Shown one piece after another: positions 1-64,000 of a stretch of 64,000 bases of DNA; within the stretch, counting starts at the first letter, position 1, and each line of letters opens with the position of its first letter. Both the position numbers and the translations under genes were made by a program. Location: assembly GCA_016858145.1 (NCBI GenBank), contig JAEHOE010000016.1, positions 372,001-436,000 of the forward strand, given 5' to 3'. The notes beneath the pieces are model-generated. The model ran no database searches, was not told where the DNA came from, and saw only the letters and a program-made list of their open reading frames with translations. This DNA is from Edaphochlamys debaryana. Taxonomy: Eukaryota > Chlorophyta > Chlorophyceae > Chlamydomonadales.

Positions 1-1661
1 GCCGCCGCTACCTGCGCGCGGACAGCATCAAGATGTTCACGCTGGACGAGGCCGATGAGATGCTGTCTCGCGGCTTCAAGGACCAGATCTACGACATCTT
101 CCAGCTGCTGCCCCCCAAGCTCCAGGTGGGGGCAGGGGAGCATCGGCGGCCAAACTCGTGTGTAGAGAGGACAGGGGCGGGGATGGGAGGTGGAAGGTCG
201 GCCGATCTGGGTCGATGTGGGTCGCCGCTGTCATAGGGCTAGGTTGCAACCCAGCAGTGTTGGGTGGAATGGTCTGAAGAGACGCTCCGCGCAGCAACGG
301 TATGTGGCCACGTTCAAGAACCGACTGTATTGCTGGCTCTGCCCCGGGGGCTGTCCGCCGCAGGTCGGTGTGTTCTCCGCCACCCTGCCCCCTGAGGCGC
401 TCGAGATCACCCGCAAGTTCATGAACAAGCCGGTGAGTCGAAGGACCCCGACGGGCTGATCGGAGTGATTGAGGTTCTATAGCCGCGGGATCCTGTGATA
501 CCGATGGGCCGGGTGCATGCAAGGGTGTCCCGCGGCTAGCGGTCCCGGCGTTGTGCTCGCACATTCTCACTCATTTCCCTACTCCCTCTTGTGGCTCAGG
601 TGCGCATTCTGGTCAAGCGCGATGAGCTGACCCTGGAGGGCATCAAGCAGTTCTACGTGAACGTGGACAAGGAGGAGTGGAAGCTGGACACCCTGTGCGA
701 CCTGTACGAGACCCTGGCCATCACGCAGTCGGTCATCTTCGCCAACACCCGCCGCAAGGTGGGACGGCGACACTCGGGGCACGGGCATATAGTTTTGGGG
801 AAGAGCCGGGTGCATTGGTAGGGGCGGAGCTCGATTGTGGTCCCCGCTTACTCGTTTCCTTTCTGACCACATCCCATCGTCATCTCCCCTGCCATCACCC
901 CCAGGTGGACTGGCTGACGGACAAGATGCGCGAGCGCGACCACACTGTGTCGGCCACGCACGGCGACATGGACCAGAACACCCGCGACGTGATCATGCGC
1001 GAGTTCCGCTCGGGCTCGTCGCGTGTGCTCATCACCACCGACCTGCTGGCCCGCGGCATTGACGTGCAGCAGGTGGGGTGGGGAACGAGAAGGGGGCGGA
1101 CTGGGGTTGTCAGGGTCGCAAGCAAGAGCGTCCGGGCGGTTATGAGGGAAGGGTTGTAAGGAGGGGGCGCGCGGGCGAGGGTTGGCTGGAGCTCGGGAGG
1201 CGTACATTCGGGCGGTGGCCTGCCTGCTGTGGGCGTCGAGATGTCCTGAACCGGGTCCTCACCTCATGTCCTCCCTCTGCCCTGGCTGCCGCCCCCTCAG
1301 GTGTCGCTGGTGATCAACTACGACCTGCCCACCCAGCCGGAGAACTACCTGCACCGCATCGGTCGCTCGGGCCGCTTCGGCCGCAAGGGTGTGGCCATCA
1401 ACTTCGTCTCCAAGGTGAGCGTGGTGGCTCGCGGAAGGACAGGGCTAAGCGCCGTGGAGTCCGTGGGCTTGTGGGGGTCAAGCACACCAAACATTACCAC
1501 CTTTCAATTTTAACACTCCCGCACCCGCTCAGCTTCACCCACACCCGCTCGATCCTACCCCCTTCTTCCCGCAGGACGACGAGCGCATGCTCCAGGACAT
1601 CCAGCGCTTCTACAACACCGTGATTGAGGAGCTGCCCTCGAACGTGGCCGACCTCATCTAA
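1..1661 (+). CDS. eIF4A: Eukaryotic initiation factor 4A (DEAD-box RNA helicase), 3' part
   Basis: C-terminal two thirds of eIF4A, the ATP-dependent RNA helicase that unwinds mRNA 5' leaders within eIF4F in the cytoplasm. Six exons join in frame, all at phase 0: 1-125, 364-432, 600-758, 905-1072, 1301-1414 and 1575-1661 (stop TAA). Visible helicase motifs are DEAD (motif II, in [12 protein letters not shown]), SAT (motif III), VIFANTRRK (motif IV), [10 protein letters not shown] (motif V) and [13 protein letters not shown] (motif VI). The protein ends in NVADLI, as plant and algal eIF4A do. The N-terminal part with the Q motif and Walker A lies before the window, so the 5' end is missing, not truncated biologically. 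Identification rests on near-complete match to the family as I know it; I am very confident. Confidence 0.97.
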
Positions 1662-2502
1662 GCGGCCACGCGACCAAGCGGAATGACGGGAGGACGCTCC
1701 TGAGGGGCGTTGGGCGTGTGCCGGTGGGGGGCGGCGGCAGTCGCTGCCGTCTCCGATCCCATGCGGGACCTCGAGACGTGGATGACTGGGAGAGTGACCC
1801 GGGCGTGCTGGAGCGTGCCCGGTGTCCGCCCGCTAATGTCTGCGCTGTGTGCGGTTTGATGAGCGCGCGCCGCCAGCGGTGGATGAGGCGGAGGAGATTC
1901 GGAGCTGAGCGCAGGGCCGGTTGGCGTGCCGTCGGTGCCACAGACTGAGCGAAGCCGAGCAGGAACGTGGTGGTGATGATGATGCAGCAGGAGGAGTGCG
2001 TGTTGACGTGTTTGAAGAGAGTGTGCAGACCACGCGTGCCTGACGTCCTTGACAAGCGCACGTAGTGCCGTATCGTGGGACACGTTAATGCGGAAGCCTG
2101 CCCGCCCTTGACGGCGGCTCTCCGCCATTGAAGTAGCTTATCATAGTTCGTAGAGACGATTGGTTGTTGTTCTGCTTCCCGTCCATCTGGCGTGGAGGCG
2201 GTGGCACCTGCGCGAGATTTATCATCGGATTCGAAGCGCCGGTGGGAAGGCTGCGACGGACGGGGTCATTAGCTATGGACGGGCGGGACTCCCTAGATAG
2301 AGACGGCGCCGATGGGCCGAGACGGCACGGGGGTTGCACGTGACTGCTGAGGGGCTGCTGAGACGGCGCGGGCAGGTGGCATCGAGTAACCGTGACAAGA
2401 GCTCGCGCGCGTCAGTCGACCCCACAGCTGAGACGGCAAGTGCCGCAACTCCCCTCCACCACCTGACCATGCGTGCCGGCAAGGACCAACAGCTAGCACT
2501 AA
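1662..2502. other. eIF4A 3' flank and intergenic DNA
   Basis: Holds the 3' untranslated region of eIF4A. I found no TGTAA poly(A) signal on the + strand here and no further gene. The open frames are short and lack splice or domain support. Confidence 0.5.
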
Positions 2503-3229
2503 GGGGGTGTTCACATGTGACGGGGTTCGTCGGGGTTCGGGTCGAGCCCCTCACGAACCCCGTTCGAACCCCGCTGCCAGCGAACCCGGCATCGCGACCT
2601 GGGTTCGCGCCGGGGTTCGTGCGGGGTTCGTCGCCAAGCGTACTCCACGCTGCATCCCTGAAGGCGCCGACTTTTTCCATAGCCTTTGGGCATATTGTAG
2701 ACCAGATCGCGCCCAAATTGCACCGGCCTGTCGCGACTTTGCGACTTCGCGACTTGACCGCGCCGACCTTTGTGGCTTAAGCTCCCAGACACAAGCAGGT
2801 TTACACTTATGGGCTATCAATGGTTGCTCTTGGACAATGGTAGAGCTCAGGTTGTCACACGCCAAGCCGCATCATCGCCGACATGGCCTTTGCGCTTGTT
2901 CAGACTTCGCTACAGATGTCCGTAGCTATTCTTGATACACGTAGGTTAAGTCAGAGGCGATTTCCATCTCTGCGGAAGCGCTGGGCAGGCATATGGCGAC
3001 TGGATGGAGCCGGACGAGGCGTCCACGGTCGCAGAAAAGCCAAAGCAGTGTTGCTGGAGCAGAAGGAGGGCACCCATTGACAGTCCCTAAACTTATCCAG
3101 TCGTGGTGGTGGGGTTTCCTCCGTCGGGGTTCGCGCGTGCCAGAACGGCACATGTGAATAAGGTTCGCCCGAACCCCCCGGGGTTCGCCCGAACCCCGCG
3201 CGAACCCCGGTGCGCATGTGAACGCCCCC
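2503..3229. mobile_element. Non-autonomous PIF/Harbinger-like DNA element (727 bp)
   Basis: Terminal inverted repeats begin GGGGGTGTTCACATG on the left; the right end, read in reverse complement, begins GGGGGCGTTCACATG. Both continue into arrays of GGGGTTCG/CGAACCCC boxes in mirrored orientation. The element is flanked by TAA on both sides (2500-2502 and 3230-3232), the 3-bp TWA-type target duplication known for PIF/Harbinger transposons. There is no transposase frame inside, so it is non-autonomous. The TIR start GGGGGTGTT also fits this superfamily. Superfamily placement is inference from TIR plus duplication. Confidence 0.75.
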
Positions 3230-3232
3230 TAA

Positions 3233-3832
3233 GGTCAGATCTACGTACCCCTCACGCCTTGAGTAGCCTGAGCAGCCACGCGCACTCGGCAGCTGTCCTA
3301 ATCGCACGTCTCGGAGATGTGGCAGCAGTTGGGTACACTACCGTGAAGTAGACAAGAAGTTCGGAAGGGCGCTCCACATGGCCCACCTGGCGGCGGCCGC
3401 AAGCTGCAGGTCAGGGACAGGGACACCACCACACACCACACACCACACCCTTATGTTTTCTCTAGCCGGCTACTGGGCTCTCCGACCCAGGGGCAGGGCT
3501 CGATGGGGGAACGCGCAAGTTGGCGAGGGCCCAGGCGGGGGTCCTGCGAGGGGGATATGGGATGCGCCGGGTAGCGTGGGAAGCGGCGACCTCGGGGGCT
3601 GGAGCCAAGGGCTGTCGAAACTTGAACTGCGCGCCGCATGCCTACGACCTGAAGCGTGCAGCTTCGCGAGCCATACTAACGCGCTTACCAGCCGACACTG
3701 CACTTGTAGAACTTCGGCTCGACCCGCAACGACAGCATTCCAGCATCTCCCGAGGGCGTTTGAAAGACATCCAGTCTCGGGCGACCAGAAGCCGCGCAAC
3801 AGACGCCGCTTGCTCGCTAGGAGCGCTAGCAA
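3233..3832. other. Intergenic / upstream region
   Basis: Between the transposon and the start codon of the next gene. It contains a short CACCACACACCACACACCACAC run at about 3425-3448. No gene or clear TATA element seen; it presumably includes the promoter and 5' leader of the gene at 3833. Confidence 0.4.
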
Positions 3833-5834
3833 ATGGCCAACGAGCCTGCCCTGCCCTGGGGGAATGTCGAGCCGGAGAATGCTGCCGACGCTCCGGCCCA
3901 GGGCGAGGGCAACCAGCCGCAAGAGCAGGAGCCAGAGCGAGGGCTGACACTGGAGGAGGCGGGCATTGCGGCGGCCACGCGCGTGGAGGTGCGCCCGGTC
4001 TCTCGAGACCCCTACCCTAGGCTGCCTCCAGCTAGCTAACTCCAGCCGTAAGCCAAAGTTCTTGCTCATCCCCGGCATCATGGTCCTTCCTCTTTCCATA
4101 GGTCAAGTGGCAGGTTGAGCCCGACGGGGGAGAGCCCTACGCGCGGGTACGTGTCTGAAGCCCACGCGTGCAGGCAACGGCGGGAGGGCGGGGCGCTTGA
4201 GACGCGCGCTGGCAAGTCATCCAGGCCCACCCCTCCCTCCGCTCTCTGGTTTGCAGTGGTGGGGCGCCACGGTGGTTGGTCCCAGCATCGAGCGTGACCC
4301 GCAACGCGCCGATGCGCCGACGTTCGAGCTGCAGTGAGTCCTGGGCTGCAGGGCTCGGGGCCTGGGCCTGCAGTTCTTATGCGGTCGGCGTAGCGCCACA
4401 CTGGCACGAGAATCCAGGTCCCCGAGTCTTTGCTTTGGGCCTTGGTCCGTGTGGCAACGCAGGTACGACGCGCACGACGACTTCGAGCCGGAGAGCAGCC
4501 ACGTCATCTTCACGTCTGAGCGTGAGTAGAGTCCCCCTTCCCGCTGCGTGGTTCGTGAGCCCGGGACCGCGCCGCCCCACTAGACACTGACGTCGGCTGG
4601 GCCTGCCGCTCTTCCCGTGTGCATCCGTAGAGGGGTGTTCAGCGCGCTCCGGCAATGACCCTGCCTGGGCCTGAACTGAGCTTCCTTCACCCGGCGTTTT
4701 GCCTGCCTGCCTGCCTGCAGACACGCTGAGGCAGCTGGATCAGGAGGAGGAGCTGACGTGGAGGAAAGAGGGCGACGCGTGGGAGGACGAGGAGGTGGGA
4801 CGAGGGCGCGTGGTGGCTTGTTAGCGACGGCTGTGCGCGTGCTGGGCCCGCGCCTATTGAGGGCCGGGTCTGCGCCGGTGGAAGGTGGCAGGGGCTGCTC
4901 GGCAGCCGGCGTGGGGGCTCGCGGGCGGCTGTGCGACCTCCTGCTCCGCCCCTGCCCTGCTACGCCCCCAGGAGGACGGTGAGGAGGGCGAGGAGCTGCC
5001 CGACGGCGAGGCGGTGCTGAGCATGGGGGACATCGTCAAGCACGAGAAGTACGTGCACGCCCAAGGGGAGGGGGGACCGTGAAGGCTTGGGGAGTACCCC
5101 CAGACCCAGTTTGCATGCGTGTATTGCGTGCCCCTGCAGCCGGGTTGCAGCCAGATCGCAGTCATGGCACGCTCTCCGGTTTTTTCCTGAAGCCTGATGT
5201 GGCCGAACGTTACGCACTGATCCTCTCGCACGGGTTTCCCCTGCCTCCCTGCCTGCCCTCCCCGCAGGGAGATGCTGGGCGGCAAGACGCTGGAGGAGGC
5301 GGAGGGGGAGGTGCTGGCCGCCATGGAGCCGTCCAAGCGCATCGCCGTGGCGGCGGGGTTCAGGGACTTCTCAGACAACCTCATGTGAGGGCAGGGGGGG
5401 TGGCGCTGAGGCCCTGAGGTGTGGTGTGAAGGGGGGGAAGGTGCGCCGAGCTGACCATCTTAGCAGCAGGGCTCAGGCGCCGTCAAACCGGGTAGCTCCC
5501 GCAGCTGGATTCCGGGTGTGCGGTTTAGGGCCGCCAGGACCCGGAACAAGGGCGAGCACTTGGCGGACGGTGGGCTTGCGCCTACCCCGCTGGTGAGCCA
5601 GTCTGGGCCAAGGCAACTCGCCTTGTCGTCAGGCCGGTCAACAGCCTATACATGCCCTCCCGCGTGCTCCCTGCCGCAACCATCGTGCCGCCCCCTCCCC
5701 CGCCCTCCCACCGCAGATCCTTCCTCAAGGACACCTTTGGCTCCTCGGCCGACGGCGAGGCCAAGGTGGTGACGGAGGAGCACATCCGCGCCTTCATGGA
5801 GAACATGGGCAACAAGAAGCAGCGCACGCACTAG
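3833..5834 (+). CDS. Acidic protein with Tudor-like WWG segment, function unknown
   Basis: Eight exons join in frame to 240 residues: 3833-3988, 4102-4146, 4257-4333, 4463-4521, 4721-4794, 4972-5048, 5268-5384 and 5717-5834. The start ATG has a purine-rich AGCAAATGG context. After a Gln/Glu-rich leader comes a segment reading VKWQVEPDG, YARWWGATVVG, YDAHDDFEPESSHVIF and LTWRKEG. The order of a WWG turn, a later YDxxxDFE and a closing hydrophobic strand resembles a Tudor-type methyl-peptide reader, which would suggest a nuclear role. That is fold-level pattern reading, not a confirmed match. The middle is Glu/Asp-rich; the C-terminus is helical and ends in a Lys/Arg-rich tail (NKKQRTH) that could be a nuclear signal. 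I do not recognise a named family. Confidence 0.75.
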
Positions 5835-6549
5835 GCACATACTCTTTGGTATGTGCCTTGCTGCGCATACTGGAGGGGGCAGAGGGCTGCGCTAGGCCGC
5901 AAGCGAAGGCGTCGACAGTAAGCGCATACGTTTGTGGCACAAGTCTTAACGGGACTGAAGTGACAAGGATGAAGCCCAGCGGTCCTTGGCAAGGCGTAGT
6001 GACGCGGGCGAAGAAAGTAGACGATACCGTACAACACGGGCAGTTTGGCCGGTGAAGCCGAGTTGCGATGGGCAAGCGCGGAGGGACAGGGCACAAAGAG
6101 GCGGCATGCTTGAGGGCAAGGTCATGCAGCCTCGGGGCACGTTGGCTGGGCATGCCCTTTATAGTTGTTCATAGCATAGCTAATGTTTGCTGTTTGACCC
6201 ACGCGGGAGCATCATGCTGTCGGCTGTTGGCCCCGTCAATTGCGGGTTATGTTGGCAGTGGCGGGAGGGATGGCGGGGAAGATCGCGGCACGAACCCGGC
6301 GGTTCGATTGTTGCACTTCAGCGTCCTCCTTGTACAATAGTCAGGCTGTAAGCATATCGTTGCTACCGCCCTGGGTATCGCCCTTTAGCTTCCTGCGGGC
6401 CAGTACTCTCGCGAAGTGTCAAGAGCTTTCCAAGGCACTACTGCCGACTTGTTATCACCCAGTTAGCTTGATCTACTGCCAGTGCTTCCAGTATCACCAT
6501 TGTCGCCTGACATTGACACTGACCGCTCTTAGCTCGACTAGTTGGCGGA
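5835..6549. other. 3' UTR of the preceding gene and short intergenic region
   Basis: Contains the probable 3' untranslated region of the gene ending at 5834, up to a TGTAA at 6347-6351, then about 200 bp before the next start codon. No other gene seen. Confidence 0.5.
6347..6351 (+). terminator. Candidate poly(A) signal TGTAA
   Basis: TGTAA is the usual polyadenylation signal in Chlamydomonas-type algae. This copy lies 513 bp after the stop codon of the gene ending at 5834, a normal 3' UTR length for these algae, and before the next gene on the same strand. Confidence 0.5.
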
Positions 6550-9500
6550 ATGTCGGGATCTGCAGCGCCCGGCTGGAAGGCGCTCTTCGCGGGTGCCAAC
6601 GACGCGACGACGTATGAGCGGAGAGGGATCCTGACCAAACCCGCCATCACCGCGGCAACAGCCGTGCTCGACCAGCATGCGTCGCAGCCGCCCTCAGCCC
6701 AAAAGCTGTACAACGCTCTGGCGCTCGGGACGCTGACCAGCTGTATCGACGCAATGACCGCGGACGATCAGACGCAGCGGCAGCTCTATGTTCTCAACGA
6801 CGTGGTCACGTCGTGCCATCCCCGCCTGGCCTCCGTCCTCGTGGAGCACAACGTCATCCCCGCGCTGGTGCGCCTCCACAAGCGGTAAGCCCAGACGACG
6901 CCAGAATGCATCGGGGTCAGAGGTCTCAACCGCATGGCTCCTTGTGGGTCAAGGGGGCCCCGGCACACTGCCCAGACAACCCGTCGACCGCCAGCAAGCT
7001 GGTCAACCCCTCCTTCCCCCCACCCACCCCCCAGCGTGGGCAACATGGCCCACCCCGTGGCCCGCTCCGTGGTGCTGGTGCTCTTCAGCACCACACTGCA
7101 GGTGCGCCGCACGGTCCCCACCCTCGCGCCAGCCAGAATGCTCTCCAGCACCTCCATCGGCGCCCCCGCCCCTGCCCCCTTGACTTTGCCTACCGTCGTG
7201 CGGCCTCGCCCGGACCTCTCCGCGGGCCTCCCCAAACAACACACCCATGTGCTCCCCCCTCCAATCCTCCTCCTCCTGCTCCTCCGCGTCTCGCCCGCAC
7301 ACGCCCCGCGCCCCTCCTTCCTCCCCGCGCCCCAGGCCTGCGCCGCCGCGGGCGGGGACCTGGAGCCGGTGGCCTCCAAGCCGGAGCTGGTGGAGCTCAT
7401 CATCAGCCAGCTCATCTTCCTGGCCACCAACCCGCCGGGTAGGGGGGTCGAAGGGCAAAGCGGGACGGGATAGGAAGTAGGATGGGTGTAGGTGGAGGCA
7501 TAGGAGGAGTGGGCGGACCAGGACCCAGGCGGCAGGAAGCCACATGGCTTGCGTCAGCCCATGCCAAACGGTTACGCGTACGGGTGGATGGTAGGTGGCA
7601 TCGAGCAACAGGAGCCCACAAGCCGTCCGCGCTGGCCGCCTTGGGCCTCCGGGGCTCACCTCAACCCCTGCCAACCCCGCCCCTGCCCCCGCCAACCCCG
7701 CAATTACCCCCGCCAACCCCGCCCCTGCCCCCTGCCAACCCCGCCCCGCCCACCACCCTTCCCCCCCCAGAGCTGCTGTCGCCCTCGGGCCTGGGCACCG
7801 CGCAGCGCTGCGTGCAGATGATGTGGGAGCTCACGCGCGCGCCCACGCCCCACTGCAAGGCCTTCCGGGAGCTCCTGCAGCGCATCGACATGGCGGCGCG
7901 CCTCATGCACATCGCTGGCACCGTCACGGGCCGCGCGCCGCCCACCGCCTCCGAAGCCGCCGGCGCCGACGCGGCCGCGGCCGTGGCCGCCGCCGGCGCG
8001 CTCGACGCCGCCGCGGCCGGGTCCCAACCGCAGACCGTTGGGACGAGCGGCGGCGGCCCGGTGACGAGTGACGAGCTGTACGAGCAGCGCCTGGCGCTGG
8101 CGGCGCAGGTGGGCAGCGCGGTGGCCAACCTGGGGGGCCTGGGCATCCGCGGCATTGAGCTGTCGTCCACGGGGCTCGCGCCGCAGCGGGCGTGGCTGCT
8201 GCGCCCGGGCACCCTCGCCGCGCTCAAGGGCCCGATCGAGGGCCTGGCGGACGGTCTGGCGGAGCTGCGGCGGCGCATGGCCACCGCCCAGGCCGCGCGC
8301 AACCGCGGCGAGGCGCCCGCGGCGGAGCCTGTGCCCGAGCCGACCGCGGCGATTGGGCTGGGGGAGGACCTCAGGCCCAACAAGCAGCCCACGGCGCGGT
8401 GGGTGGCAAGATACTGGGCAGGGGGGTGCGCGGGGGAGGAGCGAGAGGAGGTGGATGGAGGGGGAGGACAGCGGGGATGGGGTGAGCTGGGCATCCTGCG
8501 AGCTGTGGTACCGGAGCCCGGAGCCGGAGCTCGCTGCTCCCACCCCTTGTTCCGGGCGCCCGCTGCTCATGCCCCCGTCACCGCTCTCGCCAGAGGCGTC
8601 ATCCCGCTCGGAACTAACACCACGCCACCCCATGCTCAGTGGTCACCCCTCCTCCCCACCCGTCCCCACTCTCCTGCCCCCGCAGCTGCCTGGACCAGGC
8701 CGAGGGCGCGGTGCGCAACCTGCTGTTCCTGCTGGGGCTGCCCACCATCGTGATGGGCAGGGACGAGGAGGACGTGGTGGAGGGCTGCGGCTTCGTCATC
8801 CGCCTCGCGTTCGAGCTCTTCACGGGTGGGTCCCGGGGGCGGCGGCGCGTGCGGCGGGGCTGCAGGCTCCAGAGCCTGGCACGCAGCTCGGGGTGGCAGT
8901 GCCTGCGCTCTGTATGATCCCGTTCAGCCATGTGCTTGGTGATTAATTCCCACTCTCGACCACGCCCCGCCGCCCTCGTCTGCCCAGCCTTGCACCCTGA
9001 CTCAATGCGCACCCACCCCACTCCCGCGCCATGCCCTCACTCCTCAGCGTGCACCCACCTCTCCAGCTTACCTCCCGCAAGTCCGCGTCCCCTTGACCCT
9101 ACCTTGCAGCCACTGCTCACTTGCCTTCCTGCCACGTCTCAACCACTCCCTTCCCCCCGCCCCCGCTTCGCAGAGGGCTACGTTGACTCGATGCGCATCC
9201 TCCGCGACGCCGTGGCGGACCCCTTCTCCCCCCTGGCGTGCGGCGGGGCGCCCTTCAGCTCCCCTTACCCGGGCGACTACGGCCCCTTCTTCCGCGCCTT
9301 CGCGGGCCACGTGGAGACCGTGGCGCCCGCCCTGGGCGTGCAGCTGGAGGACTGGGGCGTGCGGTTCACGGGGGAGCAGGCGGCGCGGCAGCTGCCCACC
9401 ATGGAGGTAGGGGTGGGGTGGGGTGGGGTGGGGTGGGGTGGGGTGGATGGGTGGGGGTTGGGAGGGGGACGGAGTGCTCAATGGAGGCAGATTCGCAACC

Positions 9501-10696
9501 GTGGAGGTGGGGCTGGATGGGGGGTGCGGGCGCTTCCTACTACGCGTGGCGTGGCGATGGTGTGTGGGGGATGGGGGTGTGTTGATGGGGTGCAGGGGCT
9601 TGTGCGACCCAGGGTGTGTTCTGTTGTGTGGGTGGAGGCGGCTGGGCAGGGGGGGAAAGGAGGCTGGTTGCAGCAGCGTGGCTACCGTGCCGGCATGGCG
9701 CTCCAGCAGTTAGCTCCGGGGCGGGGCTCTTCTGACGAGCTCGTCTTCTCACCCCTACCCGGTCTCCTCCTCGGTGCCACCCACCCACCCACCCCCGCAG
9801 GTGGGCGAGGGCGTGGACGCCCGCATCGCCCAGTCGTGGCTCAAGGACCAGATCCAGGACATCATCAACTGGGGCCACGCCATGATGACGCTCGTACGGC
9901 TGGCGGATCAGGCCAAGATGAAGAACCAACCGCCCGCCCAGCAGCCGCCGCAACAGCCCCAGCCCCTGCAGGGCGGTGCTCAGGGGGGGCAGGCAGGGCC
10001 GCAGCCCGGCTTCCCCACGCCAGCGGCTCCGCGCCAGCTCAACCCGGCGCGCGCCGCCGCCGCGGAGGCGTCGGCAGCAGCGGAGGCGGGTGTGGTGCCG
10101 CAGGGGCACTGCGCCAGCTGCGGCGCGGCGCCTGCCGCGGGGGGGCCGGCGTTCCAGCGCTGCTCCAAGTGCCGCTCGGTGTGCTACTGCTCCAAGGCGT
10201 GCCAGGTGGGGTGCGCGTCAGGGGCGGCGACGCGCGGGCGGGGCGGGTCTGGGCTGCCTGTAGAGAGGATGGGCTGTGGGCAGGGTGACGTGGCACACCG
10301 GGCACACAAGGTGTGTGATGTAGTCGCGGTGTAGGCCGGCATTGTGCCACAGACGAACAGAGCCTTGCGGCTCTTGCTTTCCTCCATACCTGGCGTTCTG
10401 ACGTGGCATCCTTTGTGGCACTTGGTCGCCTCCCGCAGGTCGGCCACTGGGGCGTGCACAAGAAGGCATGCTCTCCGGCGCCCGCGGAGGCGCAGGCCGC
10501 CGCCAAGCCCGCGGCGGAGGCTGCCCCCGCCGCTACTTCGGTGGCCGAGGCGGCGGCCGCGGAGGGAGCGCAGGCGCCCGCCAAGGTCGAGGCGGTAGCG
10601 GCGGTGGAGGTCCCGGCGGCAGCGGAAGGGAGCGCGGAGGCGGCGGCTGCGGGCGGGGAAGGGGGTGAGGCCGGCGGCCTGGACTCGCCGGCTTGA
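6550..10696 (+). CDS. MYND-type zinc-finger protein (about 722 residues)
   Basis: Eight exons join in frame: 6550-6884, 7035-7101, 7336-7438, 7771-8398, 8686-8825, 9174-9406, 9801-10205 and 10439-10696. A MYND finger occupies about residues 606-648: CASCG, then CSKCRSVCYCSKACQ, then HWGVHKKAC. This is the C-x2-C ... C-x2-C ... C-x3-C ... H-x3-H-x3-C cross-brace pattern, with the last intron splitting it just before GHW. MYND fingers bind proline-rich protein partners. Upstream is a long helical region, Ala/Leu-rich, with no catalytic motif I can name; I see no SET domain. The tail after the finger is Ala/Glu/Pro low complexity. Algal genomes hold many MYND proteins of unknown role, and this looks like one. 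Confidence 0.85.
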
Positions 10697-12953
10697 GTCC
10701 TGGACGGGGTGGGTGCGGCCTCGCACACCGCCGGGCCGCAGCGTTGGTGTCATGGTGTAGGCGGGTAGGTAGTCAGTTCGATGGTTCCTGGGCACCCAAG
10801 GCCCCCACTGCGTTGGTGAGGCGGTAGGCTACGGGCAGTTGTGGCGCTTTACGCTGTGTTGGGCGGATAGGACCAGCGTGAGGGTGAAGCTGCCACGCAA
10901 GGTGTGGCAGACCGGTGTGGCAGACGCGGCAAGGACGTGGGTTTGCGAGTAACTGCCATTGCTAATGGGGGGTGGAGTATCTGTGCCCGGTGTTCGTTGG
11001 GTGTGCAAGACCGGACGAGGGCGAGGCTGCCATGCGAGAAATTGTTCAGGGGATGAGGTGCTGATGACGTTGACGGACAGGCAAGCGGAACGGCGGTGGC
11101 CTCGCCTGAGTGCCTGGGTGAACACCTTTCAGCCAAACAAGAGCGTTCAGGAGGATGCCCTTGCAGGCAGCACCGGTCCCACGCCACAGGGTCGGCAGCA
11201 GAGTCGACACGCCCCCACGTCTGCACAGCCTCAAAAGGCACCCCGACTGCACAGCCTTTAAGGGCACCACTCACGCCTTCCGCTCCCCTCCAGCCAGTCA
11301 CAGCTTGGCCCGACAGCTTGCGCCCCAGACCAACGCACCGCGCAAACTCACAGCTCATCTGCTGCTGCCCCAGACATGGCATCTTGCACCAGCAATAGGG
11401 GCTTGCAAGCCCGGCGGCGCAACACCGCAGCAGCCGTGCTGCCTTGTCTGTCAGGCCTCCTACCCCGTCATCTCCAAGCGCTTCTCGCCTCATCCACCCG
11501 CCCCGTCCGTCGGGCAATGTTATGACCCGTCAAGTGCGCGGGGTTCCCCTTCAATCCGTCTGTCAAGCTCGATCCCTCAAGCCCATCCCACACGTCCGCC
11601 GGAGCCCGTTGCCGAGGGATGGCGGCAGCGACCTGGGCGGGGCACAGTAAACCACGCACCCCTGCTTTAGTCGGAGCCCTCTCTGCCTCCCACCCAAGCT
11701 GCCTGCTGAACATCTCTTGCGTTGTACCCTCACATAGACGTCATAACATAGCCCACGCAACTCCCCAATGCCCATCGCTCCTTAAGCTGGTAACCCTCGT
11801 GACGGCGCGCAGGAACGTGCTGACACACACATCAAGCTCCGCAGCCACGCCCACACTCATCAAACACACAGCCTACTTACGCTCTTGCCGCCTCCCAACC
11901 TGCCCACTTCGAAAGACAGACACACCCCAAGGTCTCAGGGGTATCAAATGTGTGTATCCGCAGCGGATTGCTCCCCCGTCTGCTTAACAACGAAGCTTGT
12001 AGGTGCCGAGCGTGGCAGTATGTAAGACCCACAAGTTGCGTTGCTTTGCCAACTTTCGACCGTTGCGCAGCGTCACGCAGGGCTATAAAACTTTCAGCAG
12101 ACTCTTGTTCACCCCTGAGCCGAGCAGCCGAGGAGCCGAGGATAACGAATTGATGAGGGGCCAGACCACTCGCCCAACGGCGTTGCGTGCATGAATGCGA
12201 GGCGGCAAGGCAGCCCTTGCTTGTGAGTGTCGGCCCTTATTGGAAACACTCCACCACACACCCAGACTCCCCAGACCGTGGAACCCCATTAAGTGGTGTG
12301 AAGGGAACCCAGGACCGGCGTCACAAAGGGGCACAGCCCCCCAAATACCCTGCCGAACGGCTACTGGCTCCAGCCCAACCCCCCCGATCAGCCCGAAAGT
12401 ACCCTCGCGCATGCGCATAACGACATGAAAGCCCCAGCCATGCGTTCACTACAGGCGTTAGAATTCACCAGCTTTGGTGGGTGGTGGCCGCTGTGAGAGG
12501 TGACACTCCCTCGACATGTAGGCTGGGCACCTCCCTCCCTCCGTCCCTCCCCATGAGCAAAAACGCGCAGCTGTTGAGCTGAGCGCGCCACAGTCTGTGA
12601 ACTAATGCTAATAGCCTCGTGCACACAGCGCTGTCCTAAGGAGAGTTTCATGTATAGGGCGTTCATCCGCCGATTTTAGTGTTGAGTACTCTTGGCATGC
12701 GCAAAACATTGCCCAACCTGAATAACCTTGTTTTTGGGCTGAGCCGCCGCCGTTAGGCTCTTCGGGCGGCGAAGCCCCCCGGGATTACCCCGTGTCGGCG
12801 TGCGTGCGTGTGTGCGTGCGTCACGCATGGACTTGCGATTCACGCCCAGCCCGCGATGCCACAAGCTCGAGCAAAGCCTCTCCTCTCATGCTGAACGTGC
12901 TATCGAACAGCAGGGCCCATCCCCACGACACCCCTGCCGCCCCCGGGCCTAGC
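10697..12953. other. Intergenic region between convergent genes
   Basis: About 2.2 kb between the MYND gene (+) and the first FMO gene (-). It must hold both 3' UTRs. The only + strand TGTAA I noticed is at 12021-12025, 1.3 kb past the MYND stop, so assignment is doubtful. It also holds the dispersed repeat at 12731-12800. No supported gene. Confidence 0.5.
12731..12800 (-). repeat. Dispersed GC-rich repeat, copy 1
   Basis: Shares TTTTTGGGCTGAGCC and TTACCCCGTGTCGG boxes with the reverse complement of 57719-57781. It also shares a 25-nt hairpin-forming box (GCCGCC ... TTAGGCTCTTC ... GGGCGGC) with 58443-58467. Looks like a member of an interspersed repeat family, of unknown class. Confidence 0.6.
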
Positions 12954-15900
12954 TCAGCCCACAGAGCCCAGCCACGCACGAATGGCGCCTGCTGGCGTGC
13001 CACCGTCCAGTCCCTCCGCCGCGGCCGCGGCCTGGCCTCCACGGTCGCCGCCGGTCACCCGCTCCCTGTTGGCCCAGTTCGATAGGGAAAAGCTGCGCCT
13101 GGGCGGGCGCAGGGCCACAGGCCCGGAGCCCTCACTAGCCGGGCCGACGGCGGTGGCCAGCGGTGATGACAGCGCCCGCATGCCGGGGTTCAGCCTGGGC
13201 GTGCTGCCTGCGTCTGTCTCCGCGTCCACACCTCCACCTTCGCCTTCGCCTGGCGCCGCCGCGAAGTGAGCCCCGCCTCCAGGACCGAGCACAGCTTGCT
13301 CCCAGGTGCAAGCCTGGCCCTTCTTTCCCTCTGGCCCCGGGGGCTTGAGCGCCACAGGGCGCAGCTTGACCAGCAGCTCCTGATCGGCGGCGCCGCCCAC
13401 TGCCGTTGCACTTCCGCCTAGGGCTGCCGGCTGCGGCCGTTGGCTCTCCTGCTGGTCGCCGCCAGCCCCTGGCGCCGAGGCTTCGTCCGCCGTGGGCCCC
13501 GCCTCCTCCGCTAGGGGACTTCTGGGGAGGGCCAGCTCAGCGGACTGGCACGGGGCCCGCGCGTCGCCCTCGCCCTCGCCTTCGCCGCAGCGGCAGCACA
13601 GGCGCGAGTCGGCCCGCAGGCGGCTGCCCTGGAGCCCCGCCAGCGGCTCACGGCTGCCCGTGGTGCCCGCGTAGGTGCGGAGGCTCGGCGGCCGGCCGCG
13701 CAGCCGCCCGTCCGTCCCGGACTCGGCACTGAGGCCGCTGGGGCCGGGCCCCGAGCTGAGGGCCCCCGAGTGGCACCTCGACGCCTCGCCACAGCTGCCA
13801 GAGCCGTGCCGGCTGCGGCCTGCCTCATGCCGGCCCAGCGTGCTACCGCTGAGCTTACGCGGCGCATCGAACTCTCCCTCTAGCGCATGGGCGGCGGAAT
13901 GGAGGGGCGAGTCATAGCCGGGAGCGCTACCGCTCCCAGGCACGGCGTTCTCGGGAGCCGATGAGCCGGCGGCGTGCACGGCCCGTGCCGTCTGCGCGCG
14001 CGTGAGGATGCCGCGGAGGTCCCCGTGGGCCTGGGCCTGGGCCTGGCCCTGTGCCTGAGGCTGGGCCTGGGCCTGGCCCGGTGCTGGGTGCCGAAAAGCC
14101 GAGGGCGGCGTTGAGGGCCGCGGCGAGGACGCGTGCAGATGCAGCGGGCTGGCGGTGGCGGAGCGCTGCAGGTTGGTACTGCTGGAGCCCCGGTGGCGGT
14201 GGTGGTGGTGGTGCTGCTGCTTTTGCGCCTGCGTCGGCAGCTGGTGCTCCCGTGCGCTCGTCGCGCGCGGCAGCCTGGGCCGCTGCGAAGCGCCCGAGGC
14301 CAGCCCGTGCGCCTGCGCCTGGCCCTGCCCTTGGCCCTGCTCCTCCATCGTCAGGCACGGCGAGGTGCCCACGAGGGACGTGGTGAGGCACGTGAGGCTG
14401 TCCAGAGCCCCGCCCGAGCAGTGGCTGCGGCGGGTCCAGGACGGCTCGCGCAGCGGGGCGCCCGGCACGGGGCTCGCAGGCCGCGTGCCGGAGCGAGGCT
14501 GCGGGCTCACCGTGCAGCCGCGGAGCAGCGATGACAGGCCCGAGAGGCCCGGCAGCCGGGCACCTGGGGAGCGGGGCGTGCTGACTGTGTCGGTGGAGAG
14601 CGTTACGGAGGCCGCTATGGAGGCCTCGTCCAGGGCGAGGGCCTCGAGCGGCGGCACCTGGCCCCAGCTGCCCGCGGGGCTGCTCCCCGCCGGGTCCTGC
14701 ATCAGGCCCGAGTAGTCTGCTGCCGTGTAGGCCCCGAAGCACTCGGCCAGGAGGTTGAGGCCCTTGCGCTTGGGGCTGGCGCCCATGTCCCGGAGCAGCT
14801 GGGGGGGAGAGGGAGGAGAGGGGGCGGGGGTGAGGAGGGCGGTGCGGCAAAGGGTGACGGGCGTGGGGCCAGCGGCAGGGCGGGCCCGGGTGTTGTAGCG
14901 GCTCTAGATCGGCTACACATAAGGTTTATGCACAATAGCGCTGGTTGACGAGCAGTACGGTACGACCGCATTGCCGTACCTGGTCGTGGTAGTGCTGCAT
15001 GTACAGCCGCAGCACCGCGCCGCGACTGCGCTGGGGCGGCATCACCTTCCGCCGCCAGTGCTCCTGGTCATGCGGGGCGGCGGGCGAGGGCATGTCATGC
15101 ATACTGCACATCACGATGCTGTACGATCAGATCACGACCATCTTGCGTAAGATCTCACCTGTGCGTGGATGTCGTCCACCATCTCCTCGGGGGTGGGCAG
15201 CTCCACCTTGCCTGACAGCACCTTGGACAGCCACAGCGCCTGGAGCCCCGTGGTCAGAATGCTGTTGAAGGTGGAGACCTGGCAGGGGCCGAATGAGGTT
15301 AAGCGGGTTTACACGATGTGCCAAGGGTAGCACTAGCTACCGTGCAGCCCCTTCAATACATGGGGGCGGCCTCCCTCGAATACCTCACCTCGCTCCCCAC
15401 GAACGCCAGGTGCGGCACCGCGTGCGGGAGGCAGTTGCGGTACAGGTACAGCCCGTCCTTCTGCAGCCCCAGCCGCTCGCGCATGCTGCCCTCCAGGAAG
15501 TCGTAGCTCTTGCTGTACCCCGTGCAGTACAGAATCACGTCCACCGGCAGGAAGCTGTTGTCCTGTTGGAGGGCGAGGCGTGCGGGCAGGCATTGGAGCG
15601 CGTTGTTGGGGAGGGCTGGTCAAGACGCAGGGCCCAAGAGCTGCACAGCGCCAAACCGCTGTCTATGCCGGCACAGATGCGAGCACCGCTTGTGGAGATG
15701 CATGAAGGCCGTGGGGTAGCACCCGGCCGCGTCGTGCAAGCGCTTAGCAGCACCTCACCTAGCCTGTTCAACCCTGCTTCCCCCCTCCATCACCATGCAC
15801 CTCTCAGCCCCACCTGCAGAATGACGCCGTTGCGCACGATGCGGTTCAGCTCGCCTGCGGAGGTACGACCGGGTCGTGAGGCCTTTCATTGTCTGCATGA

Positions 15901-18274
15901 CTCAGGATGACAAGGGGCCCCGCCAAACTCCACGAGTGCTGCTAGACGCTCTCCCGCTCGCCCCGTCCGTCACACTCCACGCCGCAGCCCACGCCCTGTC
16001 TCGCTCCTGCCGCCCTAGGGCCCCCCAGCATCATGATGACGCACCCTTCTGCCTGGTCAGCAGGGGGTCCGCCATCAGTCCATCCATGGTGTCATCCAAC
16101 ACCTGAGGGCCGCAGCACGCAGAGCACAGCGCCGTCACCACCTGCCCACCCCCACCTCGTCCCAGGGCTAGCCAGCCTGCTGCTCAAGTGGAAAGTGCTC
16201 ACGCTACAGCCTGGCGCACAGAGTTACGGTTGAAAGTGCTATCGGGCATGATGAGCTATGGACCTCGGTTGGCGGCACGAGGCCGGCATGCTGTGTGGGC
16301 AGCCTCCTCAGCTCCTTCCGCCCTCCCCACGCACCTGGCCGCCATAGAAGAGGTCGTTGGGCAGGTCCACCGCGGGTTTGGGGCCCACAGTCATCTTGAA
16401 CTTATGCGCGATGGCGGCCTGGGGTGAGGATTGGGGTTCAGGTGTATGGGCGTCAGGGGAGCACGGGGATGCGCGCCGGTCAGCATCATCGGCATCCGCA
16501 TCGGTCCGCATCTACGCCCTATCGTGCCTGGTGATTATAGGCCTATCTGCGTCCGACCCACATAATCCTTAGCGCCTTTGCTCCGTCTTAAGCCCGACCC
16601 ATATCATTCTTAGCATCCCAATTCACATCAGCCACGGCTCTGTGCTGTGCTCCACTTGCAGGCTCCTCCGCTCTCACCGCCCCAACGCGCATGGTGACCC
16701 CCGGTCAACCCGCATAATTCTCAGCGCCTTTGCACCGCCTGAAGCCCTACCCACATCAGCCCCGGCTCTGTCCCGTGCCCCACCTGCAGGCTCCTCCAGA
16801 ACAGCGTCCGGATCGGCTTGGTCAGAGCCGCCGCCGCCCTCCGAGCCGCCCCTGCCTCATAGTACGGCGGCAGCATGGCCCCGATCGCTCTGTTGAAGAG
16901 CAGGGAGCGGACCGACAGGCCCCACACGCTACGCGGCACGGGCCAGTGCGCCTGGCGGTACAGCAGCGTGACCGAGGCGGCCGTGCGGCTGGCGACCAGG
17001 CCGCACACGCAGTCCATCGCGGTCTTGCCCGCGCCCACGATCAGCACTCGGCGGCCCTTGGCCAGGGACATGTCCACAAAGTCCTTGGCGTGCAGCTGGG
17101 TGCCCGCAAACGCCTCCGCGCCCTGAGGGAAGTTCAGCGTGGGGCATAAGAACAAGCCGCCGAGGCGAGCGCCTGCGTCCACTACCCTACGGTTCCTACT
17201 GCGCTCTGTGAACGCAAAGCCAGTGGCCCCCTCCCAACACCACGTGCTTGTCCAAGCGCCTCACTGACCTGGTATGCTGGGATAAAGGGGTGGCTGTACA
17301 GGCCCGTGCAAACCACGGCATAATCCACCTTCATCTGCGCATGAGGGGCGAAAGGGGTTTGTCTGACAACTGCCCTGCGAGCACTGCGTGCACTGCACGG
17401 GCAGGCGCAAACCCCGCCCCCCGCGGGTCTCTGATAACCGGTACTTGCCTTAAAGTACTTGCCCTGAGCCGTGTCGCAGTACAGCGCCTCCCAGGCACGC
17501 TCATCTACGTGCCACCTCAGCCTCAGCAGCTTGCAGTTGAGGCGCACGTGCCGGTTCAGGTCAAAGTGCTCCGCATACGCCTTGATGTAGCGCTGGACCT
17601 GCGGGCGGGACGTGCAGAAGTAAGGCTGAGCTGTCTACAGCTGACCGGGGGTAAGCGCGCGGGGCAGGGCACGCCTGGGCCCAGATTAGCGAAAGCGGCC
17701 CACCTCCTTGCCGGATGGGTACTCGTCTTTGGGCTGCAGGTGCGGCGGCCACAGGAAGTCGGGGAACTGGTATTGCCGCCAGGAGACTGCACGCGGTTAA
17801 GGGTTAGGACTCCTAGTCACGGGGTGTCAACGGGTGTCAAATCGTTCTCCACATACGTAACCTTCCACCAGGTCTTACTCTGAAGGCCATAGCCATCGTA
17901 GTTCTGCATGCGGCAAGGCAAGTGGACGACAGATGTCCGCCAATTGGTCAAGAAAACCAATTCCGGCAATCGGTGTAAAACGGCTTGTTTTGTAGGTCCT
18001 CACCTGTCGCCAGACGCCACCGATATCGGGCTGCTCCTCGAGGACCAGGACCTGCAGGCAGGGTTCGTGCGGAGGTCTGGTCACACCGCACACCGCGCCT
18101 ATCCGTCATAGCAACAAGCGTTAGAACGCATCACGACGTGCTAGGCAGTGCGTGTGCGCCATTTCTTGCCTGGAGGCCGAGGTCCCGAACCTGTCTCGCG
18201 ACCTGGAGCCCCGCTATGCCACCGCCTATGACGATGACACGTTTGAGCCTGTCTAAGCTGGGAACAAGTGCCAT
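12954..18274 (-). CDS. Flavin-containing monooxygenase with a long low-complexity C-terminal tail (copy 1)
   Basis: Fourteen exons join in frame to about 1073 residues: 18170-18274, 18004-18051, 17879-17903 (a 25-nt micro-exon), 17704-17786, 17449-17598, 17269-17334, 16784-17122, 16335-16418, 16045-16102, 15814-15854, 15389-15562, 15159-15278, 14980-15063 and 12954-14798. FMO hallmarks: FAD-binding VIVIGGGIAGLQ near the N-terminus, the FMO signature FAGTQLHAKDF, NADPH-binding VLIVGAGKTAMD, and the C-terminal ILYCTGYS. FMOs oxygenate N- or S-containing substrates using NADPH and O2; the plant relatives include YUCCA auxin enzymes, but the substrate here is unknown. The core is about 459 residues. 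One last exon adds 614 residues rich in Ser, Gln, His, Pro and Gly. Introns after exons 1 and 5 appear to use GC donors (GCAAGA, GCAAGT). The start ATG has CCCAAGATGG context. Confidence 0.88.
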
Positions 18275-20111
18275 CTTGGGCGGGCAAGCACGTCCGACGA
18301 TGGAAGATATTGGTGCCAGGCATCCGGACCTCTAGACGACGCTAATGTGGTCAGCGCAATGTTGTAAGGGATGCCATAGATATCTACATCTATTGAGTCA
18401 AACACGCGATTCTGGGCTTGGGTAAGTGGCTTGCAGCCGCAGTGCTCTTTTACTGCCTTCGCTGGAAAGAAACATAGCTATGCAGCAAAAAGGATTACAG
18501 TCGGAGAAGAAGTGTAGTTTCAAACAGGGGCTCCCCAGGGAGCCGGTCCCCAATACGGTCTTGCCGTATGCAGGTCAGCTCGTACCAGGCGTACCGCCTG
18601 GGTACCCCTCCGTCTCTGAAGAGCATTTCGCCAGGGTCAATGTAACGTGCAACGTGCATTTCGCCAGGGTCGGCTCAAGGAATGTCTCGACAGCGCAATG
18701 CACTGCGACGAAGTCCCGCCCCTACCAGAAGGGCCCCTACTGGCCCCTGTTACCCCACCCTCGAGTGCCTCGACCCCCACAAAGGGACCTACCCCATTCC
18801 CCATAGGCCCCTTGCCGCCCCCAACAGGCTCCGTGCACGCGTTAGTGGTGACCGCTCCTGCGCATCTCTTGCTGCATTGCGGCCGCCCCCGGCGAAGCAC
18901 CGCCTGATATCTTGTTACCGCCAGCCTAGCCTGATGGTGGCACAACCTCTCAAGCTCATCCTTGAAGCTGCCGATGCAATCTTCCCCAAGGTGCCCACCG
19001 AAATGAAGCCTGGGTCCTGTGCACCCGACTCTTCTGCCCCTCAGAATCCAGCACTACCCTAGCTTCCCTCGACGGTCCAGCCATGCCACGCTTGTTCCAA
19101 CCCCACCAGCGGTTCGTGGATAACCACGCACCCCTAGCCTAGCGTCTCAACGCGGGAAGCCCGATGCTGAGCAGCTGGCGGATGATGGCCCCAGCAGCAC
19201 CGCCCCAAACCCACGTGGCCTGGTCACGGTGTCCAAGCACAGCGTCCGCAGTCAAGCTACTGGTGGACATCAAAGTCCAACACACACAACGCATCAGGGT
19301 CAGGATCCTAGCCACAGAAAGCTAGGGTTCAGGGTCCCTGGTGACCCGGACGCCAAGATCTCGAACAACAACGGCGCCCCTCAAACTAAGGCCCTTTCAA
19401 GCTCAACCTGGTGTCACAGACGCAAGGCCACAACCAACGCGCGGCCAAGCCCTTGCAGGAACAGAGATTGGGTTTCCACCAACTCCATGCACAATACATC
19501 CCACGCACCAGACAGCCAGAGGCAAGACACCATCCGAGCAGTTTTGGGGCTCGGGGTAACAATTTATCTTGGTACGATTGGATCACCGACGGATGAAACA
19601 GACAAGAACACAAGGGCTCGATGCAGACCGGCAAACTTAGGCCACACACTTCGATACTTGATATGATATGCTACCTGATGCTCAGCAGTACCAATGTGAG
19701 CGGGCAGTCAATCGACCACAGCCGCCTTTACTTGATGCTTCCTGACCGAGAGGGACACGAGCTGCCCATCTGGCAGAACGCCCGGCAGTAAGGTCGGATA
19801 CAACAACTAATCACCCCCCAGCCCTAGCAGCCGGTGGTATGTGCCTCAATAATGCTTAAATGCCACTCTTTCGTATCAAATTATGCGGGAAGCAAACGCT
19901 TCCATGATAAGAGTCTGCTCACGCGTAGTACACTTGACACGCGACCCTTCCTTCCCCACGCGACCCTTCCAGACCCACCCGGTCAAGCACTGCCAATTCA
20001 CATGCCCTTGCCACTGATGCATCCCGCCTAGCGTCCACCCACTTGCCACCTCACTCAATGAATTCCCAGTTAGTTGCGGCCCTGCGCGCGTGCTGCCCGG
20101 CTTTGTAGCCG
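18275..20111. other. Intergenic region between the two FMO genes
   Basis: Presumably the promoter and 5' leader of FMO copy 1 (right of 18274) and distal 3' sequence of copy 2. I see no supported gene, transposon terminus or RNA gene. Short frames across 18420-19660 have no splice or domain support. Confidence 0.45.
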
Positions 20112-20116
20112 TTACA
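20112..20116 (-). terminator. Candidate poly(A) signal TGTAA for FMO copy 2
   Basis: TGTAA on the minus strand, about 73 nt past the stop codon at 20189. Position and motif fit the algal polyadenylation signal. Confidence 0.5.
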
Positions 20117-20188
20117 CCGCGCTGCGCCGGGTGCCGAACCGGGAACTGGCTGGGACGGACCCGCGCGGGCTCCACCCCCTCTGCAGCT

Positions 20189-23100
20189 CTAGGCGTGGGG
20201 CCTGCCATGGCTCTGCGCCACTGCAGGGGTAGGGCTAGGCGGGAAGCCGTGCCCGTGCCCATGCCCATGCCCGGACCCCGGGCTGTGCACGTAGCCGTGC
20301 GCCTGGCCGCAGCCCTGGCTGTACCCCTGCCCCTGCCCGTGACTGTAGCTCTGGCCAAGCCCGTGCCCTTGCCCGTGCATCTGGCTCTGGCTGGGGGTCC
20401 GGCTCCGGCTGGGGCCGTGCGTGTTGGACGAAGCGCTGGCGCTGCTCATGTTGTCGCTCACGGACAGGCCGCCTGCGCTGGCGGGCATGGCCTTGCCCGT
20501 GCCCGTGCCCGTGCAGCCGTCGCCGCCGCCGTACTCGAGCGACTCCTGCGCCGCCCCAAACTGCGCCGCCCGTACGACGGTGTGACCCGCAGATCCCATG
20601 AGGCTCCGCCAGCTTCGCGTCGACTTGATCGAGCGCGGGCCCGTGAGCAAAGCGCCGCCACCTCCGCCGCCGCCCGTGCTCATGCCCGTCCCCGTGCCCG
20701 TGCCCGTAGTCATGCCGGTGCCCGTGCCCGTCCGCGTGACCGTGCCTGCGCGCTTGCCGCGGGGCTCGTCGAACGACAGAGCCACGGCGCGGGCGATCGA
20801 GGGCGGTTCGAGGCGAATGTCGATGCCGGGGTAGAGGGAGGTGGGCGGCGCGTCGAGGTCGTGGATGGTGATCTTGATGCCGTCGATGTTGGTGGAGGGG
20901 CGCACGGACTCGGCGGCGGGCGGCGGGGCGGCGGTGGCGAGGCTGGTGTAGTCTGCTGCCGTGTAGGCCCCAAAGCACTCGGCCAGGAGGTTGAGGCCCT
21001 TGCGCTTGGGGCTGGCGCCCATGTCCCGGAGCAGCTGGGGGGGAGAGGGTGGAGAGGGGGCGGGGGCGGCAGTGGGGGGAGGGCGGGGCGCTTGTAGAGC
21101 TAGGAACTGGGAGCGGCTGGGACGGCGCGGCATAGTAGTCCGGCCAGCCCGTTAAAGCGGCACCAACAGGCCGACGTCCAGGACACTCTGTATGTCGTAC
21201 GCTCTTGCCGTACCTGGTCGTGGTAGTGCTGCATGTACAGCATCAGCGCTGCGCCGCGACTGCGCTGGGGCGGCATGATCTCCCGCCGCCAGCGTTGCTG
21301 CGCGCACAAAGGGGCACAGCACGGGAGCACACAAGTGTAAGCAAGCACAGGGCCCGGCGGGCATAACAGCATCGAGGCCGTGCAGTCGTGAAGGCCGTAC
21401 AGAGTTGGGTGCGCTCGTGCATGCATCCGGGCCTTGCACTGCGCCCACGTCACCTGGGCCCGGATGACTCCCCTACCCATTAGGACAGGCAGTGGGCGGG
21501 AGCAATGGGCCAATGGCAGGTCATGCCTGGAAGCCAACGCAGTCTGCAAGGCCTGCATGTCATGCCGGCCTGGAAACCAACACCATGCCATTCTGGCCTC
21601 TTCATGACCGTCTGCATTATGATGAGAGCAAACAAGGTCTCACCTGCGCCCGGATGTCATCCACCATGCGGTCGGGCGGGGGCAGCTTGACGTCCCCCGC
21701 CAGCACCCTGGCCAGCCACAGCGCCTGCAGGCCGTGCGTGACGATGTTGGAGAAGGTCGAGACCTTAGGCAAGCGGGCAGGAGGGCAGAGGGATGAGAGG
21801 GTTGACCACAGGGAAGGACGGTCGTGCCGACAGGGCGGGGGGGAAAGGCGGCCACACGGTGTCGTGCCCTAAGCCCTTGCGCTTGCTGGTCACTGCTGAC
21901 GACAGCTCTCTTGACCCATCACCCGATTGACTCACCTCGCTCCCCACGAACGCCAGGTGCGGCACCGCGTGCGGCAGGCAGTTGCGGTACAGGTACAGCC
22001 CGTCCTTCTGCAGCCCCAGCCGCTCGCGCATGCTGCCCTCCAGGAAGTCGTAGCTCTTGCTGTACCCCGTGCAGTACAGAATCAAGTCCACGGGCAGGAA
22101 GCTGTTGTCCTGTTGAATGGGGTGTAGCACGCGGGAAAGGCAGAGAGCAGCGTCATACAAGGGCTTCGGAAGACCTCAGCCCTGCCTGCTCATTCCTGCT
22201 TGCCGCTTCCACCACCACGCGTCCCTCCGCCCCACCTGCAGGATGACCCCGTTGCGCACGATGCGGTTGATCTCGCCTGGTGGAAGGGGACATAGGAGTG
22301 AGGCCGGGCCAACAACACTTCCCTCTTACGGTTGTTGGGCGGGCCGCACCGTTTGGGCTGCCGAAGCCCCAGTGCCCCACCCCCGCCCCTCGTTCAGGGC
22401 CCTCACCCTTGGTGCTAGTCACGACCTCGTCCGCAATCAGCTCACTGAGCGTGTCATCCACCACCTGGGGAGCGGGCGCGTGTTTGAGCTTGGATTACGC
22501 ATCCATGTCCGGCGGCAGAGCATGTCTAGGGCGCCCTAAGTCCTCTCCTCTCCGCACCCACCTGTCCTCCGTGGAACAGGTCGGAGGGCATGTCGAGGCG
22601 GGGCTTGAGGGTCTTTGCGATGCGGAACTTGGACGCCGTGGCGGTCTGGCAGGGAGCGGGGGATGCGGTCGCATGTGGAGGGTTATGGTCTTGCTGCCTG
22701 GGGCCGGCCATGGATGCCTGGCTGTCAGCCCCGGCTCTGTCCCGTGCCCCACCTGCAGGCTCCTCCAGAACAGCGTCCGGATCGGCTTGGTCAGAGCCGC
22801 CGCCGCCCTCCGAGCCGCCCCTGCCTCATAGTACGGCGGCAGCATGGCCCCGATCGCCCGGTTGAAGAGCAGGGAGCGGACCGACAGGCCCCACACGCTA
22901 CGCGGCACGGGCCAGTGCGCCTGGCGGTACAGCAGCGTGACCGAGGCGGCCGTGCGGCTGGCGACCAGGCCGCACACGCAGTCCATCGCGGTCTTGCCCG
23001 CGCCCACGATCAGCACTCGGCGGCCCTTGGCCAGGGACATGTCCACAAAGTCCTTGGCGTGCAGCTGGGTGCCGGCGAAGCAGTCCGCCCCCGCGTACTC

Positions 23101-24137
23101 CGGTACGTACGGCTGGCTGTAGATGCCCGTGCACACCGTGACGAAGTCGACGGCGATCTGTGTACGGCAGGTAGGCGCAAGGAGTTGGCGCCAACTCATC
23201 ACCTCACACCGCACAGCCCCCTTGAGCCCCGTTCGCTGAGCGAGGTGCCACCCCAACCCTCAGCCGCATGGGTGAGCTACCCCACCCCTCAGCGCCCTCG
23301 CCTTGTAGAACTTCGCCAGCGTAGAGTCGCAGTATAGCGCCTCCCAAGCACGCTCATCTACGTGCCACCTCAGCCTCAGCAGCTTGCAGTTGAGGCGCAC
23401 GTGCCGGTTCAGGTCAAAGTGCTCCGCATACGCCTTGATGTAGCGCTGGACCTGCGCGCGGGACATGCAGAAGTATGGCTGAGCTGTCTACAGCTGACCG
23501 GGGGGTAAGCGCGCGGGGCAGGGCATGCCTGGGCCCAGATTAGCGAAAGCGGCCCACCTCCTTGCCGGATGGGTACTCGTCTTTGGGCTGCAGGTGCGGC
23601 GGCCACAGGAAGTCGGGGAACTGGTATTGCCGCCACGGAACTGCGGTGTAGAGATCGGAGGGGCGGTGAGCCACGGGCAGTGCAGGCCAGGGGTCCTGGT
23701 GCAGGCCGTCGATGGCCCACGGCGGGCAATTTGTGCAGCGCCTCATGTTGTGGGCACGTGAAGTGACTCACTCTGCAACCCGAACCCGTCGAACCCTTGT
23801 CTCCATGTCCCACCGATATCATTGTCCTGTTCGAGCACGATGACCTGGAGCGACGTGGCGGGACGCGTGCGGGAGTTGCAAAAGCGCGCCGTGTCGGCAT
23901 CCCGAGCCGCCCACGCACCTTATGCCCATGGGCGACAAGCTGCCTTGCGGCTTGAAGTCCAGCAACACCAGCGCCAATGACAAGGCAGCGGAGCTGGCTT
24001 CCCGGTAGGGGGATGTGATGGGCGACCTCCAGACGCTCAAAGCAGTCGGCGGGCCGCTGACATTGAGGCAAGCGTTCGGGCTGCGTCGTTGAAGCACCGG
24101 GACCAGCGGTTTCCGTCCAAAAACAGCGCTTGCGCAC
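20189..24137 (-). CDS. Flavin-containing monooxygenase with repetitive Gly-rich tail (copy 2)
   Basis: Tandem paralogue of the FMO at 12954-18274. Supported exons: 23919-~24040 (5' end unresolved), 23772-23844, 23558-23640, 23302-23451, 22753-23157, 22562-22645, 22407-22464, 22236-22276, 21936-22109, 21644-21763, 21214-21297 and 20189-21034. Motifs: CLVIGAGVAGLQ, FAGTQLHAKDF, VLIVGAGKTAMD and ILYCTGYS. Relative to copy 1 two introns are absent: exons 2+3 are fused (73 = 48+25 nt) and exons 6+7 are fused (405 = 66+339 nt). The intron after the 23302-23451 exon again uses a GC donor (GCGAGG). The tail (282 codons) holds TGTGTGM-type and GHGHGH-type runs unlike copy 1. The first-exon frame has no in-frame ATG back to a stop at 24183-24185, so a further 5' exon, or a lost start, must be assumed; 24137 is only the edge of open frame I can defend. 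Confidence 0.82.
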
Positions 24138-25444
24138 GCGGTAACACTCCGTGTACTCCGCAACGCAGTTGGTAACACCGCGTTAATGTATATACGTGAC
24201 TGTAAAGCGCGGTGCAACAAGGCAATACGCTTGCCGACTTCCGTCATCCTACGGATTCAAACTACAGGCCACACTTTCCCTCTGCGGCGCCAGCCTTTCT
24301 CGTAGCCCAGCTAAACTGTAAACCTGAAAATGCGCGCCTCGGAGTGGCGAGGAGCCCAACTCCCGCCTCTGCCCATACACACACACTCCCCGCTCCTCCT
24401 GGCTCCTCCCGGGGAGCCCCACCCCTCGCCGCCTTCCCCCTCGCGTTCTAGGAAAGTCCCTAGCGCACATCAGCGCAAGGCCTACTTCGTTAGCAGCTCT
24501 CTGGGACAGGGGCGCGGGCCTCAAACGTGTTATGCCGAATGCAGCCGTGCCGATAGGCAATGCCGCCACGCACACGCGGCCGTACGTGGCCAGGCCACCA
24601 GCCCGCCGCCGCCACGAGCGTGTGTCAGCCACAGCAGACCTTCAGAATTGGCTGCTCTCACTGTATGCCCTGAGCGGCGGTACAGGAGGAAGCAGAATGC
24701 GACGGCGAGTCACGTCTCCACGGAGTTCGCGGTAGGCACTACCGCAGACGACCGTAGCCGCGGTGCGGGGGCGATGACGGTCTATGAGAGTCGGCGGTAA
24801 GGTTTTGATGGCCTGGTTACAGCAGGCTTTCCGAAGCCAGTAAGGCCCCGTGATGGTTGGGGACGGAGGCCATGTGGCCACGCACATGTTGGCCCAACCT
24901 CTGCGCAGGTCGTTTAGTTCGCGCCATGCCGTGACGGCAGATACGGTACGCGCGCCACAAATATTCACATCGTCCGCTCAGGTCGGAGTGGGCCACATAA
25001 AAGGCGGACGGCATATGAAGGGAGATGAAGGGGCACAGGAGGAAACGCACCAGGAACGAGTCCGACTCATGAGCTGAGTTCTATAAGAATTGTTGCGGCT
25101 CTCGAAACGTGGGGCCACACCTCATCAACATCCACATACACAAAGGTCAAGACATAGGGGAAAGCAGATACGTAGGCACGTAAAACGCAGGGAATGGCCA
25201 GAAGCAATCCGGGCATTACGCACAACGGACATATTGAGACAGCATCTCAAGTCTGGCTTCTTCCTTATTGTGCCGAGACCGAACGTCGACAAGAAAATAA
25301 AGAGGTCCAACACTGCGCATGGGCTGACGCCAAGGAAAACACAGGGGTATACGCAAAGGCGCTAACACGCGCAGCCCCTCGCAGCCCATCAAGGTCTAGT
25401 ACGCCGCCTGTAGCGCGACTGACTTCATCAGTCGATCTGTTTAT
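24138..25444. other. Intergenic region
   Basis: Holds the 5' region of FMO copy 2, possibly including an unrecognised first exon before 24250, and the 3' flank of the gene ending at 25445. A minus-strand TGTAA at 24817-24821 is a candidate poly(A) signal for the latter, about 620 nt past its stop. No other gene recognised. Confidence 0.4.
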
Positions 25445-28391
25445 CTACAGAACAGCCAGCACGAGCGCCAGGGCTGAGCCCAGCGCCATGAGCAGGCTGG
25501 ACATGGAGGCCATGCCGGCGGCGCCCGGGCTCCCGGATCCGGAGCCTCCGCCTCCTGAGCCTCCCGAGGTAGGGGTCGGCTTGGTGGCGGTGAGGGCGTC
25601 GGTCTTGGTGACGTCGGCGGCAATGGTGCCGGCGGAGGCGCAGTTGGAGGAGAGGGAAGAGCACTTCTGCTGCGCCGCCGTGAACTTCTTGTAGTAATCG
25701 TCGTTGGTGTCGTACCTGTACGGCAGGTGGGCAAAGGACACGGGTCGCTCGTTAGCTAGCTAGCGCAGGGCTCGAAGCGGATTTGCGGGAGGGAGGGAAG
25801 ACCCACCGGCGACCCACTGGGCATGCGGCCCCGACCCCCCCTTCGAGGCACGGCCCAGCCTGCATTCTCGACGCGTTTCTCTCTCTGTCTGTCATTTTCT
25901 ACTTTGCTACTCTTGACGTAGCACCGCTCAGCATAGGCAAGCAGCAGCGCCGGCGCAGCGCCCGTGGCGCGCCCAAGGCCTCGCAGCCGCAGCCCAAGCG
26001 CGCGCCGCGGGACCCCGGCGGGTGGTACCGGGTGGCCTAGGGCCCCGAGGGCACCAACCCAGGCGCAGCCCTGCCCAACATCGCAGACCCCAGCCAGCCA
26101 AGTTCAAGGCTCTGTAGCCCACACTACTCACAGCGGGTTGGCGGCGCCGCACCAGTCCCAGAACGAGTCCCAGGCGCAGCCGGTCATCTTGTTGCAGTCT
26201 GCCTCGGTGTCATTGTCGTCGAAGCACTTGCCATCGCGTTCGTTGTAGCTGGTCAGGGCGGCGCAGGTGCCGATGAGGTCGTCCTCAATCTCCTCCGCGG
26301 GCTCGTCGATGTTGGAGTCAAAGTCCTGCAAAGAGGGGCGAGGGGTCAGTCCAGCGCGGAGCTGTTGGTGCTGCGGGTTCACTGGATTAAGTTGGAGGAG
26401 GCGGTGCATGCTTTGGGCCACGGCAGGACCGCTGGTGAGGTGCAGTCACGCACCTCAGCCTTGAAGGCCTTGTTGGCCAGGTCGTCCAGCTGCTGGCCCC
26501 ACATCCAGTTGGGCGTGCACAGGCCGCCGTACTGATCAATGTCGCCTGTGTGGGAAGAAGGGGTGCGCGCGGAAGTGGGTTAGGCGAGGCAGTTGGGTCG
26601 GGATACAGATGACCCCGAGAGGGCCGTGGTGGGGGCGCAGAGGTGAGGAGGTAGGGGCTTGTGAATTTGGAGGGTAAGGCGGGGCGAGGAGAGGCGGAAC
26701 CTGCTCTGTGCGTGCGAGTGTGCCTTCCCCCTCGTCCTCGTCGATGAATAACGGCCATGCTGCGCACCCCCCCGCACCTCATCCATCCCCAACACCCCCA
26801 AGAAGCACAGTGGCTGACGCTGCGCCGGCCGCCACCCCGCGGCCCCCGACCCCCAACAGGCAACAGCTTGCCCCCGCCGCGGTCACGACGTACCGTACGA
26901 CTGGTCCCACTCCATGTACTTGCTGAGGTAATCGATCAGCTTGGCCTTGGTCTGGGGCAGGTTGGAGTCGGATCCACCAACGTCGGCGTTCTTGGTGGCA
27001 TCCGTGATCTGCGCCTTGGTCTTCCAGCTGCAGTCGCCCGTGCAGCCGGCTGCAGGGGGTGGGGAGGTAGAGTGAGGGCTGCCGTGAGACGAGAGGAGGG
27101 TGCGACGGGGGCGGGCCTAGCGAGTCAAACTTGACGGCGCGTTTGCAAGGTCACCAGGCGTGGCCAGGGCACATGCATGCACCCGTGTTCCCAACACACG
27201 TACACTGCTTGAGGTTGATGCCGCAGGTGACGAGCTTGTCGATGGGGGAGCCTGAGCAGAACTCCTTGTCGCGGAGCCACTGGGAAGCGGGAAGGAAAGC
27301 GCAGAGCGAGGCGGCGGGGATCGTTGCGGGGTTGGTGAGGGGGTAATAAAGCAGTATTGGGCGCGCGCAGGTCGAGCGATGCTTATGTTGGGCCAGACTG
27401 TGGCATGCATGGTCATGTCAAGGGGGCCATATCTCGCTACAGCCAGCTGGCAGGCACGCACGCGCCCGCCGGCAGGCACCCCGGGTACTACCCGGGGTAG
27501 CACCCCTGCCCCGGGCAACAAGCCCCGCAGCGCCCACCGTAGGGTCGAGGAGAGTAGACGAGCTGCTACAGCCCAGGAACCACCTGCAATCAAATAGACA
27601 CCCCCAAGCAAAGGCCCATTAATACAATCGTTCATTGTAGGGATGATTGCGGGCAAAGGGTTGGGCGGCCGGCAACCTGGCACGCGACTAGTACGGTACA
27701 AAGCGCGCCCTCAGCAGGCACCTTCTGCCAGCCAAACAGCCACTCACTCGCAAATGGAGTTCTTGGTGCATTCAGCCTCGGTCTTGATGGACTCGCACTT
27801 GTACGTAGCGGCCTGCTCGTAGGCGATGAGCCTGCGATGCGTGGTGAGCGGGCAGCGAGGGTGGACGGCGGGGTGCGTGCCGCGGCGGCTGTCATTCAAT
27901 GGCGTGCGCAACACGCCGGTTTTCTGCATGTTACAGCCCACCCGCTACTCACTTCCCGGTGTCGGTGGTCGGCGCAGCGACGGTCGTGACCCAGCCTGCA
28001 GGCACACGCGAGCGGCGGGGGCGCGTGAGGTCGGTGCCGCGTGCGGCTGGTGCGCGGAACTTCGACCGAAGCCCTTCACATGCCCCCAGTAGGCGCCCTG
28101 CCTGGTACAAATGTGTAATAAATTTGACTGGATGCTGCAGCACCGCTCACCGCTATTCAACTCGCATCCTCCGAAGAGGGAATCGGAGCACATGTTCTCC
28201 GTCGCCAGCTGTCGGCGCGGACCCTGGGCCGATGACTCTGCCATGCGACGCTCGCGGCGGCTACGGCGAAAGGCCCGGAGCTGCTCGGCCCGCGCTGCGG
28301 GGGTACCCATGTCGGCTGCAGCGGCTGACGCGGCAACCGCGCTCAGGACGGCGCAACTTAAGAGCAGGAGTTTAGCACACGTTACTTTCAT
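25445..28391 (-). CDS. Secreted Cys-rich, probably GPI-anchored protein (copy A)
   Basis: Nine exons join in frame to 400 residues: 28151-28391, 27953-27995, 27748-27831, 27538-27583, 27204-27279, 26894-27049, 26454-26545, 26132-26325 and 25445-25715. The start was chosen at the Met just before a clear signal peptide (MKVTCAKLLLLSCAVLSAVA). The C-terminus has a Gly/Ser linker then a hydrophobic end ([17 protein letters not shown]), the pattern of a GPI-attachment signal. In between, Cys-x-Trp modules recur: CESIKTEAECTKNSICEW, CSGSPIDKLVTCG, CTGDCSW, CFDDNDTEADCNKMTGCAW and DWCGAANPL. So the mature protein is likely extracellular, disulphide-linked, cell-surface or wall-associated. I do not recognise a named family. 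A paralogue follows in tandem at 29569-47232. Confidence 0.85.
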
Positions 28392-29568
28392 CGTGTCGGG
28401 TCTCGGCACACGAGCTTGCGGGCGGCGGGCCTTCCGGGACAAGACGCTTGGGTGACCGACTTCAGCCGTGCGTCAGACTGTTGTCACCACGGGAGTTCGA
28501 CAATGTTTTGAAACAAGCTAACGAGGAGAGAGGGCTAAAATAGCGCTCAAAAACGCGGTACGGCCGATGCAATTTCGCTCTCGAGTTCAAAAGGCTGTCG
28601 TCGAGACTCCACCAGCCAGCCACGGTACCGACCTAAACATAATGCAGGCGCTGCGAGGAATTTTTGCGCGGTCCTCGAAGTAGCGTCGCTTGCAGGGTCC
28701 CGATTAAGCCTCGGTTATTTGTCAGCAGGTTGTCAGAGCCAGCGCACGTGAACCCAGGCACAGGCTGCCGCTGCCTGCTGCTGGGCAGGCTTGCGGCGGG
28801 GGCCTCGCTCCGTCCCGTGCGTGCCCGAATAAGCCTCAATCACCGTGTTTGTCACTGTCAATGTGACAAGCAGTGCTGCACGGGTCGTCTGACGTGTCAC
28901 GCACGCGTCACACGGCTGCTCGACTGTATATATGTGCGACCCAGAGCCCCCTTGGGTTGTCACGACCACCCTAGCCAATGGCGGTCACGATACATGGGGA
29001 CCTTGCCCGGAAACCCCGACCCGAAAGAGGAAGGAACAAGGAAGGTGGGGAAGGAAGGAGGGAGGTAGGGAAGGAAGGAAGGAGAGGAGCGAGCAGCCAG
29101 GTTGGCAATGGGCGCCACCCCCACTGCAGCCGGCTGCCGGCACCGAGCCCCGATGAGAGTGAGGAGTGGCACGCACGCTGGGGGCGGCCTGCCCGGGGCA
29201 CCACAACCCGGGGGAAAGCGCTGCCTGTGCACATGCAGGGGCATGAGGCATGCATGACAAGCACGTTGCCGTACACCACAGGCGTGAGCGCGGGGCCGGG
29301 GCTCATGGTCAGAATGAAGCGCTTACAAGCAACGGGCGCCCCTTCCCTGCCCGGACCGGTTAGACCCGTAGCCGCGCAGGCTGCGGAAGCGTCCCAGCGC
29401 ACGTGCTCCACGCACATGCCACGAACGCGGCAACGTAAGAGAGTTAAGGCATAGGCACCATTGGCACTTCGATCCGCCCAATACCCTCAAGGGCTAGATA
29501 GGAATGCGTCACGCGCGCACGCAACCCTACGCAACCTCGTCATTGCCAATTGCTCCGACTAAGCCGAT
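28392..29568. other. Intergenic region between the two Cys-rich genes
   Basis: Promoter side of copy A (right of 28391) and 3' flank of copy B. A run of GGAAGGAAGGAGG-type purines lies at about 29030-29095. No further gene seen. Confidence 0.45.
29323..29327 (-). terminator. Candidate poly(A) signal TGTAA for Cys-rich copy B
   Basis: Minus-strand TGTAA about 240 nt beyond the stop codon at 29569. Confidence 0.4.
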
Positions 29569-32500
29569 CTACAGCGCCACGAACACCATGACCAGGGCCG
29601 AGCCCAGGGCCATGAGCAGGCTGGAGAAGGAGGCCACGCCGGCGGCGCCCGAGTTGCCGCCGGTGGAGAGGGTGGGCTTGGAGGCAACCAGGGCGTCGGT
29701 CTTGGCGGGGTCGGTGGCGATGGTGCCGGCGGAGGCGCAGTTGGAGGAGGAGGTGGCCTGGCACTTCTGCTGCGCCTCGTTGAACTTCTTAAAGTACTCA
29801 TCGTTGGTGTTGTAACTGTACGGCAGGTGGGCAAAGAACACGGGTCGGTCGTTAGCTACTTAGTGCAGGGCTCGAGGGTTGGGGGTGCGTGGAGTGCGTG
29901 TGGCGACCCACCGGCGACCCACCCGCCAGGCATTGCATGCGGCCCCACCTCTTCTTCAAGGCACGGCCCAAGTTGCATTCTCGACGCGTTTCTTTGTGAT
30001 TTCACTCTCTGTCAATTACTACTTTACTGCTCTAGCACCGCTCAGCATGGGCAAGCGGCAGCGCCGGCGCAGGCCGGCCAGCACGGCCTGCCCCCACCCG
30101 GCACTCACAGGGGGTCGGCCGCGTCACAGAACTCGAACTCTGCGTCCCAGCTGCAGCCGGAAATGCCCTTGCAGTCGGAGCTGGTGTCGGCCTCGAGGCC
30201 TGTGAGGAAGGGCGGGGAGCGTGGTGGTGCGCGTGGTGAGGCGGGCGGGGCAGGGCGGCGGGGCAGGGCGGGGGGGCAGCGCATGGGTGAGCAGTCAGCC
30301 AGCTCGCAGGTAGACGGCTCCGCCGCTGGGCAGACGCGGGTTTGGTTGCAGCCTGTTTGGGGCACCGCGTATAATCAAAACATTCTCGGGTGGCGGGCCG
30401 CCTTACGCACTCACAGTCGAAGAGCCTGTCCCAGTAGCTGCCGACGGCGGAGCAGGTGCCGGCCAGGTCGTCGCTGACGTACTCCTCGGGGTCATCGAAG
30501 TTGGAGTCAAAGTCCTGCGGGGAATGAGATGGAGCGGGGAGTGAGAGAGGGCGAGGTCGAGAGAGTTACACACGTGAGGGGCCTGCAAGTGGGGGCGCGT
30601 GGCCGGAGCCCTTGCTAGTTTGCCTCTGGACCTTGACAGAGCACAGTACCGTCGCTGTCACAGTATGGTTGCCGGTTGGGAGTTGAGGTAGGGTGCTGGA
30701 GGTTTGTGGTTGGTCTGCTGCTTTGTGCTGGAGGGTACGTCTAGGGTCGTGACTAGGGTTGTGACACCAGGGTTTGCCTCGTGGGACACGTGGCATGAGC
30801 ACCTGAGGTACGGCAAGGAACCCTCCCGAGCGGGGGGACTTAGGCCAACGCCCAGCTTCCGACTAGCAAGTCGGAAGCACTGCTGCTACTACTACTTGCT
30901 GCGGATCTACTCTGCGGTGACTGTAACTACTAGAGTGTTGCTGCTCTGCTGCCTCTAGCGCCTGCGGCGCAGTCACTGTGCCATCCGACGACTTCCCGAG
31001 GAGCCTTCGCTCGCCCCAGCTGCTGAACCTCGGCGCTGGTCCTAGAAGTGAGCCCAGGCACCGCCTGCGTCTTTGCTCGCCAATTTGCTTCCGACTTCTC
31101 TTTCGTCCGCTGGCGCCGCGCGCTACGGACTCCCAGACTCGATCGCTCCGGGCTCCGCCCGCGCTGCGATCTGGCTTCCAAGGAGTCTTCTAGGAAGTCC
31201 AAGCAACAGACTGCGTCTGGTGCTGATAGGCGTGGGCCCGCGGCCGCGCCTCTGCCGATTCCTCAGCTCACGCCTGTGTCCACGACCGCGAGTCGAGCTG
31301 CAGCGCGCGAGCTCCGTAGACAAGAAGAGCAGGAGGCTAATCTCCCGATCGATCGTTTGGCTGCCCTGCTGAACGCCCGAAACGCAGGTACTCCCATACG
31401 CTCGGCACCTGCAAGCCCAACTCGCGGACGAGGCCTCGCTGACCCGCGAGCGGCTACGACTGCTCTTCGCGGCAACCCGCTATTTGAGCAAGACCCCACC
31501 GGCTCCGCCGGTGCTGGGCCGCCGAACTCCGGAGGCTCCGGTGAGCCTCAACATCGTCGCGCGCCTTCGGCTGACCTCGCGACCGAGCCAACCCGGGGCC
31601 GGGGCCGGGGCCGGGGCCGGGGCCGGGGCCGGGGCCGGGGCCGGGGCCGGGGCCGGGGCCGGGGCTGGGGCTGGGGCCGGGGCCGGGGCCGGGGCCGGGG
31701 CCGGGGCCGAGTTCATGATCTTGAACAGTTTGCCCAGGCGGTAGCGCAGAAGGTTCGACTTCATCAGGACCATCAGCTGGGACCGCAGATCAGCATCGCG
31801 GACACAGCTCCGCCGACATCGGCTTCAATGGAGACGATGTCTCCTTTGTCACCCTGCGTGACTACCTGCAGGGCAAGGACGTCGGGGAGCCTCCCGCCAA
31901 CGTCCCCCTGGCCGTGTTCAAGGCCGCCATTGCGTGCACCCCCACCCACTTCGAGGTCCCTCCCGGCTCTGGCAACTTTCCGACGAAGACGATTACGTTC
32001 CTCTCGCCCAGCAAGGCGCAGATCGTGCTCGCGTTGCAGCCCATCCAGTAGACTTTCAATGCAGGCGCGGTAGTCGAGGTCCGGCACCGGAGGCGTATTT
32101 GGAGCAGTGGAGGTATCGATGGACTTCACTTTCGAAATGAGGGGCAGTTCCTCGTTCCGCCAACGTCGGAACACGTCCCCCCATGACTCGCCTCTCCTCG
32201 CAACGACGTTGCAGGTCCTTCTGGCTCCAACTCCGGTGGCAGCGCTGCTGGAGCGTCTTCGGGACCGGGCCCCGCCCGCGTTCCCTCTCCGCCAGCCCCG
32301 CAGCCCTCGGCTGCGGGGGCTCTACCTGCACTCGCCGAGGAGCTCGGGCATCGCCTGCCGGCACCACCCGACGCGCCTGGTGAGCAGCAAGATCTCGGCC
32401 CGGGCCCCGCCCCGGCCGGTCAAGCACAGCCTCCCCAGCCTGCGGCTGCGGGGGCTCTAGACTTAGCACTGGCTGAGGAGGGCGACGGGGAGCAAACTCC

Positions 32501-35500
32501 TCCCGCCCCGGCGCTGCCTGCGCCGGCACCTGCTGCCCAGCTAGCTCCCCGGGCTCCGCCCAGATGGAGCGAAGACGAAGACATGGGCGACCGCAACTGC
32601 CCCAGCTTTGATGCTAAGCCAACTTCCCTTCCCGCCTTCCTGCAGTCCGCGCGCCTGTTCGTCAAACAGTGGGCCATGAGCGACCGAGGCGACAACAAGG
32701 CCCTGATAGCCAAGCTCATCCTCGCGGGCATGGCCGGCGGGCTCACCAAGGATGGGGGCAACAACCTCAACCTGGTCGTGCAAGGCTGGTGTGCGACCGA
32801 GGGCGCCGAGGCCCTGACTGAGCACAAGGACAAGTGGACCCTGCTCCACGCCGGCGTCGCCAATCCCCCCGAGTACAAGGGCCAGGCCAAGCTCCCTGAC
32901 CTCAAGCTCGACGCCTGCGAGTACCTGCTGGAGGCCCTGGCCAAAAAGTTCGGCCGCGAGGACCCCACGTCCAAGAAGAGCTACGACAACTTCGGCGTCG
33001 AGCCCCTCGAGGACCCCATGACGGCGGGCGCTCGCTTCCTCTCCATCGTCAGGCCCATCAGCGAGGCCAGCATCTCGAGACGCGTCCGCACCGAGCGCTG
33101 GCTCCGGGCCGTCATGGAGTCGCACTGGGTCAAGGCCAGCTTCATGAATGACACCATCAAGGTCAGCTACCTGGGCAAGGAGGACAGCGACCCCACCGCC
33201 TGGGACCTCGCCAAGGCCATCGTCCGCTGCCACGAGATCTACAGTGCCTTCCGGGTCGAGCAGGAGGCCGCCGACAGCAAGGTCAAGGACCCCAAGAAGG
33301 TCAAGGCGTTCGCCACGTCTGCTGGCCCCGTCTCCGAGAGCACCAGCGCCTCCGGCGTAGGCTCGGCCGACATCGCCCGCCTCTCGTCGCAGATCGAGCG
33401 CATGGCCAACAGCGTCTCGGCTCTGACCACGCACTCCGGTCGCCAGGACCACAGCAAGGGCTACGGCGGCCAGGCGGGCGGGCGCCAGCAGCAGCAGCAG
33501 TCGAGCGGCGGCAGCAAGCCCCGCTGGCCCAAGGCGGAGCCCGGCCCCGCCACCGGCTCCACGGGCGACTGCTCCTTCTGCAACGCCAAGCACCACTCGG
33601 TGGACTTCTGCACGGCCAACGCCAAGGCCGGCAACTTGACCGCGCTGCCCGGCCACCCCAAGTCCATCAACATGGACAACGCCTGGGCGGAGCTGGTCCG
33701 CAGGAAGCCGGAGTATGCGGCGCTGCTCTCGGCGCCGCGCCAGCAGCAGCCGCAGGGCGACCGCCCCCGCAGGCAGGACTACGCCAAGCCCAAGGACAAC
33801 AACCGAGGCAAGGGCAACCCGCAGCACGCGGCCTACGCTGCAGAGGCCTCGCCGTACCTGCAGTCCCAGGCTCCGCCTGCGGCGCTGCACTACGGCCAGG
33901 GTCCCGCGCCCTACGGCTACGGCTACGGCTACTCCACGCCGCCGCCCTCGTCGTACGGCCACAGCTACGGCTACGGCCAGGGCCCTCAGGCTCCGCCTGC
34001 AGGTGCCTTCGCGTCCTCGGCCTCCTTCCGGGCCCCGGCGGCCCCGCCGCCCGGGGTGCCGCCGCCACCGTCCTGGCCCATGGGCTACGGGGCTCCGCCT
34101 TTCTCGCACCCACCGCCATCCTCGTACGCGCCGAGCTCGGCGTCCGCTCTGCACACGGACGTCCTCTCGGTGGCCCAGCACCCGTACAACAGCACGTTCG
34201 TCACGTACGTGGAGTACGGCACCCCTGGCGCAGCCCTGGCCACGTCGGCTTCGGTCTCCCAGCTGGGGGGGGGTATGAGCGCGTGCAACAGCGTCGGCAG
34301 CTTCGCCAGCAAGGAGACCGGCCCCGCCGTGTCCCCGACTGGGCCGCCAACGCCAATCCAGGGCCAGACCGTGTGGCCACCGCAGGCCTCCTCGACCGCG
34401 GCCTTCAACACCGCCAAGGAGCCTATGCCTGCCAGCTTCCGGCAGCTGCCCCCCGGGCCGCTGCCCAGCTCCATGCGCCTGCCGCCCGTGGAGCAGGTCT
34501 CCTTCTCGCACATGAAGGACGGCAGCTCTAACGTCCGCTTCGGCCCCATGGCTCCGGGCAAGACGGCGGCGGCGCTCGAGATCCTGGGCAAGATGATGGC
34601 CGAGCTGCTGGATCTGCTCAAGGCCCCCGAGGTGGTGCCCGAGGCCTCCGCCCTCGCCTGCTCATCTACGGCCGCCACCGCCGGCTCCAAGATGGAGGAG
34701 ATCAAGCAGTACCTGAAGAGTGAGCTCGCCAGCTCCCTTCACTACGTCGACAACAGCGACCCCAAGCGCGGCGCTGGCCTGCTCAAGGCCGACGGCACCC
34801 TGATCTTCCCTCCCGGCATCGGGCCAGACACCATGTGCAACACGGTGGGTCTGATGGTCCAGAGCTTGTACGAAAACCTCGGCGTCAAGCTGGAGCCCTG
34901 TAACGCCGGCGTCAAGTCCCTGCGCCAGAGCAGCCGACCCCTCGGCATCGCCCGCGTGTGGAACGTCATCACGCCTGGCACCGCGTCCGAGCTGCGCGTC
35001 TGCGGGGACTTCCTGGTCGTCCCCGACGACTGGGCGGCCGGTCTCTTCACCATGCTGTGGGGCGGGCCGCTCTTCCACCAGTGCGGCATGCTGTACGACT
35101 ACTACCCGCGCCCGCACCTCCGCTTCCGCTCCGGGCTGCACCAGGGCGACGAGACCATCAACGGCCACGTGGCGCTGGTTCCGGCCCCGCCGGAGCTGGA
35201 GAAGGTGGCAGCCTCGCTCCGCGCCTGCTACGCCACGGCCCTGCTGCCCTCTGAGCCCTCGCCACCCCCGGTGGACGAGGCCGAGGCCCGGCTCAAGACC
35301 GTCTCCGTGCACATCCCCACCGTACGGTTCGATGCCAGCGACTGTGCTCGCCCGCTGGCGTCTGCGCTGGGGCTGAGCGACCGCCGCATTTGCATATGGG
35401 ACTGGAGCCCCGCGGACGGCGCCAGCGTGGCCTTCGCCACCAGCCTCGACACTGCGGAGGAGCTGGACGAGGAGGAGATGCTCGTGTACGAGGACGAGGA

Positions 35501-38500
35501 GCTGGCGGAGGCTGACGCGCGAGGAGAGCTGTCTGGGCCCCAACTCGAGGAGGTGGAGCCGCACCACACCCAAGCGCCGACGTCCGCCGCCTCGGCTCCG
35601 CCGAAGGGGGGTCCCGAGATCCAGGCCCTGGCTACGCACGACCACCCACGGCGTCCCGCCTCATCCCGAGATGAAGGGCGTCAGTCCAGCCGCGGCCGCT
35701 CCCACTCCCGCGACCGAGGTGCTGAGAGCCGAGGCCGTGACCACGAGCGCGAGCGTTCAGGCGACCGTCAACCCCGCCGCAGTGGCAGTGGTGGAGCTGG
35801 CGGCCGCCGACCTTCGGGCTCTCCGCAGAGGTCCCGCAGCCGATCCCCTGGGACGCCTGGACGGCTCTCAGGCTCACGCCGCCCCTGCACCCTCTGCAGC
35901 TGTCTGCGCGAGGCGACGAAGCTGCAGGCTTACCGAGATCTGGCCGTCTTCCCTGGTCACGAGAACTACCGAGGTGCCGGCCCCCGGCTCGGCAACCCGC
36001 TGCGCTACCCACCTTGGTCGCGGCACAGCCAGGACTACTGCCTGCTGCACGCCTTGCTGGGCGGACCCACGCTGCTGCGGTGGACCCCGGAGCTGCAGGA
36101 CTCGCTCGGCAGCCTGGACATCAAGGGCTTCTTCCAGCCCATTAACGAGGTCGATCTGCAACCATGGCCTGAGGACCTGCCTGCGCTCCCCCTGGCCAAG
36201 GCATACGACCGAGGTGACAAGCAGCTTCGCCGTGAGTGCCGGTGGACGGAGGAGGTGCTGGCGCGCATGGGCCCCGACCTAGATCGCCCCAATGTCTCCG
36301 TCTACCGCCAGAGTGAGCGCCACGTCCACTCCAGTACCTACTTCATCGGTGCGTACATCGACTGGTGCCGTAAGCTCAGGGACTGGCTCGCCTTCAAGGG
36401 GCAGACCATCGGCTGGCGGGAGCAGCGACCGCTCCCGGCACCTCAGCCTGCCCCGCCACCGCCGCGCAAGGAGCGCAGCCGGCCCCCTGAGGTGCCCCCT
36501 GCCGCAGCCGCCGGGCCCTCGACCTCGGCAACGCCCCAGCACGACGCCGCGGCGGCGGGTCTCAGCGGCAGCGCCCAGGTGCGCAACCGAGAAGCGCTTG
36601 AGGCTGGCGCCCAGGCCCCGCCTGCGGTGCCTTCGCCCAAGCGCCAAGCGACCGCGATCCCCACGACTCGGGCTCCGCCCGCAGCTCAGGAGGTGGCAGC
36701 TTCGGCGGACCAAGGCCCGCGTCCCGCGGGGGCCGAGCTCGCCCCCAAGGCCCCGGTGCTGACTGCGGCTCTGGCGTCGCAGTACCCTTACCTGCCGCCA
36801 CCGCTGCCTGCCCCAATAGTCCGCGATGCCCTCGTGCCTCCGCTACCGGCCGAGCAACCTGGTTCGGACCCCCAAGCCCTGCCGGCCAGCCAGCAGGCCT
36901 ACATGTGGCGCCGGGCTTCGGCCATCATGGTAGGAGACGTGATCTTCGGCGAAGGCTGCGCGGACACGTATCAGCGCTATACGGAACGCGAAGCCGCGGT
37001 CGCCCTGCCGAGGCCGCCGCCTCCCGTCTGCGTCCTGGCATCCGCCTGCTACCACGGGTCCTCACTCACTGACGACGTCACGCCCATGGACCGCAACGAC
37101 CTGTGCACCGGTCTGCTGTTTGGCAACAACGAGCGATCCCGGTGGGAGTCACAAGGCCTCCCCAAGATCGAGATCACGTGCGCGGGGTTCGACATCACGT
37201 CGGCGTCGTACAGCGTCGACATGGGCCTCACCGGGGCATGCTGCCTCATGCGGCAAGACCTCTTCGACGGCGTCCCCGTTGCCGTGCTGCAAGACACTGC
37301 GGTCACTACCGCCGGTCTCTACCACGAGGACGAGGTGATCAAGGTCTTCGGAGCGCGCGGTGTCAAGAAGTCGTTCTACTCCACCAAGCGCACGGCACGC
37401 GACGTACGCGTCTTCATCAATGGCACCCTGGGACGCGACGGCGCCCCAGGTGAACCCGCAGCGATCATGGTGCAAGTGCCCGTAGCACCCGTCCTGCCCG
37501 TGGAGGACCTGCCCTACGGCATCGTGTTTGGGCGCCCATTCCTCTCCCTGCTGCGGGCAAACATCAGCGTCCGCACCTCAGGCGACGAGTACTGGCTGAG
37601 CTACCCCGTCGATGACACCGTCTCCTGGCGCACTCGGCTCTGGCTCTGCAACCGGTACACGGACAATGCCATCCGCTTCTGCGCCCTAGCGGCAGCCCCG
37701 GCTTCGAGCAGGGGGGGGGTAGAGCCCGAGCCTGAGTCCAAGCTCTCCTCGTCTGCAAAGCTGCTTGAGCCGGCCCCGCCGCTCGCGGCCAAGCCCGGGG
37801 ACGAGCAACCCGACTCTGCCAGTGGTAACTCTGGCCCCGGCCCCGCCGGCGAGCGGGATGGGAAAGCGCTGCCCGACAGCAGGTACTGTGCGACTCCGCG
37901 CCAGCTGCCCTTCAGGGTCAAGGCCAACACCCCCGCCAAGCGCAGCATCAACGGCCCCGGCGCCGCCGGTCTCAGCCCCGCTGCGGAGCACCTCGAGGCT
38001 GGTGAGTCCCCGGCTCCCGGCACCGCCGGTACAGAGTCGCGGACCAAGGGCTCCTGCTTCCTCCCCGGCTGCGGCCTGATTGACCATGACGTCTACGGCG
38101 TGTCCTTCGCTCGTGCCCTGCACCTGCTCTGCGATCTCGGTGCCCACACTATTGCTTACGGTGCCACCACCTTCGGCATCTGGGTTCCCCTCCCGCACTG
38201 CCCCAGGGCCATCGCGCGCCTGATCGCGGCCAGCCCTATCTACGGCCCCGTGCAGCCGTACGACACCTTCGGTGCCAACACCACCGACACCGAGGATGAG
38301 GACTGGCACTCGACCAGCAGTGAGGAGGAGTCTGATGATGACGCGGAGCTAGACGAGCAGCTGGATGACTGGATGGAGCACGTCCAGTGGAGGCTGGGCT
38401 GCATGATCCTGCGCCGCGTCACGCGCAGCATCAACCGCAAGCTGGCCCGCCAAGCGAGGCGCGAGCTGCGCCGACAGGAGGAGCTGCGTGCGCAGGCCTT

Positions 38501-41500
38501 CGCTGCTATGGAGCTGGCGCGCCGCCGGTACCTGAGCCTGGTCAAGTGACAGTTCCTGCAGCAACGGGCGGAGCGCTGGGCTGCCGCGGCGGGCGCCAAG
38601 GTGTCCAAGCGCAAGTACGCACCGCCCGACGCCAACACCAAGTCGGCGACTCCGGCGCGCTGGCGCCTCAACAGCTACAAGACCTTCACCTTCGCCATTG
38701 TGATGCTGGTCTTCCTGGGCTGCTGGCGGCTGTCGGACGCGACGCCCAACTGCGTTCCGCATCCGGCTTACCCTCAGGGGGGGCAGTGGCTGGCTCCAAG
38801 CTGGGCGCAGCTAGAGCAGTCGCCCGCCACCACCCCGCTGGAGCAAGCCATGCGGCGCATCCAGCTGCGTGACCCGGCACCGCCGGCGAGGCGCTCGCCG
38901 CCCCAGGCCCCACCTGCGGGCTCGCCCTCGGCTGAGACACCTCCAGCAGAACCACCGAGCACCTTTGTCACGGGCACCGCACATGCAAACGCATCTAGTG
39001 TGGAGAGGCCTGCGGCTCCGCCGACAGAGCCGCCTAACGTAGCTGCGTCAAGGCCCTCGGCCGCCAATGTCACGACTCCTGATGGGGCTAGGGCACCGCC
39101 CGAAGACTCCACCTTAGTTAAGCAAGAAGCAATACACTTTATGCATTCGACCTGATATGACTGAGGAGCAGCGTGATAGCCTCAAGACGCTGTTTTCCAA
39201 ATATGACCACTTGTTTGCTAGGAGCCTCAAGGACATTGGTTGCTACCGAGGGGAGTTGGGGCCGGTAAGACTCGAACTCAAGCACAACAACCCGATATTT
39301 GAAGCACCGCGACGACATTCGGCTGCCGAGCGGTTGGTCGAGGATGCCAAGTGCCGCGAGCTGTACGGTGCCGACATTATCGAGCCGTCCAACTCCACGC
39401 AGTACGCGATGAATGTAACCCTGCCACGTAAGAAGGGAATTGACGGTTCGTACGAATCCAACGAGTACCGCTATTGTGCGGACGCGCGCCGTATAAATGC
39501 AGCGAGCGTGCGCGATAATTTCCGGCCGCCAGCGCCGGAAGACCTGTTCGATCGCATCCTGGGCGCGCGATTCATTACTAAGTGCGACTGCCGCGCCGCG
39601 TTCAACCAACTGCCGCTCGCCGAGGAGGATCGCGATAAGACCTCGTTCTGGTGGAACAACACCCTCTGGCGGTACAAACGGTTGATGTACGGCGCCGTCA
39701 ACGCCACGGCAGCTTGGCAGCGAGTACTTTCGCACCACGTGCGGAAGTACGGCCTGCAGGACTGCGTGTACCTTTTTGTCGACGACGCCGCAGTAACCGG
39801 CCGTACGGCAGAGGAGCACGAGCAGAATCTCGCGTGGTTCCTTGCAATGTTGGACGAGATCAACATCAAGCTGCATCCCGACAAGACCGTAGTCGCGGCA
39901 GACAAGATAGAGTTCCTGGGCCACATGGTGAGCGCTGACGGGCTCCGCCCGGTTCAGGCCAAGGTCGCTGCGATCCAAGCCATCCAGCCCCCTCGCTCGC
40001 TGACCGAGCTCCAAGCCCTGCTCGGCCTCTGCAACTACTATCGTTGTTACATCCCCCGCTTCGCCTGCATCGCCAACCCGCTCTATGAGCTCACCAAGAA
40101 GGGCGTCGCGTGGGGTCCCGAGACCTGGCAGCCGCGCCACCAGGAGGCCTTGGACCAGCTCAAGGCCGAGTTCTCGACCAACGACCGGCTGCTGCGCAAG
40201 CCTGATCCCAACTGTCAACTGATCCTTCACACTGACTTTTCCAATGTAGGCATCAGCGCCGTCCTAGGCCAACTGGATGACGAAGGGCATGAGTACATGG
40301 TCGCCTGCATCTCGCGCTCACTCAACGTGCACGAGCGCAACTACACCTCCTACAAGGGTGAGATGCTGGCTGCCTGCTGGGCAATGAAGATGCTGCGCCC
40401 CTACCTGATAGGCCCACGCTTCATCCTGGTCACCGACCACGCGCCCCTGCTCTGGCTGATGGAGAACCAAAACCTAGTGGGGCAGTACGCTCGCTGGGCA
40501 CTCTTGATGCAAGAGTACGACTTCGATGTCGCCCATCGGCCAGGCCAGCTCCACTATAACGCTGACACCCTCAGCCGCTCACCTCTGCCCTCGAGCGCTG
40601 ATGGCTCCGGAGCCCGCATGGACGAGGACTCCGACGCCAAGCCGCCGCCACCTCGGCTCGTCCCGTATCCGACCGTCACGCCCTCGGCGCAACCCACGGC
40701 GCTCATGTCTGCAGTCCAAGTCCTGGCGCTGCGCGCTCGCGAGGAGTACTCCCTGCTGGCCACCGTCACGGGACAGGGCTCCGCCCTCGCTCCCTCTCCC
40801 GACGAGTGGCTCGCTGGCGGCAACGGCACAGCCTCTGACCCCGTCGAGCGCTTCGCCGACCCCGAGTGCACTGTGGCTCAGCTCCTGACCCGACAGGCCA
40901 ACCTCACCGCCAACCGCGTCGTGCGCGAGGCCCGAGACGCCCTCCGGGCGACCTCGCTCTCGCCGCCGCGTCCCCGCCGAGTTGCCGAGGGCCGCACCGC
41001 CGCTCTCGACACCAGCCTGCTCTCGCACCACTTCCTGGAGCACGCCTTCACGGAAGGGCTGGTAGTCGTGGAGTGCGGCACCTCCACTGCCACGGGCCTC
41101 GAGGCCTGCCTCCGGGCGGGCTGGACCGTGCGCCGTTATCACACCCTGGGCGCGCCCGCGCAAGAGCATTCGCTGCTGCGCCGCCGCCTGGGCTGGCTCC
41201 GTGCCTCCTTTCCACGACAGCTTCGCGGCTCCGCCGTTGAAAGCCCCTGGGCCGCGCTGCCGCCCGGTCCGCTCACCAACGACCACCTCCTTGCTGCTTC
41301 CGCCAAGTCAGGGCAGCAGTGGTTGGTGCTCGGCAACCTAGACTCGACCCTGGCTCCGCCAGATAGAGTGCTAGAGCTCCTGGGCAGGCTCCAAGAGCTG
41401 CAACCCCATCTCCCGCCCGGCTTCCTGCTGGAGCGCGAGCCTCCAGCGTCTGCGGACACGCCCTTCGGGACCTGCCTCACGCTGGACACCGCTGCCATGG

Positions 41501-44500
41501 GCAGGGCCCAGCACTCGCTGCGCGCCTTCTGCACCAACCTCGCGGCTCCCGAGCACCTGCGCAAGGTGGCAACATCTGGTGCCTGGAGCCCCAGTAACCT
41601 CTCGGCAGCTGCAGCGGCACCCTCGCGCCGCCTGCCCCTCTGCGAGGCACCCCTCAGCGAGCCCTACTCGGCCTGCGACGTGCCGGGTCGCCCCGTCACC
41701 GTCTTCCCGCCGGGCAACCTCGCCACTATCCAGCTAGCCTCCACCGCCTCGGCCGTGCCTTCGCCGCTGCTGCCCGAGGAGATAGCCGTCCTGACCGGCC
41801 TGGAGCCTGCTTCGCTGCTGGAGCGGCGCAACGACGGCACCCTCGCCGTGCCCTCCGCCATCGACGCCCTGCAGCAGGGTCTGCAGACTCCAGCTGCTGC
41901 ACGCATCTTTCTCTGCGCACAAGCCCTTCAACGCGCTTTCGTCACCCCGCACCACATGGCTCGCATGCCACCTCAGCAGGCACCACCGGCTGCCCCGCTG
42001 GGGGGGGGTAGGGAGATTGAAAACAACACAGCGGCGCAGCCTGCAGCCCTGGTCACCACCGCGCTGCAGCACCACCAATCCAACGAGCACTGGACTTCTG
42101 CCCTGGTCTCGGCCGTCGCCGACGCACAGGAGTCCCGCTACTGCGACCCTTGGGAGGACAAGCAACTGCTCCACTACCTCGCCCAGGGCACCTGCCCCGC
42201 CGGCATTGTCGGAGAAGCGGCTAGACGGGTAGCGCGTCGTGCTATCAATTACCGTTTCGACGACCGGAGCAACCGCCTGTACCGCCGCATGCCCAACAGC
42301 ACCATGCGCGAAGTACCCCCACCTGAGCGCCGCCAAGCCATCATCCAGGAGGCCCACCACCGCCTGGGGCACTGGGGAGCTCGCCGCACCCTGTGCCTGG
42401 TCCAGAACGGCTACTGGTGGCAAGGCATGTCCAGGGACGTGGAGTATGTGGTGCAGTGCTGCCCCCTGTGCGATCGCGCCAACACCGTGGGCAACGTCAT
42501 TCCGCCCGAGCTGCACCCCCTGCCAATCCGCGGGCCCTTCTTCCGCTGGCACGTGGACCTGGCTGGGCCTCTCACGCGCACTAGCTCTGGCTACGAGTAC
42601 GTCATGGTCTGCGTCGAGGCTTGGACAAAGCACGTGGAGATGATCCCGCTTCGCTCCAAGGGCTCTGAGGAGGTGGCCAACGCCTTCCTAGCCAACGTCT
42701 TAGCCCGCTTCTCGGCGCCCGCCGAGGTGGTGACCGATGGAGGCACCGAGTTCCACGGCGCCTTTGCCGCCCTGCTCGAACAATGCTTCATCGACCATCG
42801 TCACACGTCGCCCAACCACCCGCAGGCCAACGGCGCTGCGGAAAGGGTCGTGCAGGTCTGCAAACGCTCTCTGCGCAAGTACTGCGCTCAGTACGCCTCC
42901 GCCGAACGCTGGGACGAGTACCTGCCCTGGGTCCTGATGGGCTACCGCTGCTCCCCTCAGAAGTCCACCGGCAAGTCCCCGTTTGAGCTCATGTACGGTG
43001 CACCGCCTGCTGTGCCCCTCGGCGCCGCCGAGCTGTGGGCAGAGGCGATCGACCCTGACGCCGATCCGCAACGGGCCGACCAACTCGTCATGCTGCGCTC
43101 ACACAACGTGCAACAGGCCGCGCCTTTCAACGGCCAGAACCTGCTGACGGCGCAGTGGCGAGACCGCCACAACTACGCCCGCGTGCGAGCTGGCGGCTAC
43201 AAGCCCCGCTTCACCAAATTCAACGTAGGCGACTACGTCTACGTCATCCTGCGCAATCAGAACAACACGCTCCAACTGCCCGTCCGCGAGACCGTGCTCC
43301 GCATTGTGGCCGTGAGCCCAGAGGGAGTTGCCGAGCTGATGGGCCGCGATGGTACCATCCGCAAGGAGCACGTGAGCAACCTTGCTCCCTGCCACCTCCA
43401 GGACCTGGACCCAATCGTCGATCCCCGCATCGCAGTGCCGCCGCTAGACCTGCCCTGCGAGATCTGTGCCTTCCCAGGCGACGAGTCCAAGATGGTCATG
43501 TGCGACGGGTGCGGCACCGGCTGGCACCTGTACTGCCTTCGACCCCCGCTCCCGCGCGTGCCCCGCGGCACCTGGACTTGCCCCGACTGCCATGCCCGCG
43601 GTGTGACACCGGCAACAATTGATCAGCTGCCTGCCCCCGTACCGCGCGAGGCACCGCAGCCGCAGATCTTCCCCTCCGCTCAAGCGCGCCGTCGACTCAA
43701 CGAGGCCAAGGCGCTGGAGGGCATCCCCTGCTCCCGCAAGGTCCGAGACCCCGCGACCAACACCTTCGTGAACCGTAGGGGCACCCTGCACTACAAGTCG
43801 GACGAGCCGCACGCTCGCCCCATTGAGGCGCGCTACACTGACGGCACCGCGGAGCGCCTGACTCTGCGAGCAGCCAAAGCATGCGCTCAACCGTCCACCA
43901 CGGCCCTCGTCACGGCGGCTGGGGCCCCGCCCTCAGTCCTGCCCGACACCTGGGACCTGTCCTCGCCAAGCGCCCGAGCTGCTGCGCTGCTGCAGCTGCG
44001 CACCGTGCCCGGGCTGGCCTCTAGCCTGCCTGAGTCCTTTCCCGCGGGTACGCACCCTGCACCCGCTGAGGAGGCGCTCAACCTACTTCTGGACCACCTG
44101 GACGCGAGCCGATCGCCCGTCATTCTGGACCCGTGTGCCGGCGACGAGACTCTGGCCAACGCGCTCCGTGCGAGAGGCTACTCCGTCTGCGCCAACGGGG
44201 GCCGGGCCACCGAGGCCCCGGGCTGGCCCCGCTTGGATCCCCTGCAACCTGGGACCTACCGCCGCCTCGCCACGCCCGGCGAGTCCTGGCTCATCATCTC
44301 CGCTCCGCACCCGGAGCTTCTGCCCTTCTGGCTGCCCCTGGCTGTCGCCATGGTGCCGCTAGTCGCGGCCTTCATCCCACGGCGCATGCTTACGGCCCCG
44401 CCGGACGCATGGGCCGCCCTGCTCAACACCTTCACGGAGGACGAGCGGCTGGCCATCATCACTGGAGACACCTGTGGATACGTCAACGGAAAGCCTGGAG

Positions 44501-47232
44501 CTTGGCTGTTAGTGTTCCGGGATGCGACCATGAGGGCGCAGCTGATGAGGGGTATCGGGAAGGGACGCGCTGGGCACTGGGTGCATGCGTAGATAGGGTG
44601 GTGAACCGGGGGAGATGAGTCCTGCTGGCTGTGGCCTGGTGAGAACACTTAGCGAGCATGGGGGAGGATTGAGGTTTCCCTGCTGGAGGGGACTGTTGTG
44701 TACAGCTTGAGCAAACTGCTTCTGACTTAGCGTATGGCTTCGAGGCCGCCTGACTTCGCGTTTTTGGCTCTAGAGTCGCCAAGGGGGGGAGTTCGGTCAG
44801 CCGGCTGCACTTTGCCGTAGCCCATAGTGTGTCCTGACAGCTGACAGAGCACAGTACCGTCGCTGTCACAGTATGGTTGCCGGTTGGGAGTTGAGGTAGG
44901 GTGCTGGAGGTTTGTGGTTGGTCTGCTGCTTTGTGCTGGAGGGTACGTCTAGGGTCGTGACTAGGGTTGTGACACCAGGGTTTGCCTCGTGGGACACGTG
45001 GCATGAGCACCTGAGGTACGGCAAGGAACCCTCCCGAGCGGGGGGACTTAGGCCAACGCCCAGCTTCCGACTAGCAAGTCGGAAGCACTGCTGCTACTAC
45101 TACTTGCTGCGGATCTACTCTGCGGTGACTGTAACTACTAGAGTGTTGCTGCTCTGCTGCCTCTAGCGCCTGCGGCGCAGTCACTGTGCCATCCGACGAC
45201 TTCCCGAGGAGCCTTCGCTCGCCCCAGCTGCTGAACCTCGGCGCTGGTCCTAGAAGTGAGCCCAGGCACCGCCTGCGTCTTTGCTCGCCAATTAGTTCGG
45301 TCAGCCGGCTGCACTTTGCCGTAGCCCATAGTGTGTCCTGACAACCTCTGACCCCGCCCCAAGACCCCAAGCAACCCCGCGGCATGAAACCGTGAATGGC
45401 CCCTCTCCTCGTCCTTGAAGGCCTTGTTGGCCAGATCGTCCAGTTGCGTGCTCCACACCCAGTTGGCGGTGCACACGCCGCCGTACCTCTCAGTGTCGCC
45501 TGAGCGAAGGGCCGGTAGGGGCGGGGGTCCGGGTGCCAGGGCAACGAACATCAAGAGGAGGGAGCGAGGCGTGGGGCCGTGCGCGCTCCAGGCGTGGGGG
45601 CCCGTCAGGGTTCGGGCAGAGCCATGGGAAGCGTAGGGCAAGAGGCAGAGCCCTAGCTACCGGTAGATGTGTGGCGCTCCCGAACCCTAGGAAGCAAGGA
45701 GACTCACCGTAGCCCATGCTGCTCTCCATGTACTCGGTCACGTACTTGACCAGCTTGGCCTTGGTCTGGGGCAGGTTGGAGTCGGAGCCATCAACGTCGG
45801 CGTTCTTGGTGGCATCGGTCAGCTGGGCGTTGGTCTTCCAGGTGCACTCGCCGCTGCACTCGGCTGCCGGACGGGGGAGGGGGCGGTGAGGGGGTGAGAG
45901 GGGTGAGGGACGGGGGGTTGAGGGGGTTAAGGGGAGTTCCGGGCAGGGGGTGGGGACTCAGGAGGGGCAAGAGGAGTGGGACGGGAGAGGGGGCTCGTCG
46001 TCATGGGGACAATGGGTGAGGGCGCAGGTGCGCTCATGACTGATGGCCAAGCGGGGAGCGAAGGGCAGGGCCTGCGCGGATGGAGTCGCCTCATCACAGC
46101 TCACCCTGCTTCAGGTTGGTGCCGCAGACCACGGCCTTGTCCAGCAGCGAGCCGGAGCAGAACTCTTTGTCGCGAAGCCACTGTGGGGGCGGCGACCGGG
46201 CGCGGAGGGGGGAATGAGAAAGGGGGCGGGGGCGGAGCGGAGGGGGGGCGAGGGGGGTTGGCGGCGGTGGAAGGGCGTGAGAGTTAGCTGCCGGGCCCGG
46301 TACTCTGGCGTGTAGAGGGGTGGAGACAGGCTGAGGAGGGCCAGGAGTGTGGGGCCAGAAGTGTGGGGCCAGGAGTGTGGGGCCAGGAGTGTGGGGCAAG
46401 GTGCCGGGCGCGCTGAGAGCCTCTGAGCGGGATACGTGGTGGCTAGGAGGGCGGGGGCCGAAGGGGGCCGACTGCTGGGGGCTCACCAGGGGGTTGTAGA
46501 GGGTCGGGGAGGGGTAGCAGATGCCAAGGTCGCTGACGCCGTACCACCTGTCAGAAGGGGCAAAGCGGGGAGATGGTTAAGCGGAGGCCTTAGACAGAGG
46601 GCAAGCGGCCAGAGGCGCCGCGGGAAGTTGGGCGGACGTAGGGTGCGTCTGACGCGTGCGACTCACTCGCAGACGGACTGCTTGATGCAGTCGGCCTCCA
46701 CCTCGATGCTGTCGCATTTGTACATGGCGGCCTGCTCGTAGGCGATGAGCCTGCGACGAGGACACAAAGCGGGTGCGCGTGAGTCGGCATTGAGCGAGGA
46801 AATCGCAACTTTCTCCAAAACCGGTCAGACTCGGCGGCGAGCGAAGGACCTGACAGCTTGTTACTCACTTGCCGGTGTCGGTGGTGGGGGCCGGGACGGT
46901 GGTGACCCAGCCTGCGCGAGGAAGCGTGCGCGACGGTCAACGCACGGTCTGGTGCGTGTGCGCGCGGCCCTTCCGCTGCCCGTTGGGTGATCAGCTCCGA
47001 GTGCGTGCTTACCGGGGTTCAGGTCGCATCCCCAACCAGCGTCAACGCACAGGTTCTCGGTCGCAAGGCGCTGGCGAGCGGCTGCGCCCGCTGCGACATG
47101 CGCCAGACGCCGCTGACGCTTGAACCGATGGGCCCCGAGGGCGCGGGCAACTGTGTCGTCCGTATCAGCAGTTGCCGATACAGCCAGTATGGCGACGCAA
47201 AGCGTCGCCAGGACGGAGAGCTCGAGACGCAT
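29569..47232 (-). CDS. Secreted Cys-rich GPI-anchored protein (copy B), split by a retroelement
   Basis: Tandem paralogue of 25445-28391. Ten exons inferred by alignment to copy A join to 389 residues: 47013-47232, 46869-46911, 46667-46750, 46487-46547, 46105-46180, 45708-45863, 45408-45499, 30415-30514, 30109-30199 and 29569-29815. It has a signal peptide ([20 protein letters not shown]), Cys/Trp modules in the same order ([36 protein letters not shown]) and a C-terminal hydrophobic GPI-type end ([17 protein letters not shown]). The intron between 45408 and 30514 contains a whole 14.7-kb retroelement on the opposite strand. In addition, the donor of that intron reads GAG|GAGAGG where copy A has GAG|GTGCGT, so no GT sits at the expected place. 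Compared with copy A, one long exon (26132-26325) corresponds to two exons here. The gene may be dead or mis-spliced; coding frames are otherwise intact. Confidence 0.75.
30634..31085 (+). repeat. Terminal repeat A1 (452 bp)
   Basis: Matches 44842-45293 base for base as read by eye (constant offset 14208). Starts TGACAGAG. Contains a perfect 10-bp-stem hairpin at 30855-30878 and a TGTAA at 30922-30926. The match to the right-hand copy stops at ...GCCAATT; the next base begins the presumed primer-binding segment. Confidence 0.92.
30922..30926 (+). terminator. TGTAA poly(A) signal inside repeat A
   Basis: The algal poly(A) motif in sense with the element's genes, 54 nt downstream of the proposed transcript start at about 30868. 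The copy at 45130-45134 in A2 would end the genomic transcript. Confidence 0.4.
31086..31097 (+). promoter_or_regulatory. Putative self-priming primer-binding segment
   Basis: TGCTTCCGACTT begins at the first base after A1 and is the exact reverse complement of 30868-30879 inside A1. In Tf1-type elements the 5' end of the RNA folds back onto the primer-binding site next to the LTR to prime cDNA. No TGG-starting tRNA site is adjacent; a TGGCGCC lies at 31111. Confidence 0.5.
31595..31708 (+). repeat. GGGGCC hexanucleotide array, about 19 units
   Basis: Nineteen consecutive 6-bp units, two of them GGGGCT (31661-31672). In the frame of the leader ORF this encodes Gly-Arg repeats. Confidence 0.95.
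32583..38549 (+). CDS. gag: Retroelement Gag-protease-like polyprotein (1988 residues)
   Basis: N-terminal 300 residues look like a retrotransposon capsid (for example [38 protein letters not shown]). A CCHC zinc knuckle of exact spacing C-x2-C-x4-H-x4-C is at about residues 330-343 ([14 protein letters not shown]). A long Gly/Tyr/Pro-rich stretch follows (about 430-540). Two regions look like retropepsin folds: about 700-850, ending [15 protein letters not shown], and about 1535-1670, with [11 protein letters not shown] and later [11 protein letters not shown]. Both have changed catalytic triplets (DTM, DMG instead of DT/SG). An acidic segment ([19 protein letters not shown]) and a basic helix end the protein. 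The frame is intact. The start ATG at 32583 is the first in a frame that is open back to 32187, so the true N-terminus is uncertain. Gag would form the cytoplasmic particle. Confidence 0.85.
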   Translation: MGDRNCPSFDAKPTSLPAFLQSARLFVKQWAMSDRGDNKALIAKLILAGMAGGLTKDGGNNLNLVVQGWCATEGAEALTEHKDKWTLLHAGVANPPEYKGQAKLPDLKLDACEYLLEALAKKFGREDPTSKKSYDNFGVEPLEDPMTAGARFLSIVRPISEASISRRVRTERWLRAVMESHWVKASFMNDTIKVSYLGKEDSDPTAWDLAKAIVRCHEIYSAFRVEQEAADSKVKDPKKVKAFATSAGPVSESTSASGVGSADIARLSSQIERMANSVSALTTHSGRQDHSKGYGGQAGGRQQQQQSSGGSKPRWPKAEPGPATGSTGDCSFCNAKHHSVDFCTANAKAGNLTALPGHPKSINMDNAWAELVRRKPEYAALLSAPRQQQPQGDRPRRQDYAKPKDNNRGKGNPQHAAYAAEASPYLQSQAPPAALHYGQGPAPYGYGYGYSTPPPSSYGHSYGYGQGPQAPPAGAFASSASFRAPAAPPPGVPPPPSWPMGYGAPPFSHPPPSSYAPSSASALHTDVLSVAQHPYNSTFVTYVEYGTPGAALATSASVSQLGGGMSACNSVGSFASKETGPAVSPTGPPTPIQGQTVWPPQASSTAAFNTAKEPMPASFRQLPPGPLPSSMRLPPVEQVSFSHMKDGSSNVRFGPMAPGKTAAALEILGKMMAELLDLLKAPEVVPEASALACSSTAATAGSKMEEIKQYLKSELASSLHYVDNSDPKRGAGLLKADGTLIFPPGIGPDTMCNTVGLMVQSLYENLGVKLEPCNAGVKSLRQSSRPLGIARVWNVITPGTASELRVCGDFLVVPDDWAAGLFTMLWGGPLFHQCGMLYDYYPRPHLRFRSGLHQGDETINGHVALVPAPPELEKVAASLRACYATALLPSEPSPPPVDEAEARLKTVSVHIPTVRFDASDCARPLASALGLSDRRICIWDWSPADGASVAFATSLDTAEELDEEEMLVYEDEELAEADARGELSGPQLEEVEPHHTQAPTSAASAPPKGGPEIQALATHDHPRRPASSRDEGRQSSRGRSHSRDRGAESRGRDHERERSGDRQPRRSGSGGAGGRRPSGSPQRSRSRSPGTPGRLSGSRRPCTLCSCLREATKLQAYRDLAVFPGHENYRGAGPRLGNPLRYPPWSRHSQDYCLLHALLGGPTLLRWTPELQDSLGSLDIKGFFQPINEVDLQPWPEDLPALPLAKAYDRGDKQLRRECRWTEEVLARMGPDLDRPNVSVYRQSERHVHSSTYFIGAYIDWCRKLRDWLAFKGQTIGWREQRPLPAPQPAPPPPRKERSRPPEVPPAAAAGPSTSATPQHDAAAAGLSGSAQVRNREALEAGAQAPPAVPSPKRQATAIPTTRAPPAAQEVAASADQGPRPAGAELAPKAPVLTAALASQYPYLPPPLPAPIVRDALVPPLPAEQPGSDPQALPASQQAYMWRRASAIMVGDVIFGEGCADTYQRYTEREAAVALPRPPPPVCVLASACYHGSSLTDDVTPMDRNDLCTGLLFGNNERSRWESQGLPKIEITCAGFDITSASYSVDMGLTGACCLMRQDLFDGVPVAVLQDTAVTTAGLYHEDEVIKVFGARGVKKSFYSTKRTARDVRVFINGTLGRDGAPGEPAAIMVQVPVAPVLPVEDLPYGIVFGRPFLSLLRANISVRTSGDEYWLSYPVDDTVSWRTRLWLCNRYTDNAIRFCALAAAPASSRGGVEPEPESKLSSSAKLLEPAPPLAAKPGDEQPDSASGNSGPGPAGERDGKALPDSRYCATPRQLPFRVKANTPAKRSINGPGAAGLSPAAEHLEAGESPAPGTAGTESRTKGSCFLPGCGLIDHDVYGVSFARALHLLCDLGAHTIAYGATTFGIWVPLPHCPRAIARLIAASPIYGPVQPYDTFGANTTDTEDEDWHSTSSEEESDDDAELDEQLDDWMEHVQWRLGCMILRRVTRSINRKLARQARRELRRQEELRAQAFAAMELARRRYLSLVK
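38550..39155 (+). CDS. In-frame extension after gag stop, with one membrane segment
   Basis: After the gag TGA (38547-38549) the same frame stays open for 202 codons to a TGA at 39153-39155. It could be read as a separate ORF from the ATG at 38601 or as stop-codon readthrough. It has a hydrophobic span ([15 protein letters not shown]) close to its N-terminus, then a Pro/Ala/Ser-rich region. The final TGA is one base before the pol ATG (TGATATG), a layout that would favour termination-reinitiation. No homologue recognised; an env-like role is possible but unsupported. Confidence 0.5.
   Translation, partial: QFLQQRAERWAAAAGAKVSKRKYAPPDANTKSATPARWRLNSYKTFTFAIVMLVFLGCWRLSDATPNCVPHPAYPQGGQWLAPSWAQLEQSPATTPLEQAMRRIQLRDPAPPARRSPPQAPPAGSPSAETPPAEPPSTFVTGTAHANASSVERPAAPPTEPPNVAASRPSAANVTTPDGARAPPEDSTLVKQEAIHFMHST
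39157..44592 (+). CDS. pol: Retroelement Pol: RT, RNase H, MTase-like, DDE integrase, PHD finger, MTase-like (1811 residues)
   Basis: Intact frame. Order by approximate residue: reverse transcriptase 40-300 with catalytic LFVDDAAV near 206-213; RNase H 360-480 ([18 protein letters not shown]); a C5-methyltransferase-like region 630-910 ([38 protein letters not shown]); integrase zinc-binding HHCC near 1066-1110 ([16 protein letters not shown]); DDE core with [16 protein letters not shown] and AAERV at 1134, 1194 and 1229; PHD finger 1434-1480 ([22 protein letters not shown]); and a C-terminal SAM-binding-like domain 1650-1800 ([20 protein letters not shown]). RT, RNase H and integrase copy the RNA and insert the DNA in the nucleus. 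Both MTase-like regions lack intact catalytic motifs, so they are probably inactive or repurposed. PHD fingers commonly bind histone H3 tails, so this one could steer integration. Confidence 0.9.
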   Translation: MTEEQRDSLKTLFSKYDHLFARSLKDIGCYRGELGPVRLELKHNNPIFEAPRRHSAAERLVEDAKCRELYGADIIEPSNSTQYAMNVTLPRKKGIDGSYESNEYRYCADARRINAASVRDNFRPPAPEDLFDRILGARFITKCDCRAAFNQLPLAEEDRDKTSFWWNNTLWRYKRLMYGAVNATAAWQRVLSHHVRKYGLQDCVYLFVDDAAVTGRTAEEHEQNLAWFLAMLDEINIKLHPDKTVVAADKIEFLGHMVSADGLRPVQAKVAAIQAIQPPRSLTELQALLGLCNYYRCYIPRFACIANPLYELTKKGVAWGPETWQPRHQEALDQLKAEFSTNDRLLRKPDPNCQLILHTDFSNVGISAVLGQLDDEGHEYMVACISRSLNVHERNYTSYKGEMLAACWAMKMLRPYLIGPRFILVTDHAPLLWLMENQNLVGQYARWALLMQEYDFDVAHRPGQLHYNADTLSRSPLPSSADGSGARMDEDSDAKPPPPRLVPYPTVTPSAQPTALMSAVQVLALRAREEYSLLATVTGQGSALAPSPDEWLAGGNGTASDPVERFADPECTVAQLLTRQANLTANRVVREARDALRATSLSPPRPRRVAEGRTAALDTSLLSHHFLEHAFTEGLVVVECGTSTATGLEACLRAGWTVRRYHTLGAPAQEHSLLRRRLGWLRASFPRQLRGSAVESPWAALPPGPLTNDHLLAASAKSGQQWLVLGNLDSTLAPPDRVLELLGRLQELQPHLPPGFLLEREPPASADTPFGTCLTLDTAAMGRAQHSLRAFCTNLAAPEHLRKVATSGAWSPSNLSAAAAAPSRRLPLCEAPLSEPYSACDVPGRPVTVFPPGNLATIQLASTASAVPSPLLPEEIAVLTGLEPASLLERRNDGTLAVPSAIDALQQGLQTPAAARIFLCAQALQRAFVTPHHMARMPPQQAPPAAPLGGGREIENNTAAQPAALVTTALQHHQSNEHWTSALVSAVADAQESRYCDPWEDKQLLHYLAQGTCPAGIVGEAARRVARRAINYRFDDRSNRLYRRMPNSTMREVPPPERRQAIIQEAHHRLGHWGARRTLCLVQNGYWWQGMSRDVEYVVQCCPLCDRANTVGNVIPPELHPLPIRGPFFRWHVDLAGPLTRTSSGYEYVMVCVEAWTKHVEMIPLRSKGSEEVANAFLANVLARFSAPAEVVTDGGTEFHGAFAALLEQCFIDHRHTSPNHPQANGAAERVVQVCKRSLRKYCAQYASAERWDEYLPWVLMGYRCSPQKSTGKSPFELMYGAPPAVPLGAAELWAEAIDPDADPQRADQLVMLRSHNVQQAAPFNGQNLLTAQWRDRHNYARVRAGGYKPRFTKFNVGDYVYVILRNQNNTLQLPVRETVLRIVAVSPEGVAELMGRDGTIRKEHVSNLAPCHLQDLDPIVDPRIAVPPLDLPCEICAFPGDESKMVMCDGCGTGWHLYCLRPPLPRVPRGTWTCPDCHARGVTPATIDQLPAPVPREAPQPQIFPSAQARRRLNEAKALEGIPCSRKVRDPATNTFVNRRGTLHYKSDEPHARPIEARYTDGTAERLTLRAAKACAQPSTTALVTAAGAPPSVLPDTWDLSSPSARAAALLQLRTVPGLASSLPESFPAGTHPAPAEEALNLLLDHLDASRSPVILDPCAGDETLANALRARGYSVCANGGRATEAPGWPRLDPLQPGTYRRLATPGESWLIISAPHPELLPFWLPLAVAMVPLVAAFIPRRMLTAPPDAWAALLNTFTEDERLAIITGDTCGYVNGKPGAWLLVFRDATMRAQLMRGIGKGRAGHWVHA
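44781..44789 (+). promoter_or_regulatory. Polypurine tract
   Basis: AAGGGGGGG lies directly before repeat B1, where plus-strand DNA priming would be expected. This puts the reverse-transcription LTR start at B1, not at A2. Confidence 0.7.
44790..44839 (+). repeat. Terminal repeat B1 (50 bp)
   Basis: Begins AGTTCGGTCAGCC and ends CCTGACA; repeated at 45294-45343. Followed by the dinucleotide GC and then A2. Confidence 0.9.
44842..45293 (+). repeat. Terminal repeat A2 (452 bp)
   Basis: Second copy of A1, apparently identical, including the hairpin (45063-45086) and TGTAA (45130-45134). Confidence 0.92.
45294..45343 (+). repeat. Terminal repeat B2 (50 bp), right end of the element
   Basis: Second copy of B1, directly joined to A2 and ending in CA. 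The host duplication ACCT follows. There is no B copy at the left end of the element. Confidence 0.9.
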
Positions 47233-48205
47233 TGTTGCGCTCAAAGTCGAGGAAGGTGGGTTAACCGACTAAAGGTCCTGCGTCTGTCCTTGTCAACACC
47301 AAGCAATAGCGTTGAGTTGTTTGAGCAAGGGAGCGCGGGTATTTTATGCATAAACCCGAGTACGATTGCAGTACTCGAGGCGCTGAGGGGTGTTCCGACT
47401 AGGCGCCTCGCCGACTTCACGATGCAGGCCTTGATGCGATATATATGAGCCGTCACGGCAACGGGTTGGTTTTGGGGTCTTCGAAGAAAAGGGGGGTGAC
47501 GAACATCTGTACCTGACTTCACACCGTTTGTCGCACGGCCCTTCGAGAACAGAGCACTGCAGCTCGCAGCGCTATGGGCAAGATATATCCCCTCACTTGC
47601 CGCTCCGCCGGTCAAGACGCGCCGCGTGTGCCGCGTGCCCGCTGCGTGCCCGGGAGGGCCAGGGCGTCCCCAATCCACGTCAGCAGACCCTTGAGCTTTC
47701 CATTGCGGTTACTCTGCCAAGACCAGCCAGACTAACCAGGTCAAGGTTCGCACGTGTATGTACGCTGCAGGAGCCCCCAGGCAAGCCCCAAGAACAACAT
47801 CCTGTGTCGGCCTGGGCTGAGTCGTCCGGCTGATTCGTTGCCCATGCTCGCTCCCAAGCAGGGCCCAATCCAGGGCCTGCCATTCTCCATCGGAACTCGT
47901 AGTTGCATAGGAGCGGGGGGCGTGGACAGCAAAGAGGGCGGGAGAGGGAAGACACTTGGCATAATACGCACAGGGGAAAGGGGGGTTTACCCGAGACACG
48001 AACCGGCCGTGGGACGAATTGCTGTCGGGAGCTGTCCGCCCCAACCCCACGCCAACTTTGCACTGGATACTGCAGACAGAATAGCCATCAACTGGCATAG
48101 CCTTGCGTGCCTCGCCTTGCTGAACTGGTGCACGATCAGACTGCTAGTGCTCCCACAACCTCACGAAACACGCTTCAATGGCCTAGGACAAGCCTTTATA
48201 GTAAA
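47233..48205. other. Intergenic region between divergent genes
   Basis: Upstream of Cys-rich copy B (-) and of the LRR-like gene (+), so it should hold two promoters. No gene, TATA element I would defend, or repeat seen. Confidence 0.45.
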
Positions 48206-51200
48206 ATGGCGGGGCCACGGAGCTTCGTCGACGTGCTCTGGGCAGTGGGCGACCGCGAGTCGCTCTACGCCGCTCTGGACGCGGGCAGCAAGGCTGCCAT
48301 ACGCGCGAGCTGCCGAAGCTGTCGTAGATGGATCAACGACTGCCGCACGCGCTTACGATGTCGCCCTGCTTGACGGGCAAGCCCGACCGTCGGAGGGGCT
48401 CTGGCGCGAAGCAGCGATCTCAGCTGCCCGAGAACCTCACAGCGTGGCCCAACATCAGAGAGCTGCTCGTGGTCCTATCCAAGGAGCGTTTGTGCCCAGC
48501 GTGCTCTTGTCCTGGATGCGAGCCCACACCGGATGAGCTCAGCGACGCCTTCATGGGCGTGCTCCAGCCAAAGCTAAACGACCTGAAGCAGCGTCTCAAG
48601 GAGCTGAAGATCCGGTTCGTGTCGAACAACCTGGTCCCGTGGCGCATGCCCACCGCCATGGCGCCGTGGGTCTCGGCCTTCCTCCCCAACCTGTGCACTG
48701 TAAAGCTCACGGGCGCGTGGGACGTATCGCTGGACTGGAGCAGCGAGTGAGTCGAGGGTGTGCGGGGAAGCTCACGGAGTTGCAGGGTTGGGTGTCGGGA
48801 TTCCGCGAGTGTGTCGAGAAGTCGACCCTGGGCCCAAGTGCAGACCACCCCGACCTCCCCTCACCCGCCCCAACCTCGTGCCCTGCACTCCGCTCGTTCC
48901 CTAGGGGCTCGCACGCCTTCGCGCCCGGCTCCCGCTCTCACCTCCTCTACGCCACCCTCGCGCGCCTGCCGCTGTTGCGCGAGCTGCACGTGGCCTCATG
49001 TTCGGGCCTGCAGCACGTGTCGGAGCTCACGGGGCTAACGCGGGGGGCTCGTGTTCGCTCCTTTGCGGAAGACTGTGGTCAAGGTTTCAGTAAGAAGTGG
49101 AGAGACGTTCCGCCCGAGCACCCTTTCCTGGGCGGCGTCGCCGGGAAGCCGCGGTTCAACCCCCCTGCGGATGTCGAGCCGCCTTCCCCCTGACTCGGCG
49201 TGGTTGTGGTGCTTATGATGATCTCATGTGGCTAGCCCTCTCGGGCTGAGACTGTCGCTGTATGGGTTGGAGTAGGTGGCTGCCTCGGTGATGGACATTC
49301 CCTAAGGGTACGCCTGGGGTCGGGGGAAGTTGACTCTCTCCCCCTTGTGCGGGGCCGGCAGCTTGCTGCCCGCTGGCCGCAACCCTGTAATGCGTCATTC
49401 CTAACGCGCCTGGCTGTCGTACGGCCTGCCGTTCGCCACGTCAGCAACAAGTTCTACGAGCCGCTGGGCTCTGCCGGGGTCGAGGCCATCGCTCAGCTGC
49501 CGCGGCTCACGCAGCTCGTGCTGAGGGAGCATGAGCTGTGCGGCTGTTGCATTGATGTGCCGACTGACCTTATGGGGCGGCTCCTACCCCCGGCGCTACA
49601 GCGGCTTGAGCTGGACGTCTTGGGTGAGTTGGGAGCTTGGAGGGCGGAAAGAGGGGAGCCAAGAGGGAGAGTGGAGGGGGTCAGCGGGGAGGGTGGCGGA
49701 CATAGGGGCTGGGGCTGAGAGGCTAGTCAAGTGCCATGTCTTTGCGCAGCCGCGGCCTCGGAGTGGACCGCCAGGTTGCGTGGGGCATGCCTGGCGGGCT
49801 TGTATGGAGCTGACTGAACGCGCAGGGCCCCGCGGCGGGGCTGGGTTGCGGTGCTCGGGTGGGGCTGGGTGGGATGTGCGGTGGGAGAGGAGAGGGCGAG
49901 GGTGAAGTCATGCCACCACCTCCCCTTCCCCCTGGCCCAACCTCAACCCCTTTCTTCTCCCTTCTCGTGTCCCCCTTAGGCTTCCCCAAGAAGGGCGCCC
50001 GCACGCCCCTACTCCTGGAACTGCCCGACCGGGGCCCGACCTCCTTCCGCGTGCTCGGCCCCGGCATCAGTATGCGCGAGCTCGGCAGCCTCGCCCGGAT
50101 CCTGCTGCGGGCCGGAGCAGGCGTCCGCGCCACCCCCGCCGCCGCCACCGTCCGCGTCGCCCCTCCCGCCTGGCTGCTGGAGGCCGAGGCCGCGGCCGCC
50201 GCGGCACGTGCCCCGGCGGGGCCCTCGGGCGCATCTGCCGGGCCTGGGTCCAAGGCGGCGGCTCCGGCCGCCCCTGCTCCTCGGGCAGGGCTGGGGGCCG
50301 GCGTCGCGGCCTCGGGTGCCGCTGCTAGCACCAGAGCGACCACTGCTAGCACCAGGGCTGCCACTGCTCCAGGAATCCCGGCCCGCGATCGGTTGGTGGG
50401 GTCCCTGGCCGTGCTTCATGTGGACCGCCTGCTGCTGTGCGGGGCGACGGAGGCGGGGGCGGTCGCGGGGCCCGGGGCGCCGCGGGGGTGCCCCGGCCGC
50501 AGCCGGCACGTGCCGCCGCTGGGCCCCGGGCTCCACCTGGGCATCCTGCGGGCGTTACGGTGGCGGTGCGGGCGGTGGAGCCTGGGGGAGGTGCTGGTCG
50601 GAGAGCCAGGGTGCACGCACGTGGGTGGTGGGAGGGGGGGTGGGGTGGCGGTTTGGGGGGTGGGGATTCGGGGTGGGTGCCGAGCAAGGTGCTAGTTGGC
50701 AAGTTCGGGTGTGGGGGTTGGGGAGAGGGACTCCGTTGGGCTTATGTAGCCTGACGAGGTGGGCGTGGGGTGCGCGGGTGCTCCCAGCCGCGCCCCTAGT
50801 GCCCCTAGCTGTCCTCAACTCCCCTTGCTCGGCTGTCAGTCCTCACTGCGCACTTTGCCTCGCCCCTTGTGTGCCTGCTGCCCCTCTCCTGCACCCCAGG
50901 CTCTGGCGGAGGCCGCATCTCTGTTCGGCGCCCCTTCCATCTTAGGCTTCGGCATCTCTCCCAACTGGAAGCCTGCCTATCCCCCAGCACCCGACGGGGA
51001 CGACTGCGGCGGCCAGCATGACTCACGCGGCGGCGGCGGCAGCTGGGATGCGGAAGACGAAGGGTCGCGGGAGGCGTGCGAAGACATCGCCTGGGATTGT
51101 GACCTGGATGTGCGCGGCGGTCCCGCGGACGGCAGCTGGGCGGACGTGGTACGGCACCTGCCGCACAAGTGGCAGCCGTACGTACGGCAGCTGCGGTTTC

Positions 51201-53142
51201 ATGGCGGCTGGCCCGGGTCCGACTGGGCCTTTTGGCCCGGGCCCGGTCTGGCCACATCAGTCATGGCGGCTGCGCTGGCGGCAGGTCCGGCCATGGTGGG
51301 TGGGCGGCCCTGTGAGGAGGGCCGGCGCGCAACGAGGGTTTGACGTGCTTGCAATCTGGGTTGCTCGAGGAAAACAAGCGCAAGGCGTGTTGGACCCTTG
51401 CAGGAGCAACATGCGTGCGTGCGTGTGTGCGCGCTCCCGTGACCAAAGCCCGCGGCTCCCGTAGCTCCCTTGCCTCCGAGCGCCCATCCCCATCGCTTCC
51501 TTCCCTTTACCTTCGTCACCCCGCTCCCTTCCTAGGACGTGGTTACCATACCCGCCTCCTAACGGGAGATCCCGTGGCCACGCCTGCGGCTTTTCGTAAC
51601 CTCGTAACAGTAGCACACCCCCATTTCCCACACCTCCCTCCTCAGGACGTGGTGACCATACACGCCTCGTGCCGCGACCTCGATCTGGAAAGCCCGGACA
51701 TGAGCCGCGGCGATATGCTGCTCGAGGAGCTGGGGGAGGCGCTTGTGGGGGCGGCGACGGGGGACGTGCGGCCGGGGGACGGCGGCTGGGCGGGGGTGGA
51801 GCAGCGAGACATGCTGATGCAGGTGGGGCGGGTGGGGGGCAGGGGGTGGGGGGATGGGGAGGGGACGAGGAGAACCGGGGGCTGTGGTCCAGGGGTAAGG
51901 GACAAGCAAAAGCAGGGTGCCCCGGCCAGGGAGGGCACCCCTACCCTCGGAAACGCAGAGGCGTAGGAACCCCTGCCCCTGCCCCTCCCTAAACTTCTCC
52001 TGCCTCCTCCTTCAAACCCCCACCCCCTCCGCTACCCTCAGGTGGTGGAGTGCCCGCCCGCGAATGTGAGCCCTGCCGCGTGGCGGGCACTCACGGAGCT
52101 CTCTCTGGCGGAGACCGCTGAGAACACGAACGAGCGGTCCGGGGCGGTACGGTGCAGGTGGGTGTGTGCGCGCGGGTCTTCGCTCAGGGCGAGGGCGGTG
52201 GGGGCGGGGCGTAGGGCTAGGGCGGTGCTGCGTGCAACGCCGACTGCGCCTCCGCTCTAGCTCAGGGTTGGCTTGACTGCACAGCTTGGCACTACAGCAC
52301 TACAGCACTACAGCACCACTGCGCAGCTTGGCACCTGTCTAGGCCGCGCCCGTCTCCGCCCATCTCCAGGCCCCTCCCTCCCGTCGACGTTCCCCCTCAC
52401 CCGCCCTCCCTGCAGGCCCCGGCTGGCCTGGGTGCCCGCCCGTGCGCCCCTGAACGACCCACGGGACCCCCGCTTCCGCCTCTTCGAGCGGGGCAGCGCC
52501 TGGCCCGTTAGCCGAGCCGACGCGGGTTCGGAGGCGGAGCCGGATCTCGATTCGGAGTCGGACCGGGAGGAGGTCCGGGTCCGCCGAGCCAGGACCTGGC
52601 GCTGGGGCTGGGGCCCCGTGGGGCGTGCGTGGGGGCTGGACGGTGGGGACTGGGAGGAGAGCGAGGAGGAGAGCGAGCAGGAGGGGGAGGACGCGGAGGA
52701 GGACGCGGAGGAGGACGCGGAGGAGGACGGGGAAGAGGAGGGGCAGAGCGAGGAGGAGGACGGAGAGGAGGAGGGGCAGGGCGAAGACGAGGAGGGGGAG
52801 GGAGAGGATGGAGATGAGGGAGTGGGGCAGTGGGAGGACGGGGAGGACGACGTCGATCTGATGGCATCTAGCTCCTCAGAGGAGGGGGAGCCAGGGGGGC
52901 AGGAGGAGGAGGAGGATTGGTGGGTGGGCGGCTGGGTTGTGCACGCGGACGTGGACGGCGGTGGCGAGGGGGCGCAGGGAGGGGGGGCGAGGGCGGGGGC
53001 GGCATCGAGCAGGGCCAGGAGGGGCACCCGCCGGACCACGACATGGAGGTGGGCGGGGACTCGGAGGGGGGGGAGGCGTGAGGGGGGCAGTGAGGAGGGC
53101 GTGAGGGGCGCAGTGGTTAGGGAGAAGCTGAGGGTAAGGTGA
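48206..53142 (+). CDS. LRR-like protein with acidic C-terminus, frameshifted near its start
   Basis: Exons supported: 48206-48746, 48905-~49035, ~49445-49623, 49980-50620, 50900-51295, 51646-51822, 52042-52157 and 52416-53142. The joins from 49445 on keep frame; the 3' end of exon 2 is unresolved. The N-terminus (SFVDVLWAVGDRESLYAALD, then CRRWIND) resembles the F-box-like starts of algal LRR proteins. Leucine-rich strands follow: LPNLCTVKLTG, LPLLRELHVASCSGL, LPRLTQLVLREHEL and ALTELSLAE. The C-terminus is an Asp/Glu-rich tract of more than 100 residues. Against the paralogue at 62435, one base is missing near 48350 (CACGCGCTTACG versus CACGCGGCTTACG), which breaks exon 1: the reading frame passes to the one open from 48328. 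So this copy may be a pseudogene, or the deletion may be a sequencing error. Role unknown; F-box/LRR proteins usually select substrates for ubiquitin ligases. Confidence 0.6.
51531..51575 (+). repeat. Partial duplicate of the downstream acceptor and exon start
   Basis: TAGGACGTGGTTACCATACC is a near copy of the start of the exon at 51646 (CAGGACGTGGTGACCATACA), but runs into a TAA. It is a decoy acceptor plus about 30 nt of exon, 115 bp upstream of the real one. Confidence 0.6.
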
Positions 53143-56040
53143 CAGGCGTGAGGCGCAAACGCACGGTATGATCGATGTAGTATTGGTGTTCCGGTCGTGT
53201 GGAGTTTGGCTCGGGCGGTAGCGGCGTGAGCAGCAGGAGTGCTGCCCAGCAGGATTCGGTTCGGGGTTGCGGTGACAGGCGTGAGGTGCAACCGCACCAT
53301 ATGGACCGCGGAGAGGCGAGGCGTAGGTGATGATGCGTAGAGAGCCACCCTTGTTACGTGTCACACTGTCCGGGTTGTGCGGACTTGAGCGTTGAGCCGG
53401 GCAAAGCGGGATGAGCTTTGCAGTGTCGGTAGCCCTTGGAATTTGCCCTTGGCGCGTGACTTCGGCGGCCGGGGGCCCTGGACCCAAGGCTTGGGCCCTG
53501 TTGGCGGGAACCGGCCGTGACGTCCCAGCACACTAGCGGCCGCCATGGGCGGTCCGAAGGGCGTGCCCCCAGAGGATACTACTCAAGCGCGTTGTGTGGT
53601 TGTCTGTGCTGGCCGCGGGGGTCGGCGGGGGTCGGCGGGAGTCGGGACCGGCGGCAACCCACAGCAGGCGTACCCATCTCACACCTTCTGGCAGTTAGCC
53701 ACCACTAAGCGACCGACCTAACGAAGATATGCACAACATGTCGCGACCAGAAAGGCATAGCAGGATGTCGAAGCTCGAGGTGGCGAGAGCAGGGTCAATG
53801 GTTGACGGCGTTCTCGCGCGACGCGGCACGCTGTTGCGCTTGACAGACCACATAGTGCATATCTTGGAGCCAACATTTATTAGCAACTTGATGCGTTGCC
53901 AAACGTCGCATGTTGACGCCCATCATGGTCCAGCTCGCCGGAAGTCGCCCTCCCGCTCAAGCCGAGTACACGCTGCAGTCGCCTTCTGCTAAATGCAAGT
54001 AGCAGAGCAAGTCGTGGTTTCAGGTATCGAGTCGAGGAGCGTTCTCTCGCGACGCTGCTCGCGACGTGTACGCACCAGCACCAACATACTTAAGTCAGCG
54101 TCTGTGAATGCATGGACAGCACGGTGTTAGCGTGGGCAGGGGGTGGGGTAAGTGTGAGACTCGTGAAACCATTAGCGGACCCCGCAAGCGGTGCACGCCA
54201 ACTGCAGAAAGGAAAGAAAACCCCTCTACTTCGCAGAGATTGAGCTCGCCCATCAGGGTTGCTGTTGAATCCTGGCTCCCATGTGCTGCGCGGTCGCCCG
54301 CCAGTGGTGGTGCATGGGCGAGGTGTATGTAGGAATCCAGGAGTGAAGCGGCGGCGGGTGCGGGGTCCGGCTGGGGGGTGCACGGTAGCCGGGCCGATGT
54401 GGGGGCAACGGCGGAGGCGTCCGGATGGTCCCAGGCAGCAGCGCGGGCGCGGGCGCATGAGCGAGACACGGAGGCTTACACTACCGGGAGGCGGGCCAGG
54501 GCGCTGCACGACGAGGCAGCCCTTGCAGAGACAGGCCCCCGGAAACCAAGCAAGGAGCGCAGCCCCAGGCCCCCAGCGGGACAGGAAACGGCACTGCAAG
54601 GCTGGACGGAGGGCGCAGGGCTCCTAATGAGCCGTGGGACGGGCGAATCCACTGGGAGCAGCGACACACGACAAACCTCAGGGGCAGGGGTGCGAGGAGG
54701 GTGCAGGCATGAGACGCGTGGCGGGCGTGGGGGGCACAGAGCGCGCGAGGGGCACAGGGAGCTCGGGTGGGTTGCGGGATTGGGGGCACAGGGCGAGGGG
54801 CGCAGGGGGCGTGGGGGGGAGGGGGGCTGAAGGGGCCCCGAGAGCGCGACGGGCAAAAGCAGGCTTTGCGTGGGCTCCGGGGTGGGTGGGTGGCGTGGGG
54901 GGTGGGGGGAGGCTGAGGGGCGCGGGTCGCGGGGCCTGGGGGGTGGGGCGCGGCGGGCGAGCGGGCAGGGGGGCAAGGGGGCGAGGGTGGTTCACAAGCC
55001 GGTGGGCCTTTAGGGTTTAGGGTTGATAGGAAGTTAGGAACATGCCAGATCACGCTTCGGGGGGTCGGAGGGGAGGCGCTGTGGTTGCGGTGGGGGAGGG
55101 TGAGGGTTGCCGGGCAAGGGCCAAGGGGGGTTGATTGACCAGACACCAGAGGGTGCTGACTCTAGCTACTCAGGGCGCGCGGAGGGGCACAGGGGGCGCA
55201 TGCCGGGAGGGTGAGGGGTGTGGCCGGGCGCAGGGGAGGTGAGGGATGCGGGGTGGGGCGCGGGGCTTGACGCTTCCGCTCTTCTCTGTCGATAGGGCTT
55301 TCTGGCAGGGGTCCGCGCTGTGCCAACATGTCGGCCAGCAAGCCACGAGATCAAGGTGCCTGCCTGCGTGTCCGCCAGCATGCTAGGGGCCCGAGCTGCG
55401 TGTCGGCCAGGCACCCTGTCCGCTATGGACTATGCGGACTTGCTTCCCGTGCGCCTCGGGCGAGGGGGGAAGGGGGGAAGGGGAGACCGAGCACGTTGGT
55501 GGTGTCCGGAGCCGCGTGCCCGACTGCCCGTAGCCCGGTCTGATACCACTATGACTGCGCGAGCCAGCCGGGGTCGCCCGAGGTCGCGTCGCTGCCACGC
55601 GGGTGGAGCATGGTTGCGTCCTGACTTGTGGTGCCCAAGTTGCCATGCAACGCCTTGCCTACGTATCAGTGATCTGGTACTTGATGTGCTGGGGCTGGTG
55701 TCAGGTCGCGCGACGTGCCTCAGTTTCAATCGCGAGCCGCTCGGTGCCCAGCCGCAGCGCTGCGCCCCGGCTTGTTCTCCTCGCTCTCTTCTATGTGTAT
55801 TGTGTCGCTCTGAAGGGCTGTCACGGCCCGACGACTTTGTCGCAATTCGGTCGCTTTTGCGCTCGAGCCCCACGCGCTTCCCCAGCTTACTGCTTGTCTA
55901 CCGGTCGCGAGGTTTTTCATGTGCTGCTCTGCGGTGCTGGTCGCGAGGACTCTGCCGACGTGGCGTGCACGGGCTTATTTTTAACTCGTACCAGGGGTGG
56001 GTATTCGGGCCGATCCGTAAGGCTCTGTCCCATCGTGGAT
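53143..56040. other. Gene-poor region
   Basis: No supported gene. A short direct repeat (GGTGACAGGCGTGAGG) occurs at 53139 and 53271. The + strand is strongly G-rich from about 54690 to 55260. TTTAGGG occurs twice in a row at 55009-55022. A 329-codon open frame at 55320-56309 lacks introns, recognisable domains and normal composition; I do not call it a gene. Confidence 0.5.
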
Positions 56041-57718
56041 GGGCGAGCCAATGGGGTCGGGGGCGCGAACAAGATGGGTGTCAGCTTCCGAAGCTGGAAA
56101 AAGGGCTGAGCCCTAGAATTCCTGGGCAGCGGTATATGCGTGCAGGCACGGTGCAAAGCGCGGGGCCGTGTGGCGCGCTCCACGCGAAGCTTCGGGGGGA
56201 CAGGGGGCCGGGGATGGACGCGGGGCGAAACACATTTCCACGCCGACCGGTGACAAAGTGTTGCCCGTACTTCCTCCTCGACGGATCTGAGTTGCAGGAG
56301 GTAAGATAGCAACATCGCGCTTGGTCCGGGCTTGGTCGGCGAGGTTTGACCGAAGTCGGCACCACAGCCATCCTCGCAACAGCCGTGCCAAAACTTGCCG
56401 AAACTACCTCGCTATTAGCTTCAAAGTGTTAGATATCTATCGAAACGAATGTCCGAATTGCTCTTGGGGCTATGGGTGCGAGCTGGTGCGACTGCCTTGC
56501 CAACATGTTGAGTTCGCGTAGGGTCGATAACTTTTCCTGCTCTTAATCACAAGCGATAGGGATAAAGAAATTAAAGCTTGTGGCGTCGCGGGCTAGGCGT
56601 GAATCGCATGTTTATGTGTGACACAGATTGGGGGTGGAGGGGCTGCGTGGGGGGGGACAAGATGGGTGACAGCTTCCTTAAAGCTGAAAAAAGGGCCGAG
56701 CGGTATATGCGTGCAGGGTGCGTGCAGCGGTATATGCGTGCAGGCACGGTGCAAAGCGCGGGGCCGTGTGGCGGGGACAGGGGGCCGAGGATGGACGCGG
56801 GGCGAAACACATTTCCACGCAGCCCGGCGACAAAGTGTTGCCCTTACTTCCTCCTCGACGGATCTGAGTTGCAGAAGGTTAAATAGCAATATCGCGCTCG
56901 GTCTGGGCTTGGTTGGCGAGGTTTGACCGAAGTCGGCACCACAGCCAACCTCGCAATAGCCGTGCCCATACTTGTCGAAACTACCTCGCTCTTAGCTTCA
57001 AAGTGTTAGGTGTATATCGAAACAAACGTCCGAATTGCTCTTGGGGCTATGGGTGCGAGCTGGTGCGACTGCCTTGCCAACATCTTGAGTTGAGCTCTCA
57101 ATCACAAGCGATAGGGATAAGGAAACTAAAGCTTTTGGCATAGCGGGCTAGGCGTGAATCGCATGTTTATGTGTGACACAGATTGGGGGTGGAGGGGCTG
57201 CGTGGGGGGGGACAAGATGGGTGACAGCTTCCTTAAAGCTGAAAAAAGGGCCGAGCGGTATATGCGTGCAGGGTGCGTGCAGCGGTATATGCGTGCAGGC
57301 ACGGTGCAAAGCGCGGGGCCGTGTGGCGGGGACAGGGGGCCGAGGATGGACGCGGGGCGAAACACATTTCCACGCAGCCCGGCGACAAAGTGTTGCCCTT
57401 ACTTCCTCCTCGACGGATCTGAGTTGCAGAAGGTTAAATAGCAATATCGCGCTCGGTCTGGGCTTGGTTGGCGAGGTTTGACCGAAGTCGGCACCACAGC
57501 CAACCTCGCAATAGCCGTGCCCATACTTGTCGAAACTACCTCGCTCTTAGCTTCAAAGTGTTAGGTGTATATCGAAACAAACGTCCGAATTGCTCTTGGG
57601 GCTATGGGTGCGAGCTGGTGCGACTGCCTTGCCAACATCTTGAGATGAGCTCTCAATCACAAGCGATAGGGATAAGGAAACTAAAGCTTTTGGCATAGCG
57701 GGCTAGGCGTGAATCGGA
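56041..57718 (+). repeat. Tandem repeat, 555-bp unit, about three copies
   Basis: Two near-identical copies with a 555-bp period (compare 56593 with 57148) and a more diverged first copy from about 56041. A partial fourth copy ends at GGCTAGGCGTGAATCG (57718). Each unit holds one or two GGTATATGCGTGCAGG boxes, a stretch ending AAACACATTTCCACG, and an AT-richer part around CTACCTCGCTCTTAGC. Short frames inside each unit repeat only because the DNA does. Confidence 0.9.
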
Positions 57719-57926
57719 CGGACACCGACACGGGGTAACCCCGGCTGGCGCTCCGCGCCGGGGGCTCAGCCCAAAAACGCGCGCATCAAGCCTCCCCGCT
57801 TGAGGCCCAATACCACGCGCCCCCCTGAACCGCGAACCTCGCCCCTCGCCCCTCCCTCCACCCTCTCGCCCCCCGGCTGGCGCTCCGCGCCAGACGCTAC
57901 GCGCCGGGGGCTCAGCCCAAAAACGA
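57719..57926. repeat. Dispersed GC-rich repeat, copies 2 and 3
   Basis: 57719-57781 and 57871-57926 share CCCGGCTGGCGCTCCGCGCC and GGGGGCTCAGCCCAAAAACG. Read in reverse complement, the first matches parts of 12731-12800, including TTACCCCGTGTCGG. Confidence 0.6.
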
Positions 57927-58696
57927 GTGCTGAGCCAGCCCCTCACCGGGGGTCAATGCAACATGCAACTAGCCGGGTCTGGCCCACCGGGGGGGATAGC
58001 ACCACACGGGGAGGACAGCCAGCCGACCCGCCTGCCATTCATGCGGCGGGGACGGAGCGTGGGGGCAGAGCGATGTGGCGCAGCAGCGAGGCAGATGCTG
58101 GGCAGCGGAATGGCGGGCTTGGCGGGAGAGCGTACGGGAATCAACTAATCAGGTCGTCCATAAGGAGAGGGCTCTTCAGAGCAGGGTAGGATCGGTTGTC
58201 ACGACCCAGCGCTGACTTGAGCATCACCTTTTGGGGTGCTGCTAACTGGGGGCAGAGGGCTCTCGTCAGTCTTGGAGAGCAGCCGAGTCCGGTCCAGGGG
58301 ACGGAAGGTGGGCCCTGGCGGCCTGATCGAACAGGGGGTGATGGTATACCGCCCTGTTTGCCAGCCCGTGTTACCCCCCATATCGTCAGTGTGGGAGCGG
58401 TTACACGTGGGGTCGTGACACGGTGGCCAGGACGTCTTTTGGGCCGCCGTTAGGCTCTTCGGGCGGCGGCGCGCCGGCGCATCATGGAAAGGGATGGGCC
58501 ACGAGGGGGTTCTGTGCTCTCAGGGCCGGCAGAGGCCACGGGAAAGGGGTGGGCCACGAGGGGGGGGGCCATGGGTAAAGACCGAGAATGGGAGCTCGGG
58601 GGTCGGAGGGCTGCGAGGGCATAGCCTCCATGCAATGCACTAGCAACACCGGGCACCTCTTTTCATACAGATTCAATACAACGTGCTCAGTAGCAA
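57927..58696. other. Upstream region of the F-box/ankyrin gene
   Basis: Presumed promoter and 5' leader. It includes two GGAAAGGG(A/G)TGGGCCACGAGGG copies at about 58487 and 58539. No gene seen. Confidence 0.4.
58443..58467. repeat. Hairpin box of the dispersed repeat family
   Basis: A GCCGCC arm, the spacer GTTAGGCTCTTC and a GGGCGGC arm; the same box occurs at about 12745-12770. Confidence 0.55.
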
Positions 58697-60669
58697 ATGG
58701 CCGTCAATGCAAGCGCGCTCGCGGAAGTCTGCGGCCCGGACATTCTCGGCCGCATCGCGAGCTTCCTGCCGCCCAACGACATAACTTGCACGCTGCGGCT
58801 CGTGAGCCGGACTATTGCTGAGCAGTTCCGGGAGCACACCGTTGTGCGGCTCTCGCAGCCCTCCCCAGCTGCGGCCTTCGCCGCGCACTGGTCCGCGCCC
58901 GGCGCCTGCCGCGCCCTCTCCTACAAGCGCCGGCTGCAGCTGGTGTGCCTGACGGCCGCCAGCGGGGATGTGGGTAACCTGGAGGTGGCGCTGGCGGCGG
59001 CGGGGCTGTGGCCGACCGTGAAGCTGATGGCGGCGGCCGCTGCCGCCGGCCAGCTGCACGTGTGCCGCTGGCTGGCGGAGCGGGGGTGCCCGCTGGAGGG
59101 ACCATTCCCGGCCCTTAGCCCTCTCAACGCCGCCGCCAAGGGCGGCCATGCGGCGGTGTGCGAGTGGCTCCTGGAGCAGGGGTGCGCCTGGAGCGAGGAG
59201 TGCGTGCTGTCAGCTGCACGCGGGGGTCACCTGGAGCTCATGCGGACCCTCCTGCGCAAGGGCCCACCGGACGCAACCGAAGACGTTTCGGCAGAGAGCT
59301 TGCTCAAAGCAGCGGCGGAGGGCTGCGACCTAGTAACCCTCCAGGCGCTGTGTCGAGAGAGGGGAGGCTTCAGTGGCCCTCGCCCGCTCGGGGATGCCAT
59401 GGCTTCCGCCGCCCGCAGCCCCACCCCCGACTGGGCGGCCAAGGTGGCGTGGCTGCTGGAGCAGGTGGGGAGGTGGAGGTTGGGGGCATGTGTGGGCCTG
59501 TAGTTACACTTTTCAGGGGAGAGTACGTGGGGGCTGTCAGCACAGAGGCCTAGCAGTAGTCATCTGGCGACTCAAGGAGCCGTAACTTCTGATGCTCGTT
59601 CCCTCCTGCGGCTCCACCCTGCAGGGCGCGGAGCGGCGTGCACAGGCCTGCACCGCCGCCGCCTCCTGCCCTGACGCCCTCACCCGGCTGACCCTGCTGG
59701 TGGAGGGCATGGGCTTCCCGGTTGGCATCTCAGCGGTCGACTTGGCGGTACTTGAAGGCCGGGCAGACGCCGTACGCTGGCTGCTGGCCCGGGGCTTCCG
59801 ACCATCGGATGAAAGGTTCCTAAGGTTCATTGCGGATGGGGCCTTCAAGGAGGTGCTGAGGGCGCTGCACGCCGCGGGCTGCCCATTGGGCCCACCTGAG
59901 GAGCTGATCCGCACTGCGTGCGAGTCTGGGAGTGTGGAGACGGTCAGCTGGGTGCTGGAGACGTTTGGACCTGATGAAGCGCTGCACGCCGCAGGGCCCA
60001 GGGCCTTCGATGCGGCCCTCAGCTCCGGGAGCCTGGAGCTGGTGACGTGGCTGCGCGAGAGGGGCGTGGGCCCCGGCCCAGACCCCTGGGGCTTTGCGGC
60101 CGAGGGCGGCAGCGTGGCTGTGCTCGAGCTGCTGCCGGAGTGGGGCGCGGGTGTGCAGGTGCGGCAACCGTGCGAGACGCAGGGTAGAGCCGTGTTACGC
60201 CCCTCCATCTTTGCCGTCGGCTGCACCACCCTAGCCTGTTCTGCTGCGCCCCGCTCTCGTACCTGAACCTCCCGCTCTCTCCGTGTCCGTGCCATCGCAG
60301 GCAGCTTCCTCCCTGGCTAGCCGCCCGTACCCGACGGCGGCGGGGAACGGCGACCTGCTGACCCTGGAGGCCCTGCGGCGCCTGGGCGTGCCCCTGGGCC
60401 GCACAGAGCTGGACACTAAGGAATTGGTGAGCGGGGGCATCCGGTACCATGCACCCTTGCCAGCGCTGCGGTGGCTGCGGCAGGCCGTGGGGGAGGTGGA
60501 CTGGACCGCAGCGGCAGAGGCGGCCCGCGAGGCACTGCCGCTACCAGCGATGTGGCTGGCGGAGGTGCTTGCGTGGGTGCAGGCGGAGGCGCAGGCGGAG
60601 GCGGAGGCGAACGGAGGAGGACGGTTGGTGGTGGAGGACAGCAAGGAGGAGGGGGAGGCAGACGAATAG
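58697..60669 (+). CDS. F-box-like/ankyrin-repeat protein (556 residues)
   Basis: Three exons join at phase 0: 58697-59464, 59625-60158 and 60301-60669. Near the N-terminus, DILGRIASFLPPNDITCTLR followed by LVSRTIAEQF is F-box-like. Then ankyrin-type units repeat along the chain: AAAAGQLHVCRWLAERGCPL, AAKGGHAAVCEWLLEQGC, AARGGHLELMRTLLRKG, AVLEGRADAVRWLLARGF, ACESGSVETVSWVLETF, ALSSGSLELVTWLRERGV and AAGNGDLLTLEALRRLGV. The end is an Ala/Glu-rich, acidic tail. An F-box with ankyrin repeats suggests a substrate receptor of an SCF ubiquitin ligase; that role is inference. The first ATG has AGCAAATGG context. Algal genomes carry many such ankyrin genes. Confidence 0.85.
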
Positions 60670-62434
60670 CGCAGCGGTAGCAGACCTGAAGGAACGGGGC
60701 GAGGCATGAGCGGATGAGGGCATGTGGGGAATCGCAGGCATACATCCGAGGTTCGAAGGCAGCAGCAGGAAGCCTGTGCGTGCGGGGCACGGCGTACGGG
60801 CGGTGGGGAGGTGGAGTGCCAGGTCATTGGAAGTGGTGGACTCCTCCTCAGGGCCTGATCGTTGCGGCGGCCGGGGACGAGGGAGGTGGACCTGGGGGCG
60901 GCGTGGGCTGTCAGTTATGCTCATGTGAAGGCCGAGAAAACGTAGGCGCGGGGTAGGGAGCGCAGCCCAGCACCGCATCCGGGCGCAGCTGCTACCATCA
61001 CCCCTGGCTACCATGGAGGAGCGGCATCTGCGGGCAGCATTCTCGGAAAGCCAGCCCTTCGCGTCCCCTTAACATCACCCGGCCCCCAGGCCGGCGGGGG
61101 ATGGGGCAAGCCAACGCACTGGGTGGACGCAGGCAGAGAGGGGATCGGGGCTTTCTGTGCTCGCAGGGGCCGTGCAGCGTAGTCCGGACGACGACGGGGG
61201 ATGCAGCTGAACGCGACGATGTAGCCGCTGCCGCAACGCGAGAGAAGAAGGCGGGGTGCCAGCAATGCGCATCGCCGAGGCAGGGGCTAACCTAGGGGCA
61301 GCCGCGCGCGCAAACGGTACTTTCCTGGCTCCTGGTGTCGAGGCCCCCGGTGTTGTGCGTTCAGGCGGCCGCCAGTCCCGCTAATAGAGCACGTTGGCCC
61401 ACCTGTGATCAAAGTGAAGAGCAGCGTCGAGTCAGCCTGTGGTGTTGCTAACGGTAATAGTGCGGTGCGTGTGCAGTGCGAACCGGGGGAAAGAGTCAGT
61501 GGCAAGGACGGCTGATAAGTAGCGGACCACGGTACGGCTCTAGACGCTTCATCCCGTCATCCCGCGTGCACTAGTGCAACTAGCTCGACACCAAGGAGCC
61601 GGCGCAGGAACCGCATAGTTGTGGGAGGGGCAGATATGGCAAGGCCCCACAAGGGAGAAACGCGCGACGGGCCGGACGAAGTCCAACCGAAGACGACGTA
61701 GGCGTAGAATGATGTCGGCTGCAGACGGTGAAGGTGTAGGGCTGAGGCTGCCTTACGCTCGTAGACACCGGCCGCACCGCCCGCGCACAAAGTTTGCTGT
61801 GGAACACGCGCTGGCGTAAGCTGTCCGAGGCAGAGGAAAGCTTTAGAGTACCTGCGAGGCTGGGGGCTGGGGCGTGGGGCTGGGGGCTGGCAGACTGCGG
61901 TCAGCTGTGTGAGTGCACGTGTGGGGCGGAAAGGGACTCAGCTGGGGGGGCCAGAGTGCACGTGCTCCGCCGGGGCAGCTGACCCACGGGGAAGAGGGAC
62001 AGGGACAGGGACGGGGGAGGCTGGGTGGCGCGATAGGGTCGCGAAGGGGATCGGGGCCCTAAGGATAGGCAGGAATGCCCTTGACTGCCACACAGGGCTG
62101 GGGGTGGGCGAGGGTAGGGGCGATCCTCGGTAGTCCTCAGCCGCCAGACACTCCCCACCCTATGCCCAGACACGCCCAGACTGCGTCCCTTGCCGAGGGG
62201 CACGAAGTGAGCTGAAGAATCGCGCGACGCGAACCGGACCCCCCCGTGCTCTGTCGGGAGCTGTCTCCAGCTTGCGTGCCAATTTACACTGGATACCTCC
62301 TCCAATACCTCCTGCAATATCTTTCCTCACCTCGCCTAAGACTTTCTAAACCAGCACGACCCGACTGTGTTGCTCGCGCTCCCCCGCAACGTTGACGGTG
62401 GACGCCTATATGGCTTTGGAAAGCTCCAAGCGTA
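60670..62434. other. Intergenic region
   Basis: 3' flank of the F-box/ankyrin gene and promoter side of the LRR-like paralogue. No gene, tRNA or transposon terminus recognised. Confidence 0.45.
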
Positions 62435-64000
62435 ATGGTAGCGGCACGGAGCTTCGTCGACGTGCTCTGGACAGTGGGCGACCGCGAGTCGCTCTACGCC
62501 GCTCTGGACGCGGGCAGCAAGGCTGCCATACGTGCGAGCTGCCGAAATGGCCGCAGATGGATCAACGATTGCCGCACGCGGCTTACGGTGTCGCCCTACT
62601 TGACGGGCAAGCCCGACCATCGGAGGGGCTCTGGCGCGAAGCAGCGATCCCAGCTGCCCGAGGACCTCACAGCGTGGCCCAACATCAGAGAGCTGATCAT
62701 GGTCCTATCCAAGGAGCGTTTGTGCCCAGCGTGCTCTTGTCCTGGATGCGAGCCCACACCGGATGAGCTCGGCGACGCCTTCATGGGCGCTCTCCAGCCG
62801 AAGCTAGACGATCTAAAGCAGCGGCTCAAGGAGCTGGAGGTCCGGTTCGTGTCGAACAACCTGGTCCGGTGGCGCATGCCCACCGCCATGGTGACCTGGG
62901 TCACGGCCTTCCTCCCCAACCTCCGGACCGTCAAGCTGACGGGCGCGTGGGACGTATCGCTGGACTGGAGCAGCGAGTGAGTCGAGGGGATGAGGTCAGG
63001 GATTGAGGGTACGAGATCCGCTGGGATGTGGGTCGACTGCGGCGGAGGAGCCTTCCCTCTTCCCTACCTCATGTTCGCCCCTCTCCTACCCCTCCTCCTC
63101 CGTGAGGGTGGGGCGCGGGTCCGGATGCGCATCCGCATGCGGATCGGGTGCTGGGCATGCAGTAACGGCCGTTGCTGGCACCGCCGAGCCCCGGCTTTCT
63201 GCCGGGCAGCGGTTGGCGAGGTCCCTCTTCTGCATCCACGTGGACCGCCTGTTGCTGTGCGGGGCGACGGAGGTAGTGCGGGGTGCGCCAGGCGAGTGGC
63301 AGGAGCCCCTTCCGGGCCGCAACGTGCAGGCGCAGCCGCTGGGCCCCGGGCCCGAGCTAGGCGTGCTGCGGGCGTTACGGTGGCGGTGTGAGCGGTGGAG
63401 CCTGGGGGAGGTGCTGGTCGGCGAGCCGGGGTGCACACACGTGGGTGGTGGGAGGGGGGGTGGGGGAGCGTGGGGATTCGGGAAGGGTGGCTGGGCGCAG
63501 GGCACGTGCAGGGCGGGGCGGGGCGCGGTGCCGGGGCGAAGTGGACAAGGGTGTTTCTGCATGCGGGGTGGGCCTAGGCTAAGCAGGGAGCTTGCCCCCA
63601 CGGTCGCTCCACACCCTGCCTCCAACATCATACGCCTGTCGCCCCTCTCCCCGACCCCTCGCCCGGCTGCTATACTCACTGCGCACCTCGCCTCACCCCT
63701 ATCTGTGCCTGTCGCCCCTCTCCCCGACCCCTCGCCCGGCTGCTATACTCACTGCGCACCTCGCCTCACCCCTATCTGCGCCTGTCGCCCTCTCCCCGGC
63801 CCCGGCCCCCCAGGCCCTGGCCGCGGTGGCCTCCCTGTTCGACGCCCCTGCCATCCTGGGCTTCGGCATCTCCCCCCTCTGGAAGCCCGCCTACCGTACG
63901 GCATCCGACGGCGATGGCTGCGGCGCGGATGCGGAAGACGAAGAGTCGCGGGAGGCGTGCGAAGACATCGCCTGGGATTGTGACCTGGACGTGCGCGGCG
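62435..64000 (+). CDS. Shrunken paralogue of the LRR-like gene, runs off the window
   Basis: Exon 1 (62435-62976) is open throughout and matches 48206-48746, including LTGAWDVSLDWSSE at its end, without the one-base loss. The following LRR exons of the longer copy (48905 to about 50370) have no counterpart. The next matching piece, about 63207-63441, carries HVDRLLLCGATE and RWSLGEVLVGEPGCTH. Another exon starts at 63814 (LFDAPAILGFGISPLWKPAY) and continues past the end of the window. So the middle, repeat-bearing part was deleted or never present. It could still make a shorter protein, since exon 1 is intact, but the splice between 62976 and about 63200 is unresolved. Confidence 0.55.
63635..63806 (+). 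repeat. 73-bp minisatellite in an intron
   Basis: Units start at 63635, 63708 and 63781 (the third is partial), each beginning CCTGTCGCCC. The two full units are almost identical. The array lies in the intron just before the exon at 63814. Confidence 0.85.

Follow-up and report, generated by a model that had tools for sequence, protein, structure and literature searches.

It is probable that a Ty3/Gypsy-type retrotransposon of Edaphochlamys debaryana carries two integrase ends fused 2 bp apart inside its long terminal repeat (LTR), and that it is inserted by way of a cut at this internal site, the ends of the cDNA being joined. What can be read directly from the genome is an inherited layout of two repeats, A ... 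B-GC-A-B, together with 4-bp target-site duplications, a B-GC-A joint that is constant and a joint between the second A and the second B (A2/B2) that is variable. A more far-reaching proposal might equally well prove right or wrong: a DDE lineage that no longer integrates through its cDNA termini, in which a fused site 50 bp inside the left cDNA end is cut as one palindrome, both ends so formed enter the chromosome from that single place, and joining of the termini is an obligatory last step.

The window element and its proteins

The window analysed is a stretch of 64,000 nucleotides, within which a direct-repeat search and reading of the sequence gave the order A1 - coding - polypurine tract (PPT) - B1 - GC - A2 - B2, with the repeats and the genes on the plus strand. 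The termini are TG...CA, and the element is flanked by the duplication ACCT (30630..30633 on the left, 45344..45347 on the right; no strand assigned). A1, the 5' repeat of 452 bp (30634..31085), begins TGACAG and has no B upstream; it contains the proposed self-primer AAGTCGGAAGCA (A 235-246; 30868..30879) and a TGTAA (A 289; 30922..30926). Immediately 3' of A1 is a putative primer-binding site, TGCTTCCGACTT (31086..31097), which is the exact reverse complement of A 235-246. Towards the right end the PPT, AAGGGGGGG (44781..44789), abuts B1 (50 bp, 44790..44839), whose 3' end CTGACA is followed by the GC spacer (44840..44841) of the fused joint CTGACA-GC-TGACAG. A2 (452 bp, 44842..45293) is identical to A1, with 0 differences, and B2, the right end of the element (45294..45343), is 100% identical to B1. 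The A2/B2 joint (45293..45294; no strand assigned), which differs among copies, is the proposed end-joining scar. For A (452 bp), B (50 bp), GC, the TG...CA ends and ACCT, the original prediction was correct to the base.

Two long open frames lie between the repeats. The gag-like frame (32187..38549) has a CCHC knuckle by eye, and a Pfam search of it gave nothing above cut-off. The pol frame (39118..44592) contains reverse transcriptase (RT), RNase H, the H2C2 zinc-binding domain of the integrase (42316..42486, residues 1067-1123), the DDE integrase core (42541..42843, Pfam match at residues 1142-1235) and a PHD finger (43456..43590, residues 1447-1491). RT, RNase H, H2C2 and PHD are above the Pfam cut-off; the integrase core of the window copy, at 30.7 bits against a cut-off of 32.6, is slightly under it. 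Its catalytic residues D1147, D1207 and E1242 are all present, and are invariant across 11 aligned proteins. The HHCC and D,D35E residues are intact, and the HHCC plus DDE integrase predicted from the sequence was thereby borne out. A Pfam scan of the plus-strand open reading frames of the window and of five minus-strand ones did not find a tyrosine recombinase. The best solved relative in a similarity search is Ty3 Gag-Pol; close relatives occur in Gonium, Tetrabaena, Pleodorina, Astrephomene and Volvox, the nearest named proteins being volvocine, and the PHD finger is present in 10 of the 11 aligned pol members. By the pol order (RT - RNase H - integrase) and the similarity searches, the window element is classed as a Ty3/Gypsy-type retrotransposon. 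The short fixed duplication and TG...CA ends of that class are present, while in place of two equal LTRs at the integrated ends there is A on the left and A-B on the right, with B also internal.

In the relatives P0023 and P0028, a stretch resembling a cytosine-DNA methylase separates the RNase H and integrase domains (PF00145 is listed for P0028). At ~40600-42300 of the window (P0002 residues ~500-1040) only scattered methylase-like similarity is seen by eye, and Pfam detected no such region in the 11 aligned pol members. After the PHD finger, at ~44000-44590 (the C-terminal part of P0002), is a stretch, DPCAGDE..., which we take to resemble a SAM-binding motif; it has no Pfam match.

Copies, families and joints

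The genome searched comprises 141,892,200 bases (141.9 Mb) in 502 contigs, and copies are named here by contig (C2, C13 and so on). It holds dozens of copies with the A ... B-GC-A-B layout. A matches at least 41 places (with 40 of 119 candidates scored). B occurs at 106 places with up to 3 mismatches, against 0 for the reversed control, and it is exact at at least 82 (among the 100 of 106 listed), many of them paired ~490-510 bp apart. In the loci read, 3' ends have the order coding - PPT - B - GC - A - B and 5' ends A - coding, with some exceptions; the PPT is directly 5' of B1, as in the window element, and B1 stands ungapped between the 3' coding end and GC (the PPT of C24 has one extra base). 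The absence of B from the left end, pointed out in the original prediction, holds generally: none of the 30 copies in which the flank upstream of a five-prime A was read (14 + 2 + 14 short stretches) has B there. Copy C58, additional to these 30, is a tandem, PPT-B-GC-A-coding. Judged by coordinates, with 100 of the 106 B places listed, the mirror form A-B-GC-A-coding-B was found at 0 of 58 five-prime joints; among these A-coding joints a listed B lies ~480 bp upstream only at C58 and C24, and both of these B follow a 3' coding end. Three copies with duplications (C195, C119 and C65) have the form A-coding-B. No related loci were found in viral contigs.

The left and right 4-mers are equal in 20 of the 24 insertions compared, in line with the 4-bp duplication (ACCT in the window element) that had been named as expected of DDE integration. 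The four mismatched cases (C413, C457, C460 and C463) are all on contigs of less than 22 kb, and C457 has the same right flank as C242b, C460 as C27 and C463 as C242a; such repeated flanks are likely to reflect chimeric or duplicate assembly pieces. The same may be said of a wider set, C413, C457, C460, C463 and C90/C210/C456, in which the sequence beside the element pairs with, or duplicates, a flank found on another contig. A1 and A2 differ at 0 positions in C16, C123 and C2, at 1 in C28a and C53, at 2 in C8, at 7 in C13a (5 of them from a deletion at the joint) and at 13 in C90, which may be misassembled. By this measure the insertions appear to be mostly recent. An isolated B at L048 (C33:616002-616051) has GCATGG on both sides; its upstream sequence is unlike the window element, and the idea that it is a joined left-end fragment was dropped on that ground.

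A second family (F2) was found inserted inside B1 of a copy of the first (F1) at C19, with the duplication AGCC. Its A' repeat, of ~403 bp, aligns poorly with A and shares its first 15 bases; B' is 50 bp, 35 of which are identical to B, including the last 17. Matches to PPT-B'-GC-A' that are full-length or a single base short occur at no fewer than 16 places (40 of 108 candidates scored), 14 of them at 98-100%, with C137 at 90% and C3, which has a gap, at 85%. B' immediately follows an A' match at at least 14 places, and at 12 of these PPT-B'-GC also immediately precedes A'. F2 thus has the same layout, which must predate the split of the two families. The search of the same genome proposed in the original prediction therefore found the layout at many loci and in a second family besides, so that it is due neither to chance nor to misassembly; since, in addition, no B precedes any of the 30 five-prime A repeats, the layout is inherited. 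Judged by coordinates, short F2 copies of the form A'-...-PPT-B', which resemble the A-coding-B copies of F1, occur at C107:65616-70732, C22:54243-59018 and C80:61933-62415 (~5.1, 4.8 and 0.5 kb), and are possibly non-autonomous or deleted one-LTR forms.

The two joints of the right end behave differently. The dinucleotide between B1 and A2 is GC in 28 of 28 aligned insertions, and the joint CTGACAGCTGACAG is found 76 times, the reversed control giving a single occurrence. Some of these lie outside the listed F1 and F2 places (C5:354057, C13:1154485, C62:415346, C89:173877 and C208:103772) and possibly belong to further families. In the same 28 insertions the diversity of B1 is 0.0057, compared with 0.029 in the preceding 500 bp and 0.034 in A2; three 50-bp segments elsewhere are similarly low (0.003, 0.004 and 0.007), values of 0.003-0.004 being reached within the adjoining 500 bp, so that B is conserved but not uniquely. 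The length of 50 bp for B rests on individual loci and on F2, the alignment of the 28 having preset the length of B1 by slicing. More telling than the diversity is the constant length of B, which measures 50 bp in each family against 452 bp and 403 bp for A, though two families are few.

The A2/B2 joint is plain in 26 insertions and altered in 16 (a tally of 42 in which places with a common right flank are counted once; 9 of the 26 are without a flank read, and some of these could be duplicates). One extra T is present in C90, C25, C242b and C39 and an extra C in C17, and T is the first base in C81; AG is missing from C13b and C278; C13a and C53 have deletions with GC or TT microhomology; C28a has a 217-bp filler, and C235 an inverted 3' cDNA piece. 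At C24 (L042, ~1142100-1142190) the primer-site sequence stands between A2 and a B-like end unlike the B1 of that copy, a joint perhaps made with cDNA of another family. An inverted 3' segment is present at the joint in C2, C15 and C218 (the B2 side being read only for C2). In C2 the sequence from window position 43552 to the end of A2 is inverted and placed between 43544 and B2, which implies that the A-end and the B-start were both loose while another break was open. C235 likewise has the A-end and the B-start as loose ends; C15 and C218 bear on the A-side or the break only. Autointegration by the integrase was considered for C2, but no 4-bp repeat is apparent at 43544/43552, and end joining is preferred.

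Loci L056 and L057 have 0 differences in 440 bp of A2, yet their A2/B2 joints differ; a joint that differs between copies with identical A2 must have been made anew at, or just before, insertion. Private variants are common to B1 and B2 of one insertion in C17, C39, C88 and C166, so B2 is a copy of the B of the same molecule. The A2/B2 joint was apparently formed by end joining. The extra T seen at some joints is also the base with which the primer site begins, and the AG lost from others belongs to the end of the purine run; both would be expected if primers were removed imprecisely.

A predicted route from RNA to insertion

The element appears to prime its own reverse transcription. The primer site of F2, TGCTCCCGTCTT, pairs with A' 189-200, and both sides co-vary between the families. 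The match is 12 nt long in each, whereas the longest control match was 10 nt (1929 coding-region segments), and it is kept exactly in 13 of the 14 five-prime copies checked, L019 being without it. Reverse transcription thus looks to be self-primed, as in Tf1-type elements. In Tf1/Tj1, as described in PMC4600332, the primer site directly follows the 5' repeat and, within the RNA, is complementary to part of that repeat, an arrangement like that of the window family; split repeats are not described for Tf1/Tj1 in the relevant parts of that source. Priming by a tRNA was considered and set aside: by eye there is no TGG-type site directly after A1, and self-priming fits better. A candidate strong hairpin at A 216-262 (CTTCCGACT/AGTCGGAAG) contains the proposed self-primer; the same region of A' has a hairpin in F2 (CTCCCGTCT/AGACGGGAG), the arms of which co-vary with the primer site between families.

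The PPT before B1 and the co-varying primer match together predict a linear cDNA of the form B-GC-A-coding-B-GC-A, and give support to the B-GC-A LTR that the positions of the tract and the primer site had earlier been taken to imply. TGTAA, a possible poly(A) signal, is present at A 289 and at A' 235; its occurrence in A2 suggests that the RNA may end there, in which case B2 would be absent from the RNA. The start of A is an imperfect inverted copy of the end of B (12-13 of 18 positions), so that B-GC-A can be regarded as a pair of integrase ends with only a 2-bp spacer between them.

The proposed sequence of events, each step of which is read from integrated copies, is as follows. The RNA would begin in A1 and end in A2; reverse transcription, self-primed and with plus-strand synthesis starting at the PPT, would give the linear B-GC-A-coding-B-GC-A. 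The near-palindrome CTGACA-GC-TGACAG in the left LTR would then be cut by the integrase 3' of CA on both strands, in effect a double 3'-processing with one dinucleotide shared, and the A-start and B-end so released would be inserted into the target. The loose cDNA ends, A-end and B-start, would be sealed by end joining. A cut of both strands at B-GC-A would explain why the termini are TG...CA, why GC is lost and why there is a duplication.

As to when the ends are joined, we lean slightly towards a linear substrate: the cDNA would be cut 50 bp from its left end, and the chromosomal break between A-end and B-start repaired after integration. It is possible, though we are inclined to doubt it, that the ends are instead joined first into a two-LTR circle with an A/B joint, and that the integrase opens this circle at B-GC-A and integrates it, in the manner of the old circle-junction model. 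The variable A2/B2 joints do resemble circle junctions, the A-coding-B copies resemble opened one-LTR circles, the palindromic joint CTGACA-GC-TGACAG has CA on both strands, and two-LTR circles of HIV-1 have been reported, in PMC4372172, as a reserve for integration. A circle, however, has two equal B-GC-A joints, yet the mirror form was not seen at any of the 58 five-prime joints (100 of 106 B listed), and a circle offers no explanation for the unused right-LTR joint. That the left site alone is used, at a distance of 50 bp from the predicted cDNA terminus in each family, argues for cutting of linear cDNA, which would plausibly account for it. The A-coding-B copies C195, C119 and C65 could be opened one-LTR circles, or could arise by annealing of B1 with B2. 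The two readings offered in the original prediction, a circular or end-joined cDNA opened at CTGACA-GC-TGACAG and a stable new architecture, both fit these results; an end-joined cDNA agrees with the variable A2/B2 joint, the opened joint being, as far as listed, always that of the left LTR.

The transcript might instead run through B2, so that an ordinary A-B LTR, lacking only the 5' B, is inherited whole, and it is true that the layout is identical in most copies. This is improbable: copies with identical A2 (0/440 differences) have different A2/B2 joints, filler and inverted cDNA are located exactly at that joint, the possible signal TGTAA in A2 precedes B2, and no primer site follows B2. 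An assembly artefact at the window locus can be dismissed almost outright; several small contigs are indeed chimeric or repeat flanks (C413, C457, C460 and C463), but the layout occurs at many loci on large contigs, in two families and with locus-specific duplications. The repeats also invite comparison with PAT-like DIRS elements, which are not known to make a target-site duplication. The order A1 - coding - B1 A2 B2 is that of the split direct repeats of PAT, Ngaro and VIPER, as set out in PMC4157794 and PMC6681497, where it accompanies a tyrosine recombinase; such an enzyme might act here in trans, with the DDE integrase as a passenger. The window family shares the split repeats, but has 4-bp duplications (20/24 insertions), TG...CA ends and a DDE integrase with intact HHCC and D-35-E residues, and no recombinase in the frames scanned, and a PAT-like origin is accordingly very hard to credit.

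Relation to known systems

The volvocine PHD-finger Gypsy-like polyproteins have the RT-RNase H-integrase order in common with the window element. REM1 of Chlamydomonas reinhardtii also carries a PHD finger. As characterised in PMC2774666, REM1 is a Ty3/Gypsy element with a truncated, reversed integrase; it resembles the window element as a Ty3/Gypsy element of a related alga, and differs from it in that integrase. Ordinary Ty3/Gypsy elements (Metaviridae) integrate through the LTR termini, whereas the integrated ends of the window family are permuted. In the literature searched, to which Repbase, the REM1 paper and the Chlamydomonas genome supplements did not belong, there was no earlier description of split direct repeats with a DDE integrase.

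The accepted view is that the integrases of retroviruses and LTR elements work on both ends of the linear cDNA. The circle-junction model of 1984 is presented in PMC11054761 as set aside. Purified spumavirus integrase is reported to cut a CA-AT-TG junction on both strands, leaving a 5'-protruding AT (PMC1180852), and HIV-1 integrase to cut its own palindromic two-LTR junction as a tetramer (PMC1905944). These two junctions are palindromes cut 3' of CA on both strands, as proposed for the joint of the window element, and the spumavirus one also has a 2-nt spacer; they arise only upon joining of LTR ends, whereas in the window family every LTR would already contain the junction, copied from the RNA.

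In nature the family appears to rely on a junction of the internal kind, and the scars of the step are readable in the genome; the question is therefore testable by sequencing and a simple integrase assay. Split direct repeats are then no sure mark of tyrosine-recombinase elements, which matters for the classification of transposable elements by structure. If the proposal is true, an enzyme of this class would here be inserting DNA by an unusual route, and the family would be a DDE counterpart to the split-repeat strategy of tyrosine-recombinase elements, and a natural system using the type of junction that was once proposed as the precursor of retroviral integration and then dropped.
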